From: Maridesulfovibrio sp.
GTDB lineage: Bacteria > Desulfobacterota > Desulfovibrionia > Desulfovibrionales > Desulfovibrionaceae
Reading direction: 5' to 3'
Assembly (NCBI RefSeq): GCF_963676065.1
Contig: NZ_OY780933.1
Location: forward strand, 2,830,122-2,894,121
DNA length: 64,000 bases
The translations under genes were made by a program, and so were the position numbers. Numbering within the stretch: position 1 is the stretch's first letter; each line of letters opens with the position of its first letter. A model generated the notes under the pieces. It was given only the letters and a program-made list of their open reading frames with translations. It had not been told where the DNA came from and made no database searches. This document shows, piece after piece, positions 1 to 64,000 of the stretch.

Positions 1-158
1 ACCGCGATCCTTCGGGTTTGGTGGAAGCCATCAATATCTTGCGCGATGTTCGTGGAATCAGTTTTATAAAATTTGAAGACGCTGACGTCATACGCCATCC
101 GCTTGTTGCCAGGATCGTCAAAGCATACGACCATTACGAATGCAAGGGTGGCAAGTGA
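1..158 (+). CDS. PhoH-family ATPase, C-terminal fragment
   Basis: The first 158 bases encode the last 51 residues of a gene cut by the window edge; the reading frame starts at base 3. The visible tail (VEAINILRDVRG, then GISFIKFEDADVIRHPLV and a VKAYDHY end) matches the conserved C-terminus of PhoH/YbeZ proteins, cytoplasmic P-loop NTPases linked to RNA metabolism. The Walker motifs lie upstream of the window. The stop overlaps the ybeY start (TGATG at 156-160). PhoH and YbeY are a common gene pair, which supports both calls. Confidence 0.8.
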   Translation, partial: RDPSGLVEAINILRDVRGISFIKFEDADVIRHPLVARIVKAYDHYECKGGK

Positions 159-613
159 TGGGAGTTAATCTGAGCATAGAATGCACGCCGGATGCTAATT
201 TCCCGCTTGCGAAGAGGGAACTGCTCCGCATGGCGGATATGCTGCTCGATGCTTTGGGGGTTGAGGGTTTTGACTTCGATCTCAAAATAGTAAATGATGC
301 GGCAATTGCCGTAGTTAATGAAGAATTTCTTGGGTGCGTTGGACCGACCAACGTGCTTAGTTTTCCCTTTTCCGAGAGTCCTGATCTGGAAAAGAACAGT
401 TTTTTAGGAGAGATAGTTTTGTCTGTGGATACCCTTGTCCGTGAAACCCGGCTCTATGGTCAGTTGCCTGAAGAGCATACCGTAAGGTTGCTTGCGCATG
501 CGCTGCTGCATCTTGCCGGATACGATCACGGTCCCGAAATGTATTCACTTACAGACAACGCTGTTGAATCTGTTGCTCCCGTGTTCCGCCAGCGAACATC
601 GGGTTGGCAATAA
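158..613 (+). CDS. ybeY: YbeY endoribonuclease (rRNA maturation)
   Basis: YbeY is a zinc-dependent single-strand endoribonuclease acting in 16S rRNA 3' maturation and 70S quality control. The 151-residue product has the family length. It carries the metal-site motif near its C-terminus (HALLHLAGYDH, the H-x3-H-x5-H type pattern) and the upstream signature GPTNVLSFPF. An in-frame ATG at 140 exists. I chose ATG 158 because it overlaps the phoH stop and has AGGGTGG 7-8 bases upstream. It is translationally coupled to the PhoH gene, as in many bacteria. Confidence 0.93.
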   Translation: MGVNLSIECTPDANFPLAKRELLRMADMLLDALGVEGFDFDLKIVNDAAIAVVNEEFLGCVGPTNVLSFPFSESPDLEKNSFLGEIVLSVDTLVRETRLYGQLPEEHTVRLLAHALLHLAGYDHGPEMYSLTDNAVESVAPVFRQRTSGWQ

Positions 614-629
614 CATAAAAGCCAACCCG
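600..629 (+). terminator. Inverted repeat across the ybeY stop codon
   Basis: A perfect 9-bp inverted repeat (CGGGTTGGC at 600-608, GCCAACCCG at 621-629) encloses the ybeY stop codon in a 12-base loop. No T-run follows, so it may act as an mRNA 3'-end stabiliser rather than a terminator. Confidence 0.35.
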
Positions 630-636
630 TATCCTT

Positions 637-695
637 GCGGTGTGGTCCTGACCGGGACCGTCCTGACGCCGCTAATGAGTACACCCCGTTTTTTT
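637..695 (+). promoter_or_regulatory. Possible attenuator-like leader before argF
   Basis: Bases 637-643 (GCGGTGT) can pair with 666-672 (ACGCCGC) around an inner hairpin (644-648 with 655-659). The same segment can instead pair imperfectly with 681-688 (ACACCCCG), which is followed directly by seven T at 689-695. The second fold would resemble an intrinsic terminator. The structure was read by eye and its function is inferred. Confidence 0.25.
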
Positions 696-729
696 GCCCT
701 TTTTTGGTGAAATAGGTAAATTTTTTTAG

Positions 730-758
730 TTTACAATGGCGGGTCTTATAGGCAATAA
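730..758 (+). promoter_or_regulatory. Candidate sigma-70 promoter for argF
   Basis: TTTACA at 730-735, a 17-base gap, then CAATAA at 753-758. Both hexamers are imperfect. The site lies 60-90 bases ahead of the argF start, downstream of the structured region at 637-695. Confidence 0.3.
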
Positions 759-820
759 TTCCCGATTGCTATTTTTCATTGTCAGTTAAGGCTCACCCTA
801 AATATATTTGGAGTTTTACG

Positions 821-1798
821 ATGATTAGACATCTCCTTAAAATTAATGATGTTCCCCGCTCAGAACTCGGACAGCTTCTGCTGCGTGCAAAAGAGCTCAA
901 AGATAATGACATCAGGAACGACGCCCTTAAAGGGAAGACCGTTATTCTTGTTTTTGAAAAAGCTTCCACCCGTACCCGTGTTTCTTTTGATGTTGCTATC
1001 GAACATCTCGGCGGGCATTCCATTTTCATGACCCCGGCAGAATCACAGCTCGGCAGGAGCGAACCTCTGGAAGATACCGCGCAGGTTCTTTCCCGGTTTG
1101 CGGATGCCATGGTTGTACGTACTTTTGGACAGCAGAAAGTGCGCACCCTTGCGGAGCACGGCTCCATTCCGGTCATTAACGCCCTGACCGACAGGTATCA
1201 TCCCTGTCAGGTTCTGAGCGATATGCTGACAATTTACGAAAGAACTCCTGATCTGGCGAATGTACATGTCGCATGGGTCGGCGATGGAAACAACATGGCC
1301 CATTCATGGATTAACGCCGCCATCTACTTTCCGTTCTACCTGACTCTCGCTTTTCCGAAAGGATATGAACCGGACCATGATGTTCTTTCCCGCGCATTGT
1401 CCATGGGTGCTAAAATCAACCTCAGCTATGATCCTGTTGAGGCTGTCAAAGGCGCCCATTACGTTAATACCGATGTCTTCGCATCAATGGGACAGGAAGA
1501 AGAGCAGAAAAAACGTGAGCTGGCTTTTGCCGCTTATCAGGTAAATGATAAACTTCTCGAGCATGCTGATCCTGATTGCAAGGTAATGCACTGCCTGCCC
1601 GCACACCGTGGTGAGGAAGTTACCGCAGAAGTGCTGGATGGTCCCAGATCTATCATTTTTGATCAGGCTGAAAACAGACTGCACATGCAGAAAGCCATCC
1701 TTGAATGGGCGGTGAACGGCATTGAAGTGGATTACGATGCAGTTGAAGAGCTGCTCGGACCCGTGCAGGCTGTTCCGCATATGCACACTGTAGAGTAA
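821..1798 (+). CDS. argF: Ornithine carbamoyltransferase
   Basis: This enzyme makes citrulline from ornithine and carbamoyl phosphate, the sixth step of arginine biosynthesis. The 325-residue product shows the carbamoyl-phosphate site STRTR (49-53), HPCQ (127-130), the ornithine-side motifs NNMAHSW (about 157-163) and DVFASMG (about 218-224), and the catalytic HCLP (257-260). Together these separate it from aspartate carbamoyltransferase. ATG 821 has TTGGAG about 8 bases upstream; an in-frame TTG at 779 lacks a ribosome site and would add an atypical extension. It is followed by argG and argH on the same strand. Confidence 0.96.
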   Translation: MIRHLLKINDVPRSELGQLLLRAKELKDNDIRNDALKGKTVILVFEKASTRTRVSFDVAIEHLGGHSIFMTPAESQLGRSEPLEDTAQVLSRFADAMVVRTFGQQKVRTLAEHGSIPVINALTDRYHPCQVLSDMLTIYERTPDLANVHVAWVGDGNNMAHSWINAAIYFPFYLTLAFPKGYEPDHDVLSRALSMGAKINLSYDPVEAVKGAHYVNTDVFASMGQEEEQKKRELAFAAYQVNDKLLEHADPDCKVMHCLPAHRGEEVTAEVLDGPRSIIFDQAENRLHMQKAILEWAVNGIEVDYDAVEELLGPVQAVPHMHTVE

Positions 1799-1843
1799 TT
1801 TAAGATTAGATATATTTTAGGCATATTTTGAAGGATTTATAAA

Positions 1844-3079
1844 ATGAGTAAAATTGAAAAAGTAGTATTGGCATATTCCGGCGGTCTGGATACCTCCATT
1901 ATTCTTAAATGGATCAAGAAGGAGTATGACTGCGAAGTTATAACTCTTACCGCTGACCTCGGTCAGGGCGAAGAACTTGACGGAATTGAGGAAAAAGCCC
2001 TCAGAACCGGCGCAACCAAAGCTTTCGTCGAAGACCTGCGTGAAGAATTCGCACGTGACTTTATTTTTCCCGCTTTCCGTGCCGGTGCAATCTATGAAGG
2101 ACGCTACCTGCTTGGAACATCTATTGCCCGTCCGCTGATTGCCAAAAGAATGGTTGAAATCGCGGAGAAGGAAGGCGCACAGGCACTTGCTCACGGTGCT
2201 ACCGGTAAAGGTAACGATCAGGTACGTTTTGAGCTGGGCGGCATGGGTATGAATCCCAAGCTTCAGCACATTGCTCCCTGGCGTGAATGGGATCTCAAGT
2301 CCCGTACCGATCTTATGAAGTTCGCTGAAGAAAACGATATTGAAATTCCGAATACACGTAAGAAACCATGGTCCATGGATGCCAACATGCTGCATGTCAG
2401 CTTTGAAGGTGCTGAATTGGAAGATCCTTGGAATGCGCCTTCTCCCGAGTCATATCGTTACTGCCGTCCTCTTGAGCAGACACCTGATGAAGCTGAAATT
2501 ATCACCCTTGATTTTGAAAAGGGTAATCCGGTCGCCATCAACGGCACAAAGTATTCACCGGCTGCGCTGGTTGAAAAGCTTAATGAGCTTGGCGGCAAGC
2601 ACGGTATCGGCCGTGTAGATATGGTTGAAAACCGTTTCGTCGGCATGAAATCCCGCGGTGTATACGAAACTCCCGGCGGAACCATCATGCATATCGCCCA
2701 TCGCGACCTTGAAGGTCTTTGCATGGACCGTGAAGTCATGCATCTGCGCGACAGCCTGATTCCCAAGTATGCGGAAATGATCTACAACGGTTTCTGGTTC
2801 GCACCTGAGCGTATCGCCCTTCAGGCCATGATCGATGAAACTCAGAAAACCGTTACCGGTACCGTAAGACTGAAACTTTACAAAGGTAACGCAATCCCCG
2901 AAGGACGTAAGTCTCCTTATTCTCTTTACCGCGAAGATCTCGCTACCTTTGAAGAAGATGAAGTATACAACCAGAAAGACGCTGAAGGTTTCATCAAACT
3001 GGTGGGACTGCGTTTGAAAGGTAAAACTTCTTCAGGTTCCGAGTGGATTAAAGAAGCTAATGTAGAAGACGTTGATTAA
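1844..3079 (+). CDS. argG: Argininosuccinate synthase
   Basis: It condenses citrulline and aspartate with ATP to argininosuccinate. The 411-residue protein begins with the PP-loop ATP pyrophosphatase motif AYSGGLDTS (residues 10-18). It also has the citrulline/aspartate-binding segments of the family, including [14 protein letters not shown]. The length fits the common short (about 400 aa) bacterial class rather than the longer E. coli form. GAAGGA lies about 10 bases before ATG 1844. It sits 45 bases after argF and 229 bases before argH, so argFGH probably act as one regulon with possible internal signals. Confidence 0.97.
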
Positions 3080-3094
3080 TAATGTTTTATACAG

Positions 3095-3171
3095 CCCGGG
3101 CGGACGGAAGTTCGTCCGGGTTTGAAATATTTCCGCCTGTTCCCGGCACAAATGCTGACGACAGGCGTTTT
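3095..3171 (+). terminator. Two hairpins downstream of argG
   Basis: The first hairpin pairs CGGACG (3101-3106) with CGTCCG (3113-3118), with flanking G/C bases that can lengthen it. The second pairs CGCCTGT (3134-3140) with ACAGGCG (3161-3167) and is followed by TTTTCTTT. The second resembles a weak intrinsic terminator or attenuator between argG and argH. Confidence 0.4.
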
Positions 3172-3308
3172 CTTTGATATTTTTCATTGCGTGTCGCTTT
3201 ACAGCGGATACGGAATAAAATTTCGCAAAAATCAAGCTCTCCGTCAGCGAAGCTCCGTCAAAAATGGTTTGAAATTGATGGAGTCTGGGGAGGCTTCCGA
3301 GGTAAAAC

Positions 3309-4691
3309 ATGGCAGATAATAAATTATGGGGCGGCAGATTTGCGGCTAAAACTGCTCAGTCTGTTGAAGACTATACTGAATCCGTAAGTTACGACCAGAA
3401 GCTTTACCGTGAAGATATTTCCGGATCCCAGGCTCACGCCCGGATGCTGGCCGAGCAGGGTGTGCTGACTGATGATGAGGCCGACACTCTGGTTAAAGGT
3501 CTGGATCAGGTTCTGGAAGAAATCGAATCCGGCAAATTTGAATGGAAAAAGGAGATGGAAGATCTCCACATGAATATCGAAAGCAGGCTGACCGAAATTG
3601 TCGGGCCTGTGGGCGGCAAACTGCATACCGGTCGCAGCCGTAACGATCAGGTCGCCACTGATTTTCGCCTGTATGTTTTGAATTCCCTTGAAGCATGGAA
3701 ATCGGCTCTTGAAAAGCTTATCGCCGTATTTACCGACAAGGCTGATCAAAACAGGGAAGTTTTATTGCCCGGTTATACCCATCTGCAGCCTGCGCAGCCT
3801 GTCAGCCTTGCTCATCACATGCTGGCTTATGCGTGGATGTTCAAACGTGATCACAGCCGGGTTGTTGATTGTATTAACAGGGCGAAAGTATGCCCGCTGG
3901 GTGCTGCCGCTCTGGCCGGAACCACCTACCCGCTCAAACCGGCGACATCTGCGAAATTTCTCGGCATGGAAGAAACTTTCCGTAACAGTCTCGATGCTGT
4001 TTCCGACCGTGATTTTGTTATGGAAGCCATGTTTACCGGAAGTCTGGTTATGACCCATTTGAGTCGCATCTGTGAAGAGCTTATCATCTGGGCAAACCCT
4101 TGTTTCGGCTTTATTAAGCTGCCTGATGAATTTTCTACCGGATCATCCATCATGCCTCAGAAGAAGAATCCTGATGTCTGTGAGCTGATGCGCGGTAAAA
4201 CCGGACGTGTCTACGGTGATCTCTTTTCGCTGATGACCACATGCAAAGGGCTTCCTTTGGCTTACAACCGTGACATGCAGGAAGATAAGGAACCGTTTTT
4301 CGATTGTGATAAAACTGTCCATGCTTCCGTAGTAATCATGGCTGATATGATGGATGCCATGGGTTTTAATCCTGAAAACATGGAATCTGCCCTCAAAAAA
4401 GGTTTTCTCAATGCCACTGAGCTCGCCGATTACCTTGTTGGTAAAGGAATTCCATTTCGCGAAGCGCACCACATTACAGGATCCGCCGTTGCAAGGGCGG
4501 AAGCTGAAAGCAGGGGCCTTGAAGATATGAGTCTGGAAGAACTTAAGACTTTTTCAGATAAAATTGAAGATGATGTCTTCGAGGTTCTTTCCTATGAAGC
4601 GGCAGTCAGACGCAGGGTTTCCCCCGGCAGTACCGGTCCGGAATCCGTAGCTGCCCAGATAGGCGAACTTAAAATATGGCTGAACGGTTAA
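3309..4691 (+). CDS. argH: Argininosuccinate lyase
   Basis: It splits argininosuccinate into arginine and fumarate, the last step of arginine biosynthesis. The 460-residue protein has the fumarase/aspartase superfamily signature [12 protein letters not shown] (about 278-289, containing the catalytic serine loop), the early TGRSRNDQ motif (about 100), and the [14 protein letters not shown] region typical of ArgH. A GAGGT sequence lies about 8 bases before ATG 3309. A strong terminator follows, which closes the argFGH block. Confidence 0.97.
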
Positions 4692-4717
4692 ATTCTATTA
4701 TGGATTAAATAAAAAAT

Positions 4718-4763
4718 GGCCGGATTCCGATAGCTCTGCTGTCGGATTTCGGTCTTTTTTTAT
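4718..4763 (+). terminator. Intrinsic terminator after argH
   Basis: A long stem (GGCCGGATTCCGATAG at 4718-4733 with its near-complement at 4738-4753, mostly Watson-Crick with a few wobbles) is followed by seven T. It closes the arginine block and faces the minus-strand selC gene. Confidence 0.85.
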
Positions 4764-4830
4764 TGCCAAGGAACCGTCCTGCTGATTATCATATGATATG
4801 TATGGGTAAATATTTAGGCTGAAAAATGAA

Positions 4831-4924
4831 TGGCGGAAGTGTATAGGAGTCGAACCTACCGACGAGGGTTAACCCGTCCACTGGATTTGAAGTCCAGGCG
4901 CAACACCGGTTACGATACACTTCC
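4831..4924 (-). tRNA. selC: tRNA-Sec (anticodon UCA)
   Basis: Read on the minus strand, 4924 down to 4831 gives a 94-base tRNA with all tRNA-Sec hallmarks. The acceptor stem is at least 8 bp (GGAAGTGT with ACACTTCC). The anticodon stem CTGGA/TCCAG carries loop CTTCAAA, so the anticodon is TCA and reads UGA. It has a long extra arm, a TTCGACT T-loop, discriminator G and a genome-encoded CCA end (TGG at 4831-4833). The anticodon arm and T-arm are the same as in E. coli selC as I recall it. Together with SelA, SelB and SelD (outside the window) it would supply selenoproteins such as formate dehydrogenases and hydrogenases. A 12-bp palindrome, TATCATATGATA (4787-4798), lies just past its 3' end. 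Confidence 0.96.
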
Positions 4925-5119
4925 TCTTTGAAGAAAAAATGGCTAACAATTTTGAAAGCAAAGGGCAAGCATTAATAATATTTTGGTTTATGACTTGCCT
5001 TTTCCTAAATTAGCCTTATTAATAGCTGATTGATACTGAAAAAAATGTAAATACAGTTCGGTGTTTGCCGCATATTGACAGGCTCTGGCAGGCCGAACGC
5101 ATATCCAAGGAGATTGACT

Positions 5120-7198
5120 TTGAATAGTTTTGCCAAGAATCTCTTGGTCTGGGTAACCATCATGCTGGTTATGATTGTCTTGTTCAATCTGTTTAACCAG
5201 CCTCAGACTTCCCAGCTCAAACTTTCCTACACCGACTTTTTAAGCAGGGTCGATGAAGGAGAGGTCCTTCAAGTAAAGATTCAGGGGCAGAAAATCAGCG
5301 GTGTAATGGTCGGTGATAAGCGTTTTATCACCTTCAATCCCGATGATCCGTCCCTTGTTCAGCATCTGCTAAAAAACAAAATTGAAGTTGTGGCCGAGCC
5401 TGAAGAGGAGGCTCCATGGTATATGACTTTGTTCATTTCATGGTTCCCCATGCTGCTTCTGGTTGGGGTCTGGATCTTTTTCATGCGTCAGATGCAGGGC
5501 GGCGGTGGAGGAAAAGGCGGAGCTATGTCTTTCGGCCGATCCCGTGCAAGGATGCTGAATGAAGAGACTGCCAGGGTTACATTTGATGATGTCGCAGGCG
5601 TAGATGAAGCCAAGGATGAACTTTCCGAGGTAGTACATTTTCTAAGTGAACCAAAGAAATTTACCCGCTTAGGCGGACGAATTCCTAAAGGTGTTCTGCT
5701 TGTGGGCCCCCCCGGTACCGGTAAAACACTGCTTGCGCGCGCTGTTGCCGGTGAGGCTGGCGTACCTTTCTTCTCCATTTCAGGTTCTGATTTTGTCGAG
5801 ATGTTTGTCGGTGTCGGTGCTTCCCGCGTGCGTGACCTTTTCGCACAGGGTAAAAAGAATGCGCCATGCCTGATCTTTATTGATGAAATTGACGCAGTCG
5901 GACGTCAGCGTGGTGCCGGACTCGGCGGTGGACATGATGAGCGTGAACAGACTTTGAACCAGTTGCTGGTTGAAATGGACGGTTTTGAGTCCAACGAAGG
6001 TGTTATTCTCATCGCCGCTACCAACAGACCCGATGTTCTAGACCCCGCATTACTGCGTCCCGGTCGTTTCGACAGGCAGGTTGTGGTTCCCACTCCCGAT
6101 GTTCAGGGGCGTGCGCGTATTCTCAAGGTTCATACCCGCAAGACTCCTCTTGCCGGCGAGATCGACCTTGATGTTATCGCCCGCGGCACTCCCGGTTTTT
6201 CAGGTGCCGATCTTGAAAACCTTGTTAACGAGGCCGCCCTGTACGCGGCTAAGAACAATCAGGATCACGTCTTGATGGCTGATTTTGAGGAAGCCAAGGA
6301 TAAAGTCCTTATGGGCCGTGAACGCCGCAGCCTGATTCTTACTGACGAAGAGAAAAAGACCACTGCCTATCACGAAGCAGGTCATGCTCTCATCGCCAAG
6401 CTGCTTGAAAACTGCGACCCTGTTCATAAAGTTACCATCATTCCCCGTGGCCGCGCTTTGGGTGTAACCCAGCAGCTGCCGGTGGATGATCGTCATAACT
6501 ACAATAAACGCTATCTTGAAGATACTCTGGTAATGCTTCTTGGTGGTCGCGTGGCTGAAGAGCTTATCTTCGATCAGGTTACCACAGGGGCTAGCAATGA
6601 CATTGAGCGTGCTACCAAAATGGCTCGTTCCATGGTCTGCCAGTGGGGTATGAGTGAAAAACTCGGTCCCATGACTTTCGGTGAAAGTCAGGATCAAGTC
6701 TTCCTCGGTAAGGAACTTGTCCAGCATAAGGACTTCAGTGAAGATACCTCCCGTCTTATCGACTCAGAAGTGCGAAGAATTATTGATACTGCTTACGTGA
6801 CTGCTAAAAAGCTTCTTTCAGAAAATGAAGAATCTTTGCACGCAGTTTCCGAAGCCTTGCTTGAACGTGAGACTATTGATGCGAGCGACCTTGAGACTCT
6901 TATGACAGGTGGAGAACTTCCCCCGCTTGAAACTGTAGAAGCACCCAAGGCCGGTAGCGTTTCACGGGCATACGGCTCTACCACTAAAGCAGGCTATACC
7001 CCCGTAGATGAGTCAGGCAGGGAAGATGAAAAAACAAAGAGCGAATTCGCTTTTGAAGATCATCCCGCAGACGAATCAGCTGAAGAGGAAGAGCAGAGTG
7101 AAGTCTCTGCAGAATCCGCAACAGACGATGTTACTGAACAAAAAGAAGATAAAGCTGAAGAAGGTAAAACTTCTGACGATAAGAAAAGTTCTGAATAA
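5120..7198 (+). CDS. ftsH: ATP-dependent zinc metalloprotease FtsH
   Basis: Inner-membrane AAA+ protease that extracts and degrades membrane and short-lived cytoplasmic proteins. The order is an N-terminal membrane segment (about 8-25), a periplasmic part, a second membrane segment (about 100-120), Walker A GPPGTGKT (196-203), Walker B LIFIDEID (251-258), and the zinc site HEAGH (418-422). The last 70 or so residues are a very acidic low-complexity tail. The start is TTG 5120, with AAGGAG 7 bases upstream; an earlier in-frame TTG at 5075 lacks a ribosome site and would add an unusual leader. That makes 692 residues. It heads the folP-cdaA-ybbR-glmM run. Confidence 0.96.
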
Positions 7199-7211
7199 GG
7201 ATTTAGGATTT

Positions 7212-8054
7212 ATGTCCCGTAGTTATTCATGGACCGTCAAGGGGGGCAGGGTGTTAGGCCCTGCCCCTTTCTTTATTGCCGGTATTGTTAATGTTACCCC
7301 GGATTCATTTTATGACGGCGGTCAGAATTTTGATACTCATAAAGCTGTGGAGCATGGTCGTTTGCTCGGCGCGCAGGGAGCAGACATACTCGATGTAGGC
7401 GGCGAAAGCACAAGACCTTTTGCTGATCCTGTATCGCTTGATGATGAACTTGCCCGCGTAGTTCCGGTTATTCGAGAACTAAGCCGTGATTACATTGTTT
7501 CCGTTGATACTGTAAAAAGTGAAGTAGCCAGATGCGCAGTCGAAGCCGGAGCGGCAATCGTGAATGATGTTTCCGCCTTTGCTCAGGACCCTGCTCTGCT
7601 GGAAGTTGTTGCTGATCTCAAGCCCGGTTATGTGCTTATGCACAGTCAGGGAACCCCTGAAGAGATGCAATTGTCTCCGAGTTATGATAATGTATTAGAC
7701 GATATTTTGAGTTTTTTTGAAAAAAGTCTTGAAAAACTCATAAAGTCAGGCTTACCGGAAAATCATATAGTAATTGATCCCGGGATAGGTTTCGGCAAAA
7801 CTCTGGAACATAATCTTGAGATTTTGCGCCGGATTGATCGTTTTGTGGACTTGGGATTTCCGGTCTACATGGGTCTTTCCAATAAATCGCTCTGGGGTAA
7901 ATTGTTGGGATTGGAACCGGACGAACGGCAGAATGCCACTCAGGCTGCTACAGCTGTGCTGGCGGCCCGAGGAGTGCCTATACATAGGGTGCATGAAGTC
8001 GCTTTGACCAGCCAGACGTTGAAAATAGTGAAGGAGATCGGCAGGGGGGCTTGA
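7212..8054 (+). CDS. folP: Dihydropteroate synthase
   Basis: It joins p-aminobenzoate to the pterin pyrophosphate in folate synthesis. The 280-residue TIM-barrel protein shows both family signatures: IVNVTPDSFYDGG near the N-terminus and DILDVGGESTRP (about 61-72). The VIDPGIGFGKT motif follows at about 187-197. ATG 7212 lies 13 bases after the ftsH stop with TTTAGGA upstream; the same open frame extends back into ftsH but has no plausible earlier start. Its stop overlaps the start of cdaA (TGATG). Confidence 0.95.
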   Translation: MSRSYSWTVKGGRVLGPAPFFIAGIVNVTPDSFYDGGQNFDTHKAVEHGRLLGAQGADILDVGGESTRPFADPVSLDDELARVVPVIRELSRDYIVSVDTVKSEVARCAVEAGAAIVNDVSAFAQDPALLEVVADLKPGYVLMHSQGTPEEMQLSPSYDNVLDDILSFFEKSLEKLIKSGLPENHIVIDPGIGFGKTLEHNLEILRRIDRFVDLGFPVYMGLSNKSLWGKLLGLEPDERQNATQAATAVLAARGVPIHRVHEVALTSQTLKIVKEIGRGA

Positions 8055-8800
8055 TGTTTGAATTTCTGGGTTTTCAAATTTCCTGGAAAGAGCTGCTGGA
8101 TATCGGTCTGGTGGCAATTGTCTATTTCTATATTATTCTGCTTGTCCGCGGAACCCGTGCTGCTGCGGTTATCTGGGGATTGCTGCTGGTCCTGCTTGTC
8201 TACTATCTTTCTGATGTTTTCGGTCTGTATACACTCAATTGGCTTTTGACCAATTTTCTGAGTTCAATCTTTTTAGTTATCATCATCCTTTTTCAAAGGG
8301 ATATCCGTAAAGGTCTGGCCCAGATGGGGGCAGGTCGTTTTTGGCATAAACAGGATTTTGAAATGGGCGTGATTGATGAGATCTGCTCAGCTATGGATTC
8401 CATGAGCCGCCAAAAGATCGGGGCGCTGCTGGTTATTCAGAAAAACGTACCGCTTGGTGATATCTTAGAAAAAGGAATCGAGATAAACGGAATGGTCAGC
8501 AAACAGTTGCTGATAAATATTTTTTGGCCCGATACCCCGCTTCATGATGGAGCTGTGGTTATCAATTCGAATAAGATTGTTGCGGCTTCCTGTATTCTGC
8601 CTCTGGCGCATGTCTCCACTAGGCAAAGTTCCATCGGAACCAGACACCGGGCCGCTCTCGGGATCAGCGAGGAAACTGATGCCATCGCACTTGTTGTGTC
8701 TGAGGAACGAGGGACCATGTCTGTCGCTATCGGTGGTAAGCTGACCACCAGTCTTGATCTTGTCCGCCTGAAAAGGGTACTTACAAACGTTTTGACGTGA
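8054..8800 (+). CDS. cdaA: Diadenylate cyclase CdaA (DisA_N domain)
   Basis: Membrane-bound enzyme making c-di-AMP from two ATP. The 248-residue protein has three N-terminal membrane segments (within about 10-80), then the DAC domain with the catalytic motifs DGA (165-167) and RHR (197-199). ATG 8054 overlaps the folP stop; a TTG 3 bases earlier is in frame and less likely. It is followed by ybbR and glmM, the cdaA-cdaR-glmM order well known from Firmicutes, where the partners tune cyclase activity. Its presence implies c-di-AMP signalling in this deltaproteobacterium-like organism. Confidence 0.94.
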   Translation: MFEFLGFQISWKELLDIGLVAIVYFYIILLVRGTRAAAVIWGLLLVLLVYYLSDVFGLYTLNWLLTNFLSSIFLVIIILFQRDIRKGLAQMGAGRFWHKQDFEMGVIDEICSAMDSMSRQKIGALLVIQKNVPLGDILEKGIEINGMVSKQLLINIFWPDTPLHDGAVVINSNKIVAASCILPLAHVSTRQSSIGTRHRAALGISEETDAIALVVSEERGTMSVAIGGKLTTSLDLVRLKRVLTNVLT

Positions 8801-8805
8801 TTGCC

Positions 8806-9726
8806 ATGAAAACACAGCACTGGAAGATCGCTTTCACCGCCCTCCTTATGTCCCTTTTAACCTGGTATCTGGTTACTGGGCGTGACCTTGTTGAGACATG
8901 GGTCGAATTTCCCCTCGAGATTATTAATCCTCCGCAGGGAATGATTATCCGTGATGGTATGATCAGCAAAGTCTCTGTGCGTTTGCGCGGCCCCAAAGGG
9001 CTGATTCGTAATCTCGATACGAAAAAGCTGGCCTATTCGCTTGATACCGGGCATTTGACTGTCGGTAACAATCCATTAACCATTGTGCCCGAGAATCTTG
9101 GGCTGGGAAGTGCCCTTGAGGTTGTGGAAATCAATCCTTCGCATATCAATCTGGTTATGGATATGTTCGTTAAGAAGCAGGTTAAGGTCATCCCTGTGTG
9201 GGAAGGTGATCTGCATCGGGATTATACCCTTAAGTCTAAATACAGCGAGCCGGACGAAGTTACCTTGCATGGGCCGGCCTCGGTATTGAAAAAGATTACA
9301 CAGATTAGAACACAGCCCATCCTGCTGGATACTGATTCTCCGGGTTTTTCTCAGCTGGAAGTCCCGTTGCAATTGCCTGAAGCAGTGGAGTCTAATCCCT
9401 CTCTGGTCAATGTTACGCTTGATTTCGCAGTTATGTCCGGGAAGATGTGGGTTAAGGTTCCGCTTTACATTTTAGGATCGGATGATATTGACTTTACCGC
9501 CAGTCAGAATTACGTCAGGCTGCTTGTGGAGGGTCCCAAGCCCTTCTTCAGGAAAAAAGGGTTCAGAGATGAAATTACCGCTTCAATTGATTTGAGCACC
9601 ACCATCCCAGAAGGCAAGAATGTTGTTCCTTTTGAAGTAAGTCTTCCCAAGGGATGTTCTGTGATAAAAAGAAAACCTGAAGCAATAACTGTAACTATAT
9701 CAAGGCCAGAGCCGGAGGCGAATTGA
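8806..9726 (+). CDS. YbbR-domain protein (CdaR-like cyclase partner)
   Basis: This 306-residue protein has one N-terminal membrane anchor (about 6-24) followed by an extracytoplasmic region of repeated beta-rich YbbR modules. Segments of the type 'VRLRGPKGLIRNL', 'VTLHGPASVLKKI' and 'RLLVEGPKPFFRKKG' recur. In Firmicutes the equivalent CdaR binds CdaA and modulates c-di-AMP synthesis. The start is uncertain: ATG 8806, or GTG 8797 overlapping the cdaA stop; neither has a strong ribosome site. It lies between cdaA and glmM. Confidence 0.88.
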   Translation: MKTQHWKIAFTALLMSLLTWYLVTGRDLVETWVEFPLEIINPPQGMIIRDGMISKVSVRLRGPKGLIRNLDTKKLAYSLDTGHLTVGNNPLTIVPENLGLGSALEVVEINPSHINLVMDMFVKKQVKVIPVWEGDLHRDYTLKSKYSEPDEVTLHGPASVLKKITQIRTQPILLDTDSPGFSQLEVPLQLPEAVESNPSLVNVTLDFAVMSGKMWVKVPLYILGSDDIDFTASQNYVRLLVEGPKPFFRKKGFRDEITASIDLSTTIPEGKNVVPFEVSLPKGCSVIKRKPEAITVTISRPEPEAN

Positions 9727-9756
9727 TCCGTGGCCTGTTTACTTTTGGAGATATGA

Positions 9757-11106
9757 ATGAATAAACGTTTATTCGGGACCGACGGTCTGCGCGGTCAGGT
9801 TAATATTTTTCCCATGACTGCTGAAGTTGCCCTGCGTATGGGGCTTGCCGCCGGTTATTATTTCAGAAACGGAAAACAGCGTCATAAGGTTATTATAGGT
9901 AAGGATACCCGTCTTTCCGGCTATGTTTTCGAGTCCGCTCTTACTGCCGGACTCTGTGCTATGGGCATGGATGTTTTTCAGGTAGGGCCCATGCCTACTC
10001 CGGCTGTTTCTTTTCTGACCCGCAACATGCGGGCCGATCTTGGTATTGTAATTTCTGCTTCCCATAATCCTTTTATGGATAATGGCATTAAATTTTTCGA
10101 TTCCAACGGCTATAAACTTCCCGATCAAACGGAAGACGAAATCGCCGAAATGGTTCTTTCACAGGACACTCAGTGGGCTTATCCGGAAGCGGAAAAAGTC
10201 GGGCGTGCCTTCAAAATTGAAGATGCCCGAGGACGTTACATTGTATATTTGAAATACAGTTTTCCGCAGGATATGACCCTCAAAGGCGTTAAAATCGTTC
10301 TTGATTTCGCCAACGGAGCAACCTACAGCCTCGGCAATATGTTTGAAGAGCTGGGGGCAGAAGTCGTGCGTATCGGCGATAAACCAAACGGATTGAACAT
10401 CAATGACAAGTGCGGTTCGCTTTACCCGGAAATTCTGAGTCAGCGTGTAATTGAGGAACAGGCCGATATCGGTCTCGCCCTTGATGGCGACGGTGATCGC
10501 CTAATCGTTGTTGATGAAAAAGGGCAGGTTCTTGACGGCGACCTGATCATGGCCATGTGTGCTGCCGATCTTATGGAACGCGGCAAGCTCAACCATAATA
10601 TGCTGGTTGCAACGGTTATGAGCAACATGGCTCTCGAAAATTTTATGAAGGAAAAGGGCGGAACCTTACTGCGTACCCCGGTCGGTGACCGTTATGTGGT
10701 GGAGGCTATGCGTCGTGAAGGAGCCATCCTCGGTGGGGAACAGTCCGGGCATTTGATTTTCAAGGAATTCAGTACCACAGGCGATGGGCTGCTTGCAGCC
10801 TTACAGTTATTGCGTATACTGTGTGTGAAGAACAGACCGCTTTCAGAACTTTCCGGACAGCTTGAACTTTATCCGCAAAAATTACAGAATGTTCATGTTA
10901 AGCGGAAAATTCCTTTTGAAGATGTTCCCGCTATACAGGAGGCTCTTAAGCAGGTTGAGAGTGATCTGGCTGGAAAGGGCCGCGTGCTTCTGCGTTATTC
11001 AGGTACTGAAGCTGTTGCCCGTGTGATGGTTGAGGCGGAAGACAGGTCTAAAGTTGATCTTTATACTTCCGAGCTTGCAGGAGTTTTGGAAGAATATTTA
11101 CGCTGA
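9757..11106 (+). CDS. glmM: Phosphoglucosamine mutase
   Basis: It converts glucosamine-6-phosphate to glucosamine-1-phosphate for UDP-GlcNAc, peptidoglycan and LPS. The 449-residue phosphohexomutase has the active serine in ISASHNP (residues 99-105, Ser102), the metal loop DGDGDR (about 243-248), and the phosphate-binding RYSGTE near the C-terminus. GGAG lies 6-7 bases before ATG 9757. GlmM is often encoded with CdaA and YbbR and can inhibit CdaA in Gram-positives, so cross-control is possible here. Confidence 0.97.
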
Positions 11107-11157
11107 TAATTCTGATTGATTGCTTTACGCATCCAATATTTCAAGGAGATATGATCA

Positions 11158-12027
11158 ATGGTCATCAAGAAAGTTATTATTCCGGTTGCTGGTTGGGGTA
11201 CTAGATCATTGCCTGCCACCAAGAATATTCCCAAGGAAATGTTGCCGATCTTCAAAAAGCCTGTTGTGCAGCACGTGGTGGAAGAGGCCATGGCCAGCGG
11301 ACTCACTGATGTTATTTTCATTAATAACCAGAACAAAAAAATTATTGAAGACCACTTTGACTACAACCTTTCCCTTGAAGATGTTCTTGAGCGTGGTGGT
11401 AAAACAGAAATTCTTGCGGAAGTAAGAAAAGTTGCGGAAATGGTAAATATCATTTCCGTACGTCAGAAAAAACAGCTGGGTCTCGGCCATGCTGTGCTTT
11501 GCGCCAAGGAAGTCTGTAAAAACGATCCCTTTGCCGTTATGGTCGGTGATGATCTTATGTTCGGCATTGAGCCGGGCATCAAGCAGCTTATTGATGCTGC
11601 CCGTACCGAAAATATGGCCGTTGTCGGCGTTATCGAAGTTCCTGAGAACAAAGTTAACCGTTACGGTATTATTCAGGGTGAGGAATTTGCTCCGGGTATG
11701 TACCGGGTACGTTCTCTGGTTGAAAAGCCCGCCATTGGTGAGGCCCCTTCAAGACTTGCCATCGTCGGCCGTTATGTTCTGCTGCCGGAGATCTTTGATC
11801 ATCTGGAAAATCTTGAGCCGGGTGTGGGTGGAGAGATTCAGCTCACCGATGCTTTGCAGGGACTTGCAAAGGATAATAAATTGCTGGCCGTAAAACTGCG
11901 CGGACAGAGGTTTGACGCCGGTGATTGGGTAGAGTATCTTACCGCAAATATTTATTTCGCCCTTCAGGATGAAGAGTTGCGTGATGACATTGTATCCAGA
12001 TTGCGGGAGCTTTTGTCTTGTTCTTAA
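11158..12027 (+). CDS. galU: UTP-glucose-1-phosphate uridylyltransferase
   Basis: It forms UDP-glucose for LPS, capsule or osmolyte synthesis. The 289-residue nucleotidyltransferase begins with the pyrophosphorylase loop PVAGWGTRSLPATKNIPKEM. Most homologues have Leu and Phe where this one has Trp and Ser. It keeps the VMVGDD metal site (about 127-132) and the VEKP segment. AAGGAG lies about 9 bases before ATG 11158. It follows glmM by 51 bases, so it likely shares the transcript; its end overlaps the next gene by 10 bases. Confidence 0.95.
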   Translation: MVIKKVIIPVAGWGTRSLPATKNIPKEMLPIFKKPVVQHVVEEAMASGLTDVIFINNQNKKIIEDHFDYNLSLEDVLERGGKTEILAEVRKVAEMVNIISVRQKKQLGLGHAVLCAKEVCKNDPFAVMVGDDLMFGIEPGIKQLIDAARTENMAVVGVIEVPENKVNRYGIIQGEEFAPGMYRVRSLVEKPAIGEAPSRLAIVGRYVLLPEIFDHLENLEPGVGGEIQLTDALQGLAKDNKLLAVKLRGQRFDAGDWVEYLTANIYFALQDEELRDDIVSRLRELLSCS

Positions 12028-12779
12028 AAAAAATTAATTGCTATATAGTACTTTCAGTCCTTGCCGTGAGCCTGTTTTTGAGCAGCCCGGCAAGGGCTTT
12101 TTTTCCTTCTGATGAGGCTGTAAATGATACCATGTACCAGAATTATGGTACGCTGACCTCATTTGAAGCGGAGTTAACCTTTCCCTCCGAGCCGGGTACT
12201 TCCCTTGTGATACGGCGCGGAAATGACCACTGGCAGCAGACTTTTACTGAAGCCGGAAGCAATTCGACCGTAAAAACTGAATCCGTGGGCCAGTATTTCA
12301 AAACTATCGCCCAGTGTCCTGCTGACGCGGGCATGCCTGTTTCTTTGTTTCAGCTCTGGACACCGGATGATCCCGTTGCCGATTGGATGGGTATGGGGGT
12401 GACTAACGCGACTCGAAGCTACGGATTTTACGATGATACTCCGGCCTTTGTTTTGGGCGCAGAGCAAGGTGATTTAAATTCTCCCCAGATCTGGTTCGAT
12501 AATGAAAATTTTTCGCCTGTTAAAATCGTACTTGGTCCGCAGCGTGAGATTAGTTTTGGAACCTTTTCAAAATTTGCCGGTTTCATGCTTCCTCACACCG
12601 GTATCCTTCGGGTTGGCGATGAAACCCTTAACTTTCGGGTTGAGTGGAAGAGTATCCGTAAAAAGATATCTCCTTCAGTTTTTGCTCCTGCTGCAATCAG
12701 GAAATCCAAAGGTTGCGGCCAGCCTTCCGGGGCTGTTTTTAATTTTCTAAAAGAATGCCTTAAATTAGGAAAAGAATAG
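12018..12779 (+). CDS. Secreted protein with LolA/LolB-like features
   Basis: A 253-residue protein with an N-terminal signal peptide: KK, then a hydrophobic stretch to about residue 25, with a likely cleavage after SPARA. No lipobox cysteine follows. The mature part has features that recall the LolA/LolB lipoprotein-carrier fold: an early TSFEAELTF strand and a PQIWFDNENFSPVKIVLG block, the place where LolA-like proteins have an xWFDxxxxxPVxxxL motif. The start is TTG 12018, with GGGAG 8 bases upstream, inside the galU end. The family is not certain; a role in envelope lipid or lipoprotein handling is an inference. Confidence 0.7.
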   Translation: MFLKKINCYIVLSVLAVSLFLSSPARAFFPSDEAVNDTMYQNYGTLTSFEAELTFPSEPGTSLVIRRGNDHWQQTFTEAGSNSTVKTESVGQYFKTIAQCPADAGMPVSLFQLWTPDDPVADWMGMGVTNATRSYGFYDDTPAFVLGAEQGDLNSPQIWFDNENFSPVKIVLGPQREISFGTFSKFAGFMLPHTGILRVGDETLNFRVEWKSIRKKISPSVFAPAAIRKSKGCGQPSGAVFNFLKECLKLGKE

Positions 12780-12781
12780 TA

Positions 12782-15124
12782 ATGACTATACTCTGGCAGG
12801 CCTGCCTCGCCAGTCCTCCATATTCTATTTACACTTACGAAGCACCCGCCGATCTTCCTGAACTGATGGAAGGACAGCGGGTGCTCGTTCCTTTGGGGCG
12901 TTCCGTGCGGGTCGCTTTCCTTATTGAAAAAGTGGATCAACCTCCCGAAAACGTAGAGCTCAAATCCATCATCTGGCCTCTTGAACGTGAACCGCTTCTG
13001 AATGCCAATCATTTTAAACTTTACCGCAATATCGGGGCCCGCCAGATGCAGCCTCTCGGCAAGGTGCTGGAAAATGTGGTTCCCAAGAGATTTCGCAGTG
13101 CAAAGGTCTCCTTCAAAGTGGCGGATCGCTCATTCCCAGCGCGTCTGAAATCCCTTGATATCGCCCGGTTGCCATCGGAGCGCAGACTGGAGCTGGTTCG
13201 TATTTACGATGAAGGGCGTATGAATGTCAGCCTGCCTGCATCCATTGAAAAAGAAGAATATGTAAGCCTCACCTCCGACCCTCCGTGGCCGGTACGACCG
13301 AATGCTGTACGGCAGTTACAGATTCTTGAATTTATTTTCGAAAACGGTCCCCGTGAAAAAGGATTTCTTAAAAATGTGATGGGTGACTGGACCGTCGGGG
13401 TAATCAAGAAACTTCATTCCGATTCATTGGTTAAGATAGGGCCGCCTCCGGAAGAAGAGTGCGACCCGGCTGAAAAATGTATCGCCACAGGACCGAAGTG
13501 GGATTTTACACCCTCGGAGCAGCAGCAGGCAGCCATTGATGGATTGCTTTCCGCTCTTGATGAAGAGAAAAGCGCGGTCAAACTGCTGCACGGAATAACC
13601 GGGAGCGGCAAGACTCTTGTCTACATGACTGCGGCTCGTAAATGTATGGAGCAGGGCAAATCCGTTATCGTACTCGTGCCTGAGATCGCGCTTGCGTATG
13701 CGCTCTGGAACGGAATCTGTCCGCTTTTCCCTGAGACACGAAAATACCTTTATCATGGCTATCAGACTCCGGTCCGAAAAGAAGCAATCTTCCGTGCCTT
13801 GGCAGAAGATGACAGCCCGGCATTGATTGTAGGTACACGTTCAGCTCTTTTTCTCCCCGTGCGCAATCCCGGCTTGATAATTGTTGATGAAGAGCATGAT
13901 GAATCCTACAAGCAGGAAGAACGATTGCCGTATCAGGCCAAGGAAGTTGCTTATGTGCTCGCTCATATGACAGGGAGCCTGCTTGTTCTCGGCTCGGCTA
14001 CCCCGGACATAAAAACTTTTCACGCTGCTCAGCAGGGTGCTTTTGAAGTAATTTCAATGGAGAAACGGGTAGGTAAATCCAAACTTCCCGCGGTTAAGGT
14101 TGTGGATACCAGCTCTATTAAAGATCCTGAAAAACCTTTTGCCCCGGAGACGGAAGCCAGACTGAAAGAGGTGGTAGAAAAGGGTGAGCAGGCCGTAATC
14201 ATGCTAAACCGGCGTGGATTTTCCCCGCTTATCTATTGCACTGATTGCGAAGAACCTTTCAAATGTCCGCATTGTAATGTCAGCATGACATATCATAAAG
14301 GGCGCGAACGGGTAATCTGTCACTATTGCGGCAACGCTTATCATTTCCCTCTGCCGTGCTCAACCTGCGGCGGCAGTAATCTCCTGCCGCTGGGCGGGGG
14401 TACGGAACGGCTGGAAGAACAGGTCGCTAAAGCTCTGCCGCCGGAAACGAAAATTTTACGCATGGACCGCGATTCTACCCGCAGGCAGGAACGGCTCGAT
14501 GAAATCCTGAAAAGTTTTGCCCGTGGTGACGCGCAGGTTCTGGTCGGAACTCAGATGCTTTCCAAGGGTCATAATTTTCCCGGAGTGACACTGGTGGTTG
14601 TCTCCGAGGGAGATTTAGGACTCAACCTGCCGGATTACCGGTCTGCGGAGCGGACCTTTCAATTGCTGGTGCAGGTTTCAGGGCGTGCGGGCAGGGGAGA
14701 AAAGCCGGGTGAAGTTATAATCCAGACCCGTAATCCGCAAAATCCGATATGGTCCGCGGTAACTTCTGCTGATTATGCTACTTTTTTTGAAAAGGAAATT
14801 GAGAAACGCCGCCGGTTCAAATATCCGCCTTTTACCAAGCTGACCCTGATCCGCATCAGTCATCCCATGGGTTGGGAAGGGGAGCAGCTCTGTCCGCCTT
14901 TTTTCAGCCATATCCGTGAAGCGGCAAAACAATCCGGGATTATGGCCATGGGACCTGTTCCCGCCCCTCTGGCTCAGCTGCGCGGACGCAAACGTTTTAA
15001 TTGTCTATTAAAATCTGATGATTGGCTGAAAACGCGTGAGCTTTACGCTGAAATATTGCGGCGAAATCCTGATAAAAAACAAATCCGGATAACTATGGAT
15101 CTTGATCCGGTGAATATGCTTTAG
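12782..15124 (+). CDS. priA: Primosomal protein N' (replication restart helicase)
   Basis: PriA is the 3'-5' helicase that reloads the replisome at stalled forks. The 780-residue protein has the N-terminal DNA-binding region, Walker A GITGSGKT (271-278), DEEHD as the motif II box (about 364-368), and a zinc-binding region with paired cysteines (CTDCEEPFKCPHC, then CHYCG, then CSTCGG). Helicase motifs VGTQMLSKGHNFP and QVSGRAGRG follow. It starts 2 bases after the preceding stop, so it is co-transcribed. Confidence 0.96.
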   Translation: MTILWQACLASPPYSIYTYEAPADLPELMEGQRVLVPLGRSVRVAFLIEKVDQPPENVELKSIIWPLEREPLLNANHFKLYRNIGARQMQPLGKVLENVVPKRFRSAKVSFKVADRSFPARLKSLDIARLPSERRLELVRIYDEGRMNVSLPASIEKEEYVSLTSDPPWPVRPNAVRQLQILEFIFENGPREKGFLKNVMGDWTVGVIKKLHSDSLVKIGPPPEEECDPAEKCIATGPKWDFTPSEQQQAAIDGLLSALDEEKSAVKLLHGITGSGKTLVYMTAARKCMEQGKSVIVLVPEIALAYALWNGICPLFPETRKYLYHGYQTPVRKEAIFRALAEDDSPALIVGTRSALFLPVRNPGLIIVDEEHDESYKQEERLPYQAKEVAYVLAHMTGSLLVLGSATPDIKTFHAAQQGAFEVISMEKRVGKSKLPAVKVVDTSSIKDPEKPFAPETEARLKEVVEKGEQAVIMLNRRGFSPLIYCTDCEEPFKCPHCNVSMTYHKGRERVICHYCGNAYHFPLPCSTCGGSNLLPLGGGTERLEEQVAKALPPETKILRMDRDSTRRQERLDEILKSFARGDAQVLVGTQMLSKGHNFPGVTLVVVSEGDLGLNLPDYRSAERTFQLLVQVSGRAGRGEKPGEVIIQTRNPQNPIWSAVTSADYATFFEKEIEKRRRFKYPPFTKLTLIRISHPMGWEGEQLCPPFFSHIREAAKQSGIMAMGPVPAPLAQLRGRKRFNCLLKSDDWLKTRELYAEILRRNPDKKQIRITMDLDPVNML

Positions 15125-15128
15125 CGGT

Positions 15129-16151
15129 TTATAGATCGTTTATTATCCCCGGAAAATCGTTAAAAATTACCGTTGCACCGGTTTTGTGGATGATGTTGGT
15201 AAAATTATCAGAAATATTACTGATAGTTATATTTTTACCTTGTTCACGAAATTTACGGCTCAGAAAACACAGTGTTTCAAGACCAGTAAGAGTAGCACCG
15301 CTGGTTTCTGATAAATCCAGAGCCGGTGAAAAATTACGCTTCAGCATCCTCATCCCGGCACGGAGAAGCTCAGGGGCTAAGTCTTCGTCAAGCACTCCTA
15401 TAATTTCTATTCTGGGCGGAATGCAGGTCTCGGTGTAATTAACGGAAGAGCCCATGGATAATGTTCTTTTCCGGCTCAAATCTTCAAGAAAATTTATTTC
15501 ATCACGCAGGAGCAGCAGCGGAGTCAGAATATTTTCCATCTTGTCCGTGAATTTGTTCTTGTCGAGATCCTGCGGAATGCAGATCAACATACCTCCATTA
15601 AGTTCATTATAGATATCGGCAAGATGCCTGCCGATTGATTCTGGTGGAGCGGAAATAAGCACGATATCAGGCTGTAGATCGTTCGCGCTGGCTACAATGG
15701 ATTGCGCATCAAGCTCGTCCAGTTCCCCTGCGGTTTTAAAATGGGTGAATAAATCCCATGACAGGGGAACAAAACCATCCCGCACTAGGATATCCGTTTT
15801 TAGCGCCGTTTCAGAAACATGGAGCATGCTGAATCCGTAATGGGCGCATATACGGGCTATCTGTTCAGGAAATTCAAAATACTCTATGGGCATTTTAAGT
15901 TTAATTCCGGCTTTCTCGGCTATGGCGAGCAGAGACGAGTCCGCAGGAAGGATGAAATCCGCCGTAAATGGGCAGAAATCAGGATGCTTGGCATAATCCA
16001 GCATCCACGGAAAAGAGGGCGCGAAGATCATGCTTTTATCTTTTATGCCTGCTTTTTCGCCCACGGTAAGCATCAGCTCATTGAAATCCATATTGAAGAA
16101 TGGGATTCCGAAGGCCAGCTTTATACGGTCCGGGTTATCAAAAATGTCCAT
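15129..16151 (-). CDS. WecG/TagA-like domain fused to a STAS domain
   Basis: A 340-residue protein. Residues about 1-190 resemble the WecG/TagA/CpsF glycosyltransferase fold: an initial FGIPFFNMDFNE strand, a FAPSFPWMLDYAKHPDF helix start, ADFILPADSS where the family has a DG-type motif, and PDIVLISAPPES where the family has PD-V-GxP-QE. Several usual catalytic positions are altered. Residues about 247-340 look like a STAS domain: a PALDLSETSGATLTGLETL core with Ser281/Ser284 in the phosphoserine region. It is soluble with no signal peptide. It converges with priA and lies 53 bases after the smr-type gene. Function unknown; it may be regulatory rather than catalytic. Confidence 0.6.
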   Translation of the reverse strand: MDIFDNPDRIKLAFGIPFFNMDFNELMLTVGEKAGIKDKSMIFAPSFPWMLDYAKHPDFCPFTADFILPADSSLLAIAEKAGIKLKMPIEYFEFPEQIARICAHYGFSMLHVSETALKTDILVRDGFVPLSWDLFTHFKTAGELDELDAQSIVASANDLQPDIVLISAPPESIGRHLADIYNELNGGMLICIPQDLDKNKFTDKMENILTPLLLLRDEINFLEDLSRKRTLSMGSSVNYTETCIPPRIEIIGVLDEDLAPELLRAGMRMLKRNFSPALDLSETSGATLTGLETLCFLSRKFREQGKNITISNISDNFTNIIHKTGATVIFNDFPGIINDL

Positions 16152-16204
16152 GTACAGGACCTTAATTTATTAAATTGTTGGTTGGTTTCAGAGTTGTATA
16201 ACCA

Positions 16205-16942
16205 TTAAGCATCCCAGTCGATGCTTTTAGCCCATTGCACCTTGCCCTTAACCTTTTTCTGCTTGCGTAGAAGGATGTAGATGGCTCCTGCTCCGCCGTC
16301 CTTGGGTTGGGCAGTGCAGAAAGCGAGTACTACGCGGCGGAAAGGTTCCCGGGTCAGCCATTCCTGAATTTCTCTTTTGAGAACTGAGTGCCCTCCGGGG
16401 GAATTCTTGCCCCTGCCGGTGACCGCCAGAACACATCGCTTACCCTGCAGGAATGATTCGCGGATGAAGAAAAGCAGGTTGTCATAAGCCTGTTCAGAAT
16501 TCATGCCGTGCAGATCTATATGAGATTCATAGCTGAATACGCCCATTTTCAGCTTTTGGAAAACTTTTGAGTCTGTGCCGCGTACAAAACCGAACATAAA
16601 CTCATCGGAATATTCCATTTCAAATTCAATTTTTCCGGACACAAGGCTGCTCAGGTATTCTTTGCCTTCGTCTTCTTCTGATTTTTTTGTTGCAGGTGCC
16701 GGTTTGGGAGGTGTTACCGCTACAGTGGAATTGTCCATACGATCAACACCGACCATGGCGTCCATGAACGCCTGATCATCATTCACTTCTACTTCCTTTT
16801 CCTGCGGTTGAACGGGGGCCGGTTTTTGTTTTACAGCTTCAAGTGCCTTTCTAACCGCTTTGGATAAATGCTTATCTTTTTTATCATCTTTGAACTTCAA
16901 ACCTTTCAGATCAGAAAGGGAGTTCATTTTTTTCTTAGCCAT
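16205..16942 (-). CDS. Smr-domain protein
   Basis: A 245-residue protein with a lysine-rich N-terminus, a low-complexity Pro/Lys/Glu linker (about 35-95), and a C-terminal Smr domain. The Smr hallmarks are DLHG (143-146) and TGRGKNSPGGHSVLK (about 175-189), ending in ALAFCTAQPKDGGAGAIYILLR-like strands. Smr domains nick DNA or RNA; bacterial SmrB cleaves mRNA at collided ribosomes. Here the domain stands alone, without MutS2. AGGAGA lies about 8 bases before the ATG. The gene upstream of 15129 shares its strand and is probably co-transcribed. Confidence 0.9.
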   Translation of the reverse strand: MAKKKMNSLSDLKGLKFKDDKKDKHLSKAVRKALEAVKQKPAPVQPQEKEVEVNDDQAFMDAMVGVDRMDNSTVAVTPPKPAPATKKSEEDEGKEYLSSLVSGKIEFEMEYSDEFMFGFVRGTDSKVFQKLKMGVFSYESHIDLHGMNSEQAYDNLLFFIRESFLQGKRCVLAVTGRGKNSPGGHSVLKREIQEWLTREPFRRVVLAFCTAQPKDGGAGAIYILLRKQKKVKGKVQWAKSIDWDA

Positions 16943-17227
16943 ACAAGTTTCTCCTGAAAAAATAAGCTATCAAATTAGTCATAATCCTTATCGAAGTAAA
17001 TCTTTGTATTCAGTAAATTTGAGTTTTTATTTTTTGTGTCTTGACTTTTTTGCAGCCGTGACCATTTTTTTTCATGGCGCGTGCTGTAAGTGGCAGGTCC
17101 GGTCATTTTGAAATTATTAATTATTTATTCTGGACTTGAAATGTTAATTTTATTAGCTCTTCAGTGCGTACTAAATTCGAATAAATAAATCCATTTTTGG
17201 TTTTCTCTTATAAAGTGAGGAATTTCA
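16943..17227. other. Divergent AT-rich intergenic region
   Basis: This 285-base, AT-rich space separates the minus-strand smr gene from the plus-strand Suf pair and must hold promoters for both. Several T-runs are present (17021-17055, 17065-17073). I see no clear promoter pair, operator or RNA motif. A short GTGAGGA ribosome site precedes ATG 17228. Confidence 0.5.
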
Positions 17228-17992
17228 ATGCTTAAGATAGAAAACTTGCACGTCAGTATTGGCGATAAGGAGGTCATTAAGGACCTCAACCTGCATATAA
17301 AAGAAGGGGAGACCTTCATCCTTTTCGGACCTAACGGTTCAGGTAAAACTTCCCTGCTCATGACTCTCATGGGCTTCAGTAATTATAATGTTACCAAGGG
17401 CAAAATCACCTTTAAGGGCGAAGATATTACTTATGCTCCAATCTATGAGCGCGCCCGTCTCGGTATCGGCATGTCCTTCCAGCGCCCGCCGACCATCCAC
17501 GGATTGAAAACCCGTCATCTGGTAAAAATGTGCGGTAACGGTTCCAATGTTGATGTTGAAATGCTGGCCCAGCGAGTAAACATGACAAATTTTCTCGATC
17601 GCGATATTAACTCCGGTTTTTCCGGTGGTGAGATCAAGCGTTCCGAGCTCCTTCAGCTCATGGCCCAGAATCCCAGCCTGCTGCTTTTTGATGAGCCCGA
17701 ATCCGGTGTTGACCTTGAAAACATGCACCTGATCGGTAAAATGGCCCGCACTCTGCTGGATGGCGAAATTAAGCCGAGCATTGATCTGAGCATGAAAGAG
17801 CAGAAAATCAAACAAGGTACTGATACCTGTGGTTTGATCATTACCCATACCGGGCATATCCTTGATTACATTAATGCTGACCGTGGACAGGTCCTTTTTA
17901 ACGGACATCTCTGCTGTGAAGCCAGACCCCGCGATATTCTGGAGCACATCCGCAAGTACGGATATAAAGAATGCGTGAAATGCTTGAATTAG
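17228..17992 (+). CDS. sufC: SufC-type Fe-S assembly ATPase
   Basis: ABC-class ATPase of the Fe-S scaffold. The 254-residue protein has Walker A GPNGSGKT (about 37-44), the ABC signature FSGGEIKRSELLQL (about 137-150), Walker B LLLFDEPESGVDLENM, and an ITHTGHIL switch. The SGGE..R..E and DEPxSGxD forms are typical of SufC rather than of exporters, and there is no membrane partner. It is paired with the SufB-like gene 26 bases downstream, with no sufS, sufU, sufD or sufE nearby. This is the minimal two-gene Suf (also called SmsC/SmsB) arrangement of many anaerobes. Confidence 0.93.
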   Translation: MLKIENLHVSIGDKEVIKDLNLHIKEGETFILFGPNGSGKTSLLMTLMGFSNYNVTKGKITFKGEDITYAPIYERARLGIGMSFQRPPTIHGLKTRHLVKMCGNGSNVDVEMLAQRVNMTNFLDRDINSGFSGGEIKRSELLQLMAQNPSLLLFDEPESGVDLENMHLIGKMARTLLDGEIKPSIDLSMKEQKIKQGTDTCGLIITHTGHILDYINADRGQVLFNGHLCCEARPRDILEHIRKYGYKECVKCLN

Positions 17993-18017
17993 CAGTGTAA
18001 ATCCACGGAGAAATATC

Positions 18018-19178
18018 ATGAGTAAAGTTGATCTGAACGATTTTAAATTTGAAGGTCTGGAACACGCGGTAATTGAAGATCTGACTTCAATTGAAGCTGA
18101 TGAAAAAGAGCAGTTGATCATGGCCGGTGTGGACGTAGATTCCAAAGACGTCAGTGCTACCTTTATGCAGGTGGACCACTCCAACGTGCACTGCGGCAGT
18201 AACGATAAAGATGTTGAAGTTATGGACATCAAGAAGGCACTTGAAAAATACGACGGCCTTCCTGACTACTACTTCAAGCTCATCGATAAAGACAAAAACG
18301 AAATTACCCGCAATGCAGCAGAAAATCTGCACGGCGGTTATTTTGTCCGCACCAAGAAGGGTGCCAAGGTCGAGAAGCCTGTTCAGTCCTGTCTTTTCCT
18401 TAAAGCTGAAAATTCCGGCCAGAATATTCACAACATTGTTATAGTAGAAGAAGATTCCGAACTGCACATTATCACTGGTTGTGCCGCCGCTCACGAGAAG
18501 TTTTCCGGCGGACATTTCGGACTTTCTGAAATCTACGTTAAGAAGGGCGGTAAGCTGACCTTCACCATGGTTCATAACTGGGGTGAAAACACCGTTGTAC
18601 GTCCCAGCACCATGGGTGTTGTTGAAGAGGGCGGAACGCTCATCAACAACTACGTGCTGATGAAAAAGGTTAAGGACTTACAGTCCTACCCGACTATTTT
18701 TCTGAACGGTGAAGGCGCGGTTGCCCGTTTCAATTCTGTATTGGTTGCTCCTGAAGGTTCCTATGTTGATACCGGAACCCGCATCATTCAGAACGCGCCT
18801 GATACAAAAGCGGAAACCATTTCCCGGACCATTACCACCGGCGGCACCATCATCGCCCGCGGTCATATTCAGGGTAACAATGTTCCCGCACGCGGACACA
18901 TCGAGTGTCAGGGACTTATCCTCGGCGGTGGACGCATTCATGCTGTTCCCGAGCTGGAAGCTACTGTGGAAGGTGTCGAACTTTCCCACGAAGCCGCAGT
19001 CGGTAAAATTGCTCAGGAAGAGATTGAATATCTCATGGCTCGCGGAATGGATGAGGATCAAGCGACCTCAACCATCGTTCGCGGTTTCCTGAATGTTGAT
19101 ATTATGGGACTGCCTGAAAAATTGCAGAAGGAAATTGATAAGCAGATCGAGGAACTTGATTCCAGTGATGCTATGTAG
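18018..19178 (+). CDS. sufB: SufB/SufD-type scaffold protein
   Basis: Fe-S cluster scaffold subunit, partner of SufC. The 386-residue protein is shorter than E. coli SufB. It has the SufBD beta-helix with repeats such as NIHNIVIVEEDSELHIITG and the conserved C-terminal GRIHAVPELEAT, LSHEAAVGKI and EEIEYLMARGMDEDQA blocks. The latter hold the conserved Glu and His used for Fe-S assembly and the SufC interface. Cys residues at CLFL, GCAAAH and HIECQG are visible. It follows sufC by 26 bases; a strong terminator closes the pair. In a strict anaerobe this two-protein system may be a main Fe-S scaffold. Confidence 0.93.
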   Translation: MSKVDLNDFKFEGLEHAVIEDLTSIEADEKEQLIMAGVDVDSKDVSATFMQVDHSNVHCGSNDKDVEVMDIKKALEKYDGLPDYYFKLIDKDKNEITRNAAENLHGGYFVRTKKGAKVEKPVQSCLFLKAENSGQNIHNIVIVEEDSELHIITGCAAAHEKFSGGHFGLSEIYVKKGGKLTFTMVHNWGENTVVRPSTMGVVEEGGTLINNYVLMKKVKDLQSYPTIFLNGEGAVARFNSVLVAPEGSYVDTGTRIIQNAPDTKAETISRTITTGGTIIARGHIQGNNVPARGHIECQGLILGGGRIHAVPELEATVEGVELSHEAAVGKIAQEEIEYLMARGMDEDQATSTIVRGFLNVDIMGLPEKLQKEIDKQIEELDSSDAM

Positions 19179-19200
19179 ACCTATACTCATACGATAATTC

Positions 19201-19240
19201 AGATGGTGCCATTCCGCCCGGGATGGCACCATCTTTTATT
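19201..19240 (+). terminator. Intrinsic terminator after sufB
   Basis: A perfect 12-bp stem (AGATGGTGCCAT at 19201-19212, ATGGCACCATCT at 19223-19234) with a 10-base loop, followed by TTTATTTTT. Confidence 0.95.
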
Positions 19241-19369
19241 TTTACGATCACTGGTTAAGCGTAGAAAAATTCATCAGATGGACAATTTGAACTTTATTAA
19301 ATATATCCATGTGCAGAAAGTTTATGTTTTACTTTAAGTTTATTTCATTTAAAAATAAGTGGTTATAAA

Positions 19370-19819
19370 ATGCCTGGATATAAAGTTCATATCAGTGGCT
19401 CCTTTGTTGCCGGAATTTTGGTTTTATTGGGATTAGTAAATATCGGGTTGTATGTGATTGATCCGGAACAGGTGGTGGCCCTGCTTGTGGTCTGTGTGCT
19501 GGGGGGGCTTTTTCCTGATATTGATACGGATTCAAAAGGTAAGAGGCTTTTTTATTCCGGGATGCTCATGCTCGCCTTGGCGCTGATTTATCTAAAACAT
19601 TTTCAGTGGGCGGCTTATCTCGGAGTTCTGGCTATGCTGCCCGGGGTAAGCGCTCATCGCGGCTGGACTCATACATGGTGGGCCATGCTTCTGGTGCCGA
19701 TGCCCATGCTTATTCTGCCGTATTATATTTACGGGCACCCCCTTCCTACCTTGCTGCCATATTACGTGGCCTTTGTTACCGGGTATTTTTCACATTTATT
19801 TTTGGACCGTGAATTTTAA
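19370..19819 (+). CDS. DUF457-type inner-membrane protein (YdjM-like)
   Basis: A 149-residue, very hydrophobic protein with about four membrane segments. It matches the 'membrane-bound metal-dependent hydrolase' YdjM/DUF457 family: an early His in YKVHISGS, the acidic GLFPDIDTDS motif (about 45-54), and the HRGWTHTWW motif (about 103-111), followed by SHLFLD near the end. These His/Asp residues may bind metal. E. coli YdjM is SOS-induced; no LexA-like box is visible here. It stands alone between two terminators. Confidence 0.85.
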   Translation: MPGYKVHISGSFVAGILVLLGLVNIGLYVIDPEQVVALLVVCVLGGLFPDIDTDSKGKRLFYSGMLMLALALIYLKHFQWAAYLGVLAMLPGVSAHRGWTHTWWAMLLVPMPMLILPYYIYGHPLPTLLPYYVAFVTGYFSHLFLDREF

Positions 19820-19821
19820 AA

Positions 19822-19860
19822 AATAAAAGGAATTGAGTGTGGCGCTCAATTCCTTTTATT
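19822..19860. terminator. Bidirectional terminator between convergent genes
   Basis: A perfect 16-bp stem (19822-19837 with 19845-19860), loop TGTGGCG. The stem itself gives T-rich 3' arms on both strands, serving the plus-strand DUF457 gene and the minus-strand CBS gene. Confidence 0.9.
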
Positions 19861-19919
19861 ATTAATACGTGAAAAACCAGTGCGGAAGTTTCCGCCTGAT
19901 TCTTCAGGAGGAGGGCTGG

Positions 19920-20357
19920 TTAATCATCGCTATTTTCCAGTGCATCCATAAGGCTGATTGTCAGTTTCAGGAAATCAGCTTCGGTAAGGATGCCGATAAG
20001 TCCATTCTTTTCATTCACAACCGGGAAACAGCCGTATTTATGGTCGAGCAACGCTACCGCTGCATCTTTCAAAGAAGTATCTTCGGAAATAGTCTTGATG
20101 TCAGTGCGCATAATTTCCCCCACGGGAATACCGGAATCAATTTCTCCTTGTGTTTCCGGGTCGATATCCGCAAGCTGAGAGATGGTGGCACGCAGAATAT
20201 CCCTATGGGTGATCAGACCTATGAATTCGCGTTCTTCATTTACAATTGGAATATGTCTGATGCGTTGCAGGTCCATGAGCGACCTTGCCATTTTCAAATT
20301 ATCGGATTCGCTAAGGGTGAATAGTTCCTTAGTCATCAGGTCGTTTACTTTCAGCAT
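19920..20357 (-). CDS. CBS-pair protein
   Basis: A 145-residue stand-alone protein with two CBS motifs. The first has DLMTKELFTL and IRHIPIVNEEREFIGLIT (about 7-52); the second has EIMRTDIKTI and YGCFPVVNEKNGLIGILT (about 81-127). CBS pairs (Bateman modules) sense adenosyl nucleotides such as AMP, ATP or SAM. With no attached enzyme it probably acts on an unidentified partner. A very strong ribosome site (AAAGGAGG) precedes its ATG. It is not clearly in an operon with other genes. Confidence 0.92.
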   Translation of the reverse strand: MLKVNDLMTKELFTLSESDNLKMARSLMDLQRIRHIPIVNEEREFIGLITHRDILRATISQLADIDPETQGEIDSGIPVGEIMRTDIKTISEDTSLKDAAVALLDHKYGCFPVVNEKNGLIGILTEADFLKLTISLMDALENSDD

Positions 20358-20599
20358 GTGGTCCTCCTTTTGTCCTTACTATAATCTCTCTTTATGTCGC
20401 TTTTGTGTCAAGTTGTAAGTGGAAAAAGGGTCTTTAGCCCTCATTTTGAAGCATTCTGGTTGACTTGATCGCTAAAATCTGATTTGCAACTGCAAACAAT
20501 GAATTATTACGGTTGATATGATCGGGCCGGTAATTCGTAGTTCAAAATTTATTTCAGGCATTGCCTACCGAATAGAATGGGGTGCCTTACGGGGGATAT

Positions 20600-21244
20600 G
20601 TGCGTATCGATCCTAAAAGATCCAGGAAGAAAATGGTGCAGGAACAGATTGAGGCCCGTGGAGTGGCTGATAAAAATGTTCTGGATGCCATGAGTAAAAT
20701 ACCCAGACACCTGTTTGTGCAGGATGCCCTGGCTTCACGCGCATACTCCGACAGTGCCCTGCCTATCGGAGAAGGGCAGACCATCTCTCAGCCGTACATA
20801 GTAGCCGTTATGTCAGAGCTGCTTCGGATTGAACCGGGACATAAGGTTCTGGAGATCGGAACAGGATCAGGCTATCAGGCCGCGGTGCTGGCTGAAATGG
20901 GGGCGGATGTCTTTTCCGTTGAGCGCATTCGAAAGCTCTTCATCGCCGCGCGTAAACTGCTCTTTGATATGCGGTATTTTAACATTCAGCTCAAACTTGA
21001 TGACGGTACCATGGGTTGGCCGGAAAATGCACCGTATGACCGTATAATCGTAACCGCCGGGGGGCCGGAAATCCCGGATTATCTCATTGAACAACTGGCT
21101 GATCCGGGCATACTGGTTATCCCGGTCGGCGGCCAGAGACGGGTGCAGCGGCTTATGCTGGTAACCAAAACTGACGGTAAAATCGAAACCACAGACATGG
21201 GCGGATGCGCCTTCGTAGATCTGGTTGGTAAACAGGGCTGGTAG
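20600..21244 (+). CDS. pcm: Protein-L-isoaspartate O-methyltransferase
   Basis: It repairs isoaspartyl residues in aged proteins using SAM. The 214-residue protein has the PCMT signatures: [14 protein letters not shown] at the start, PRHLFV, the active-site [17 protein letters not shown], and the SAM loop [16 protein letters not shown] (about 80-95). The start is probably GTG 20600, which has GGGGG directly upstream and gives the usual family length. GTG 20582, six codons earlier, is possible. It is 6 bases ahead of the DUF368 gene, so the two are co-transcribed. Confidence 0.92.
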
Positions 21245-21250
21245 GTTATA

Positions 21251-22210
21251 ATGAATTTTATTCAAGCTTGGAAAGAAGGCCCGGGACCAGACTCCCCGCG
21301 TGATTACCTTGTGCTCGTGCTCAAAGGAATTTGTATGGGGGTAGCGGACATCATTCCCGGAGTTTCCGGCGGAACCATGGCCTTTATTACCGGAATTTAT
21401 GATAATCTGATTGACTCCATTCGCTCTTTCAACGGCAGTTTTATTAAAAGCCTGCTTAAACTGGACCTGACCGGAGCCATCGCCGAAGCACATCTTAAAT
21501 TTTTATTGCCTCTGCTGTTTGGCATCCTGATGGCAATGGTCTCCATGGCCCGGGTGATCCATGCCTTGTTGGGCAGCCATCCTGTGCCTGTATGGTCATT
21601 GTTTTTTGGACTTATTGCCGCTTCGGTTCTGGTGGTAGGCAAAAGGGTGGGTGAGGTTTCCGCGAAGAATGTTTTTGCGGGAATCTTTGGAGCCGCATTC
21701 AGCTACCTTTTGGTGGGATTGATTCCTGTGACCACACCGGATACCCTCTGGTTTGTGTTTCTCTGCGCTTCTATTTCCATTTGCGCAATGATTCTCCCCG
21801 GCATAAGCGGAGCTTTCATTCTTCTCCTTTTGGGGAAATATGAATTCATCACCGGGGCGATACGCAATCCCGCGAGTATGGAAAACGGCGCTATCCTGCT
21901 GGTATTCGTCTGCGGGTGCGCTTTCGGTATTTCTCTTTTTTCCCGTGTTCTGCATTTTTTGCTGGAAAAACATCACGCGATTACCGTGAGCCTGTTGACC
22001 GGATTCATGGCCGGGGCCATGCGCAAGATCTGGCCATGGAAAGAGGTTCTCGATTCGGTGGTGATACGGGGTAAGGTTCATGTCCTGAGCGAGGCCAATG
22101 TGCTGCCTCCGGCTTATGATGTGAAATTTGCAACTGCCGTGCTCCTGATGGTTGCCGGATTTGCAGCAGTGATTATCTTGGAATGGGTATCTTCAGCCAA
22201 GGACAGCTGA
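21251..22210 (+). CDS. DUF368 / PopT-family polyprenyl-phosphate transporter
   Basis: A 319-residue membrane protein with about eight hydrophobic segments. It has the DUF368 hallmarks: a GICMGVADIIPGVSGGTMAF motif near residue 26 and a second inverted copy, MILPGISGAFILLLLGKYE (about 178-196). DUF368 proteins (PopT) were shown in recent work to recycle undecaprenyl phosphate across the membrane for peptidoglycan and O-antigen synthesis. It follows pcm by 6 bases. Assignment to lipid-carrier recycling rests on family membership. Confidence 0.9.
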   Translation: MNFIQAWKEGPGPDSPRDYLVLVLKGICMGVADIIPGVSGGTMAFITGIYDNLIDSIRSFNGSFIKSLLKLDLTGAIAEAHLKFLLPLLFGILMAMVSMARVIHALLGSHPVPVWSLFFGLIAASVLVVGKRVGEVSAKNVFAGIFGAAFSYLLVGLIPVTTPDTLWFVFLCASISICAMILPGISGAFILLLLGKYEFITGAIRNPASMENGAILLVFVCGCAFGISLFSRVLHFLLEKHHAITVSLLTGFMAGAMRKIWPWKEVLDSVVIRGKVHVLSEANVLPPAYDVKFATAVLLMVAGFAAVIILEWVSSAKDS

Positions 22211-22264
22211 AGTTGAACGGAGACAGTTCTCCCTGATCTTTTAATATACAACAAAGGCATTGAT

Positions 22265-23161
22265 ATGAGTTCATCATGCAGTTCCTGTTCTTCCGGCTCA
22301 CAGAAGAACGGTGACAAAAAGGCAAGTGCTGCCCAGGCTTTGCAGAACGAGTTGATTTCCTCGACTCTGCAGAAGATTAAATACAAAATTTTTGTAATGA
22401 GCGGCAAAGGCGGCGTAGGTAAGAGTTCCGTGGCTGTAAATATCGCCGCAGCCCTCGCGGACAAAGGGTTTAAGGTCGGTATCCTTGATGTTGACATCCA
22501 TGGCCCCAGTGTTCCGCATCTGCTTGGCATTACCGGCCAGCTCGATGTTGAGCGCGGTAACCTCGTAGTTCCTAAAAAAGTAAATGATAACCTGCATGTT
22601 GTTTCCATGGAATCACTGCTCAAGGACCCTGATCAGGCTGTCCTCTGGCGCGGTCCCATGAAAACTTCCGCCATCAGGCAGTTCATTTCCGACGTACAGT
22701 GGGGCGAGCTTGATTTTCTCGTGATCGATTCCCCTCCGGGTACCGGTGATGAGCCTATGACCGTTCTGAAAACCATTCCGGAATCTCTTGCCGTGGTCGT
22801 AACCACTCCGCAGGAAGTTTCCCTTGCGGATGTTCGTAAGGCTATCAACTTCCTGCAGTACGCCAAGGCCAACATCATGGGCGTGGTTGAAAATATGAGC
22901 GGACTCGTCTGCCCTCACTGTCATGAGAATATCGACCTTTTCAAGAAGGGCGGCGGTGAAGAGCTGGCGGCTAAGTACAGCCTGCCGTTCCTCGGGGCTA
23001 TTCCTCTGGACCCGACAACTGTTGTTGCCGGTGATCTGGGCAAGCCTGTGGTACTTCTTGATGAGGATTCTCCTGCAAAACTCGCCTTCCGCAAGGTTGC
23101 TGAGGAGATTGCAGATGCAGCCGAAAGCAGTTTTGAAGTAGCTTCCAGCACTCATACTTAA
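22265..23161 (+). CDS. Mrp/NBP35-type Fe-S carrier ATPase
   Basis: A 298-residue cytoplasmic ATPase that carries or assembles Fe-S clusters. It has a cysteine-rich N-terminus (SSSCSSCSSG, Cys5 and Cys8), the deviant Walker A SGKGGVGKSS (about 46-55), the DVDIHGPSVP switch, VIDSPPGTGDEP, and the conserved CPHC motif (about 217-220) that binds a bridging cluster at the dimer interface. It belongs to the ParA/MinD/NBP35 superfamily. The gene stands in its own transcription unit, 54 bases after the DUF368 gene. Confidence 0.93.
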   Translation: MSSSCSSCSSGSQKNGDKKASAAQALQNELISSTLQKIKYKIFVMSGKGGVGKSSVAVNIAAALADKGFKVGILDVDIHGPSVPHLLGITGQLDVERGNLVVPKKVNDNLHVVSMESLLKDPDQAVLWRGPMKTSAIRQFISDVQWGELDFLVIDSPPGTGDEPMTVLKTIPESLAVVVTTPQEVSLADVRKAINFLQYAKANIMGVVENMSGLVCPHCHENIDLFKKGGGEELAAKYSLPFLGAIPLDPTTVVAGDLGKPVVLLDEDSPAKLAFRKVAEEIADAAESSFEVASSTHT

Positions 23162-23200
23162 TAAAAATCACCTTTTTTTGGGTGTAAATCAAATGCCGGG

Positions 23201-23229
23201 TTGACATACTGTCTTCCTCGGCACAGAAT
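23201..23229 (+). promoter_or_regulatory. Candidate sigma-70 promoter upstream of pgsA
   Basis: A perfect -35 box TTGACA (23201-23206), a 17-base spacer, and CAGAAT (23224-23229, four of six matches to the -10 consensus). Transcription from here would carry a roughly 100-base leader with two hairpins before pgsA. Confidence 0.6.
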
Positions 23230-23240
23230 CATGCAGTTTC

Positions 23241-23308
23241 CGCGGGGTCCGTTTAATACGGTCCCCGCGTTACGCAAAAGCTCAATAGGTTTCAGGGCCG
23301 CCGCCCTG
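23241..23308 (+). promoter_or_regulatory. Two hairpins in the pgsA leader
   Basis: Hairpin 1 is a 12-bp stem with one mismatch (23241-23252 with 23258-23269) and loop TTAAT. Hairpin 2 is a 6-bp stem, CAGGGC (23293-23298) with GCCCTG (23303-23308), and loop CGCC. No T-run follows either. They lie between the candidate promoter and the pgsA start. They could be a structured leader or a terminator for mrp; function unknown. Confidence 0.4.
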
Positions 23309-23339
23309 ACTAAATGAATTTCTCGACCCGGGACACTTT

Positions 23340-23885
23340 ATGTTCAATCTTGCCAATTCCCTTACTCTTGGACGTATTCTTGCGGTACCTTTAATCGTTG
23401 CTCTGCTTTATTATCCGAATAAGCTGACCATGTTTCTGGCGGCTTTTGTCTTTTTTCTGGCATCGCTGACCGACTTTTTTGACGGCTATATCGCCCGGCG
23501 TAGCAATCAGGTTACTAATCTGGGTAAATTTCTCGACCCTCTGGCAGATAAACTGCTCATCTGTTCCACCCTTATCATGCTCAGCTACATGGGTTATGTA
23601 AGCGGCTGGATTACAGTAGTTATTGTCTGCCGCGAATTGGCAGTTACCGGACTGAGAGCCATCGCCGTGGATATGGGGCTGGTTCTGGCTGCTGATAAGT
23701 TCGGCAAGCTCAAGACTCTCGTCCAGAGTTTCGCTCTCGGACCTCTGTTGCTGCACTACCCGTACTTCGGTATTGATATGCACCAGCTCGGCACCTGGAT
23801 TCTTTACGTAGCTGTATTCCTGACCGTATTTTCCGGTGCTAATTATATGTACAATTTGCATAAAGTCTGGTTAACTAGCGAATAA
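23340..23885 (+). CDS. pgsA: CDP-diacylglycerol-glycerol-3-phosphate 3-phosphatidyltransferase
   Basis: It makes phosphatidylglycerol phosphate, the first committed step to PG and cardiolipin. The 181-residue integral membrane protein has the CDP-alcohol phosphatidyltransferase motif D-G-x2-A-R-x8-G-x3-D-x3-D, visible as DGYIARRSNQVTNLGKFLDPLAD (start DFFDGYIAR, end KFLDPLADK; about 49-70). A CRELAVTGLR block typical of PgsA follows. It leads a short operon with a coiled-coil gene, ftsB and a TPR gene. Confidence 0.95.
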   Translation: MFNLANSLTLGRILAVPLIVALLYYPNKLTMFLAAFVFFLASLTDFFDGYIARRSNQVTNLGKFLDPLADKLLICSTLIMLSYMGYVSGWITVVIVCRELAVTGLRAIAVDMGLVLAADKFGKLKTLVQSFALGPLLLHYPYFGIDMHQLGTWILYVAVFLTVFSGANYMYNLHKVWLTSE

Positions 23886-23924
23886 TTAAAATTTATTAGA
23901 AAAAGTTTACAGACAGGATTATCA

Positions 23925-24203
23925 ATGAACGGTAATGACCGACAAAATCTGGTACTCAGACTCAATAATTGCCTCGAAACAATTATTGAGATGGAACAGG
24001 AACTTGAAAGACTTGACTTAAGTCGCAAGTTCCTAGAAGAACTTGAGGTCCTTAAGAGGTTTATGAGCAAAATGGAAAAAATCAGGGTTAGCGAGGCCGA
24101 AGTGGAACGGATCGAAACCGCAACTGATAATTTTTTGGTTGAGCTCAGGGTTCCGCTGGGGCAGGTTGATTCGTCCAGAAAAATGTTTACCCGGCTTCAG
24201 TAA
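23925..24203 (+). CDS. Small coiled-coil protein of unknown function
   Basis: A 92-residue, highly charged, mostly helical protein. A heptad-like hydrophobic pattern runs through RLNNCLETIIEMEQELERLD and on to about residue 70. There is no signal peptide and no known enzyme motif. It sits between pgsA and ftsB, 12 bases ahead of ftsB, and an AGGATTATCA stretch precedes its ATG. Location and coiled-coil character suggest a structural or division-linked helper. I do not recognise the family. Confidence 0.75.
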   Translation: MNGNDRQNLVLRLNNCLETIIEMEQELERLDLSRKFLEELEVLKRFMSKMEKIRVSEAEVERIETATDNFLVELRVPLGQVDSSRKMFTRLQ

Positions 24204-24214
24204 AGGAACGTTTG

Positions 24215-24541
24215 ATGCTGAGGCGTAGAGCTTTGCTGGGATTGCTGGTTGTAATCAACCTTGTGCTTCTTATTCGCTTGGGATTAAGTGAACAGGGTTT
24301 TTTAGGTTATCTTGAACTTGATGATAAAGTTCAGGAACTTGAGCATAAAATCGAAGCCGCTGACAACCGGACCCTAGAGCTGAGCAGAGAGATCCGCAGG
24401 CTTAAGAGTGACCGTGCCTATCAGGAGAAAATCATCCGTAGCAGGATGAATTACGTCAAGGGAAACGAAGTGTTGTACATTTTTCCTGATTCAGGAAAAG
24501 AAAAGACCCAGGGAGCAGGTACAGATGCAAAGCAAGATTGA
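24215..24541 (+). CDS. ftsB: FtsB/DivIC-type cell division protein
   Basis: A 108-residue protein with one membrane helix (about 6-24) followed by a periplasmic coiled coil (LDDKVQELEHKIEAADNR and onward to about 80). A short C-terminal part holds the MNYVKGNEVLYIFP segment, which matches the FtsB/DivIC end where contacts to FtsL and FtsQ form. ATG 24215 has AAGGA 7 bases upstream; the TTG at 24212 is ruled out by this spacing. Its last 17 bases overlap the TPR gene. Confidence 0.88.
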   Translation: MLRRRALLGLLVVINLVLLIRLGLSEQGFLGYLELDDKVQELEHKIEAADNRTLELSREIRRLKSDRAYQEKIIRSRMNYVKGNEVLYIFPDSGKEKTQGAGTDAKQD

Positions 24542-25400
24542 GTGGTATCAGGAAGTTCTGGCTCTGGAGCCCAGCTCCAAAGTTTTTTTCCCTCTGGCCC
24601 GCCTTTATGTCGAAATGGGCAGTCTTGAGAAAGCAGTGACCACTCTTCGGATGGGTCTTGACCGCCATCCTGACTACCTTGAGGCTCGTCTGCTGCTGGT
24701 TGAAACTCTTGCTAAACTTGATCGCGAATCTGAAGCGAAGGCAGCTGTTGCGCCTTTGACCAGACTCTTTTCTTCATACCCCTCATTCTGGAAAATGTGG
24801 GGTGCTTCTATTTCTGAGGGTAACAGCGATGTTGCCGGAGCTATGGCTTTTCTGTTTTCGGCTCTGCACGGTTCCCCTATGTCATGGTCAGACGTAATGG
24901 CCGAGGGGATAAAACAGCTTACCGGTATTGCTTCCGGCAAAGAGACGGATGAATCTTTCTCGGCAGATGCAGCTGAAAGCGAAGTTCCCGCAGGCAATTA
25001 TGCGCGTCCGGCACCTGAAAACAGTGATTTGCTTGTTGATGAAATTTCTCAGGCCGCAGCCCGTGTTGATGCAGACGGTGAAAGTGACGAAGAGCTGACC
25101 AGCCAGGTTGCTATGGACAGCCTCAAGACCAAGACCATGGCCGAAGTTCTGGCCTCTCAGGGAGATCTTGAGGGCGCTCTCGAAATTTACCGCGAATTGC
25201 TTTGCAAAGCATCTGATGACGAAAAAGATGAGCTTATGTCCTTTATGGCAGATATTTCAAGCAGGATAAGTAATGCTCCGCTTGATGATGTCGCCGGAGA
25301 TGATGCAAGTAAAGATCCGTACTTCAAACACGCCAAAAGTAAGCTGATGAGTACCCTTGAACTTCTTGCGGACCGTCTGGAAGCCAGGGTTTCCAGATAA
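24525..25400 (+). CDS. TPR-repeat protein
   Basis: A 291-residue soluble protein. Residues about 1-70 form TPR-like helical pairs (SSKVFFPLARLYVEMGSLEKA; LDRHPDYLEARLLLVETLAKL). A linker rich in Asp, Glu, Ser and Ala (about 140-200) follows, then a further TPR-like helix pair around TMAEVLASQGDLEGALEIY. It has no signal peptide. It overlaps ftsB by 17 bases and so is translationally coupled, which suggests a role linked to division or envelope assembly. No specific partner is identifiable. Confidence 0.85.
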   Translation: MQSKIEWYQEVLALEPSSKVFFPLARLYVEMGSLEKAVTTLRMGLDRHPDYLEARLLLVETLAKLDRESEAKAAVAPLTRLFSSYPSFWKMWGASISEGNSDVAGAMAFLFSALHGSPMSWSDVMAEGIKQLTGIASGKETDESFSADAAESEVPAGNYARPAPENSDLLVDEISQAAARVDADGESDEELTSQVAMDSLKTKTMAEVLASQGDLEGALEIYRELLCKASDDEKDELMSFMADISSRISNAPLDDVAGDDASKDPYFKHAKSKLMSTLELLADRLEARVSR

Positions 25401-25489
25401 ACTACCTTGTTTCGGCCTTATTTAAAGATACAATTTAATAATATGCATAAGGATTTGTGCTGTGTAAGCACAAAATCCAGGTATTAATT

Positions 25490-26290
25490 ATGGAATTTAA
25501 AAATTCAGTGCGATCTTTCGCACTTTTTGCTTTTCTGTTGCTGCTCCTGTGCGTAAGCGGGTGCGAATACGGCAGTAAGGTCTGGCACGAAGCCCAGCAG
25601 ACTGTAGACCCCAATCCCGAAATTAATTTAAAACACGGCGGGCTCGAAAACCCCGACGATAATAAGCTGGCTCTACTTTTTACCCCTGTGGATGCTAAGA
25701 TACTCTCTCTGTGCGAAGTCTTATCCACAGTGGACTCACATCCCGATGAAAATTGGTTTAAGCTGCTTTTTATGCGTTTTCCTTGGATCAGTGGTGTTCT
25801 TACCGTTGATGATGAAGCCAGTATTCTGGTCAAACTTCCCGAAGTTGAGATCAAGCCTTTCAAGCCGGGGCCGCTCATCGAATACGAAGGAGACTGGAAT
25901 GAGATCAAATTGAAATCATTTGTCAGTTACTCCGAATTCGGTCCTGAAATGTATCTCGCCACTCCCTTCTTTAAAGATGCCGTCTTCAAAGGGCTGGTGG
26001 TGGTCCATTTTGATCCTCGCATTCTGCTGAATTTTTGTCCTGATCCTAAACAGCTGATTATTATGCAACCCGATGGCGGCGGCGTATGGACCGGGGCTGA
26101 AGATATTAATAAAAAGGCACTACTGCAAATAGACTGGGATGAGTTGCTGGATGAAAATGTCAGAGGCGTTGTTACAGTTGACGGGCAGAGATATGTCTGG
26201 CTTTCCCGCTATATAGGGGATACTCAGATCGTATACCTGACTAAAGCTATATCCAAGAAAGACGAAGATGATGGCTTACTGTTTTTTTAA
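25490..26290 (+). CDS. Lipoprotein with a Cache-like sensor domain
   Basis: A 266-residue protein. The N-terminus (KNSVR, then a hydrophobic run to VSGC) is a signal peptide with a lipobox, predicting lipidation at about Cys24. The mature part has the look of a PDC/Cache-type extracytoplasmic sensor: LATPFFKDAVFKGLVVVHFDPRILL, the place where Cache domains have a SxPY-like strand and a GVLVxxID strand, followed by QPDGGGVW. No kinase, chemoreceptor or cyclase domain is attached. ATG 25490 was chosen; an earlier in-frame GTG at 25457 would spoil the signal peptide. It is a single gene. Confidence 0.65.
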   Translation: MEFKNSVRSFALFAFLLLLLCVSGCEYGSKVWHEAQQTVDPNPEINLKHGGLENPDDNKLALLFTPVDAKILSLCEVLSTVDSHPDENWFKLLFMRFPWISGVLTVDDEASILVKLPEVEIKPFKPGPLIEYEGDWNEIKLKSFVSYSEFGPEMYLATPFFKDAVFKGLVVVHFDPRILLNFCPDPKQLIIMQPDGGGVWTGAEDINKKALLQIDWDELLDENVRGVVTVDGQRYVWLSRYIGDTQIVYLTKAISKKDEDDGLLFF

Positions 26291-26375
26291 AAACGTAGGT
26301 CTTATCTGAAAATTATGATATAGAGCTTATTACTTTCTGATAATTGCGCAGCAGGGACATTCCGAAGGAGGATTA

Positions 26376-27392
26376 ATGACCCAGCAGATCACTGTTACAG
26401 AGCACCTGTTATTGCACCAGAAGCAGATTCCCGGAGCTACCGGACAGTTTACCCACCTATTCAATGAGTTGGTTCTTTCGGCCAAGATTATTTCAAGGGA
26501 AGTGAATAAGGCCGGTTTAGTTGATGTTCTCGGTTTTACAGGTGAGATCAATGTTCAGGGCGAGGAAGTAAAGAAGCTTGATGAATACGCCAACCGTATT
26601 CTGATCCACCGTATGGCCCGTTCCGGTGTGCTTTGCGCTATGGCCTCAGAGGAAAATGCTGATATAATCGAGATCCCGCACGGTCTTCCACAGGGGAACT
26701 ACATCATCATTTTTGATCCTCTGGACGGTTCTTCAAATATTGATGTTAACGTCAATATAGGAACTATTTTTTCTATTTTTAGACGTAAAAGCAAACTGGG
26801 AACTCCGGTACAGTCCACAGATGTACTGCAGGCAGGGTGTGAGCAGGTCGCAGCCGGTTATATTTTATACGGTTCGTCCACCATGCTTGTCTTCACTACT
26901 GGAGACGGTGTCCATGGTTTCACCTTAGACCCCGGTGTCGGCGATTTTCTTCTTTCCCATCCGAACATACAGATTCCGGATCGCGGAAAAATCTACTCGG
27001 TTAACGAAGGCTATTGGCCTTACTGGTCCGAAGCTACCCAGAAGGTTGTCCGTCATTTCAAGTCTACGGATAATATTCATGGCAAGCCGTACAGTCTGCG
27101 TTACATAGGTTCGCTGGTTGCTGATTTTCACCGTAATCTTATTTACGGTGGAGTATTCATGTACCCTGCGGATAACCGGGACCCCGCTAAGCCGAATGGC
27201 AAGCTGCGCCTTCTATGCGAAGCTTCGCCCATGGCCATGCTTATAGAACAGGCCGGAGGCCTTGCAACGGACGGTACCCAGCGTATACTTGATATCGTGC
27301 CGGATGATTTGCATCAGCGCGTTCCCCTCTTCATAGGCTCACGCCACGAAGTAGAGACGATCAGTTCCATTTATAAGGAGCATGACGGATAA
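26376..27392 (+). CDS. fbp: Fructose-1,6-bisphosphatase, class I
   Basis: A gluconeogenic phosphatase that makes fructose-6-phosphate. The 338-residue protein has the metal-binding [10 protein letters not shown] (114-123), an upstream SEEN Glu pair (about 92-95), and the C-terminal substrate region [27 protein letters not shown] lies about 7 bases before ATG 26376. Its stop codon overlaps the tsaD start (TAATG). Confidence 0.96.
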
Positions 27393-28462
27393 TGCTTTGT
27401 CTTGGTATTGAGAGCTCCTGTGATGAAACAGGACTCGCTCTTGTGCGTGACGGAAAGCTTATTGCCGAAAAGCTAGCATCACAGGTCGATGTTCATGCCC
27501 TCTTCGGTGGTGTTGTACCTGAGATAGCTTCCCGCGAGCATCTGCGCGCTTTGCCTGTCCTGATGCGTGAACTTCTTAGAGAACAGAATCTGACTACTGA
27601 TGACATTGACGTTGTCTCAGTGGCAAGAGGGCCGGGGTTGCAGGGCTGCCTGCTTATGGGGCTGAGCTTTGCAAAAGGTCTGGTTCTTTCCACCCGGGCG
27701 AGGCTTGCCGGGGTCAATCATCTCTGGGCGCATCTTACAGCCGCCGGGCTTGAACAGGAGTTACAGTATCCTTCGCTTGGATTACTTGTTTCCGGCGGGC
27801 ATACTCATATCTACCTGATTGAAGGGCCGCTCGAATTTACATTGCTTGGGCGTACTCTTGACGACGCCGCCGGTGAAGCCTTTGATAAGACTGCTAAATC
27901 CCTGAATCTTCCATATCCTGGCGGTAAGCTTGTTGATGATCTGGGCAGGCAGGGAGTGGTCAATAAAAAGCTTTTTCCGGTTCCTTACGTTAATAACGAC
28001 AATCTCGATTTCAGCTTTAGCGGCTTGAAAACCGCAGTGGCCACTTACGTGAACCAACATTCCCATCTGCGACTCGACGTGATGGGCCAGCCTGATGATC
28101 GTGATGAGGACCCGGCCATTGCGCAAGAGCGCAAAAATATGCTGGCCTCCTTTAACTATACCGTCGGGCGAACTCTTGAAGTGAAAGTTAAGCGGGCTCT
28201 TGAACGCAACCGAGGTGTTAAATCTTTGATTGTTGCCGGGGGAGTCGCCGCCAATTCAGTGGTTCGTTCGGTGATGGCCGGTGTTGCGGATAAATTTTCC
28301 ATTCCGCTGGTTTTACCCCCAATGCATTTATGCACCGATAATGGAGCCATGATCGCCTATGCCGGGTATTTAATGGCGGAGGCAGGATGCTGGCACGATT
28401 TAGATCTCGATGCTATCCCGCGTGGGCGGGTGGTTCCGTGTGATTGGATCTGTGATGCCTAA
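27392..28462 (+). CDS. tsaD: tRNA N6-adenosine threonylcarbamoyltransferase
   Basis: It transfers threonylcarbamoyl to A37 of ANN-decoding tRNAs to make t6A, working with TsaB, TsaC and TsaE. The 356-residue ASKHA-fold protein starts with GIESSCDETG. It has the metal-binding HLWAH (about 110-114) and the SGGHTHIYL, DDAAGEAFDK and VAGGVAANS motifs. It is coupled to fbp by a stop-start overlap. Confidence 0.96.
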   Translation: MLCLGIESSCDETGLALVRDGKLIAEKLASQVDVHALFGGVVPEIASREHLRALPVLMRELLREQNLTTDDIDVVSVARGPGLQGCLLMGLSFAKGLVLSTRARLAGVNHLWAHLTAAGLEQELQYPSLGLLVSGGHTHIYLIEGPLEFTLLGRTLDDAAGEAFDKTAKSLNLPYPGGKLVDDLGRQGVVNKKLFPVPYVNNDNLDFSFSGLKTAVATYVNQHSHLRLDVMGQPDDRDEDPAIAQERKNMLASFNYTVGRTLEVKVKRALERNRGVKSLIVAGGVAANSVVRSVMAGVADKFSIPLVLPPMHLCTDNGAMIAYAGYLMAEAGCWHDLDLDAIPRGRVVPCDWICDA

Positions 28463-28541
28463 TCTGCCGCGAGGGTGTTGCCTTTGCCGTTAAGGGTGGG
28501 TATTATCAAAATTAAGTTATTAGCAGTTGTGTCTGTTCGTC

Positions 28542-28601
28542 TTGACACACCGGTTAACCATAATTAGATTTAAAAATTGAATAGCACTCTTAAAGAGTGT
28601 T
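28542..28601 (+). promoter_or_regulatory. trxA promoter with inverted-repeat operator
   Basis: TTGACA (28542-28547), a 17-base spacer and TAGATT (28565-28570) form a candidate promoter. The spacer contains the 8-bp palindrome GGTTAACC (28552-28559). Just after the -10 box is an inverted repeat, AGCACTC (28583-28589) and GAGTGTT (28595-28601), spaced by 5. The left half matches a CIRCE half-site (TTAGCACTC) closely. A second pair, AGAAGA (28607-28612) and TCTTCT (28627-28632), follows in the leader. Confidence 0.5.
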
Positions 28602-28678
28602 CCGGAAGAAGATTATTTGGTGTGACTCTTCTCTACAGAAGGGCATAACTACCAGAATACTGTAACAAGGAGAAAATC

Positions 28679-28999
28679 ATGGCTCTGCAGGTAACCGATT
28701 CCAGTTTTCAAGAAGAAGTTCTCAATAGCGATAAGCCTGTTCTAGTTGATTTCTGGGCTCCGTGGTGTGGCCCTTGTCGTGCAATGGGTCCTGTGATTGA
28801 TGAATTGTCTGAAGAATTTTCCGGTCAGGTAAAAATTTGTAAGATGAATGTTGATGACAACCCCGCATCTCCCGGAAAGTACGGCATCCGTGCAATTCCG
28901 ACTCTCATCCTCTTCAAGGGTGGCGAAGTTGTGGACCAGACTACCGGTGCAGTTTCCAAAAGCAGCATTAAGGAAATGATCAGCAGCAAGGCTCTGTAA
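28679..28999 (+). CDS. trxA: Thioredoxin
   Basis: A 106-residue cytoplasmic dithiol reductant. The active site WCGPC is at 29-33, preceded by VLVDFWAP. The cis-proline segment IRAIPTLILF is at about 72-81, and the overall length and strand order fit the thioredoxin fold with no signal peptide. AAGGAGA lies about 7 bases before ATG 28679. It is 3 bases ahead of the reductase gene, so thioredoxin and its reductase are made together. Confidence 0.97.
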   Translation: MALQVTDSSFQEEVLNSDKPVLVDFWAPWCGPCRAMGPVIDELSEEFSGQVKICKMNVDDNPASPGKYGIRAIPTLILFKGGEVVDQTTGAVSKSSIKEMISSKAL

Positions 29000-29002
29000 A
29001 GA

Positions 29003-29923
29003 ATGAAGTCTTATGACGCCGTTGTTATCGGGGGCGGCCCTGCCGGAATGGCGGCCGCCCTTTATCTTGCGAGGGCAGGAGTAAATTTTCTCGCCCTTGA
29101 AAAGATGTCTCATGGCGGACAGATGCTCCTTACGGATGAGCTCGAAAATTTCCCCGGATTTCCTGATGGGATCAAGGGGTACGAGCTGGCTGACAGAATG
29201 GATAGGCATGTTAAGCATTACAAGTTTGACCATGTTTATGATGAAGTTTTGCAGCTTATTCCCGGTGAGGAGTTTCATGAAGTTGTGGTTGCCAGCGGTG
29301 ATCATGTAAAAAGCCGGGTGGTTATTATCACCTCCGGTGTTGCTTTCCGGAAATTAAAAGTTCCCAACGAGGAAAAATTGCTCGGGCGTGGGGTTTCTTA
29401 CTGCGCTTTGTGTGACGGCAACTTTTATCGTGATAAGGTTGTTGCTGTCATCGGTGGCGGCAATTCCGCTCTTGAGGAATCAATCTATCTTTCAAAACTA
29501 GTAAAGAAGCTGTATCTAGTGCATCGCAGGGATGAATTCAGGGCTGATGTGGTCTATCGGGACAAATGCCTCGCGAATCCTGTTATTGAACCGGTACTGA
29601 ATTCAGTTGTTTCAAAGATTATTGGTGATACGGAAGTTACCGGTGTTGAGATTAAAAATGTTGATACTGGAGACTACTCCGTCCTTGATGTGGATGGAGT
29701 GTTTATTTTTGTTGGTTTTAACGCCGTATGCAGCTTTTTCCCTGACGAATTGGCGCTCGATCAACATGGATTTATAAAAACAACCTGCGAAATGGAATCA
29801 AGTATTCCCGGAATTTACGCCGCCGGTGACATCCGCTCTAAAAAATGTAGACAGGTTGTCACGGCAGTGGGAGATGGCGCTACTGCAGCCACTGCCGCTT
29901 ATGCGTATCTGGAACACAAATAA
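29003..29923 (+). CDS. trxB: Thioredoxin-disulfide reductase
   Basis: A flavoprotein that reduces thioredoxin. The 306-residue protein has the FAD motif GGGPAGMAAALYLARAG (about 10-26), the redox CALC (Cys134 and Cys137, in YCALCDGNFY), the second nucleotide-binding motif GGGNSALEES (about 152-161) and the HRR motif (about 174-176) of NADPH-type enzymes. The C-terminal AAGDIRSKKCRQVVTAVGDG is typical. The usual motif is CATC; this one has Leu in place of Thr. It is 3 bases after trxA and its stop overlaps the bamD start. Confidence 0.95.
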   Translation: MKSYDAVVIGGGPAGMAAALYLARAGVNFLALEKMSHGGQMLLTDELENFPGFPDGIKGYELADRMDRHVKHYKFDHVYDEVLQLIPGEEFHEVVVASGDHVKSRVVIITSGVAFRKLKVPNEEKLLGRGVSYCALCDGNFYRDKVVAVIGGGNSALEESIYLSKLVKKLYLVHRRDEFRADVVYRDKCLANPVIEPVLNSVVSKIIGDTEVTGVEIKNVDTGDYSVLDVDGVFIFVGFNAVCSFFPDELALDQHGFIKTTCEMESSIPGIYAAGDIRSKKCRQVVTAVGDGATAATAAYAYLEHK

Positions 29924-30654
29924 TGCGAAATAAATTTTTTTCTATTGTTATTGCTTCTCTTCTCCTTATCAGCCTTTCCGGCTGTGGACTCATCGACTAT
30001 TACTTCCTACCCAAACCTGAAGATACCGCGCAGGAACTTTATGAAGCCGGCGTGGAAGCGATGAAAGGTAAGGACTATTATGATGCTGCCGATTATTTTT
30101 CTAAACTGAAGGATCGCTATCCTTTCAGTCCGTATACCTTGAAGGCCGAGATCAGCCTCGGTGATGCGTATTTTCTTGATAAGAAATATTTTGATGCCTC
30201 AGAAGCCTACAAGGAATTTTCCGCACTGCATCCCGGTAACGAAGAAATTCCGTATGTGCTTTATCAGATCGGCCTGAGTAATTTTAACCTTTTCAGTTCC
30301 ATTGATCGGCCTCAAAGCAATATCAATGAAGCATTGGTTTATTTTTACAGGGTGGAGGAAGCGTACCCGGACAGCGAGTATGCAAAAGCCGCAAAAGAAT
30401 ACATCGTAAAATGTCGTCGTGCCTTGGCTGACCATGAATTGTATATCGCCGATTTCTTCTGGAGATCGGAAAAATTCGGATCAGCTTGGAAACGCTATGC
30501 ATACGTTGTACGCAATTTTAAGGACCTGCCTAAAGTTCGCAAATATGCCATGAAGCAGGCCGAGATGTCTTATTATGAATACCAGAAGACTCTTTCTCAG
30601 GAAGAACGCGAAAAATTGCAGGGAAGCTGGAAAGAGTTGATGAACTGGCTTTAA
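29923..30654 (+). CDS. bamD: Outer membrane assembly lipoprotein BamD
   Basis: A periplasm-facing outer-membrane lipoprotein of the beta-barrel assembly machine. The 243-residue protein has a signal peptide with lipobox LSGC (Cys21), then about five TPR-type helical repeats (KDYYDAADYFSKLKDRYPFS; FDASEAYKEFSALHPGNEEI; INEALVYFYRVEEAYPDSEY). The pattern matches the BamD/ComL family. It overlaps the trxB stop by one base, an unusual link between redox and envelope genes. A perfect terminator follows. Confidence 0.92.
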   Translation: MRNKFFSIVIASLLLISLSGCGLIDYYFLPKPEDTAQELYEAGVEAMKGKDYYDAADYFSKLKDRYPFSPYTLKAEISLGDAYFLDKKYFDASEAYKEFSALHPGNEEIPYVLYQIGLSNFNLFSSIDRPQSNINEALVYFYRVEEAYPDSEYAKAAKEYIVKCRRALADHELYIADFFWRSEKFGSAWKRYAYVVRNFKDLPKVRKYAMKQAEMSYYEYQKTLSQEEREKLQGSWKELMNWL

Positions 30655-30680
30655 GCCTGTTCCCAACGATTCAAATAAAG

Positions 30681-30712
30681 CCCGACAGACCAGTGTCTGT
30701 CGGGTTTTTTTT
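30681..30712 (+). terminator. Intrinsic terminator after bamD
   Basis: A 10-bp perfect stem (CCCGACAGAC at 30681-30690, GTCTGTCGGG at 30695-30704) with loop CAGT, followed by eight T. Confidence 0.97.
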
Positions 30713-30847
30713 AGTGATAAATGTTGCTAAGTTTAGCATACGCATCTAAACATAACTTATCCATAACCACGCATAGTTATTTTCTTTAATTAATTTTCGG
30801 ATTAATAAATCCTTTTGTTAAGGGATGAAGCCCCGGAGGCATTACAT

Positions 30848-31648
30848 ATGTTTGAATTTCCTGAATGGCTGCATGATTATCAGATAGAAGACACAACCTT
30901 CGGCGATGCTTATGAGGATACATTGCCTCCGAAACGGGCATGGCTTAAAAAGACGATTGCGCAGGTCTATGGAATCAATTCCCCTGATGCCCCCGGTAAA
31001 ACATGGAATGTTAATACATGGCGTGGCGGTTTTGAGACCGAGGTTTCAACCGAACCTTTGGAGTGGGCTGTGTTGCTTCTTGATGCAAAGTCAGTTTCTC
31101 CTGTACGCATTCTGGCCGCTCTGGTGCCCGCTTTTGCCGCCGGAGTGAAAAGCGTGCTGGCTGTTTTCTGCGGAGAAGGTGAGATATCCCGGTCAGTGCT
31201 GGCCGGATTCGAGCTTGCCGGACAGGAGAATGTGGTCAAACTGCCGGTGGATAAAGTTGACCTGCTTCTCGGCGAGATAATTCATTGCGGTATCGACGGG
31301 GCACTGCTCGATCTGCGCGGTGAGCCGGGTTACGTAAAGCATGGTCCGGGGGTGCGCTACTGGCGTGTGCCGGAAATTTTAAGTATATCAGTCTGCAGGG
31401 AAGATGATGCCCCGGATATGGAAGTACTTGCTTTTGCTCATCCTGATGTCGAATTTGTTGAAATTGACGAGGATTCCATCGCTGAATCAGAATCCGACGC
31501 AGTGGTTGTGCCTGCCGAATTAGTGGGTGATGGACTGATGAATTTCAGTATAGTACTTTCCCACGGTCAGGAAGGCTGCTGGGCTTGGAACGGTTTTAAC
31601 AGTTCTTTTTTTAAACGCGAATGTGTTGCTCTTGCTGTTGCTGAATAA
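30848..31648 (+). CDS. Conserved unknown with histidinol-dehydrogenase-like middle
   Basis: A 266-residue soluble protein. The middle segment, SPVRILAALVPAFAAGVKSV (about 86-105), recalls the 'P-x-A-L-V-P-A-x-A-G-V-K' segment of histidinol dehydrogenase, and LAFAHPDVEFVEI fits a Rossmann-like fold. The usual HDH catalytic residues are not visible, so a dehydrogenase is unlikely. ATG 30848 has GGAGG 8 bases upstream; an in-frame TTG at 30815 lacks one. It is 23 bases ahead of the EF-G gene and probably co-transcribed with it. Function unknown. Confidence 0.6.
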   Translation: MFEFPEWLHDYQIEDTTFGDAYEDTLPPKRAWLKKTIAQVYGINSPDAPGKTWNVNTWRGGFETEVSTEPLEWAVLLLDAKSVSPVRILAALVPAFAAGVKSVLAVFCGEGEISRSVLAGFELAGQENVVKLPVDKVDLLLGEIIHCGIDGALLDLRGEPGYVKHGPGVRYWRVPEILSISVCREDDAPDMEVLAFAHPDVEFVEIDEDSIAESESDAVVVPAELVGDGLMNFSIVLSHGQEGCWAWNGFNSSFFKRECVALAVAE

Positions 31649-31671
31649 GTTTTACTCAGGGAAGGTGCTCC

Positions 31672-33720
31672 GTGAATATCAAGCCTGATTTTTCTGTGAA
31701 AGGTATTGGAAAAATACGTAATATCGGCGTCATTGCCCATATTGACGCGGGTAAGACTACGGTTACTGAACGTATGCTTTATTTTTCAGGCCGAATTCAC
31801 CGTTTAGGTGAAGTTCACGAGGGAACCGCAACCATGGATTATATGCCTGAAGAGCAGGAGCGCGGAATCACGATCACTTCCGCGGTGACCACCTGTTACT
31901 GGGGTGCGAACACTATCAATATAATCGATACTCCCGGCCATGTGGATTTTACCATTGAAGTAGAACGTTCCCTGCGCGTGCTTGACGGCGCTGTTGGGGT
32001 TTTCTGTGCAGTCGGCGGTGTGGAACCGCAATCGGAAACCGTCTGGCGTCAAAGTGAGTCTTACGGCGTACCTAAGCTTGTTTTTATCAACAAGATGGAT
32101 CGCTTAGGGGCAGATTTTGAGGCTGTACTCAAATCCATGTCTGATAAACTTGGAATCAGGAGCCTGCCCGTGCAGATTCCGGACGGCGCTGGCGAAGATT
32201 TCAGCGCTGTTTACGATATCATTCGCATGAAAAAACTGGTTTTTGATCAGGAGAGCAACGGTGAAGAGTTTGAGGAACTTGATCTGGATCAGCAGGATGA
32301 AGAATTTGTAGCGCCGTGGCGTGAGCAGATGTGCGAAGTGCTTTCGGAAATTGATGATGAATTTATGGAACGTTATCTTGAGGATGACATTGAGCCCGCG
32401 TACATTGATGAAGTCATCCGTAAGGCTACTCTTAAACTGGCTGTGGTTCCGGTCTTTTCCGGTTCGGCATTGAAAAATTCGGGTGTACAGCCGTTGATGG
32501 ATGGAGTCGTTAAATATCTTCCCAGTCCGCTTGAAGCGCCTAAAGTCAGCGGTATAAATCCACAAACAGGGGTTGAACAGGTAGTGGAGCCGGAAGCCGG
32601 CGGTCCGTTTCAGGCTCTTGCGTTCAAGGTTGTTATGGACTCGGGACGCAAGATGGTCCTTATGCGAATTTATTCCGGTAAAATCAACGCCGGAGATACC
32701 GTCCGAAATTTTACACAGGGTAAAGATGAACGCATTGCGCGTCTTTTTAAGATACATGCCGGACGCAAGGAACGGCTCGATATTGCCGGTATCGGCGATA
32801 TCGTAGGGGCTGCCGGACTGAAAGAAACCCGTACCGGAGACACCCTTTCCACGGCGGAAACTCCGCTGGTGCTTGAACAGATTGAGATGTACAAACCTGT
32901 TATTTCCATGGCGATTGAGCCGCGCAATGTAGAAGAATCCAACAAGCTTGAAGATGTGTTGGATAAGTACCTTCAGGAAGATCCCACCCTCACTTTGAAT
33001 ACAGATGAGAATACCGGACAGATCATTCTTTCCGGTATGGGGGAACTGCATCTTGAAGTTGTTCTGGACCGCATGCGCCGTGAATACAAGCTTGATCCGC
33101 GGGCTGGTAAACCGCAGGTTGTTTATCTGGAGGTTCCCGGCGGCAGCGCAGAAGCGGAAGAAGAATTTGACAAGTTTCTCGGTGAGGACAAGCACTACGG
33201 ATATGTGCGTCTTTCAGTTGAGCCGCGGGAGCGGGGAGCAGGCCGGGATGTTGTTTTTGAAATCGATACCGGTGAATGGTCCTCTGAGTGGATGGATGCC
33301 GTAGCCGAGGGAATTGATGACGGTTTACAAAGCGGCGTAATCAAAGGATTTCCCGTTCAGGACGTAAAAGTGCGCATCCTTGAGCTGCGTAAACGGGATG
33401 GGGAATCATCAGTTCCCGGATATCATATGGCTGCCGGCAGGGCGTTGAAATCCGCCTTGAATGCTGCTTCTCCGCAGCTTATGGAACCTATTATGGATGT
33501 TGAAATTTCTGTTCCCGAAGAATTTGTAGGCGATGTGATCGGACTTCTCGGGGCTAAGGGCGCTCGCATAGAAAATATGCTTGATCGCAATAAGCAGAAG
33601 ATTGTGCAGGCTTTGTCGCCGTTGCGGAATATGTTCGGTTTTTCCACCCATCTCAGATCGGCAACACAGGGAAGAGCCGGTTTTGCTATGAAATTTCACA
33701 GCTTTGATGTGTTGGATTAA
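31672..33720 (+). CDS. Elongation factor G, second-type paralogue
   Basis: A translational GTPase of 682 residues. It has G1 AHIDAGKT (22-29), G2 RGITITSA (about 64-71), G3 DTPGH (about 87-91), G4 NKMD (about 141-144), and domains II-V including GMGELHLEV and the domain IV/V region. It starts with a short N-terminal extension (MNIKPDFSVKGIGKIRN). The gene stands away from the str operon (no rpsL, rpsG or tuf nearby), so it is probably a second EF-G, such as those specialised for ribosome recycling or stress. The start is GTG 31672, with GGAAGG about 9 bases upstream. Confidence 0.85.
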   Translation: MNIKPDFSVKGIGKIRNIGVIAHIDAGKTTVTERMLYFSGRIHRLGEVHEGTATMDYMPEEQERGITITSAVTTCYWGANTINIIDTPGHVDFTIEVERSLRVLDGAVGVFCAVGGVEPQSETVWRQSESYGVPKLVFINKMDRLGADFEAVLKSMSDKLGIRSLPVQIPDGAGEDFSAVYDIIRMKKLVFDQESNGEEFEELDLDQQDEEFVAPWREQMCEVLSEIDDEFMERYLEDDIEPAYIDEVIRKATLKLAVVPVFSGSALKNSGVQPLMDGVVKYLPSPLEAPKVSGINPQTGVEQVVEPEAGGPFQALAFKVVMDSGRKMVLMRIYSGKINAGDTVRNFTQGKDERIARLFKIHAGRKERLDIAGIGDIVGAAGLKETRTGDTLSTAETPLVLEQIEMYKPVISMAIEPRNVEESNKLEDVLDKYLQEDPTLTLNTDENTGQIILSGMGELHLEVVLDRMRREYKLDPRAGKPQVVYLEVPGGSAEAEEEFDKFLGEDKHYGYVRLSVEPRERGAGRDVVFEIDTGEWSSEWMDAVAEGIDDGLQSGVIKGFPVQDVKVRILELRKRDGESSVPGYHMAAGRALKSALNAASPQLMEPIMDVEISVPEEFVGDVIGLLGAKGARIENMLDRNKQKIVQALSPLRNMFGFSTHLRSATQGRAGFAMKFHSFDVLD

Positions 33721-33770
33721 TCCCTCAGCCCGTAAGGTGTAAGTAAAACAAAATCAACAAAGGGAAGTTG

Positions 33771-34274
33771 ATGCAGATTAATTATAGCAGAAAAGAGAAG
33801 TTCAAACGGCTTTTCAAATTATATTACCTTAAGGTTATGCGGATTAATGCTTCGCCTCATAATATTGCCTTGGGGGTTGCATGCGGGGTTTTCGGTGGCT
33901 GCTTTCCCGTTATTCCCGGGTTGCCGCTGCAGACTGTTATCGCGGTGGTTTTGGCCTTTATAACCCGCAGCAGCAAGATCGCGGCAGCTATTGCTACCTG
34001 GATTTCCAATCCTTTCAACTGGCTGCTCTTCTACTACATTCAGTTTAAGATAGGCACATTTTTTCTGCCCATAGATTTAGCTTTTGACCCGGCCAAGTGG
34101 CAGGTTTCTGATTTTATGGATATCGGCTGGCAGGGGTTGAGTATTCTTATCTTCGGTGGAGCGGTGCTCGGCATTCCTCTGGCAGTAATTTCATATTTTA
34201 TCGCCTTGTATTTTGTGCGTCGTTACCGCAAACGCAAAACCATGCGTATGCTCTCCAAGCGTAAGAAATTATAA
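33771..34274 (+). CDS. DUF2062 membrane protein
   Basis: A 167-residue protein with a basic N-terminus (KEKFKRLFKLYYLKVMR) and about three membrane segments. It has the DUF2062 motifs: SPHNIALGVACGVFGGCFP near residue 27 and ATWISNPFNWLLFYY (about 79-93), with a basic C-terminal tail (RRYRKRKTMRML). DUF2062 domains also occur attached to glycosyltransferases; here it is alone. ATG 33771 has GGGAAG about 6 bases upstream. A terminator follows. Confidence 0.88.
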   Translation: MQINYSRKEKFKRLFKLYYLKVMRINASPHNIALGVACGVFGGCFPVIPGLPLQTVIAVVLAFITRSSKIAAAIATWISNPFNWLLFYYIQFKIGTFFLPIDLAFDPAKWQVSDFMDIGWQGLSILIFGGAVLGIPLAVISYFIALYFVRRYRKRKTMRMLSKRKKL

Positions 34275-34344
34275 GCTTATCCAATTAAATTGGCGCTAGG
34301 TAACAATGCTTTTTGCCACTTGTTTAATATTTATTCACAATTAA

Positions 34345-34373
34345 GGCTCTTTGATGACAAAGAGTCTTTTTTT
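34345..34373 (+). terminator. Intrinsic terminator before cheA
   Basis: A 9-bp stem with one wobble (GGCTCTTTG at 34345-34353, CAAAGAGTC at 34358-34366), loop ATGA, followed by seven T. It separates the DUF2062 gene from the che set. Confidence 0.92.
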
Positions 34374-34475
34374 GTTTTTTTCGAGTATGATAATTATACT
34401 GCTTGATTGAAACTGATTAAGTGTTTAAAAATAGAAGTGATTCTCAGCCTACTTAAATGATTTGGAGATTTTTTT

Positions 34476-36647
34476 ATGTCAGATGATATGACAACTCAAG
34501 TTTTTAAAGAAGAAGCGTATGAACTACTGGGCGAGCTTGAAACCTCTTTGCTTGAGCTTGAGGATATTCCTGATGATATGGATACGATCAACCGTGTTTT
34601 CAGAGCCTTGCATACTATTAAAGGTTCCGGGTCCATGTTTGGCTTTGAAGCCATTGCTGAATTTACCCATGAGGTTGAAACAGTATTCGATAAGGTCAGG
34701 AACGGAGAATTGGCCATATCAAAACCACTGCTGACTTTATCACTTTCAGCTCGCGATCATATTTATTCTATGCTCGAGTCGCCCACCGGAGAAGGCGATT
34801 TTGCTCTTGGGAACGGTATATTGGACGGGCTGAAGGATATATCCTCCGATTCATTGGAAGAAGGGAAACCGGACGATGGGAAACCGGAAGAGGCTGAGTC
34901 GTCCGATGCAAAGCCGCAGGAACCGGAAACGAAAGTTTCTGCCGCTGAGGAGTCTGGTTATAAGCCTCCGAAAACTCTTTTTCAGGTTATAATAAAGGTC
35001 GCAGCCGGCGGCGATGTCGATGATGACAGTCTTGAGCCTCTGTTGAAGGAATTGGAAAAACTGGGTGAAATTCGTTTTAAAGTTGTTCATACTGAAGCTG
35101 AACCTTATTGGGATATTATTTTTGAAAGCAACGCCGAATCAACATCCATTGAGGAAATCTTCTTTTTTACCGATGTTCCGGTAACAGTCAGTATCAGAGA
35201 AATCGCCCGGGAAAATGCTGCCGATTTTCTGGATTTTTATGATGATAGCGATGAGGATGATCAACCTGCTCCGACAAAGAAACTTGGTGAGATACTCGTG
35301 GAAAGAGGGGATGTTCCGGCGGAAACTATTGATGCCGCGCTTTCCACCCAGAAGCCACTTGGTGAACTGCTTACCGAAAGAGGCGTTGTCAGCAGAGATA
35401 AAGTGGACAGTGCCCTTGCCGAGCAGAGCGCAGCCACTCAATTTAATAATTCTTCCAAAAAAGCACGTAAAAAGGTCGATACCGCCTCATCCATAAGGGT
35501 CTCCGCCGAAAAACTTGATTATCTTGTCGATCTTGTCGGTGAACTTGTTATCGTTCAGGCCCAGATAAGCCAGGTGGTAGGCTCGAAAGGTGATCCTTCT
35601 CTGACCGCACTTTCCGAGGAACTTGAGCGCCTTTCAGATGAACTTCGCGACAGCACACTTGGAATCCGTATGCTGCCCATAGGTACCACATTCAGTAAAT
35701 TCAGACGGTTGGTCCGTGATCTTTCCGAAGAATTGGGTAAAGAGATAGACCTGCATACCAATGGCGCCGAGACTGAACTGGACAAGACCGTCATCGAAAG
35801 ACTTGGTGATCCTCTGGTTCATCTGCTGCGTAATTCTATTGATCATGGAATTGAAGATCCTGATACTCGCGGTGCACGGGGTAAATCCCGCCGCGGAACC
35901 ATTACTCTTTCTGCGGAACATTCCGGCGGCGATGTCATGATTCTTATAGAAGATGATGGCAAGGGAATGTCAACTGAAGCCATCAAAGCCAAGGCCGTAG
36001 AAAAGGGGCTGATTTCATCTGATCAGGATCTTTCTGATAAGGATATTTTCAACCTTATTTTTGAACCCGGTTTTTCCACGGCCCAGAGTGTTACGAATGT
36101 TTCCGGGCGCGGAGTCGGAATGGATGTCGTTAAACGGGCTATTGATTCCCTGCGCGGCAGCATCGATATTAACAGTGTGGAAGGCAAAGGGACAATTATC
36201 ACTATCAGGTTGCCTTTGACCCTGGCTATTATCGATGGACTGCAGGTGCGGGTGAATAATGATTTTTTTGTTATCCCGCTCTCACTTGTTGAAGAGTGCG
36301 TGGAACTTACCCAAAAAGATGTGGAGGAAGCCAATGGTCAGCAGTTTGTGAATCTGCGCGGAGAGATAGTTCCTTATATCAGAATCCGTGAGTGGTTTGA
36401 AGTGGAAGGAGAATCTCCGCCCATAGAACAGATAGTTATTACCGGGCTTGACGGCAGCAGGGTAGGGGTTGTGGTTGATACTGTCATCGGTGAACATCAG
36501 ACGGTAATCAAAAGTCTTGGTCGTGTTTACAGAGATGTGGACGGAATATCCGGGGCAACCATCAAAGGTGACGGAACCCTTGCTCTGATTTTGGATATAC
36601 CTAAGCTCTTCCGTACAGTTCTTACGGAATTAAAGGCGGCAGGTTGA
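34476..36647 (+). CDS. cheA: Chemotaxis histidine kinase CheA with MshEN-like insert
   Basis: A 723-residue hybrid kinase. It has an Hpt domain with phospho-His46 (ALHTIKGSGSMF), an acidic linker (about 125-160), a P2-like domain (about 165-245), then a tandem 23-residue motif at 270-292 and 295-317 (LGEILVERG and LGELLTERG, each ending A-L-x-x-Q). A dimerisation region (SIRVSAEKLDYLVDLVGELV), the HATPase domain (HLLRNSIDHGIE, DDGKGM, GRGVGMD) and a CheW-like C-terminal domain follow. The tandem motif resembles c-di-GMP-binding MshEN repeats, but the pair spacing is shorter. Its stop overlaps cheR. Confidence 0.93.
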   Translation: MSDDMTTQVFKEEAYELLGELETSLLELEDIPDDMDTINRVFRALHTIKGSGSMFGFEAIAEFTHEVETVFDKVRNGELAISKPLLTLSLSARDHIYSMLESPTGEGDFALGNGILDGLKDISSDSLEEGKPDDGKPEEAESSDAKPQEPETKVSAAEESGYKPPKTLFQVIIKVAAGGDVDDDSLEPLLKELEKLGEIRFKVVHTEAEPYWDIIFESNAESTSIEEIFFFTDVPVTVSIREIARENAADFLDFYDDSDEDDQPAPTKKLGEILVERGDVPAETIDAALSTQKPLGELLTERGVVSRDKVDSALAEQSAATQFNNSSKKARKKVDTASSIRVSAEKLDYLVDLVGELVIVQAQISQVVGSKGDPSLTALSEELERLSDELRDSTLGIRMLPIGTTFSKFRRLVRDLSEELGKEIDLHTNGAETELDKTVIERLGDPLVHLLRNSIDHGIEDPDTRGARGKSRRGTITLSAEHSGGDVMILIEDDGKGMSTEAIKAKAVEKGLISSDQDLSDKDIFNLIFEPGFSTAQSVTNVSGRGVGMDVVKRAIDSLRGSIDINSVEGKGTIITIRLPLTLAIIDGLQVRVNNDFFVIPLSLVEECVELTQKDVEEANGQQFVNLRGEIVPYIRIREWFEVEGESPPIEQIVITGLDGSRVGVVVDTVIGEHQTVIKSLGRVYRDVDGISGATIKGDGTLALILDIPKLFRTVLTELKAAG

Positions 36648-37516
36648 TGGCTTTGAAAAAAGATAAAAATGAATCCGAGCAGAGGTTTCCATGCTTGAAT
36701 CCCAAAATGTCGGATTCTGATTTTGGAAAATTCAGCAAATTGATCAAAGAAGAATTCGGGATCAAGATGCCGCCTACCAAAAAGACCATGCTGGAAGCTC
36801 GTCTTCAAAAAAGGCTGCGTGCTCTAGGGTTTGATAACCATGCGCAATATTGCGATTTTTTATTCAGCCCCGGTGGGTTTGAAAGGGAACTGACCCAGCT
36901 TATTGATGTGGTCACGACCAATACCACTGATTTTTTTCGGGAGCCTAAGCATTTTGAGCTGTTGCTTAGCACTGTTCTGCCCGATTTATGCCAGCGTAGC
37001 AGAAGGCCGGTCAAAATATGGTCTGCCGGTTGTTCCAGCGGTGAGGAGCCTTACACCCTGTGTATGGTTATGAATGAGTTTGCTGAAAATAATCGGGATT
37101 TTAACTATTCTTTATTGGCAACGGATATTTCTACTGACATTCTGCGTAGAGCCATGAACGCTGTTTACCCCATGAGCAAGGTGGAAGTGGTCCCTATGGC
37201 GCTGAAGAAGAAATACCTGCTCAAAAGCAAAAATAAGGCTAAGCCGTTAGTCCGGGTTAAGCCTGAGTTGCGCAAAAAAGTTGATTTTCGAAGATTGAAT
37301 TTTATGGAATCTTTTCCGTTCAAGGATCATAAAGATATAATCTTTTGTCGTAATGTGGTCATCTATTTTGATAGAGCGACCCAGTATACTCTTTTTAAAA
37401 AGTTCTGTGCCACGCTTTCCAAAGGTGGTTATCTGTTTATCGGTCATTCAGAGAGTATTTCCGGAATGGAGCTCCCCGTCCGGCAGATTGCTCCTACTGT
37501 TTATCAAAAGGTCTAG
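36647..37516 (+). CDS. cheR: CheR-type protein-glutamate methyltransferase
   Basis: A SAM-dependent methyltransferase that methylates chemoreceptor glutamates. The 289-residue protein has the CheR N-terminal helical domain (about 20-85), the [14 protein letters not shown] motif, the SAM site [15 protein letters not shown] (about 124-138), and the [13 protein letters not shown] region (about 230-242). ATG 36647 overlaps the cheA stop (TGATG); the in-frame TTG 3 bases earlier is less likely. It precedes cheB by 2 bases, so the kinase, methylase and methylesterase are one operon. Confidence 0.95.
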
Positions 37517-37518
37517 CC

Positions 37519-38586
37519 ATGAAAAAAATAAAGGTTTTGATTGTTGATGACTCCGCTTTGGTTCGTCAGGCTTTGCAGCAGCTGTTTTCCACCGACGGTT
37601 CTATCGAAGTAATCGGCAGTGCCGGGGATCCGTTTGCCGCTGCTGAAATTATGAAGCGGGTTGTTCCTGATGTGATTACCCTCGATATTGAAATGCCCAG
37701 AATGGACGGGCTTACTTTCTTACGCAAGCTGATGAGTCAGCATCCATTGCCTGTGGTAATTTGCTCCACACTTACAGAGCAGGGGTCCGATGCGTATATG
37801 AGAGCTCTTGAATATGGCGCTGTTGAGGTGATTACAAAACCTAAAGTCGGGACTAAGACCTTTTTCGAAGAATCAAGTATCAGGGTTTGTGATGTGGTCA
37901 AAGCGGCTGCAATGATCAAACCGCGCAAACTTTCCGCGCGGCCTATGGCTGTTCAGCCCAAGCTTTCCGCAGATGCGGTCCTGCCAAAATCAAAACCGCG
38001 AAGCGTTCCTTTACAGACTACGGAAAAAGTAGTGCTTGTAGGAGCTTCTACCGGTGGGACGGAGGCTATTCAGAGTTTTTTACAAAGTATGCCTTTAGAT
38101 AGTCCCGGTATAGCCATAGTTCAGCATATGCCTGAAAAATTTACTGCCGCATTTGCTATGAGATTAAATTCCATATGCCGCATTAATGTAAAGGAGGCAT
38201 GTGACGGGGACAGTATATTAAGGGGTCAGGCTTTAATCGCCCCGGGTAATAAGCATATGCTGCTCAAACGTTCCGGTGCCCGTTACTATGTCGAGATTAA
38301 GGATGGCCCACTGGTCAGCCGCCACAGGCCTTCGGTAGATGTTCTTTTCCGTTCCGGGGCATCCAGTGCCGGGAATAATGCGGTTGCGGTAATAATGACC
38401 GGAATGGGTGATGACGGTGCCAAGGGCATGAAGGAATTGCACGATACCGGTACGTATTGCATCGCGCAGGATGAAGCTTCCTGCGTTGTTTTCGGAATGC
38501 CGCAGGAAGCCATCAAGCTTGGTGGGGTTGATAAAATTATGCCGCTTAAGAATATCCCCGGAGCGGTAGTTAATTCATGTAAATAA
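37519..38586 (+). CDS. cheB: CheB-type protein-glutamate methylesterase
   Basis: It removes receptor methyl groups or deamidates Gln. The 355-residue protein has a receiver domain with Asp56 in [11 protein letters not shown], an acidic pair near 10-11, and Lys108 in ITKPK. The linker is followed by the catalytic domain with Ser177 (GASTGGT), His203 (QHMP) and the Asp298/Asp299 pair (GMGDDGAKG). It starts 2 bases after cheR. No CheY, CheW or receptor gene lies in the immediate neighbourhood. Confidence 0.95.
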
Positions 38587-38597
38587 GTTAGATAAAA

Positions 38598-38945
38598 CTA
38601 CTGCTTAGCACCTTCGTTGTGTTTATGAATTTCAATGTTCACCTCTTCTGAAGTGACCAGTCCTTCAGTCATGCTTTCATTTAGGAATGCTTTGAAGCTC
38701 TCAATTTTTTCAGCTTTGTCGATAATTTCGATGATCAGAGGTAAGTCTTCGGAAAGTCTTAGGATTGAGGTTGTGCGAACTTGACTGTTGGCCCCGTAAC
38801 CCATGACTCCCCGGTAGACCGAAGCCCCGGCAAGACCTTGCTTTCGCGCCTCTTCTACGATTACTTCGTACAGGGGGCGGTGTTTGAGCCTGTTTTCTTC
38901 ACCTGTGAAAATTTTGAGTCTTACAGCCTTTTCGGTTAATGTCAT
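38598..38945 (-). CDS. DUF190 (PII-like) protein
   Basis: A 115-residue protein of the DUF190 family, with a ferredoxin-like PII-type fold: KIFTGEENRLKHRPLYEVIVEEARKQGLAGASVYRGVMGYG (about 11-50, first part KAVRLKIFTGE). It is a usual companion of crcB and lies 33 bases downstream of it. It may bind nucleotides or regulate the fluoride exporter; this is inferred from co-occurrence. ATTCTC-like bases precede the start, and it is the last gene of this minus-strand pair. Confidence 0.88.
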   Translation of the reverse strand: MTLTEKAVRLKIFTGEENRLKHRPLYEVIVEEARKQGLAGASVYRGVMGYGANSQVRTTSILRLSEDLPLIIEIIDKAEKIESFKAFLNESMTEGLVTSEEVNIEIHKHNEGAKQ

Positions 38946-38978
38946 AACAGGTTCTCCGTTTAAGTGGGTTATTTGAAA

Positions 38979-39359
38979 TCAGGAAACTATGAGTCTGCCA
39001 AGTGCCAGGCCGCCGACTATGCACAAAAATCCCAATAAGCTTTGTCCACCGACATTTAGGGCAGCCATGACCCATTGGCCTGATTTTACCAGGGTTGTGG
39101 ATTCAAACATATATGTTGAGAAAGTGGTAAATGCTCCCATGAAGCCGGTCAGGATGAACAGTCGCATCTCAGGTGGAAAGCCGAGGCGTTCTTCAAATAA
39201 ACCGGTTACAATGCCGAAGAAAAGACAACCAAGCATGTTTACAGCAAATGTTCCTGCCGGGAAAGAGGAATCGATCATGCGCTGGACCATTCCTGAAACC
39301 AGATAGCGGGAGAGGCTTCCGGCTGCCCCGCCTGCCGCGATGAATAAAAATTTATGCAT
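38979..39359 (-). CDS. crcB: CrcB-type fluoride channel
   Basis: A 126-residue, four-helix membrane protein of the Fluc/CrcB family, which forms dual-topology dimers that export fluoride. Signatures are GGAAGSLSRY (about 9-18), FAVNMLGCLFFG (about 38-49) and GFMGAFTTFSTYMFES (about 71-86, the phenylalanine-box region). ATG 39359 has GAAGGA about 8 bases upstream; a longer open frame upstream to 39500 lacks a ribosome site. I see no fluoride riboswitch ahead of it. It is the first gene of a pair with DUF190. Confidence 0.94.
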   Translation of the reverse strand: MHKFLFIAAGGAAGSLSRYLVSGMVQRMIDSSFPAGTFAVNMLGCLFFGIVTGLFEERLGFPPEMRLFILTGFMGAFTTFSTYMFESTTLVKSGQWVMAALNVGGQSLLGFLCIVGGLALGRLIVS

Positions 39360-39428
39360 ATCAAAGTCCTTCAATAACTTTCGTTTATTAATTTTATGTA
39401 GCACTTCAAGCTGAGAGAGAAAAGCAAA

Positions 39429-40004
39429 ATGGCTCTTGAAACCGAATTGAAATATCTGAACGCGGACCATGATGAAGTCCGAAATTTTATGCAGAGGCAT
39501 AGCGGTAAATTTTTAACCCGACACTATGAACGTAATATTGTTCTAGATGATCCGGGTCGGACCCTTTATAAAAGATCGGCACTTCTGCGGGTACGGCAGG
39601 CGGAAAAAATAACCATGACCGTTAAACGTATTCCGGCCGGCCCGGCTACCGGCAAGGCCAAGGTGTACGTTGAGCATGAAACCGAGGTCTCGAATTTTGA
39701 CGAAACGGTGGCCGCCCTGCAGGTGCTGGGCTACGCGCCGGTTTTTAGTTACGAAAAAATCCGGGAAGAGTGGCTTTTTGAAGGCTGCCATATATGTCTG
39801 GATATTCTTCCCTTTGGCCCGTTTATTGAAATTGAAGGATCAGAAGACGAAATTTTGGCTTGCGCCGGTCTGTTGAAGCTCAAGCCGGAAAACGCATCTA
39901 AAAAGACTTACCATGAGCTGAATAAGGATTATAGAAAGACGAATGGACTTGATCCGGATGAGAATTTTATCTTTAAACCGGAAGAAGTAAAAACACTGCT
40001 TTAA
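39429..40004 (+). CDS. CYTH-domain protein (class IV adenylate cyclase-like)
   Basis: A 191-residue triphosphate-tunnel protein. It starts with the ExExK motif (ETELKY, Glu4, Glu6, Lys8) and has further charged strands RSALLRVRQAEKI, TMTVKRIP, EHETEVSNF and ILPFGPFIEIEGSEDE. These charged residues line the tunnel. Members of the group hydrolyse triphosphates or act as CyaB-type cyclases; the sequence does not decide. It starts 69 bases beyond the divergent crcB start and precedes clpS by 124 bases. Confidence 0.9.
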   Translation: MALETELKYLNADHDEVRNFMQRHSGKFLTRHYERNIVLDDPGRTLYKRSALLRVRQAEKITMTVKRIPAGPATGKAKVYVEHETEVSNFDETVAALQVLGYAPVFSYEKIREEWLFEGCHICLDILPFGPFIEIEGSEDEILACAGLLKLKPENASKKTYHELNKDYRKTNGLDPDENFIFKPEEVKTLL

Positions 40005-40128
40005 AGCGGACAGCAGCATACAATAAGTTTTTCATAGCTTAAAAATAAGTAAAACTTCCTCGACAGGTGGGGAAATAGTTCTTATTGTTAACTATAGTCA
40101 AACATAAAAATATTTATAGTAAAGAAAG

Positions 40129-40437
40129 ATGCCTGAATATAAAGAAAATTTTGAGTCAGATGTACTGCTTGAGGATGATCTCAAGGAACCGCGGAAGTTC
40201 CGGGTGCTGCTGCACAATGACGATTATACTTCCATGGAATTCGTTGTGGCCGTGCTCATGCAGGTTTTCAGGAAAACAGAAGAGGAATCCACGAAAATAA
40301 TGCTTCAGGTCCACAATGACGGGGTCGGGGTTTGTGGAGTTTACACGGCCGAAGTTGCTGAAACACGCGTTGAAATGGTCAAGCAGCTTGCACAGCAGGC
40401 AGGCTACCCGCTGAAATGCACAATCGAAGAGGTCTAG
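40129..40437 (+). CDS. clpS: ClpS adaptor (N-end rule)
   Basis: The adaptor that delivers N-degron substrates to ClpAP. The 102-residue protein has a flexible acidic N-terminus (about 1-22) and the conserved binding pocket around VLLHNDDYTSMEFVV (about 26-40) and VHNDGVGVCGVYTAEVAETR (about 61-80). AAAGAAAG lies just before ATG 40129. It is 1 base ahead of clpA; aat follows beyond a terminator. All three belong to the same degradation pathway. Confidence 0.95.
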   Translation: MPEYKENFESDVLLEDDLKEPRKFRVLLHNDDYTSMEFVVAVLMQVFRKTEEESTKIMLQVHNDGVGVCGVYTAEVAETRVEMVKQLAQQAGYPLKCTIEEV

Positions 40438-40438
40438 T

Positions 40439-42751
40439 ATGCTCAGTAAGACATTGGAACAGGCATTGACTTCTGCGGTTAACGAAGTCAGGCTCAGAAA
40501 TCACGAGTTTCTCACTCTTGAACATCTGCTTTATGCGATAGTTCAGGAGGAAATGGGAGCGGACATCATTGCCGGATGTGGCGCAGAGCTTCCAAAGCTC
40601 CGTAGCCAACTGGAACGTTTCTTTGACGAAAACCTTGAACCTCTGCCCACCGGGGTTGATACCGAAGTCATCCAGACTCTCGGAGTTCGACGGGTATTGC
40701 AAAGGGCGATTTGGCAGAAGAAGGCCGCCGGAAAGGATGTGGTCGAGGTTGGCGATGTGATTGCCGCCATGTTTGAAGAGGAAGATTCCTACGCTGTCTA
40801 TTTCCTCAAGACTCATGATATTTCACGGTTGGATATTCTTGAATATATTTCCCATTCCATGAGCGAAGGCGGCGACTGGGCAGAAGGTTTGGACATCAGT
40901 CCCAACCCGCGTACCGGAGACGGCGGTTCTTCCGCTGAAGGAAGACCTTCATCCGGTGCCGGCGACAAGCCGTCCCCGCTGGAGGAATTTACCACGAATC
41001 TCACCCAGCGCGCCCGCGACGGTAAGATCGATCCGCTTATAGGACGAGACAATGAGGTTGAGCGCACCCTGCAGGTTCTTTCCCGTAGACGCAAGAACAA
41101 CCCTATTTTTGTAGGTGATCCCGGCGTCGGTAAGACTGCCATGGCTGAAGGTCTCGCCCTAGCTATCGCCAAGGGTAACGTGCCTGCCGCTTTTGAAGAT
41201 ACCGACGTCTTTGCCCTTGATATGGGCTCGCTGCTGGCCGGAACCAAGTACCGCGGCGACTTTGAATCCCGGCTTAAGGGCGTGCTGGCCCAGCTTAAGA
41301 ATATGGATGGAGCGATCCTTTTCGTGGATGAAATCCATACCATCGTAGGGGCCGGAGCAGTAAGCGGTGGTTCCATGGATGCCTCTAATATTCTCAAGCC
41401 CTTTCTGGGATCAGGTGAAATCCGTTGCATCGGAGCCACGACTTACGAGGAATATAAGAATCATTTTGAGAAGGACCGGGCTCTTTCCCGTAGATTTCAG
41501 AAGATCGACATCACCGAACCTTCGGTGGAGGAGACCATTGAAATTCTTAAGGGCCTCAAGCCTTATTACGAGGAACATCATAATGTTTTTTACGCTCCGT
41601 CGGCAATCAAGGCCGCGTCGGAGCTCGCAGCAAGGCATATTAATGAGCGTTTCCTGCCTGACAAGGCTATTGATGTTATTGATGAGGCCGGAGCCTTTTA
41701 TAATCTCAGCCAGCGCAAGCGTAAGGATAACCGCATTGTCGTAGCTGATGTTGAAAAGGTTATCTCCAAGATGGCCCGCATCCCGACAAGGCGAATCACC
41801 ATGTCCGACCGTTCCCGTTTGCAGGAACTGGATGTGAACTTAAAGAATGTTGTCTTTGGTCAGGATAAGGCTGTTGATATCATCACTAAGGCTATCCTGC
41901 GGTCCCGTGCGGGCATGAAGCAGATCGGCCGTCCTACCGGTTCTTTCCTGCTTACCGGTCCCACCGGTGTTGGTAAGACTGAGCTTGCCAAGCAGCTGGC
42001 TTCTACCATGGGTGTTCATTTCATGCGTTTTGATATGAGTGAGTACATGGAAAAGCACGCTGTTGCCCGCTTGATCGGTGCCCCTCCGGGCTATGTGGGA
42101 TTTGATCAGGGAGGATTGCTCACAGAGGGTGTGCGTAAGAATCCGCATTGTGTAATTCTTTTTGATGAAATCGAGAAGGCCCATCCGGATGTGTTTAACA
42201 TTCTGTTGCAGGTCATGGATTACGCCACCTTGACTGATAATAACGGCCGCAAGGCCGATTTCAGGCATGTTGTCCTGCTCATGACCTCCAATGCCGGAGC
42301 GCGTGAAATGGCCAAGGGCGGAATCGGCTTTGGTGCCAGCGTGAAGGGCGGCGAGGATAAGGGACGCGGACTTAAGGCTGTGGAAAAGATTTTCAGCCCT
42401 GAATTCCGCAACCGGCTTGATGCTATCGTGCCTTTTAATTCCCTGCAGATTGATATCATGGAGCTTATCGTTGAAAAGTTCATCAAGGAACTCAACGGAC
42501 AGCTGCTTGATAACAAGGTAACCATCGAGCTGGATAAGAAGTCCCGCCGCTGGTTGGCCGAGAAGGGACACGATCCGGCATATGGGGCAAGACCCATGGC
42601 CCGTTTGATTCAGACTTCCATCAAGGATGAGATCGCCGATGAAATTCTCTTCGGTAAGCTGGTCAAGGGCGGAACAGTTCAAGTTTCTACCAAGGGCAAG
42701 GATGAAGACGAGAAGCTCAGCTTTAAGTTTAAAACTTCGACTAAGAATTAG
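40439..42751 (+). CDS. clpA: ATP-dependent Clp protease subunit ClpA
   Basis: A double AAA+ unfoldase that works with ClpP. The 770-residue protein has the N-terminal repeat domain, the first ATPase (Walker A GDPGVGKT, about 221-228; DEIHTIVGAG), a middle region typical of ClpA rather than ClpB (no long M domain), and the second ATPase (GPTGVGKT, about 507-514; FDEIEKAH). It starts with ATG 40439 directly after the clpS stop, so clpS and clpA are co-translated. A terminator follows. Confidence 0.97.
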   Translation: MLSKTLEQALTSAVNEVRLRNHEFLTLEHLLYAIVQEEMGADIIAGCGAELPKLRSQLERFFDENLEPLPTGVDTEVIQTLGVRRVLQRAIWQKKAAGKDVVEVGDVIAAMFEEEDSYAVYFLKTHDISRLDILEYISHSMSEGGDWAEGLDISPNPRTGDGGSSAEGRPSSGAGDKPSPLEEFTTNLTQRARDGKIDPLIGRDNEVERTLQVLSRRRKNNPIFVGDPGVGKTAMAEGLALAIAKGNVPAAFEDTDVFALDMGSLLAGTKYRGDFESRLKGVLAQLKNMDGAILFVDEIHTIVGAGAVSGGSMDASNILKPFLGSGEIRCIGATTYEEYKNHFEKDRALSRRFQKIDITEPSVEETIEILKGLKPYYEEHHNVFYAPSAIKAASELAARHINERFLPDKAIDVIDEAGAFYNLSQRKRKDNRIVVADVEKVISKMARIPTRRITMSDRSRLQELDVNLKNVVFGQDKAVDIITKAILRSRAGMKQIGRPTGSFLLTGPTGVGKTELAKQLASTMGVHFMRFDMSEYMEKHAVARLIGAPPGYVGFDQGGLLTEGVRKNPHCVILFDEIEKAHPDVFNILLQVMDYATLTDNNGRKADFRHVVLLMTSNAGAREMAKGGIGFGASVKGGEDKGRGLKAVEKIFSPEFRNRLDAIVPFNSLQIDIMELIVEKFIKELNGQLLDNKVTIELDKKSRRWLAEKGHDPAYGARPMARLIQTSIKDEIADEILFGKLVKGGTVQVSTKGKDEDEKLSFKFKTSTKN

Positions 42752-42786
42752 GGTTGTTTGACCCGTATGATATATTAACTTCTACA

Positions 42787-42821
42787 GGGGAGGCTTCCGC
42801 AGGGGAGCTTCCTCTTTTTTT
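42787..42821 (+). terminator. Intrinsic terminator after clpA
   Basis: A G/C-rich imperfect hairpin (42787-42800 with 42803-42813; GAGG/CCTC ends, an inner CTTCC/GGGAG stem and an asymmetric bulge), followed by seven T. Confidence 0.85.
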
Positions 42822-42923
42822 GCTTAATTATAATAATAGCAGCGAATATAATAAGTTTAGCTCTATTGCCAAAACATAATAATCGTTTATTATTAGAGAG
42901 AGTCTGCAAGTCCAAGGATTATT

Positions 42924-43646
42924 ATGGTTGTTTATAGACTGATAGAAGAACCCATTTTCCCGCATCCGGATGAAGCCGAACCGGATGGATTATTGGCCGT
43001 TGGCGGTGATTTAAGCCCCGAGCGCTTACTTTCCGCATACGCAGCGGGTATTTTCCCGTGGTATGATGAGAAATCCCCGATTCTGTGGTGGTCGCTTGAC
43101 CCCCGCTTGATATTGAATCTGGATAAACTGCACATTTCACGCCGCGTAAAACGCAAGATCAGAAATCAGGAATATACCGTTACCTTCGATCATGATTTTG
43201 AAAGCGTAATTTCCAATTGTGCCCGGAAATTTCGTCCGGGTCAGGCTGGAACATGGATTTTACCCGAAATTATTGAGGCTTATGTGAAATTGCATAGGCT
43301 TGGTTTTGCGCACAGCGTTGAAGTCTGGAATAGTCATGGCAATCTTGTCGGAGGGCTGTACGGAGTCTCGCTGGGTAGAATTTTTTCCGGTGAATCCATG
43401 TTTTTTCTTGAGCCGGATGCATCAAAATTCGGTTTTTCCTATCTTGTGCAGTGGCTTAAAAATCGGGAATTTCACTTTGTTGACTGCCAGCAGCCCACGG
43501 ATCACCTTAAATCTCTCGGAGCAGAGGAGGTAAGTCGGGAATCTTTTCTGGAGAAACTTGATGCGGCTCTGGAGTTTCCTGCCTTGCGTGGACAATGGGA
43601 GTTTATGGAAGGTGAATACCGGCTGATAACTAAAATTCTGAGTTAG
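42924..43646 (+). CDS. aat: Leucyl/phenylalanyl-tRNA-protein transferase
   Basis: It adds Leu or Phe to proteins beginning with Lys or Arg, making N-degrons for ClpS. The 240-residue GNAT-fold protein has FPHPDEAEPDGLLAVGGDL, YAAGIFPWYDE and the SLGRIFSGESMFF motif, plus FVDCQQPTDHLKSLGA. AAGGAT-like bases precede ATG 42924. The gene lies beyond the clpA terminator and probably has its own promoter in the AT-rich 42840-42920 stretch. It completes the clpS-clpA-aat cluster. Confidence 0.96.
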   Translation: MVVYRLIEEPIFPHPDEAEPDGLLAVGGDLSPERLLSAYAAGIFPWYDEKSPILWWSLDPRLILNLDKLHISRRVKRKIRNQEYTVTFDHDFESVISNCARKFRPGQAGTWILPEIIEAYVKLHRLGFAHSVEVWNSHGNLVGGLYGVSLGRIFSGESMFFLEPDASKFGFSYLVQWLKNREFHFVDCQQPTDHLKSLGAEEVSRESFLEKLDAALEFPALRGQWEFMEGEYRLITKILS

Positions 43647-43652
43647 AATAAT

Positions 43653-43687
43653 AACAGCGGAGGATTCTTGAAGAATCCTCCGCTGTT
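43653..43687. terminator. Perfect 16-bp hairpin after aat
   Basis: AACAGCGGAGGATTCT (43653-43668) and its exact complement (43672-43687) around a 3-base loop. There is no strong T-run, but the stem is long and lies between aat and the convergent gene at 43785, so it may serve both directions. Confidence 0.75.
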
Positions 43688-43784
43688 AAAATTTAGACAA
43701 AATATTGAAGAGCTTTCGACAAATTCTACTTATTGAAAATGCTGTGAATTTTAGGCTCTGTGGAAAAAGCTTAAGCCGTATGTT

Positions 43785-44282
43785 TTAATTGTCATCGTTT
43801 TCGCGGGTTTCAACCAGCGGGCGGTGCGCGCCGAGGTTGTATAGGCCGCGCAGAGCGAAGGGCAGGTCGAAATGAGGTACTTTTTCAAACTTGATCAGCC
43901 CGATATCTTTACCCTCAGTGATGGAGGAAAGCGGCGGCAACCCTGTGGGCACGGGGAATTCCATGGGAGTGGAGAAGATTGATTCCAGCCTTGAGGAGTA
44001 GTGATCTTTTAGATAATCAACAACCTGATCACGTTCTTCCACGGTGAATGATTCAAGGATGATTTTGCGATCTCTCTCTTCATTGGGAACAGCATCAAGA
44101 GTAGCGGGACCGCCGAAAAGATTATCCCACTTTATTTCAGTTTCATCCGCGTCATTCCATTCGGGACGGAAAAGGTGTACTTCAACGTCGCGGCGACCTT
44201 TGAAGCTTTTGATGACCATGGATACCGCGTATCCGCGCGTACTGGGGATTTCCCCGTTTTCAATCTGGATTATAGGAATCAT
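43785..44282 (-). CDS. Conserved protein of unknown function
   Basis: A 165-residue soluble, acidic protein. Sequence blocks visible are MIPIIQIENGEIPSTRGYAV, VIKSFKGRRDVEVHLFRPEW, and a C-terminal IGLIKFEKVPHFDLPFALRG. There is no signal peptide, membrane helix or nucleotide-binding motif. It is a single gene between the aat hairpin and divergent uvrB, and AGGTAGC-type bases precede its start. I do not recognise the family. Confidence 0.8.
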   Translation of the reverse strand: MIPIIQIENGEIPSTRGYAVSMVIKSFKGRRDVEVHLFRPEWNDADETEIKWDNLFGGPATLDAVPNEERDRKIILESFTVEERDQVVDYLKDHYSSRLESIFSTPMEFPVPTGLPPLSSITEGKDIGLIKFEKVPHFDLPFALRGLYNLGAHRPLVETRENDDN

Positions 44283-44382
44283 TGCTACCTCGCAAAATGA
44301 ATGTTTTAATGAGCATATCTGCTTGTTAATCTATTCTACATAACTATTTTAATTTAACAGCACAAGTCGGGAACCTAGCATA

Positions 44383-46389
44383 ATGGCGAACAATTTTGAG
44401 CTTGTAAGTGAATATACACTCAAGGGCGACCAGCCTGAAGCGGTGAGAGAACTGGTCGAAAATATAAAGCACGGTGTGCAGGACCAGGTCCTGCTCGGCG
44501 CGACCGGTACCGGTAAAACCTTTGCCATGGCCAATGTGATCAAGGAATTGAACCGTCCCACGCTGGTTATGGCTCCCAACAAAACTCTCGCGGCCCAGCT
44601 TTTTAATGAATTCAAGGCCTTATTTCCGCATAACGCCGTTGAATATTTTGTCAGTTATTACGATTACTATCAGCCGGAAGCCTATCTGCCGCATTCCGAT
44701 ACCTACATTGAAAAAGATTCGTCCATCAATGACGACATCGATAAACTGCGTCACTCCGCTACCCATGCACTGCTGACCCGGCGGGATGTTTTGATCGTAG
44801 CCTCTGTTTCCTGTATTTACGGTCTTGGTTCGCCGGAATTTTACGCCAAAATGATAATCCCGGTGGAAGAGGGGCAGGAAATGTCCATGGAAAAGCTCAT
44901 GGACCGGCTGGTGGAGGTCCAATACGAGCGTAATGATTACGATTTCCATCGCGGAACTTTCCGGGTGCGCGGTGATGTTATCGAGATCATTCCGGCATAC
45001 AGTCGCGAACAGGCCCTGCGAATCGAATTCTTCGGGGATGAAATTGATTCCATACTTGAAACAGACCCGCTTACCGGAGAAGTCACCGGACGCAGGCGTA
45101 AGACAGTAATCTATCCGGCAAGTCACTTTGTTTCCGATCAGGATAACCTTGAGCGCGCAAGGGAAGACATCCGAAATGAACTTTCCGAGACTCTTGTTAA
45201 GTATAAAAATGATAACAAACTGATTGAGGCGCAGCGCATTGAGCAGCGCACTATGTATGATCTGGAGATGATTGAGGAGATTGGTTACTGCAACGGTATC
45301 GAAAACTATTCGCGGCATCTTGATGGTCGTAAAGAGGGTGAGCCTCCGGCAACCCTGATTCATTATTTTCCCGATGATTTTTTGCTGTTTATGGACGAAT
45401 CACATATTGCCGTACCGCAGGTGGGCGCCATGTATAACGGTGACCGCTCCCGTAAAACAACTCTGGTTAATTTCGGGTTCCGGCTTCCTTCCGCTCTCGA
45501 TAACCGTCCGTTATGCTTTGAGGAGTTCCTCGACAAAATAGGGCAGACCGTTTATGTTTCCGCAACTCCTGGACCTTGGGAAATGGAGCGGGCGCAAGGT
45601 CTGGTCGTGGAGCAGATTATCCGGCCTACAGGATTGCTTGATCCCGAGATTGAAGTGCGTCCGGTCAAGGGCCAGATGGATGATCTGCTGGCTGAGTGCA
45701 AAGAGCGGGAGAAACGCGGTGAGCGGGTGCTGATCACCACGCTGACCAAGCGTATGTCCGAAGATCTGACCGAGTATTTCAATCAGATGGGCGTGGAAGC
45801 CAAGTACCTGCATTCTGATATCGACACCATGGAACGTATGGCGATTATCCAGTCTTTGCGTGCCGGAGAATTTGTGGCTCTGGTCGGTATTAACCTCTTG
45901 CGTGAAGGTCTTGATATTCCTGAAGTTTCACTTGTCGCCATACTTGATGCCGATAAAGAGGGATTTCTGCGTTCCACCCGGTCCCTAATCCAGACATTCG
46001 GTCGCGCGGCCCGTAATTCTGAGGGGCGTGTTATTCTTTACGCGGATAATGTGACCCGTTCCATGCGTACCGCCATGGATGAAACTTATCGCCGCCGTGC
46101 AAAACAGATTGAGTACAATGAAACTCACGGCATTGTTCCCCAGACTATTGCAAAATCACTGGATAATATGCTGGGTACATTGTACTCTGATACATGGTCG
46201 GGCGGTGAGGTCAAGATCGCGGCTGAAGAAGCTGCCGAGTATGGACTTGATCCCGCAAAGATGGAAAAAGAAGTTCGTAAGCTGGAAAAGGATATGCGTA
46301 AGTACGCGGCTGAGCTTGAATTTGAGAAAGCAGCCGAACTGCGTGACCGGATTCAGAATTTGCGCGAGAAGATTCTCAGTCTCGGATAA
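44383..46389 (+). CDS. uvrB: Excinuclease ABC subunit B
   Basis: The damage-verification helicase of nucleotide excision repair. The 668-residue protein has Walker A GATGTGKT (39-46), the beta-hairpin region [12 protein letters not shown] (about 92-103), DESH (about 337-340), helicase motifs with [10 protein letters not shown] and QTFGRAARN, and a C-terminal UVR domain ([21 protein letters not shown]). ATG 44383 was chosen; the ribosome site is weak. There is no obvious SOS box in the 100 bases upstream. It is 35 bases ahead of the K+ channel gene. Confidence 0.97.
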
Positions 46390-46424
46390 TACTGTCGGTT
46401 AACAATCAACCTGGACTGTCAGGA

Positions 46425-47462
46425 ATGAAATCCAAATCCATATTCGTTAGACTGCTGCGCTTGAGGCGCGACTTTGGAATGTTCTGGGGGCTTATCTCCG
46501 GTGTCATTTACATGGCGTTTGTGTTTATCGCAGGCATTATTGGTTATATGTGGATTGAGGGCTGGAATTTACTGAATAGTTTTTACATGGTCGTGATCAC
46601 TTTATCCACTGTGGGATTTATGGAAGTGCTGCCTCTTTCGGATGACGGCAGGCTTTTCACTTCTATTCTCATCCTTGGCGGTGTTGGTGGTTTTGCATAT
46701 TTGATCGGTGCTTTTTCCCAACTGCTTGTCGAAGGGCGGTTGCAGGCAATCTTAGGGAGACGCAGAATGCATAAGACAATAGGGAAATTTAAGGATCATA
46801 TAATTGTCTGCGGTTATGGACGGATCGGTGCCATTGTGACCAATGAAATTCTGGAAGAAGGTCTTAATGTTGTTGTCATTGATAACAATCCGGAGCTTAT
46901 CTCTCAGATGGAATCCGCCGGGATAGCCTGTATTGAAGGTGACGCTACCTGTGATGAAATTCTCCAGCTGGCCGGACTTTCCAATGCAAAGACCCTGATT
47001 GCCGCGCTTTCGGATGAAGCGGCCAATGTTTACGTTACCCTGATAGCCCGTCAATCAAATATAAATGTGAACATTATCGCCCGTGGTAATGATACCGCGA
47101 GTATTTCCCGGTTGGAATTTGCCGGGGCTGACCGGGTTGTGCTGCCCCATACCATCGGTGGAATCCGTATGGCGCAATCAGTTCTGCGTCCCACAGTTAC
47201 AAACTTTCTCGATATTGCCATGCGCGGCAAGATCGATTTGCAGATGGAAGAGCTTTTCGTTACCGATTCTTCCGAGCTGGTCGGGATGGACCTGATTGAA
47301 TCAAAAATTAGGCCCCGTTTTAACCTGATCATCATTGCCATTCGTAAAGGAAGCGGCGAAATGGTTTTTAATCCCGGTCCTAAAGAAGTCATTGAAGCAG
47401 GTGATACTCTGCTCACAGTCGGAAAAAATTCCGACCTTTCTGCCATTGGTAAGATTTTATAG
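46425..47462 (+). CDS. Potassium channel with RCK (TrkA-N) domain, TVGF filter
   Basis: A 345-residue two-helix channel subunit. There is an N-terminal basic stretch, a membrane segment (about 20-42), a pore region with the filter LSTVGFME (60-67), and a second helix (about 78-100). Then come RCK_N with a Rossmann GYGRIG (130-135) and DGDATCDEIL-like loop, and RCK_C (about 260-345). The usual filter is TVGYG; here it is TVGFM, losing the second glycine. That could alter ion selectivity or make it a non-selective channel. It follows uvrB closely but need not share a function. Confidence 0.87.
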   Translation: MKSKSIFVRLLRLRRDFGMFWGLISGVIYMAFVFIAGIIGYMWIEGWNLLNSFYMVVITLSTVGFMEVLPLSDDGRLFTSILILGGVGGFAYLIGAFSQLLVEGRLQAILGRRRMHKTIGKFKDHIIVCGYGRIGAIVTNEILEEGLNVVVIDNNPELISQMESAGIACIEGDATCDEILQLAGLSNAKTLIAALSDEAANVYVTLIARQSNINVNIIARGNDTASISRLEFAGADRVVLPHTIGGIRMAQSVLRPTVTNFLDIAMRGKIDLQMEELFVTDSSELVGMDLIESKIRPRFNLIIIAIRKGSGEMVFNPGPKEVIEAGDTLLTVGKNSDLSAIGKIL

Positions 47463-47525
47463 ATGCCTCCGGCGGCCCTTCGGGAACCGAAGAACCCTTT
47501 TGGAAAAGGGGTCTTTGGACTTTTC
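47463..47525 (+). repeat. REP-like palindromic element downstream of the channel gene
   Basis: Just after the stop codon, GATGCCTCCGGCGGCCCTTCGGG leads into CCCTTTTGGAAAAGGG (perfect 7-bp stem). The 'GCCTCCGGCGGC' core followed by a second hairpin is a form I recall seeing after many genes in Desulfovibrio genomes. Only one copy is visible in this window, so the repeat status rests on that general knowledge. Confidence 0.45.
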
Positions 47526-47586
47526 TGATATTTTTATTGGGCTATGCCGTTCTATTCAATAATTTTTCCTTAAATAATATAATATT

Positions 47587-49425
47587 GTGAAAAATAAAAA
47601 TAAAGAAATTAAAGAGTTGGTTTCTCTTCTTGAGAAGCATAACGAAGCATACCGCCGCGGTATGCCTACTATCAGCGATGCCCGTTATGATGAACTTACC
47701 GAGCAGCTTCGTGACCTTGATCCTGAAAACCAGTTTCTGACTAATGTAGAGCCTGAGAATTTCAGCGAAAAGGTTGAGGTGCGTCATCCACGGCCTATGC
47801 TATCTACCGAGAAAGCATATACGGTTGAAGAGTTGACCAGATTTGTTTCCCGCGTGGAAAAAGAAGCTAAGGCTCTGGGCATTAAAGAAGTAAGCTACCG
47901 GGTTACTCCGAAGCTGGACGGTCTGGCTGCCCGTGATGACGGAAAGATCTTTGCCACCAGAGGCAACGGTGAAGTCGGTTACGAAATATCCAGTGCCTTT
48001 GCCAAGGGTGTTGTCGCTGTCGGCGGTCGCGCGCAGGGTGTGGGCGAGATTGTATGCAGTCAGGAATATTTTACCGAACACCTTTCCAACTCCTTTGAGC
48101 ATCCGCGTAACATGGTTGTGGGGATTATTACTTCGGACAAAGTAAATGAGGCTTCTAAGCAGGCTTTGCAGGACGAAGCAGTTCGTTTTGTGCCTTACAG
48201 CACCCTTCCTAACAAGGTCGTAGACGGTAAAGAACTGGTCAATCGGGTCTGGGAGATTACAGATGAGCTCTGGGCAGCTACTGATTATCCTCTGGACGGC
48301 ATGGTCGCTGAAGTTACTGACGTGGCTCTTCAGGAGCGTCTTGGCTCCACAGCCCACCATTATCGCTGGCAGATCGCCATTAAGAAAAAGGGCGAATCCT
48401 CGGTTACGGAAGTTGAAAGAATCCGTTGGCAGGTAGGACGCATGGGATCGGTCACTCCGGTTATGGAAGTCAAGCCAGTTTCTGTCTCCGGCGCGACTAT
48501 TCGCAACGTCACCGCCCATAATGCCGGAATACTGCGGGATCAGTCCATCGGCGTAGGGGCGACCATACGAATTATCCGCAGTGGTGAGGTTATTCCCAAG
48601 CTGGAGGAAGTTATCAAGCCTGCAAGCGAAGTGGAGCTGCCTGAAAATTGTCCTTCCTGCGGTGCGAAGCTTCTCTGGCAGAATGATTTTTTGAAGTGTC
48701 CTGATTTTACTTGCCCTGCCCGTGTCGAGCAGCGGCTGGAATACTGGTTCAAGACCCTCGGTAATGCTGATTGGTTCGGCAAAAAAACTATCGCTAAGCT
48801 GGTTCAGGCCGGGTATAATTCTCTGGAATCCGTTTACCGCATGGCTGAAGATGATTTCCAGAACCTTGGTTTCGGGCCTGTTCAATCCACAAATCTCGCG
48901 GAAGCCCTTTATCTCAGCAAGACCAAGGAAACTGACGACTGGCGTTTTCTGGCGGCATTCGGAATTCCCGATCTGGGCAAGGCGGACAGCCGCAAATTGC
49001 TGGGGCATTTTAAATTGGAGGACGTGGTAAACGTCAAGCAGGAACAGTTAATCGAATTGCACGGCTTCGGCGATATCACCAGCAGATCGGTGACCGAAGG
49101 AATAGCGGCGATCAGGGAAACCATCCTTCACATGCTGGAATTCGATTTCAACCTGCGCAGGACCCCGCTGATTGCCGAAACTCAGTCAGCGGATAGCCCC
49201 ATCACCGGAAAAGGTGTAGTCTTTACCGGGAAAATGGAGCAGGGCAGCCGCGAAGATATGCAGGCCATGGCAAGGCGTCTGGGTGCGAAGGTACAGACAT
49301 CTGTTACCGGTAAGACTGATTTTCTGGTTTGCGGCAGCAAGGTTGGAGCCAAGAAAATTGAATCCGCCAAGGCCAAGGGCGTTGAGATCATGAGCGAAAG
49401 TGAATTCATGGATATAGTTAATTAG
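47587..49425 (+). CDS. Divergent NAD-dependent DNA ligase (LigA-like)
   Basis: A 612-residue protein (usual LigA about 670) with the LigA domain order: an Ia-like N-terminus (NEAYRRG, Tyr22 region), a nucleotidyltransferase domain, the OB fold (GRMGSVTPVMEVKPVSVSG), a zinc site (CPSC, then KCPDFTC), HhH repeats, and a BRCT domain (VFTGKMEQGSRED onward). The adenylation motif is TPKLDG (Lys109) where E. coli has ELKLDG. Motif IV is DGMVAEV (237-243) where LigA has DGVVxKV, so the Lys is Glu. RGNG replaces RGDG. The start is GTG with no clear ribosome site. It may be a second, specialised or impaired ligase. Confidence 0.85.
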   Translation: MKNKNKEIKELVSLLEKHNEAYRRGMPTISDARYDELTEQLRDLDPENQFLTNVEPENFSEKVEVRHPRPMLSTEKAYTVEELTRFVSRVEKEAKALGIKEVSYRVTPKLDGLAARDDGKIFATRGNGEVGYEISSAFAKGVVAVGGRAQGVGEIVCSQEYFTEHLSNSFEHPRNMVVGIITSDKVNEASKQALQDEAVRFVPYSTLPNKVVDGKELVNRVWEITDELWAATDYPLDGMVAEVTDVALQERLGSTAHHYRWQIAIKKKGESSVTEVERIRWQVGRMGSVTPVMEVKPVSVSGATIRNVTAHNAGILRDQSIGVGATIRIIRSGEVIPKLEEVIKPASEVELPENCPSCGAKLLWQNDFLKCPDFTCPARVEQRLEYWFKTLGNADWFGKKTIAKLVQAGYNSLESVYRMAEDDFQNLGFGPVQSTNLAEALYLSKTKETDDWRFLAAFGIPDLGKADSRKLLGHFKLEDVVNVKQEQLIELHGFGDITSRSVTEGIAAIRETILHMLEFDFNLRRTPLIAETQSADSPITGKGVVFTGKMEQGSREDMQAMARRLGAKVQTSVTGKTDFLVCGSKVGAKKIESAKAKGVEIMSESEFMDIVN

Positions 49426-49567
49426 AGCACAATTTTTAATATTCCGGTGGCGAATCTTTACTAAAAGTTATTGAGATTCTTAAACTACCTTTGAAAAAAG
49501 GGTGTAAGCTACCGGGGCAAAATCATAAATAAAAGCGCAAAGCGCATCAAATTTAAAGGAGCACGAT

Positions 49568-50344
49568 ATGACTGATGTAGTAATTATTGGCGCGAAGGGG
49601 CGCATGGGTGACACTCTGGTTCGTTGTGTACAGCAGAGCGATGATCTCAAACTAGCAGCAGTCCTGGAGCGTTCCGGTTGTGAAGACGGTCTGGATGCAC
49701 TCGGCTGTGTGTGCGGAACAGACGTACAGGAAGTACTGACCAAAGTTCCCGGTGCGGTCGTGGTTGATTTTACCGCTCCTGAAGCTACCTTGAAATTGCT
49801 GGAAATTGCTGTTGTAACCGGAAATCCGGTGGTTATCGGCACTACCGGCATGAGTAACGAGCAGATAGCCAAGGTAGAGGAATTCGCAAAGAAAGTTCCT
49901 GTGTTCCTCGCCCCGAACATGAGCGTAGGGGTAAATGTCCTGCTTAAGATTCTGCCCGAACTGGTCCGTATGCTCGGCCCTGCCTACGATATGGAAATGA
50001 CTGAAATTCATCACAACAAAAAGGTGGATTCCCCCAGTGGAACCGCGCTCAAGCTGGCTCAGTGCATGGCGGAAGCGCGCGGCCTTGTATACGATGAAGT
50101 AAAAAAACATTCCCGTGACGGTATCATCGGAGCCAGAACAAAAGATGAAATCGGCGTAATGGCTGTTCGCGGCGGTGACGTAGTTGGTGATCATACCGCA
50201 TATTTTCTCGGACCCGGTGAACGTATTGAAGTAACCCACCGAGCCCATTCCCGCGAAACCTTCGCACAGGGTGCTTTACGTGCGGCTCGTTGGCTTAAAG
50301 ATCAGAAGCCCGGAAAACTTTATTCCATGGCTGACGTATTCTAG
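49568..50344 (+). CDS. dapB: 4-hydroxy-tetrahydrodipicolinate reductase
   Basis: A lysine/diaminopimelate pathway enzyme that reduces HTPA with NAD(P)H. The 258-residue protein has a Rossmann start ([12 protein letters not shown], about 6-17), the GTTG motif (about 93-96), the catalytic motif [15 protein letters not shown] (about 146-160) and the C-terminal [27 protein letters not shown] lies about 7 bases before ATG 49568. It is monocistronic with a terminator behind it. Confidence 0.97.
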
Positions 50345-50369
50345 TTTTGTATGAATAATGATTTTTACA

Positions 50370-50399
50370 GGCTGCATCTGAATGGTGCGGCCTTTTTTT
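50370..50399 (+). terminator. Intrinsic terminator after dapB
   Basis: A 9-bp stem with wobbles (GGCTGCATC at 50370-50378, GGTGCGGCC at 50384-50392), loop TGAAT, followed by seven T. Confidence 0.92.
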
Positions 50400-50492
50400 G
50401 TTAACTACGATTTAAATATGGTGTTTTTACCGCCGATCCTGCTTAATATAGTTTCAGCCAGAATTGAACAGTAATCTTTTTTCAGGATAGCC

Positions 50493-51596
50493 ATGTCATT
50501 TTATTTAAAAGCTACATTTATTTATATAGCTTTCTATCTGTATGTCCGACTCTGGATATGCCGGATGCTGGTGGATAATCCCAGGATCAAACGTGGAGTG
50601 CTCATTGCCACTGATCTGATGACCATCATTCTGCCGATCACTATCTTTTTACCTGAGAACCTGCCGTATCTGTTGAAGATCCTTATGCAGGGAGCTGGGT
50701 ATAGCTGGGCGGCTATCATTGCTTGTATGGTCCCGGTGGGGCTGTGCTTTGAGCCTATTCGCTGGGGCGTTAAGCTGCTCGGAAACGAGATCAAGATTTC
50801 GGGATTGAAAATTTTTGCAGCACTCTGCCTGATTTCCATAGTCATGACTGTGGGTGGGTACATTAACGCCACTTCTCCCGTCGTAAAGGAAGTTAATTAC
50901 GATTTTTCAAAGGGAAGCACGGAGGCCAAAGAGTACCGCATCGCGGTTTTTTCCGACCTGCATGCCGGTAAATTGATGACTCAGGAACGAGTCGGTGCGG
51001 TTGTGAATCTTGTTAATTCCCTTAATCCGGACATAGTGCTCATGGTCGGCGATATCCTTGATGACCATGACTGTGAAGTAAGCGGGGCGGTTAATGAACT
51101 GGAGCGTATTAAAGCTCCGTTGGGTAAATTCGCCGTGCTTGGAAACCATGAATATTATCTCGACCACGACTGGGCGCGGAGGTTGCTGGAAGATCAGGGA
51201 ATAAAGGTTCTTGTGGATAGCAGCAGCGTGATTGATAACCGGTTCCTGCTGGTGGGACGCAACGATTATGTGGCTCTGCGTGGTGGTGGGAAACGTTTCG
51301 CGTTGCAGAATGTAATTCCAAGAGGAAACAAGCTTCCGGTTATCCTTATGGATCACACTCCCCATCATCTTGAAGAAGCTGAACAGAATAACGTGGCCTT
51401 ACAGGTTTCCGGCCACACTCATAACGGACAGCTTTTTCCCTTTAATCTGGTAGTAAAACGAATTTATGAAGAGGAGTACGGAGCCTATCAAAAGGGGAAT
51501 ACTCAGTATTACGTCAGCTGCGGCGTAGGATTCTGGGGTCCGCCGCTACGCACCAACAGCAGACCGGAAGTGGTGCTGATGAAGGTTCGGATTTAG
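50493..51596 (+). CDS. Membrane-anchored metallophosphoesterase (YaeI-like)
   Basis: A 367-residue protein with four N-terminal membrane segments (within about 1-125) and a calcineurin-like phosphoesterase domain. The metal-site motifs are FSDLHAG (about 154-160), VGDILDDHD (about 186-194), LGNHEYY (about 215-221) and SGHTHNGQ (about 303-310). The YaeI/YkuE group acts on lipid-linked or membrane phosphates. Its substrate cannot be read from sequence. It stands alone; AGG-type bases lie 9 before ATG 50493. Confidence 0.92.
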   Translation: MSFYLKATFIYIAFYLYVRLWICRMLVDNPRIKRGVLIATDLMTIILPITIFLPENLPYLLKILMQGAGYSWAAIIACMVPVGLCFEPIRWGVKLLGNEIKISGLKIFAALCLISIVMTVGGYINATSPVVKEVNYDFSKGSTEAKEYRIAVFSDLHAGKLMTQERVGAVVNLVNSLNPDIVLMVGDILDDHDCEVSGAVNELERIKAPLGKFAVLGNHEYYLDHDWARRLLEDQGIKVLVDSSSVIDNRFLLVGRNDYVALRGGGKRFALQNVIPRGNKLPVILMDHTPHHLEEAEQNNVALQVSGHTHNGQLFPFNLVVKRIYEEEYGAYQKGNTQYYVSCGVGFWGPPLRTNSRPEVVLMKVRI

Positions 51597-51642
51597 ATGG
51601 AATGAGGCCGGGGAGATTGTTAAACCATCCCCGGATGGTTAA

Positions 51643-52347
51643 TTATCTTGGGAATGAACCGTTGTTGATATCAATGCATGAACCGTTAATGTATTCAGGG
51701 CAGTCTGTTGCCAGCCAGTGCATGGCGGAAGCTACTTCTTCCGGTTTACCGAAACGTCCGGTATAGACCGCAGCTTTGATTGCATCACGGCGGGCTTGGG
51801 GAATTGTGTTCAACATATTGGTTTCAATCGGGCCGGGAGCAACCGCATTGATCACGATTCCGTGCGGGCCGAGGATTTTGGCAAAGCTTTTGGTCATGTT
51901 GATGACTCCGGCTTTAGTTATTCCATACCAGACATCTGGGTGTCCTATTTGTCCGGCGATAGACGCGTTATTTACAATCCGGCCCTGTTTTTTATCTTTC
52001 ATTGATTGGGATACAGCGGTAATCAGGGCCACCGGAGCCTCGATATTGATCTTGAGGATTTGATCTACGCTTTCAGCTGTGTATTCGTCATACGGGGTAG
52101 CGTACATCACTCCGGCATTGTTTATCAGTACGTCTATTGCAGGCAGTCCGGCAATGAATTCCGGAATCCCTGCCACATTGGTAAAGTCGAATTTCTCTGT
52201 TCTTACCTGCGGGTGCTGGTTGTATTTGAAGTTTGAGAAGTCACGGGCCGCGACGATTACGTTGGCTCCGTCCGCGATGAACATCTCAGTCAGCTCAAGG
52301 CCGATCCCCTTGTTCCCGCCGGTAATTAAGACATTTTTATTTTCCAT
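51643..52347 (-). CDS. Short-chain dehydrogenase/reductase
   Basis: A 234-residue Rossmann oxidoreductase. It has the cofactor motif TGGNKGIG (about 9-16), NNAG (about 76-79), NNASIAGQ with the catalytic Ser (about 126-133), and YGITK with catalytic Tyr and Lys (about 141-145). A PGPIETNM segment follows. The C-terminal NGSCIDINNGSFPR is typical of FabG-like SDRs. The substrate is not identifiable. It is convergent with the metallophosphoesterase and divergent from the sensor kinase. Confidence 0.93.
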   Translation of the reverse strand: MENKNVLITGGNKGIGLELTEMFIADGANVIVAARDFSNFKYNQHPQVRTEKFDFTNVAGIPEFIAGLPAIDVLINNAGVMYATPYDEYTAESVDQILKINIEAPVALITAVSQSMKDKKQGRIVNNASIAGQIGHPDVWYGITKAGVINMTKSFAKILGPHGIVINAVAPGPIETNMLNTIPQARRDAIKAAVYTGRFGKPEEVASAMHWLATDCPEYINGSCIDINNGSFPR

Positions 52348-52534
52348 TTTGAGTTTCCTTTTGATTTTTTTGCTTAATATTTAAAGTCTTGGGTGAGTTA
52401 TTCAGTCGAGCATAAAGGAAATTAAAAATCAAGTAATCATCAATTTATCTGATCAACAAAGCGGCTCGCTGTTGTATACAGCAGGAAATTAATTCAGGTT
52501 TAGCGTCTTATATGATGCGGAACGGGATAAATGC

Positions 52535-54604
52535 ATGAAAAATGAAAAATTAAAAATAATCGGCTATCATATACTCAAAAATCTAGATTCAGTTGCCCAG
52601 CTAAATGCGGATTTGTTTATTAAGCATCAGCCGCGTTGGTTTGCAGGTATGGAACCTGAAGAAAGTTTTAGAATTGCTGCGTGCGGCCTCAAAATGAATC
52701 TTGAATGTTTTATCCGCGGGGATTTATTTCCGCTGGAAAATTATTTTAAAGGTTGCGCGGGGATAAAACTCGACAGGGGTGTAGGAATACGGGATGTTGT
52801 CGAAGGGACTTTACTCCGCAAAAAGGTTTTTATTTCCGCGGGATTTGAGTTTTTTAGTGATAAGGATGATTTTATCGCTTTTCTGGAGGAGCTTGAGGAT
52901 TATTATGTTGAAGTCCTAACGCTGACTACAGAACGTTATTCCAGCATGCTTCTTTCCCGTTTGAATGCCGAGCATATTCGCAATAAGTTATTGCTTGAGG
53001 CCTCGCGCACAGTGACCAGCGCCCTTGACCCGGATGAAGTCCTGAGTCGATTGGCCGAAGTGCTGGCCGGAACCGTGGGTGAAGGATGCTGTACCATATT
53101 TCTGGTCAATCCTGAGACCGGAGGTCTCGCACCATGCGCGGGATTCGGCTATGGAACAAAGGAGTGCCAGAGTGCATTGCAGGGGCTGCGGCTCTGTCCG
53201 TCCGGTAATACTCTTAGCGGTGTTGACGGCAAAAGTTACGGATTCTGTTCTTCCAATAAGGCGGGCTCGTCTTTCGCGGATATTTTACCCGAGGCGGTCC
53301 GTTCCGGCAGCGCATCACTTTTTCATATTACCAGCAGTGACCGGATGGTCGGTGTGGCCCTTGTTTCCTCCGAGCAGCCGGGATTCACTTTCGACAATGC
53401 CACCACCGAACTCATCGGTGGGATTTTGAATACTGTGGCGGTTGCCATTGAAAGCGCTGCCGCGGCGCGCCAGACAAAGCGACAGCTTATGGAAAGTGAA
53501 AGTCTGCGCCGGGTGGCGAACGTACTCCTTGAGAGTCCCGAAGGCAGAAACGGGAGTATCCTTGGCCTCATTGCCGATGAAGCCCGGACTATTGTTAACG
53601 GCATGGGTAGTGCCTTGTTGTTGCTGGAAGGTCAGTCCCTTAGATGTGTCTGCGGTTCAGGGACACCAAGATGTCCTGTAGAATATTACGATGTGGAATC
53701 CACTTACTACGGAAATGTTTTTAAGAAAGGTAAAACCATCATCGTCCGCGATGCCCAGAGTGAAATTCCTGAAGTTGAATTTATTGATAAAGTGCGGACG
53801 CTTATAATCGTACCCTTGTTGGAAGGGGATCGAAAGCTCGGTTTGCTTATGGTTTCCAATAAAAGCGGGGGCTTTGACCATGCGGATAAGCGGATCATGG
53901 AAATGTTCGCCGCACAGGCGGTTCTGGCCCTGCGGAACAGCCGGTTGTTTGAGCAGAGTGAAAAGCTGGTTGTACAGGGCGAACGCCAGAGGCTGGCCCG
54001 AGAGCTGCACGATTCAGTAACTCAGGCCCTGTACGCGATTACTTTCTGTTCCGGTGCCGCAGTACGCTCTCTTGAGTCCGGAAAAAGGGATGCCGCGGTC
54101 GATCAGCTTAAGGCTTTGCAGGGTATGGCTCAGCAGGGCATGCGCGATATGCGTTCCCTCATTTTTGATCTGCATCCACCAGAACTGGAAAGCGAAGGTC
54201 TTGTCGGTGCTATTCAGGCCCGGTTGAACTCCGTTGAAATACGTTCCGGTCTGGACGCGGAGTTCTTGATTGATGGAGATGAAAGACGGTTGCCGTTGCG
54301 GGTAGAGGAAGAGATCTTTCGTATAGTCATTGAATCCCTGAACAATTCCGCCAAGCATTCTAAGGCCGGGTCTGTTACAGTGCACGTAGATTTTACCGAT
54401 AGTGAAACCGTGGTAAAGATCATCGATGACGGTCAGGGATTTGATATTGCAACCCTGCCTACCGGCGGTATGGGCTTGCGCGGTATTCGCGAACGCGCAG
54501 ATAAAATCAATGCCGAACTTGAGATCAACAGTGCCCCGGATAAGGGCACTGTACTTACTGTTAAAGTATCTGTTGATGAAGAAACCGGAGATAGAGATGA
54601 GTAA
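52535..54604 (+). CDS. Soluble NarL-type sensor histidine kinase with two GAF domains
   Basis: A 689-residue cytoplasmic kinase with no membrane segment. The first 145 or so residues form a helical domain resembling the RsbR/RsbRD N-terminal (globin-type) sensor. Two GAF-like domains follow (about 150-310, with several Cys such as GEGCCTI, and about 340-475). Then come HisKA_3 with phospho-His492 in RQRLARELHDSVTQAL and an HATPase_c domain (NNSAKHS, DDGQGFD, GMGLRGIRER). Cysteine-rich GAF domains could sense redox or bind a cofactor. It overlaps the response-regulator gene by 8 bases. Confidence 0.93.
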   Translation: MKNEKLKIIGYHILKNLDSVAQLNADLFIKHQPRWFAGMEPEESFRIAACGLKMNLECFIRGDLFPLENYFKGCAGIKLDRGVGIRDVVEGTLLRKKVFISAGFEFFSDKDDFIAFLEELEDYYVEVLTLTTERYSSMLLSRLNAEHIRNKLLLEASRTVTSALDPDEVLSRLAEVLAGTVGEGCCTIFLVNPETGGLAPCAGFGYGTKECQSALQGLRLCPSGNTLSGVDGKSYGFCSSNKAGSSFADILPEAVRSGSASLFHITSSDRMVGVALVSSEQPGFTFDNATTELIGGILNTVAVAIESAAAARQTKRQLMESESLRRVANVLLESPEGRNGSILGLIADEARTIVNGMGSALLLLEGQSLRCVCGSGTPRCPVEYYDVESTYYGNVFKKGKTIIVRDAQSEIPEVEFIDKVRTLIIVPLLEGDRKLGLLMVSNKSGGFDHADKRIMEMFAAQAVLALRNSRLFEQSEKLVVQGERQRLARELHDSVTQALYAITFCSGAAVRSLESGKRDAAVDQLKALQGMAQQGMRDMRSLIFDLHPPELESEGLVGAIQARLNSVEIRSGLDAEFLIDGDERRLPLRVEEEIFRIVIESLNNSAKHSKAGSVTVHVDFTDSETVVKIIDDGQGFDIATLPTGGMGLRGIRERADKINAELEINSAPDKGTVLTVKVSVDEETGDRDE

Positions 54605-55250
54605 TTTGATTAAAGTGCTGCTGGTGGATGATCATGATATCGTGCGTATCGGTGTCCGTAGCTTTCTGGGCAGTTTTGATGATATCGAGGTAGTCGGGGA
54701 GGCCGCTAACGGTCAGGAAGCGGTAGAGCTGACAGCCGATCTTTCCCCGGACATAATCCTTATGGATATGCTCATGCCGGTTATGGACGGTATTCAGGCC
54801 ATCCGCGAGATCAGGGACCGCAAGCTTCCCGGTCGGATTATCGCCCTTACTAGTTTCGCAACAGACGATAAACTTTTTCCGGCAATCAAGGCCGGAGCAA
54901 TGGGATACCTGCTAAAGGATTCAACTCCCGATGAACTTCTGGAGGCCATACGCCGTGTGCACCGTGGCGAACCTTCCCTTGCACCGGATATTGCCCGCAA
55001 GGTGCTCTCCGAGCTTTCTCAGACCGGAGACGAATCCGCGACCCCGACGCCTGATCCGCTCACCCCGCGGGAGCTGGATACTCTTAAGCTCGTGGCCAAG
55101 GGTAAAAGTAATAAGGTTATTGCCGGGGAGATGTTTGTCAGTGAGGCCACCGTACGTACCCATATGACCAGCATTCTTTCCAAACTGCATCTGGCCAATC
55201 GTGTGGAGGCTACCCTTTACGCCCTGCGCGAAGGAATTGCTTCTCTTTAA
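54597..55250 (+). CDS. NarL/LuxR-family response regulator
   Basis: A 217-residue regulator with a receiver domain (Asp11-12 VDDHD; phospho-Asp57 in LMDMLMPVMDG; Lys107 region LLKDST) and a C-terminal LuxR-type HTH (LTPRELDTLKLVAKGKSNKVIA onward, starting at about 152; key part GKSNKVIAGEMFVSEATVRT). The start is ATG 54597, overlapping the kinase stop, with GGAG 6 bases upstream. It forms a pair with the kinase. Confidence 0.95.
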   Translation: MSNLIKVLLVDDHDIVRIGVRSFLGSFDDIEVVGEAANGQEAVELTADLSPDIILMDMLMPVMDGIQAIREIRDRKLPGRIIALTSFATDDKLFPAIKAGAMGYLLKDSTPDELLEAIRRVHRGEPSLAPDIARKVLSELSQTGDESATPTPDPLTPRELDTLKLVAKGKSNKVIAGEMFVSEATVRTHMTSILSKLHLANRVEATLYALREGIASL

Positions 55251-55320
55251 TTTTTTGCGTTGCTGGTCACGAGCAGGATTGCGTTTTACGGCGACAGTTC
55301 TGAATTTCTACATGGTTAAA

Positions 55321-55351
55321 GCAGGGGTCGTCTTGGCCCCTGCTTTTTTTT
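55321..55351 (+). terminator. Intrinsic terminator after the two-component pair
   Basis: GCAGGGG (55321-55327) pairs with CCCCTGC (55337-55343), with extra wobble pairing, followed by eight T. Confidence 0.95.
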
Positions 55352-55571
55352 ATTACGACAAATGTTGTGGATGCTGTGTGCTGTCTTTCATCATTCCTGC
55401 TGATATCTTTTTCTGTGCAGTTGTATATATTTCACGGGTACTTGGCTACGAATAGCTATTGACAGACTTGAATAAAAAAGAAGTATAAATAAAGAGAATA
55501 GTGTTTGATGATAAAAATAATCAAAGCTTGCGCTAAAGGCGAAGCTCAAATTTCAACTGACGGTTCGTATC
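55352..55571 (+). promoter_or_regulatory. Intergenic region with candidate promoter for the redox genes
   Basis: Part of a 321-base gap. After the terminator there is TTGACA (55459-55464) and TATAAA (55484-55489), 19 bases apart, which is wider than ideal. A small hairpin, AGCTTGCGC with GCGAAGCT, lies at about 55525-55546. No clear ribosome site precedes ATG 55572. Nothing else is recognisable. Confidence 0.35.
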
Positions 55572-55883
55572 ATGTTCAGCAAGGATAATTTAATTCTGAC
55601 CACACGTATCAAGGCTAAATCCGGTCACGAGGATGAAATGCGCTCTGTACTGGAAGAAGGTATACGTAGGTGTGCCGGGCAGGAAGGTTTGATAATATAC
55701 AACCTGCAGCAGGATAAGGATGATCCGACTTTGTTTTTATTTTATGGTCATTTCACGTCCGAGGCATCTTACCGGATGCATATGGATAGTGAACCTGTGC
55801 GCAGGATATATGATGAGGTAGTCCTCCTTGCTGAAGGAACTCCTCAAACCCGGCTCTGGATTATGCTCGAAAAAGTTGAGTAA
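55572..55883 (+). CDS. ABM-domain (antibiotic biosynthesis monooxygenase-type) protein
   Basis: A 103-residue ferredoxin-fold ABM protein: LTTRIKAKSGHEDEMRSVL (about 9-27), EGLIIYNLQQDKDDPTLFLFYGHF (within about 38-61), then YRMHMDSEPVRRIYDEV. Such small dimeric domains act as oxygenases, isomerases or quinol-binding helpers. No cofactor motif is visible. The gene is 33 bases ahead of the flavoredoxin-like gene. Its ATG lacks a strong ribosome site. Confidence 0.88.
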   Translation: MFSKDNLILTTRIKAKSGHEDEMRSVLEEGIRRCAGQEGLIIYNLQQDKDDPTLFLFYGHFTSEASYRMHMDSEPVRRIYDEVVLLAEGTPQTRLWIMLEKVE

Positions 55884-55916
55884 CGATTTTTTTAAACTCT
55901 TTATAAGGAGAAAATA

Positions 55917-56489
55917 ATGAAAAAGGAAATTAAACCTAACACACTTGCTATGCCGACCCCGGTCTGGTGCGTCGGCACTTACGATAAAGATGATAAGCCG
56001 AATGTCATGACTATCGCATGGGGCGGCATTTGTTGTTCCACACCGCCTATGCTCACTGTTTCTCTGCGTAAGGCTACTTACACTTACGGAGCAATTATGG
56101 AGCGCGGTGTATATACTGTATCCATCCCTTCCGCTAAGTATGTTGTCGAGGCTGATTATTTCGGCATTGCCAGCGGCAAGGACACTGATAAATTTTCCGC
56201 TACCGGGCTGACTCCGGTTCGGTCCACCGTTGTGGATGCGCCTTATGTAGACGAATTCCCGCTTATCTTTGAATGTAAAGTAGTTGAAACAGTCGAGCTT
56301 GGACTGCATACACAGTTTGTTGGTGAAATTTTAGGTATAAAAGCCGATGAAAATGTCCTGAATGAAAAAGGGAGACCCATGATGGACGCGGTTGATTGTT
56401 TTACCTTCAGCCCGACAACTCGCGAATATTTAGGGCTGGGCGATGTGGTCGGCAAAAGTTTTAGCATTGGTAAGAAATTTTTGAAGTAA
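55917..56489 (+). CDS. Flavoredoxin-type flavin reductase
   Basis: A 190-residue FMN-binding split-barrel flavoprotein. The N-terminal PTPVWCVGTYDKDDKPNVMT, AWGGICCSTPPML and YGAIMERGVYTVSIPS blocks, and the C-terminal GLGDVVGKSFSIGKK, match Desulfovibrio flavoredoxin and related flavin-reductase-like proteins. Flavoredoxin is linked to electron transfer in thiosulfate or sulfite metabolism in Desulfovibrio. ATAAGGAG lies 7 bases before ATG 55917. It sits between the ABM gene and the ferredoxin-nitroreductase gene. Confidence 0.88.
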   Translation: MKKEIKPNTLAMPTPVWCVGTYDKDDKPNVMTIAWGGICCSTPPMLTVSLRKATYTYGAIMERGVYTVSIPSAKYVVEADYFGIASGKDTDKFSATGLTPVRSTVVDAPYVDEFPLIFECKVVETVELGLHTQFVGEILGIKADENVLNEKGRPMMDAVDCFTFSPTTREYLGLGDVVGKSFSIGKKFLK

Positions 56490-56532
56490 AGATTAACGGC
56501 CACGTCGTTATATTTAAATCTATGGGTGAAAT

Positions 56533-57363
56533 ATGAAAAATTTCTCTGTTAACGAAGATCTTTGCGTTCTGTGCGGACTCTGTGCGAAGGATTGCTTTTT
56601 TGGCATAATCGAGCTCGATGAGTACCCGCGACTTACCGACGAAAATAAATGTTTCGCGTGTCAGCACTGTCTGGCGGTCTGTCCTACCGGCGCTATTTCC
56701 ATACTTGGAAATTCTCCTGAAGATTCCACTCCGCTCAAGGGAGCAATGCCGAGTGAAGATGAAGTTGCCATGCTGATCAAAGGCCGCCGTTCTGTTCGAT
56801 CCTACAAGCAGGAACCTTTGGCTCCCGAAAGAATTCAAAAACTGCTCGATACTGCATGGCATGCTCCTACCGGAGTGAATACGCAATGTGTTCACATTAC
56901 ACTTGTTGATGACCCGGAATCGGTTAAAAATTTAAGTGACGAAATATTCAGCCGTCTTGAAGAAGCTTTGGAAAATGGAATTTCTGAAATTTCTTATGTT
57001 GAAGAGCTTTTCAGAATGGCCTGTCGGCGGAAAAAGGAAGAGGGGGTGGATATACTTTTTCGAGGTGCTCCCCACTTCGTCCTCGTTTCCGCACCGCGCA
57101 CCTTTCCCAGCGGGCCGGCGGATATGGCCATTTTCCTTTCGTATTTCGAACTCATGGCCCAGTCCATGGGAATAGGTACGCTCTGGAATGGTATACTAAA
57201 AAGGGTAGTCGAATCCGTGCTGCCGGACCTGAAAGGTAAACTAGGCATCCCGGAAGATCATGATCTGGGCTACGCCATGCTTTTCGGCGAACCTGAATTC
57301 AAATATCAGCGCACAGTTGAGCGCGCCCCTGCCCGAGTGCGACGGGTAAAGTGGAAAAGTTGA
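56533..57363 (+). CDS. Ferredoxin-nitroreductase fusion
   Basis: A 276-residue protein with an N-terminal 2x[4Fe-4S] ferredoxin domain (CVLCGLCAKDC, about 11-21; CFACQHCLAVCP, about 41-52) and a nitroreductase domain (RRSVRSYKQEPL, about 84-95; TGVNTQCV; DMAIFLSYFELMAQSMGIGTLW). The nitroreductase part should bind FMN, fed by the ferredoxin clusters. The substrate is unknown. It ends a three-gene redox set and is followed by a terminator. Confidence 0.94.
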   Translation: MKNFSVNEDLCVLCGLCAKDCFFGIIELDEYPRLTDENKCFACQHCLAVCPTGAISILGNSPEDSTPLKGAMPSEDEVAMLIKGRRSVRSYKQEPLAPERIQKLLDTAWHAPTGVNTQCVHITLVDDPESVKNLSDEIFSRLEEALENGISEISYVEELFRMACRRKKEEGVDILFRGAPHFVLVSAPRTFPSGPADMAIFLSYFELMAQSMGIGTLWNGILKRVVESVLPDLKGKLGIPEDHDLGYAMLFGEPEFKYQRTVERAPARVRRVKWKS

Positions 57364-57370
57364 TATCCGA

Positions 57371-57403
57371 GCCCGGCATTTTATTTTAAATGCCGGGCTT
57401 TTT
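57371..57403 (+). terminator. Intrinsic terminator after the nitroreductase gene
   Basis: An 11-bp perfect stem (GCCCGGCATTT at 57371-57381, AAATGCCGGGC at 57388-57398), loop TATTTT, followed by five T. Confidence 0.95.
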
Positions 57404-57438
57404 ATTGCTCTTCGTCTTTAAAAGAGTATTATAAAATA

Positions 57439-58176
57439 ATGGTAAATCAGCAAAATAATTTATGGACAGTGCGCTATATGGTGATTGCGGTGCTTACCAT
57501 TCTGGCTTTGCAGTCCTGCATTGTTGTAGTGCATGAGTTTACGCACAGCACTATGGCTTTTCTGCTGGGTGAGATGAAAAGTCCGCTGGATATAATCTGG
57601 GGCAATCCCATTATGATGACCGGATGGGATGAAGGTGTCCATTACACGGATATTTTCGCGCAAGGTCATTTTTGGCAAGGAGCGGTGATAGGATTCAGCC
57701 CGCTGATTATGCATTCCATTGTGACCGGTATATGTCTTTATCTGATGAATACCGGAAAGCTGCTCAACAGGTGGATATATCATGTGATTTACTGGCTGGC
57801 TGTAGTGAATCTTATGGAATTGGTGGCCTATGTCTACATGCGCGCTTTTGCGGATAGCGGAGATGTTGGACGATTCAATCAGGGAATGCACTTATCGCCG
57901 TGGTGGGTTTTTCTGATAGGCGGTACGTTTGTTACCCTGCTGCTGCGGATTCTTTTTCATAACTCCCTGCCCAGACTTCAGATGTTTTTTGCTCTTGGAA
58001 ATATTACATGCGCCCGGGCAATGCTCGTGCTCAGCTCCTTTACTATCTTCCTGTGGGGTAGCGGCATACGGGTGATGGCCTATGTGGACGGCCCTGCGAA
58101 GCTTTTCGGGGTGGGCGGAGTCATAATTTTTTTACAGACGCTTTATGTTTTCAGACCGCGTTCTTCCTCGGCATAA
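57439..58176 (+). CDS. Membrane protein with HEFTH motif (M50-like?)
   Basis: A 245-residue protein with six or so hydrophobic segments. The first helix (about 12-31) runs directly into VVVHEFTHSTMAFLLGE, which contains H32-E33-x2-H36. HExxH in a membrane segment followed by 'xxAxxLxG' is the pattern of site-2-type (M50) metalloproteases. A second metal ligand motif (NPxxD-like) is not evident; NPIMMTGWDEG (about 56-66) is the nearest. It may be a degenerate or a novel family. It is a single gene with a weak ribosome site. Confidence 0.55.
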   Translation: MVNQQNNLWTVRYMVIAVLTILALQSCIVVVHEFTHSTMAFLLGEMKSPLDIIWGNPIMMTGWDEGVHYTDIFAQGHFWQGAVIGFSPLIMHSIVTGICLYLMNTGKLLNRWIYHVIYWLAVVNLMELVAYVYMRAFADSGDVGRFNQGMHLSPWWVFLIGGTFVTLLLRILFHNSLPRLQMFFALGNITCARAMLVLSSFTIFLWGSGIRVMAYVDGPAKLFGVGGVIIFLQTLYVFRPRSSSA

Positions 58177-58310
58177 ATCAAACCAAATCTGATATCCTCA
58201 CTCCCGCATAGCTTGGACGGACTTTGTCAAGCTTTTGCAGGTCCGCTTGATCCTTAAAATAAATAATTAGCGAAAGGTCGATTAATTATTAGATTTTAAG
58301 GAGAAAGAAA

Positions 58311-58715
58311 TTGAAAAAAATTAAATTGTTACGTGTTGAACGGGGAAATGAAGCCACGCTTGGCGTGATCGTCGTCGCAGGTAAAGCCGTGTGCTGGACT
58401 CTTGAAGAGCCGTGGAGAAACAACAAGGCGGATATTTCCTGCGTACCCGAGGGGAAGTATCCATTGAAACTTGAGTTTTCCCCCTCCAAGGGCCGGCAGT
58501 TATGGACGATCAAAGATGTGCCGGGTCGTTCGTATGTACGCATCCACACCGGAAATACGGTTGATGATACAGAGGGGTGTCCGTTGACTGGAACGCGTCC
58601 CGGATATTTGAACGGGAAAAGGGCGGTTCTCGGCAGCAGGGAAGGATTTAAGGACTTTATGGCTGTCATGTCCGGCTCAGGGAAAGCCGAGATTGAGATT
58701 AAATCATTCGGTTAA
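58311..58715 (+). CDS. DUF5675 protein
   Basis: A 134-residue soluble protein matching DUF5675: RGNEATLGVIVVAGKAVCWTLEEPW, CVPEGKYPLKLEFSPSKG, and VRIHTGNTVDDTEGCPLTG. These His, Asp and Cys residues (RIHTGN, EGC) are conserved in the family, and some members are phage-encoded. No phage genes are near. The start is TTG 58311, with AAGGAG about 7 bases upstream. Function unknown. Confidence 0.85.
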   Translation: MKKIKLLRVERGNEATLGVIVVAGKAVCWTLEEPWRNNKADISCVPEGKYPLKLEFSPSKGRQLWTIKDVPGRSYVRIHTGNTVDDTEGCPLTGTRPGYLNGKRAVLGSREGFKDFMAVMSGSGKAEIEIKSFG

Positions 58716-58782
58716 GGGCGCTGTGTCCGGTATGGCATGAGCCCAACGTTTTAAGACTTTGAGGCGTATGCAGAACTAAAGA

Positions 58783-58820
58783 TAAACCTCCTGTTTCGAA
58801 ATACGGAACAGGAGGTTTAT
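58783..58820. terminator. Bidirectional terminator between convergent genes
   Basis: A 13-bp perfect stem (TAAACCTCCTGTT at 58783-58795, AACAGGAGGTTTA at 58807-58819). It lies between DUF5675 (plus) and the DUF6125-type gene (minus). Confidence 0.8.
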
Positions 58821-58829
58821 TGATTCTAT

Positions 58830-59540
58830 TTACTCCGCGATGGTGAATTTCCACGCGCAGACCCATTCATCGGGGTGTTCATCCGGTGGGCAGCCGATAC
58901 ATTCACAGCGCAGCCTGGAATCTATTTCCTTAGCAAATCCTGTATATTCAGTAATTCCGCCTGATTTGCATGGATAATCTGCCAGACCTTTACGTTTTCT
59001 GGCGGACTGGACCCGGCATTCAGTCATGCGGAAGATTACGGAATTATCGGTTTCCTCGAGGAATTCCCAACTGTTAAGATGTGCGTACATACGCACGCCA
59101 AGTGCGGATTTTAAAGCCTGAATCCCGCCGTTTTCAGGCAGGCTCAGTATGTCTTTTGCCCGTCTTGCTTCCAGTGGCGAAAAGCGTGACCAGCAGGAAT
59201 CATTCACCCGTTTGGCGGTAACCATATCCGTCTGTCCTTCAATGGCCTGAAACCAGACTCCATCCGCCGCTAGCCATGCTGAGCGCAGGGCCATACCTAT
59301 TTTATCAAGTTTTTCCTGATCAACACCAGAAAGCAGATCCTGCGGGCGGAGTCCCAATGCCCGGCCAAGCTTGCCGGAAAGAATAGTGAAGAAACGGTCG
59401 CCAGCTTCTTTTTCCGCATCAAGGGCAGCCTCAAGGCCGAGCTGATGTACACTTTCGGCTAACCAAAGTCCGTAGTGGGCGGAAAGCTGGCGGATTATTT
59501 CTGTTATGTCTTCAGCTGCTGTGGGTTTGGATTCATTCAT
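58830..59540 (-). CDS. DUF6125-type cysteine-rich protein
   Basis: A 236-residue soluble protein. The N-terminal two thirds are helical (ITEIIRQLSAHYGLWLAESV; LRSAWLAADGVWFQAIEGQT). The C-terminal third carries about six conserved cysteines (MTECRVQ, YPCKSGG, RCECIGCPPDEHP, VCAWKF). This matches proteins labelled DUF6125 in anaerobes, as far as I recall. The cysteines may bind a metal or Fe-S cluster. The start is ATG 59540, with GGAG about 12 bases upstream; ATG 59555 is an alternative. Single gene; function unknown. Confidence 0.7.
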   Translation of the reverse strand: MNESKPTAAEDITEIIRQLSAHYGLWLAESVHQLGLEAALDAEKEAGDRFFTILSGKLGRALGLRPQDLLSGVDQEKLDKIGMALRSAWLAADGVWFQAIEGQTDMVTAKRVNDSCWSRFSPLEARRAKDILSLPENGGIQALKSALGVRMYAHLNSWEFLEETDNSVIFRMTECRVQSARKRKGLADYPCKSGGITEYTGFAKEIDSRLRCECIGCPPDEHPDEWVCAWKFTIAE

Positions 59541-59597
59541 GTGGCTCAACTCCATGACCAACGCATCCCGCAGACGTGAGATGGGGCGGTTGTGCTG

Positions 59598-60620
59598 TTA
59601 AATATTACGTTCTTTAAGTCCGAGTACTTCTTGAATTTCAGGCTGTTGCAGATTTTCTTTAGTGATCAAATGCACTTCAGTTGTGGTTTCGGGGGGAATG
59701 CTTTTTCCTTTGGCCGCCATTACTGCTTGATCTATAGCAATCTTACCGATTTTGTAAGGGTCCTGAGCTATACCGGCTGAAATGATTCCCTGCTGGATAT
59801 CTTTCACCATATTCGGGTCGGGGTTGAAAGCAACAAAAGTAATCCCTTTCATCATGTCCATTTCTTTGAGATTTTTAAGCAGTGTTTCGCAGCTGCTTTC
59901 GTTCATCCCGATCACGGCATCGGTTTTTACATTCATTTTATGGTTGAGTTTACCGCGCCACATGGCAATATGAATCTTGGATTTGTTTCTTTTTTCGTTT
60001 TCATCAAGGTAAAAGGATTTAGCGATCTTAATTTGTGATCCGGATTTGTCTAATTGATGTTTGAATCCTTTGATTCTGCTGAGAACAGGAGAGTTTCCCC
60101 GCTCGAACATACCAAGAAGCACTGAACCTTTGCCGTCCAGTTTTTCGTTTAAGTACTTAGCGGCCAGTATTCCTCCCTGAAAATTATTGGAATGGACATA
60201 GCCTGAGTTCTTGCCAAACGAAATTCCGGAAACCATCTGAATTACAGGTATTCCTTCCTTTAAGGCATTATTTATGGACGTTTTCATTTTTAGACTGTGT
60301 ATCGGGGAAATGACGATGGCATCAACATGATTCTCGATGCACCATTCTATTTTTCTCTGCTGCTCTTTAAGGTTGTCTTCGACGTTCGGCGCTATCCAGA
60401 GTATCTTGACATTTCCGTTATCAATCGCTGCCTGTGTGGCCCCTTTTTTCAGCAATTTCCAGAAATCAAGATCGCCTCGCTCAGGAATCACCGCGATGCG
60501 AAATTTTTGGGTGACAATGCAGTTCGAGGCTTTCGTCTGTTGTGGAATGCAGAAGATTGAGATCAGTAAAAATGCAATAATCAGGAATTTATTAAGAGCT
60601 GAGTCGCTATAAAGTATCAT
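59598..60620 (-). CDS. Orphan periplasmic sugar-binding-type protein
   Basis: A 340-residue protein with a signal peptide (about 1-30, ending QTKAS) and the Peripla_BP_4 fold: FRIAVIPERGDLDFWKLLKKG, DAIVISPIHS, PVIQMVSGIS, VLLGMFERGNSPVLSRIKGF, VIGMNESSCETL and GIAQDPYKIGKIAIDQAV. This places it with ribose/TorT/LuxP-like binding proteins. No ABC permease or ATPase lies beside it, so it may serve a sensor kinase or chemoreceptor. ATG 60620 has AAGGAG about 7 bases upstream. A longer frame to 60728 is unlikely. Confidence 0.85.
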   Translation of the reverse strand: MILYSDSALNKFLIIAFLLISIFCIPQQTKASNCIVTQKFRIAVIPERGDLDFWKLLKKGATQAAIDNGNVKILWIAPNVEDNLKEQQRKIEWCIENHVDAIVISPIHSLKMKTSINNALKEGIPVIQMVSGISFGKNSGYVHSNNFQGGILAAKYLNEKLDGKGSVLLGMFERGNSPVLSRIKGFKHQLDKSGSQIKIAKSFYLDENEKRNKSKIHIAMWRGKLNHKMNVKTDAVIGMNESSCETLLKNLKEMDMMKGITFVAFNPDPNMVKDIQQGIISAGIAQDPYKIGKIAIDQAVMAAKGKSIPPETTTEVHLITKENLQQPEIQEVLGLKERNI

Positions 60621-60760
60621 TCTATCTCCTTCAAGTTTGGAAATTTTGACTGCGAGTGTATCTTTAGCGATGCGAGAATTCAAGGATAGTAGTAAAATTG
60701 TCCGTATTGCATAAAAGCAAATGTACAATTATAAGCTGATGGTGAATATTGCCGGGATAT

Positions 60761-60798
60761 ACAAAAGCCGCCTTGTATATTCAAAGCGGCTTTTGTCT
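60761..60798. terminator. Bidirectional-looking terminator
   Basis: An 11-bp perfect stem (ACAAAAGCCGC at 60761-60771, GCGGCTTTTGT at 60786-60796). The T-rich arm on the minus strand would end the DUF6506 transcript. Confidence 0.75.
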
Positions 60799-60855
60799 TG
60801 TTACTTATCTTGAAAACAGGAATAAAACAGTGTGGATTTATTTCCGGTGGGAAAT

Positions 60856-61164
60856 TTAATTGAAAAGTTTATCCCCGCTTACATTGCCGAGCCCGGGGTG
60901 AATATCAAAACGAACCGCGCCGACAGGAACATCCACAGCGGCAGCAATTTTAGCTGTTCCAACAGCGCCGAAGCCACCACAAAGCTCAATGGCTCCGATG
61001 CCTTCTTTTTCCACCAGATCACGGGCTACAGATTCGGCCTGCTCATAGTTGCTTACGCCGATGGTCAACACTTCGACTGCTTCTGAGCGAACCCAGCTTC
61101 TATGTTTTTCGGGATCAGCATTAGGGGCAACGAAAATGAATGCCGCTTTTAATACATTACTCAT
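60856..61164 (-). CDS. DUF6506 small protein
   Basis: A 102-residue soluble protein with FIFVAPNADPEKHRSWV, a VLTIGVSNYEQAESVARDLVEKEGIGAIELCGGFG core, and ALAVRFDIHPG-like ending (VGAVRFDIHPG). The pattern resembles DUF6506. The IELCGGFG and VGAVRFDIHPG segments are TIM-barrel-like half-motifs. AGG lies about 9 bases before the ATG. It lies alone between the terminator and an AT-rich gap. Function unknown. Confidence 0.75.
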   Translation of the reverse strand: MSNVLKAAFIFVAPNADPEKHRSWVRSEAVEVLTIGVSNYEQAESVARDLVEKEGIGAIELCGGFGAVGTAKIAAAVDVPVGAVRFDIHPGLGNVSGDKLFN

Positions 61165-61403
61165 AAATTACCTACTATGTCTTTTAATGTTAAAAAAAAG
61201 CTTTATGATTCATGAATATAAAATTTTGAATTATGCGAGTCGATATGGTTATTTAAAGGCTAAGAATAATGGTGGTAGTTTAAATTTAATAAAAAGTACA
61301 GTGCTACTGACGAATAAAATGGACTGTAGCCTAATTGTCAGGCAATTGAGGTGCTTAATAAAAATAATGGTCAGTGAGGGTCTGCTGATACCTGATCATA
61401 TGC
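61165..61403. other. AT-rich intergenic region
   Basis: This 239-base, AT-rich space upstream of the DUF6506 gene probably holds its promoter. An open frame on the plus strand passes through it but overlaps both neighbours and shows no gene-like features. No repeat, RNA or operator is recognisable. Confidence 0.5.
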
Positions 61404-62648
61404 CTAGAAATAATATTTCATATAGATTCCACCATAGTCTCCTATTGATCCAAACTCACTGCGGGGAATATTTGGAGTTGCTTGGGACGGTTCTTCGCCG
61501 GCGGTAATAGCCCAGAACAATTGAACATCAATGTTGTCCGTCACCGAGATATCAAGCAGAGGCCTCGCAAAGACAGAACCGTCCAGAATATTCCAGAATG
61601 AGAGTAACTTAAGTTCAACTAGCGGAGTAATGGCATAAGAAGGTCCGAAAAGAAGGTAATGCTGGCCGTAAAATGCGTTTAAGCCATCATTGTTTGCTGC
61701 GGAGTCTTTAACTTTCAGATATTTGTCAGGATCGTTTTCTCCAGCACCGTTATATAAATACTCCACAATAAAATTGATACCATTTTCAAAACGATACCAG
61801 GCTTCAATTCCACCGACGACAAAGGAAGAGTGTATATCTCCACCTTCCTGATTTACGTCTTTACCAACATAAAATACGACCTCGCTTTTTAAGCCCAGCT
61901 CACCGATATCTGTCGCAAATCCTCCGCCGATCATGGGCCGTTCACGCAGTACCCCGGTAACACCCAGTATATCAAAACCATTTATGTTTTGTGAAAAATT
62001 GACAAGATAACTGTTGTTTTCAACGCCATCACCTAGAATAACACTACCGCCTAACTGGCCCCCCAGATCAAAATAGTGAGTGGCGCGTATGGCATCGACG
62101 CCGGAACGGGTTTCGGTATCAAGTGCTTCCGGTGAAAACGGTTCAACAACATCAAGAGGTGAAAATAATGACATCCGTCCGTATCCGATCGCCTGTCTTC
62201 CGACAGTCAGCTCTCCATTGTCAAAATTTTTTCTGATAAGCAGTCTGTCAATGTCCAGCTTATCTTCGGAATATTTATCGGTAAAAATTGTCGATTCCAG
62301 TTTAACAATGCGGTTTACCGATTTATGAGTGAAAGGATCAAATCCCGATAGAGGATTTTCGGAATATATTAAATTGTTCTCGGCAGACACTTCAAATTCA
62401 AACTCACTGATTTCGCCCGTAAGGTCGACACGTTGCTGGTTGGAAGTGGTAAAACCGGAAGGGATGCCCGCCAAAGGAGAGGGTTGCATGACTATATTGA
62501 GGGATTTCGCATAGCCGCTTACTTCGATATTATTAAATAATGCTTCGCAATAACCGTCTACGGGTACCAAAATAAACAATAGATAAAAAAAGACAATCCA
62601 TGATTTTATCAGGTAGCGGGGCTTTGTTAACGATTGCAAATCAATCAT
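61404..62648 (-). CDS. Outer-membrane beta-barrel protein
   Basis: A 414-residue protein with a signal peptide (basic KPRYLIK, hydrophobic run, cleavage near YCEA, about 34), then amphipathic beta strands (GGSVILGDGVENNSYLVNF; ELGLKSEVVFYVGKD; SSFVVGGIEAWYRF) and a terminal aromatic MKYYF, the usual barrel-insertion signal. The size and strand count fit a roughly 16-18-strand porin-like channel. Its ATG overlaps the ABC ATPase stop by 8 bases (ATGATTGA), so it is coupled to that transporter. Substrate unknown. Confidence 0.8.
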   Translation of the reverse strand: MIDLQSLTKPRYLIKSWIVFFYLLFILVPVDGYCEALFNNIEVSGYAKSLNIVMQPSPLAGIPSGFTTSNQQRVDLTGEISEFEFEVSAENNLIYSENPLSGFDPFTHKSVNRIVKLESTIFTDKYSEDKLDIDRLLIRKNFDNGELTVGRQAIGYGRMSLFSPLDVVEPFSPEALDTETRSGVDAIRATHYFDLGGQLGGSVILGDGVENNSYLVNFSQNINGFDILGVTGVLRERPMIGGGFATDIGELGLKSEVVFYVGKDVNQEGGDIHSSFVVGGIEAWYRFENGINFIVEYLYNGAGENDPDKYLKVKDSAANNDGLNAFYGQHYLLFGPSYAITPLVELKLLSFWNILDGSVFARPLLDISVTDNIDVQLFWAITAGEEPSQATPNIPRSEFGSIGDYGGIYMKYYF

Positions 62649-63327
62649 GGGAGTCACTGCTCTTGAGCCGTCCATCCTGCAAAAGAATAGTACGTTTTGA
62701 GTAATCCATAACCATTGGGTCATGTGAGCTGGCGACGATAGAAATTCCTTTTCTGTTGTTCAGGTCAAGGAACAATTCAAGCAGGTCGGAACTGGTTTTG
62801 GAGTCAAGACTGGCAGTTGGTTCGTCGGCAAGAATCAATTTCGGGTTAGGAGCCAAAGCCCGTGCGATAGCGACTCTTTGTTGTTGTCCACCTGATAACT
62901 CTTTAGGCATTCTGTTCTGCAGACCATTTAACCCCAGCTCCTGAAACACTGAATCCACAATTATTCGCCGTTCCTTCTTAGGGACTTTTTGCAACAATAA
63001 AACATACTCGGCATTTTCGGCAGCAGTCAGGACGGGGATCAGGTTATGATCCTGAAAGATAAAACCAATAGATCTTAAACGAAATTCTGCAAGATCTTTA
63101 GGTCTGGCTTGATCAATGCTGTATCCGTCCACGTTTATAGTTCCAGCTGTCGGCTGATCAAGTCCTCCCATCAAGTTCAGCAGTGTTGTTTTGCCACTGC
63201 CGGAAGGACCCGCAAGAACGGCAAATTCTGTTTTTTCAATTTCAAGGTCAAGATCACATACCGCATGGACAACTTGTTCACCGAATGTGTATGTTTTTGA
63301 TAAATTCTTGATTTCTATCAGGCTCAT
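62641..63327 (-). CDS. ABC transporter ATPase (LolD/MacB class)
   Basis: A 228-residue ATP-binding subunit. Walker A is GPSGSGKT (about 40-47), followed by the Q-loop FIFQDHNLIPVLTAAEN, the signature LSGGQQQRVAIARAL (about 140-154), Walker B LILADEPTASLDSKT and the H-switch SSHDP. The GFIFQ and SGGQQQRVAIARAL forms place it in the LolD/MacB/FtsE group. ATG 63327 was chosen over the in-frame ATG 63351. It lies between the FtsX-type permease and the beta-barrel gene in one operon. Confidence 0.93.
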   Translation of the reverse strand: MSLIEIKNLSKTYTFGEQVVHAVCDLDLEIEKTEFAVLAGPSGSGKTTLLNLMGGLDQPTAGTINVDGYSIDQARPKDLAEFRLRSIGFIFQDHNLIPVLTAAENAEYVLLLQKVPKKERRIIVDSVFQELGLNGLQNRMPKELSGGQQQRVAIARALAPNPKLILADEPTASLDSKTSSDLLELFLDLNNRKGISIVASSHDPMVMDYSKRTILLQDGRLKSSDSHD

Positions 63328-63374
63328 TACAGATTCTCTTTTAAGGCACATTAGCCACTTTTAATATCGGTTTC

Positions 63375-64000
63375 TTATATATGCCTAAGCGCTTTTACTG
63401 GTGATATATTTGTAGCTTTCATTGCAGGATAAACTGAAGCGGCCAAACATAAACAAAAAAGATACAGAGCGAATTTGCACATCCATGGAACATCCCATTG
63501 AGCATAAAGTAGAGCGGAAAAGAGTACCCCTCCGAATTCCAGATTAGCCGGTATGAACAAGCGTAAGTCAAATCCATAATGGACCAAATAAAGAGTCGCA
63601 ACAGAGGCAAGCGCGGACCCCAGAACTGTACCCAGGACGCCAAGAAGCAATGCCTCAACCATGATCATTGATCGGAGTTGGTTTGGTGATGTCCCTATTG
63701 CTTTTAGGACTCCGAATTCATAAATGCGCTCCATGACCCCCATAAGCAGGGTATTCATAACACCAACAGTCACGATCATCAGTACGATTATGGAAAGGAA
63801 TTTCATACTTACATAATCCCAACGGATGGCATTATAAAGATTGGGCATGGCCTTTTCCCAGGAAAAAGCTTTTAACTCGAGTCTGGTTTTCAATAAACTA
63901 TTTACCGCAGGAAAAGCCTGCTCTATGATTCCTGCATCATTCAGGACAACAGCCAGTTTATGGGTAGCGCCGGGGACACCAAGCATTGAAGAAGCTTTAG
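63375..64000 (-). CDS. FtsX-family ABC permease, C-terminal part
   Basis: The visible 208 residues lack the N-terminus, which lies beyond base 64000. A membrane helix (FLSIIVLMIVTVGVMNTLLM) precedes the MERIYEFGVLKAIGTSPNQL cytoplasmic loop; then two more segments and an FtsX/MacB/LolC ending, PAMKATNISPVKALRH. The loop and C-terminal motif are diagnostic of the MacB/LolC/E permease group. It is 47 bases ahead of its ATPase, in an operon that ends with the beta-barrel gene. Confidence 0.9.
   Translation of the reverse strand, partial: KASSMLGVPGATHKLAVVLNDAGIIEQAFPAVNSLLKTRLELKAFSWEKAMPNLYNAIRWDYVSMKFLSIIVLMIVTVGVMNTLLMGVMERIYEFGVLKAIGTSPNQLRSMIMVEALLLGVLGTVLGSALASVATLYLVHYGFDLRLFIPANLEFGGVLFSALLYAQWDVPWMCKFALYLFCLCLAASVYPAMKATNISPVKALRHI

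Follow-up and report, generated by a model that had tools for sequence, protein, structure and literature searches.

A conserved Maridesulfovibrio protein joins a WecG/TagA-like domain with altered catalytic motifs to a STAS domain

The window analyzed here is a stretch of 64,000 nucleotides from Maridesulfovibrio sp., a member of a genus of sulfate-reducing bacteria. At positions 15129 to 16151, on the minus strand, it carries a gene for a protein in which a long helix connects a WecG-like domain to a STAS domain (an open reading frame [ORF] of 340 codons plus the stop codon). An earlier note on this DNA had claimed an ORF at these positions. The ORF is real and lies on the minus strand, on which the note was silent; plus-strand frame 1 over the same positions is interrupted by stops. 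Residues 9 to 195 of the encoded protein, referred to below as the window protein, were assigned by predicted fold, profile, and alignment to a domain of the TagA/WecG fold from which the canonical catalytic residues are absent (15567 to 16127, minus strand). In the AlphaFold2 model, a long helix is predicted at residues 201 to 231 (15459 to 15551, minus strand), replacing the Arg-bearing C-terminal appendage of WecG/TagA. The STAS domain, recognized by profile and fold, occupies residues 234 to 336 (15144 to 15452, minus strand). That the two domains are WecG-like and STAS, respectively, is very nearly certain.

Directly upstream is a gene for an Smr endonuclease domain (16205 to 16942, minus strand; PF01713, E 9.3e-23), which probably belongs to the same operon. 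From the smr stop codon to the start codon of the window gene there is a gap of 53 nt (16152 to 16204, minus strand), which contains an AAGG stretch that by eye is ribosome-binding-like. The Smr-domain protein has a long N-terminal stretch, and its best NCBIfam matches, SmrA and SmrB, were both well below the cut-off. At all 17 orthologous loci, smr is the gene immediately upstream, in the same orientation, and at 8 of them it overlaps the gene or ends within 15 nt of it. Among the 11 wider regions compared, smr precedes the gene in all 11 and priA lies convergently downstream in 9, with sufC/sufB-like genes (named by eye) beyond priA. At L091 and L097, priA was not found in the region examined, so this convergent neighbor is not fixed. 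Short, GC-rich, palindrome-like sequences that look REP-like by eye were seen in the smr-gene gap at a few loci, namely GCGCTTCGCGC at L010 and L013 and GGCTTCGCCGGGT at L010, L013, and L014.

Judged by gene order, the window protein is probably made together with the Smr-domain nuclease, which would be its likeliest functional neighbor in transcript and in function. A reading that overlaps with our main one goes further and makes the window protein an accessory subunit of the nuclease, with the STAS domain docking Smr or ribosomes and gating mRNA cleavage. The position of smr, directly upstream at every orthologous locus and overlapping or within 15 nt at 8 of 17, is what such a subunit would lead one to expect. 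However, Smr was matched in 53 of the 59 family genomes sampled, yet no relative of the window protein was found at 27 Smr loci from other genera (the best-scoring of 50 matches), 25 of which had enough downstream sequence. The smr neighborhood may reflect nothing more than common descent inside a single genus, and we consider the accessory role unlikely.

For the first half of the protein, no credible Pfam or NCBIfam match was obtained with the window protein or with the 17 orthologs. PF03808 was absent from the families matched by any of the 17 orthologs at E values up to 10, and a search of the protein's own genome for PF03808 gave no match. When the ortholog profile was compared with PDB sequences, its first half matched a single chain, at E 0.86. 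Structure prediction was more informative. The best of five AlphaFold2 models had a pLDDT of 81.7 and a pTM of 0.81 (pLDDT of the other four, 70.7 to 77.0), and in a Foldseek search with the AlphaFold2 model TagA was the best match for the first half (E 3.3e-5). Model residues 9 to 194 matched TagA with a VIA Z of 16.3 and an rmsd of 2.8 Å over 178 aligned residues; among the unrelated folds listed here, KaiC came next, at Z 8.2. The most divergent ortholog, which is 27% identical to the window protein and was modeled with a pLDDT of only 70.3 and a pTM of 0.56, matched TagA at Z 17.6 (rmsd 2.6; 181 aligned).

Profile-profile comparison gave the same answer. When the ortholog profile was aligned by hhalign with 45 of the 46 WecG domains gathered, the match had a probability of 96.7 and an E value of 4.7e-10; with only 8 WecG domains the E value was 2.6e-6. 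The 13 controls gave E values of 0.086 to 0.69. They comprised two comparisons with one profile reversed and 11 with other gene families (16 window genes had been intended, of which 11 had enough sequences and 5 were omitted). From profiles and models taken together, the kinship of the first half with WecG/TagA is far beyond chance and, for practical purposes, established. Residues 9 to 195 share their fold and a distant profile similarity with the WecG/TagA/CpsF family (PF03808; Thermoanaerobacter italicus TagA, PDB 5wb4, 5wfg, 7mpk, and 7n41), whose members differ from the window protein in that the latter has no PF03808 match and is linked to them by profile-profile comparison and predicted fold. 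The earlier note's assignment of residues 1 to 190 to WecG/TagA/CpsF was thus confirmed with slightly shifted limits, and the profile comparison of both halves that it had proposed found both families (WecG at E 4.7e-10; STAS structure 4hyl at E 1.7e-6).

The active site is another matter. According to the TagA report, Asp65 of TagA is the base, Thr37 orients the donor, and Arg221 of the C-terminal appendage acts on the leaving group; the appendage binds the membrane, and TagA without it is inactive (PMC6493773). Asp65 and Thr37 were equated with the DG and TxN motifs from spacing, not from a TagA alignment. For comparison, 23 columns were taken in each of which 85% or more of the 45 WecG domains share the conserved residue. 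In a residue mapping at about 11% identity, which is weak after residue 167, the majority of the 17 orthologs keep 1 of these 23 columns; another 6 are deleted or unaligned, all of which fall after residue 198 of L055. The position of the catalytic Asp, which is Asp in 45 of 45 WecG domains, holds Ala in 10 orthologs, Thr in 5, Ser in 1, and Cys in 1. The Gly that follows it is replaced by Asp (D71) in all 17. In the RVxG motif, Arg is replaced by Pro and Gly by Tyr in 17 of 17 orthologs; where WecG has a conserved Asn, 16 orthologs carry Ser and 1 carries Thr. The Thr position (residue 44) is Ala in 15 orthologs and Thr in 2, counted by eye. The alignment also shows that the PKQE motif is lost. 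In the appendage region, where the alignment is weak, the Arg present in 45 of 45 WecG domains aligns with Asp, Glu, Ser, or Thr, and the Glu-Trp pair is not kept.

The altered catalytic motifs described in the earlier note are therefore real, with 1 of 23 columns kept and Ala, Thr, Ser, or Cys at the Asp position in all orthologs. Compared with WecG/TagA, the window family lacks the catalytic Asp, mostly lacks the Thr, and lacks PKQE and the essential appendage; its first domain leads instead into a long helix followed by STAS. The WecG-like half appears to have lost the known chemistry, from which we infer a loss of activity. Residues that are invariant in the 17 orthologs include D71, P88, Y91, E96, Q97, I101, C102, A103, H104, and P193. 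D71, immediately adjacent to the position of the catalytic Asp, could serve as a base. The alignment of window residues D65 to G82 is gapless, which makes a slip by one residue, with D71 as the original base, less likely though still conceivable. A special conservation of WecG-equivalent positions was considered and rejected: although the replaced positions look remarkably invariant, their conservation does not significantly exceed that of the remaining domain (7 of 17, P = 0.15), and the same holds in the better-aligned block (6 of 10, P = 0.09).

WecG domains joined to STAS domains were also found in other families of the phylum. Ten ORFs score above the Pfam cut-offs for a WecG domain and also for a STAS domain (L065, L066, L067, L131, L132, L134, L135, L136, L137, and L142); they come from 45 WecG ORFs, a share that is biased upward because a WecG-STAS protein served as the query. 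Their Pfam WecG scores are strong (E 1e-47 to 1e-63). Nine of them have tails of about 240 residues or longer, with two Pfam STAS stretches in seven and one in L132 and L134, whereas L142, a 379-codon open frame, has a single STAS. The nine long-tailed fusions keep the Asp, PKQE, and the appendage Args (including L132 and L134, as read from the alignment), and an Asp-Ser motif is present in the tail of all nine. In L138 and L142, the Asp is kept, KKGT or QKGT replaces PKQE, and Lys stands for one appendage Arg; the partial alteration is thus seen outside the genus too, and the two are possibly half-way forms. A STAS tail in L138 was rejected, as no Pfam STAS match was obtained at E values up to 1.

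For two of these fusions the surroundings of the gene could be described. In the L161 region, it adjoins a Polysacc_synt_3 gene and a Kdo/WaaP-kinase-like gene. In L163, a gene for a REC-SpoIIE-HATPase_c_2 protein (L163:3687-5357) lies close upstream of the WecG-STAS gene, and it is plausible that this gene encodes the switch for the adjoining enzyme. STAS-regulated WecG enzymes thus seem, from their sequences, to exist in the phylum; no paper on STAS joined with a glycosyltransferase, WecG, or TagA was found in the open literature. The domain order of these fusions, a WecG-type domain followed by STAS, is that of the window protein, and L142 likewise has a single STAS. In contrast to them, the window protein has no clear Pfam WecG match, catalytic Asp, PKQE, appendage Args, or tail Asp-Ser. 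The earlier remark that no common architecture of this type was known therefore needs qualifying, as the domain order recurs in 10 ORFs of the phylum. The architecture itself is not new, and the window protein stands as the odd one, in which the signatures of the enzyme and of the phospho-switch are both gone. It may descend from these fusions or stem from a separate one.

Such proteins bear on whether the window protein could still be an active glycosyltransferase, tuned by its STAS domain, with a rebuilt active site in which D71 is the base and other residues stand in for PKQE and the appendage. In favor of this, all 17 orthologs have D71, which adjoins the place of the catalytic Asp; unambiguous WecG domains occur fused to STAS in other proteins, in one case encoded next to a flippase-like gene; and L142 has a likewise altered PKQE region with the Asp kept. 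However, only 1 of 23 WecG positions is kept, and PKQE is gone, as is the appendage that TagA requires for its activity (PMC6493773). Nor does the locus look like a polysaccharide cluster; its conserved neighbors are smr and priA (9 of 11 regions), with genes farther out that by eye are sufC/sufB-like. An active enzyme of this kind is improbable in our judgment, with a small but real chance of being correct.

Selection on the gene was estimated from ortholog pairs. For the whole gene, dN/dS was 0.058 to 0.144 in six of seven pairs, the seventh being undefined (saturated); these values are rough, since dS exceeds 1 and is near saturation in several pairs. In the same six pairs, the WecG-like half had a dN/dS of 0.021 to 0.077. 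For the STAS domain the ratio was defined in four pairs, at 0.052 to 0.330, and in each of them it exceeded that of the WecG-like half; residues 196 to 235 had the highest value of the three parts in three of the four pairs with all parts defined. The WecG-like half is thus better kept than the STAS domain, which indicates that it was repurposed and is not decaying. A functionless relic of a WecG-STAS fusion in decay would account for the lost catalytic and phosphorylation sites, but it is hardly credible given the low dN/dS in six of seven pairs and a full-length open frame in 17 of 17 genomes.

The identity of the second half rests on several comparisons. The STAS_2 match of the window protein itself (E 2.3e-4; 21.7 bits) is below the Pfam cut-off of 29.2 bits. 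Among the orthologs, however, 16 of 17 matched STAS_2 and 16 of 17 matched STAS in Pfam, with a best E value of 1.1e-9. A PDB sequence search with the window protein gave a best E value of 0.19, in the STAS part, and the ortholog profile compared with solved STAS structures matched 4hyl best, at E 1.7e-6. In the AlphaFold2 model, residues 234 to 334 matched RsbV with a VIA Z of 14.1 and an rmsd of 2.0 Å over 100 aligned residues; a MlaB-type chain, 7cha_K, matched this half at Z 10.3, and the STAS half of the most divergent ortholog model reached Z 14.9. The STAS domain that had been proposed at residues 247 to 340 is thus found at 234 to 336 by profile and by its RsbV fold match, and in structure prediction the C-terminal part did not turn out to be another fold.

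The window protein shares this fold with the anti-sigma factor antagonists RsbV/SpoIIAA and with MlaB-type STAS proteins. It differs from RsbV/SpoIIAA in its fusion to a WecG-like domain and in the residue at the phospho-acceptor position. The register was taken from an alignment with 1sbo, and position 288 was equated with what we take to be the phosphorylated Ser of SpoIIAA/RsbV. This residue is Leu in the window protein and Ser or Thr in none of the 17 orthologs (Ile in 7, Leu in 5, Val in 3, Ala in 1, and Arg in 1). G290 and E292 of the STAS domain are invariant in the 17 orthologs. The residue just before position 288, at the conserved-Asp position, is Ser in 16 of 17 orthologs and Thr in 1, so phosphorylation could conceivably occur at the shifted site 287.

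In a classical partner switch, the STAS domain would be phosphorylated by an RsbW-like kinase and would thereby release a sigma factor or another partner. Several observations fit such a switch: RsbV is the closest fold of the STAS half, residue 287 is Ser or Thr throughout, a WecG-STAS gene in L163 lies beside a REC-SpoIIE-HATPase_c_2 gene, and the genome has two strong RsbW-like kinase matches. In a search of the whole genome, PF01740 gave 11 STAS matches, none of them the window gene, and there were 15 HATPase_c_2 matches, of which two were strong and RsbW-like. However, these two map to 4063364 and 1279475 in the genome, distant from the window gene (2845250), and each adjoins a STAS gene of its own, about 140 and 40 bases away, edge to edge. 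Among the conserved window genes beside the gene, judged from the query genes, there is no RsbW-like kinase or matching phosphatase. With Ile, Leu, Val, Ala, or Arg at position 288 in 17 of 17 orthologs and with the kinases paired with STAS genes of their own, a classical kinase-driven switch is unlikely, and we would put its probability low. The earlier idea of an anti-sigma-like switch was thus not borne out in its classical, phosphorylation-driven form, and the genome-wide search for partner kinase or anti-sigma genes that went with it led, among strong matches, to these two pairs.

All 17 genomes of the genus, the protein's own among them, carry an ortholog with a full-length open frame; identity of the other 16 to the window protein ranges from 27 to 73%. 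In a contig collection one locus was matched, from Desulfovibrio sp. UBA2564, the one named relative, which puts the genus in the Desulfovibrio group; its protein has the same sequence as the G009 ortholog. No relative was found in the viral contigs searched and no match at E 0.001 or better among viral structures; the single plasmid match was confined to STAS. Among 199 genomes of the family, 18 outside the genus gave matches, none of which extended beyond the STAS part. L046, a 344-codon open frame outside the genus, was rejected as a relative, being by eye a REC-STAS protein. When the order (348 genomes) was searched with the first domain, the 17 genomes of the genus and two others were matched at E 0.1; G102 had an E value of 0.05 in this search. 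The match in G228 (E 3.2e-4) was dismissed as due to chance, as it is part of a 735-aa ORF that looks by eye like a TraD-like ATPase. In a phylum sample of 395 genomes, the first domain matched 15 genomes besides its own at E 1 or better, all over short stretches and with a best E value of 0.027. Across the family, order, and phylum samples, the first domain was not convincingly found outside the genus.

The order-wide search, together with the 27 Smr loci without a relative, suggests that the gene was gained at the base of the genus or has diverged beyond recognition elsewhere. Canonical WecG has a patchy distribution, being present in 10 of the 17 genomes of the genus and absent from the protein's own genome. 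Since the gene is present in all 17, the window protein is no dedicated partner of WecG and is independent of that enzyme.

Taken together, we hold with moderate confidence that the window protein is a cytosolic, probably non-catalytic regulator or adaptor, repurposed as a genus-specific variant. The role of sensor or protein partner that the earlier note had suggested is thus the likeliest outcome, as the catalytic residues are replaced and dN/dS is low. The note's further idea, that the protein may couple the status of sugar nucleotides or lipid-linked sugars to signaling, stays a conjecture. Purifying selection on the WecG-like half is still strong, though the residues that are fixed differ from those of WecG, and so this half probably binds something, which would be either a nucleotide or similar small ligand or another protein. 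Since the position that is normally phosphorylated never holds Ser or Thr, the STAS domain probably serves as a constant docking or dimerization surface. A signal would then pass by ligand binding or conformation and not by a kinase. To our knowledge, non-catalytic relatives of the WecG/TagA glycosyltransferases have not been described. No paper on them was found in the pseudoenzyme and glycosyltransferase literature, in a search that covered mostly open-access journals, and the papers found on the Smr domain with STAS were, by their titles, unrelated.

A more specific and far more speculative version of the regulator reading, to which we give only a slim chance, starts from the STAS-bearing glycosyltransferases of the phylum. 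One of these would have become a non-enzymatic sensor in the ancestor of the genus, its rebuilt pocket reading a cell-envelope precursor or a nucleotide and signaling to the Smr nuclease, made from the same transcript, by way of a STAS domain that needs no kinase. If this were true, envelope status would be linked to RNA quality control. At the broader level, the window family offers a candidate non-catalytic relative under strong selection, aligned across 17 orthologs and standing beside WecG-STAS proteins that mostly keep their catalytic residues. Together, the family and the WecG-STAS proteins make two ideas testable, namely, the control of a polysaccharide enzyme by STAS and the reuse of an enzyme fold for regulation.
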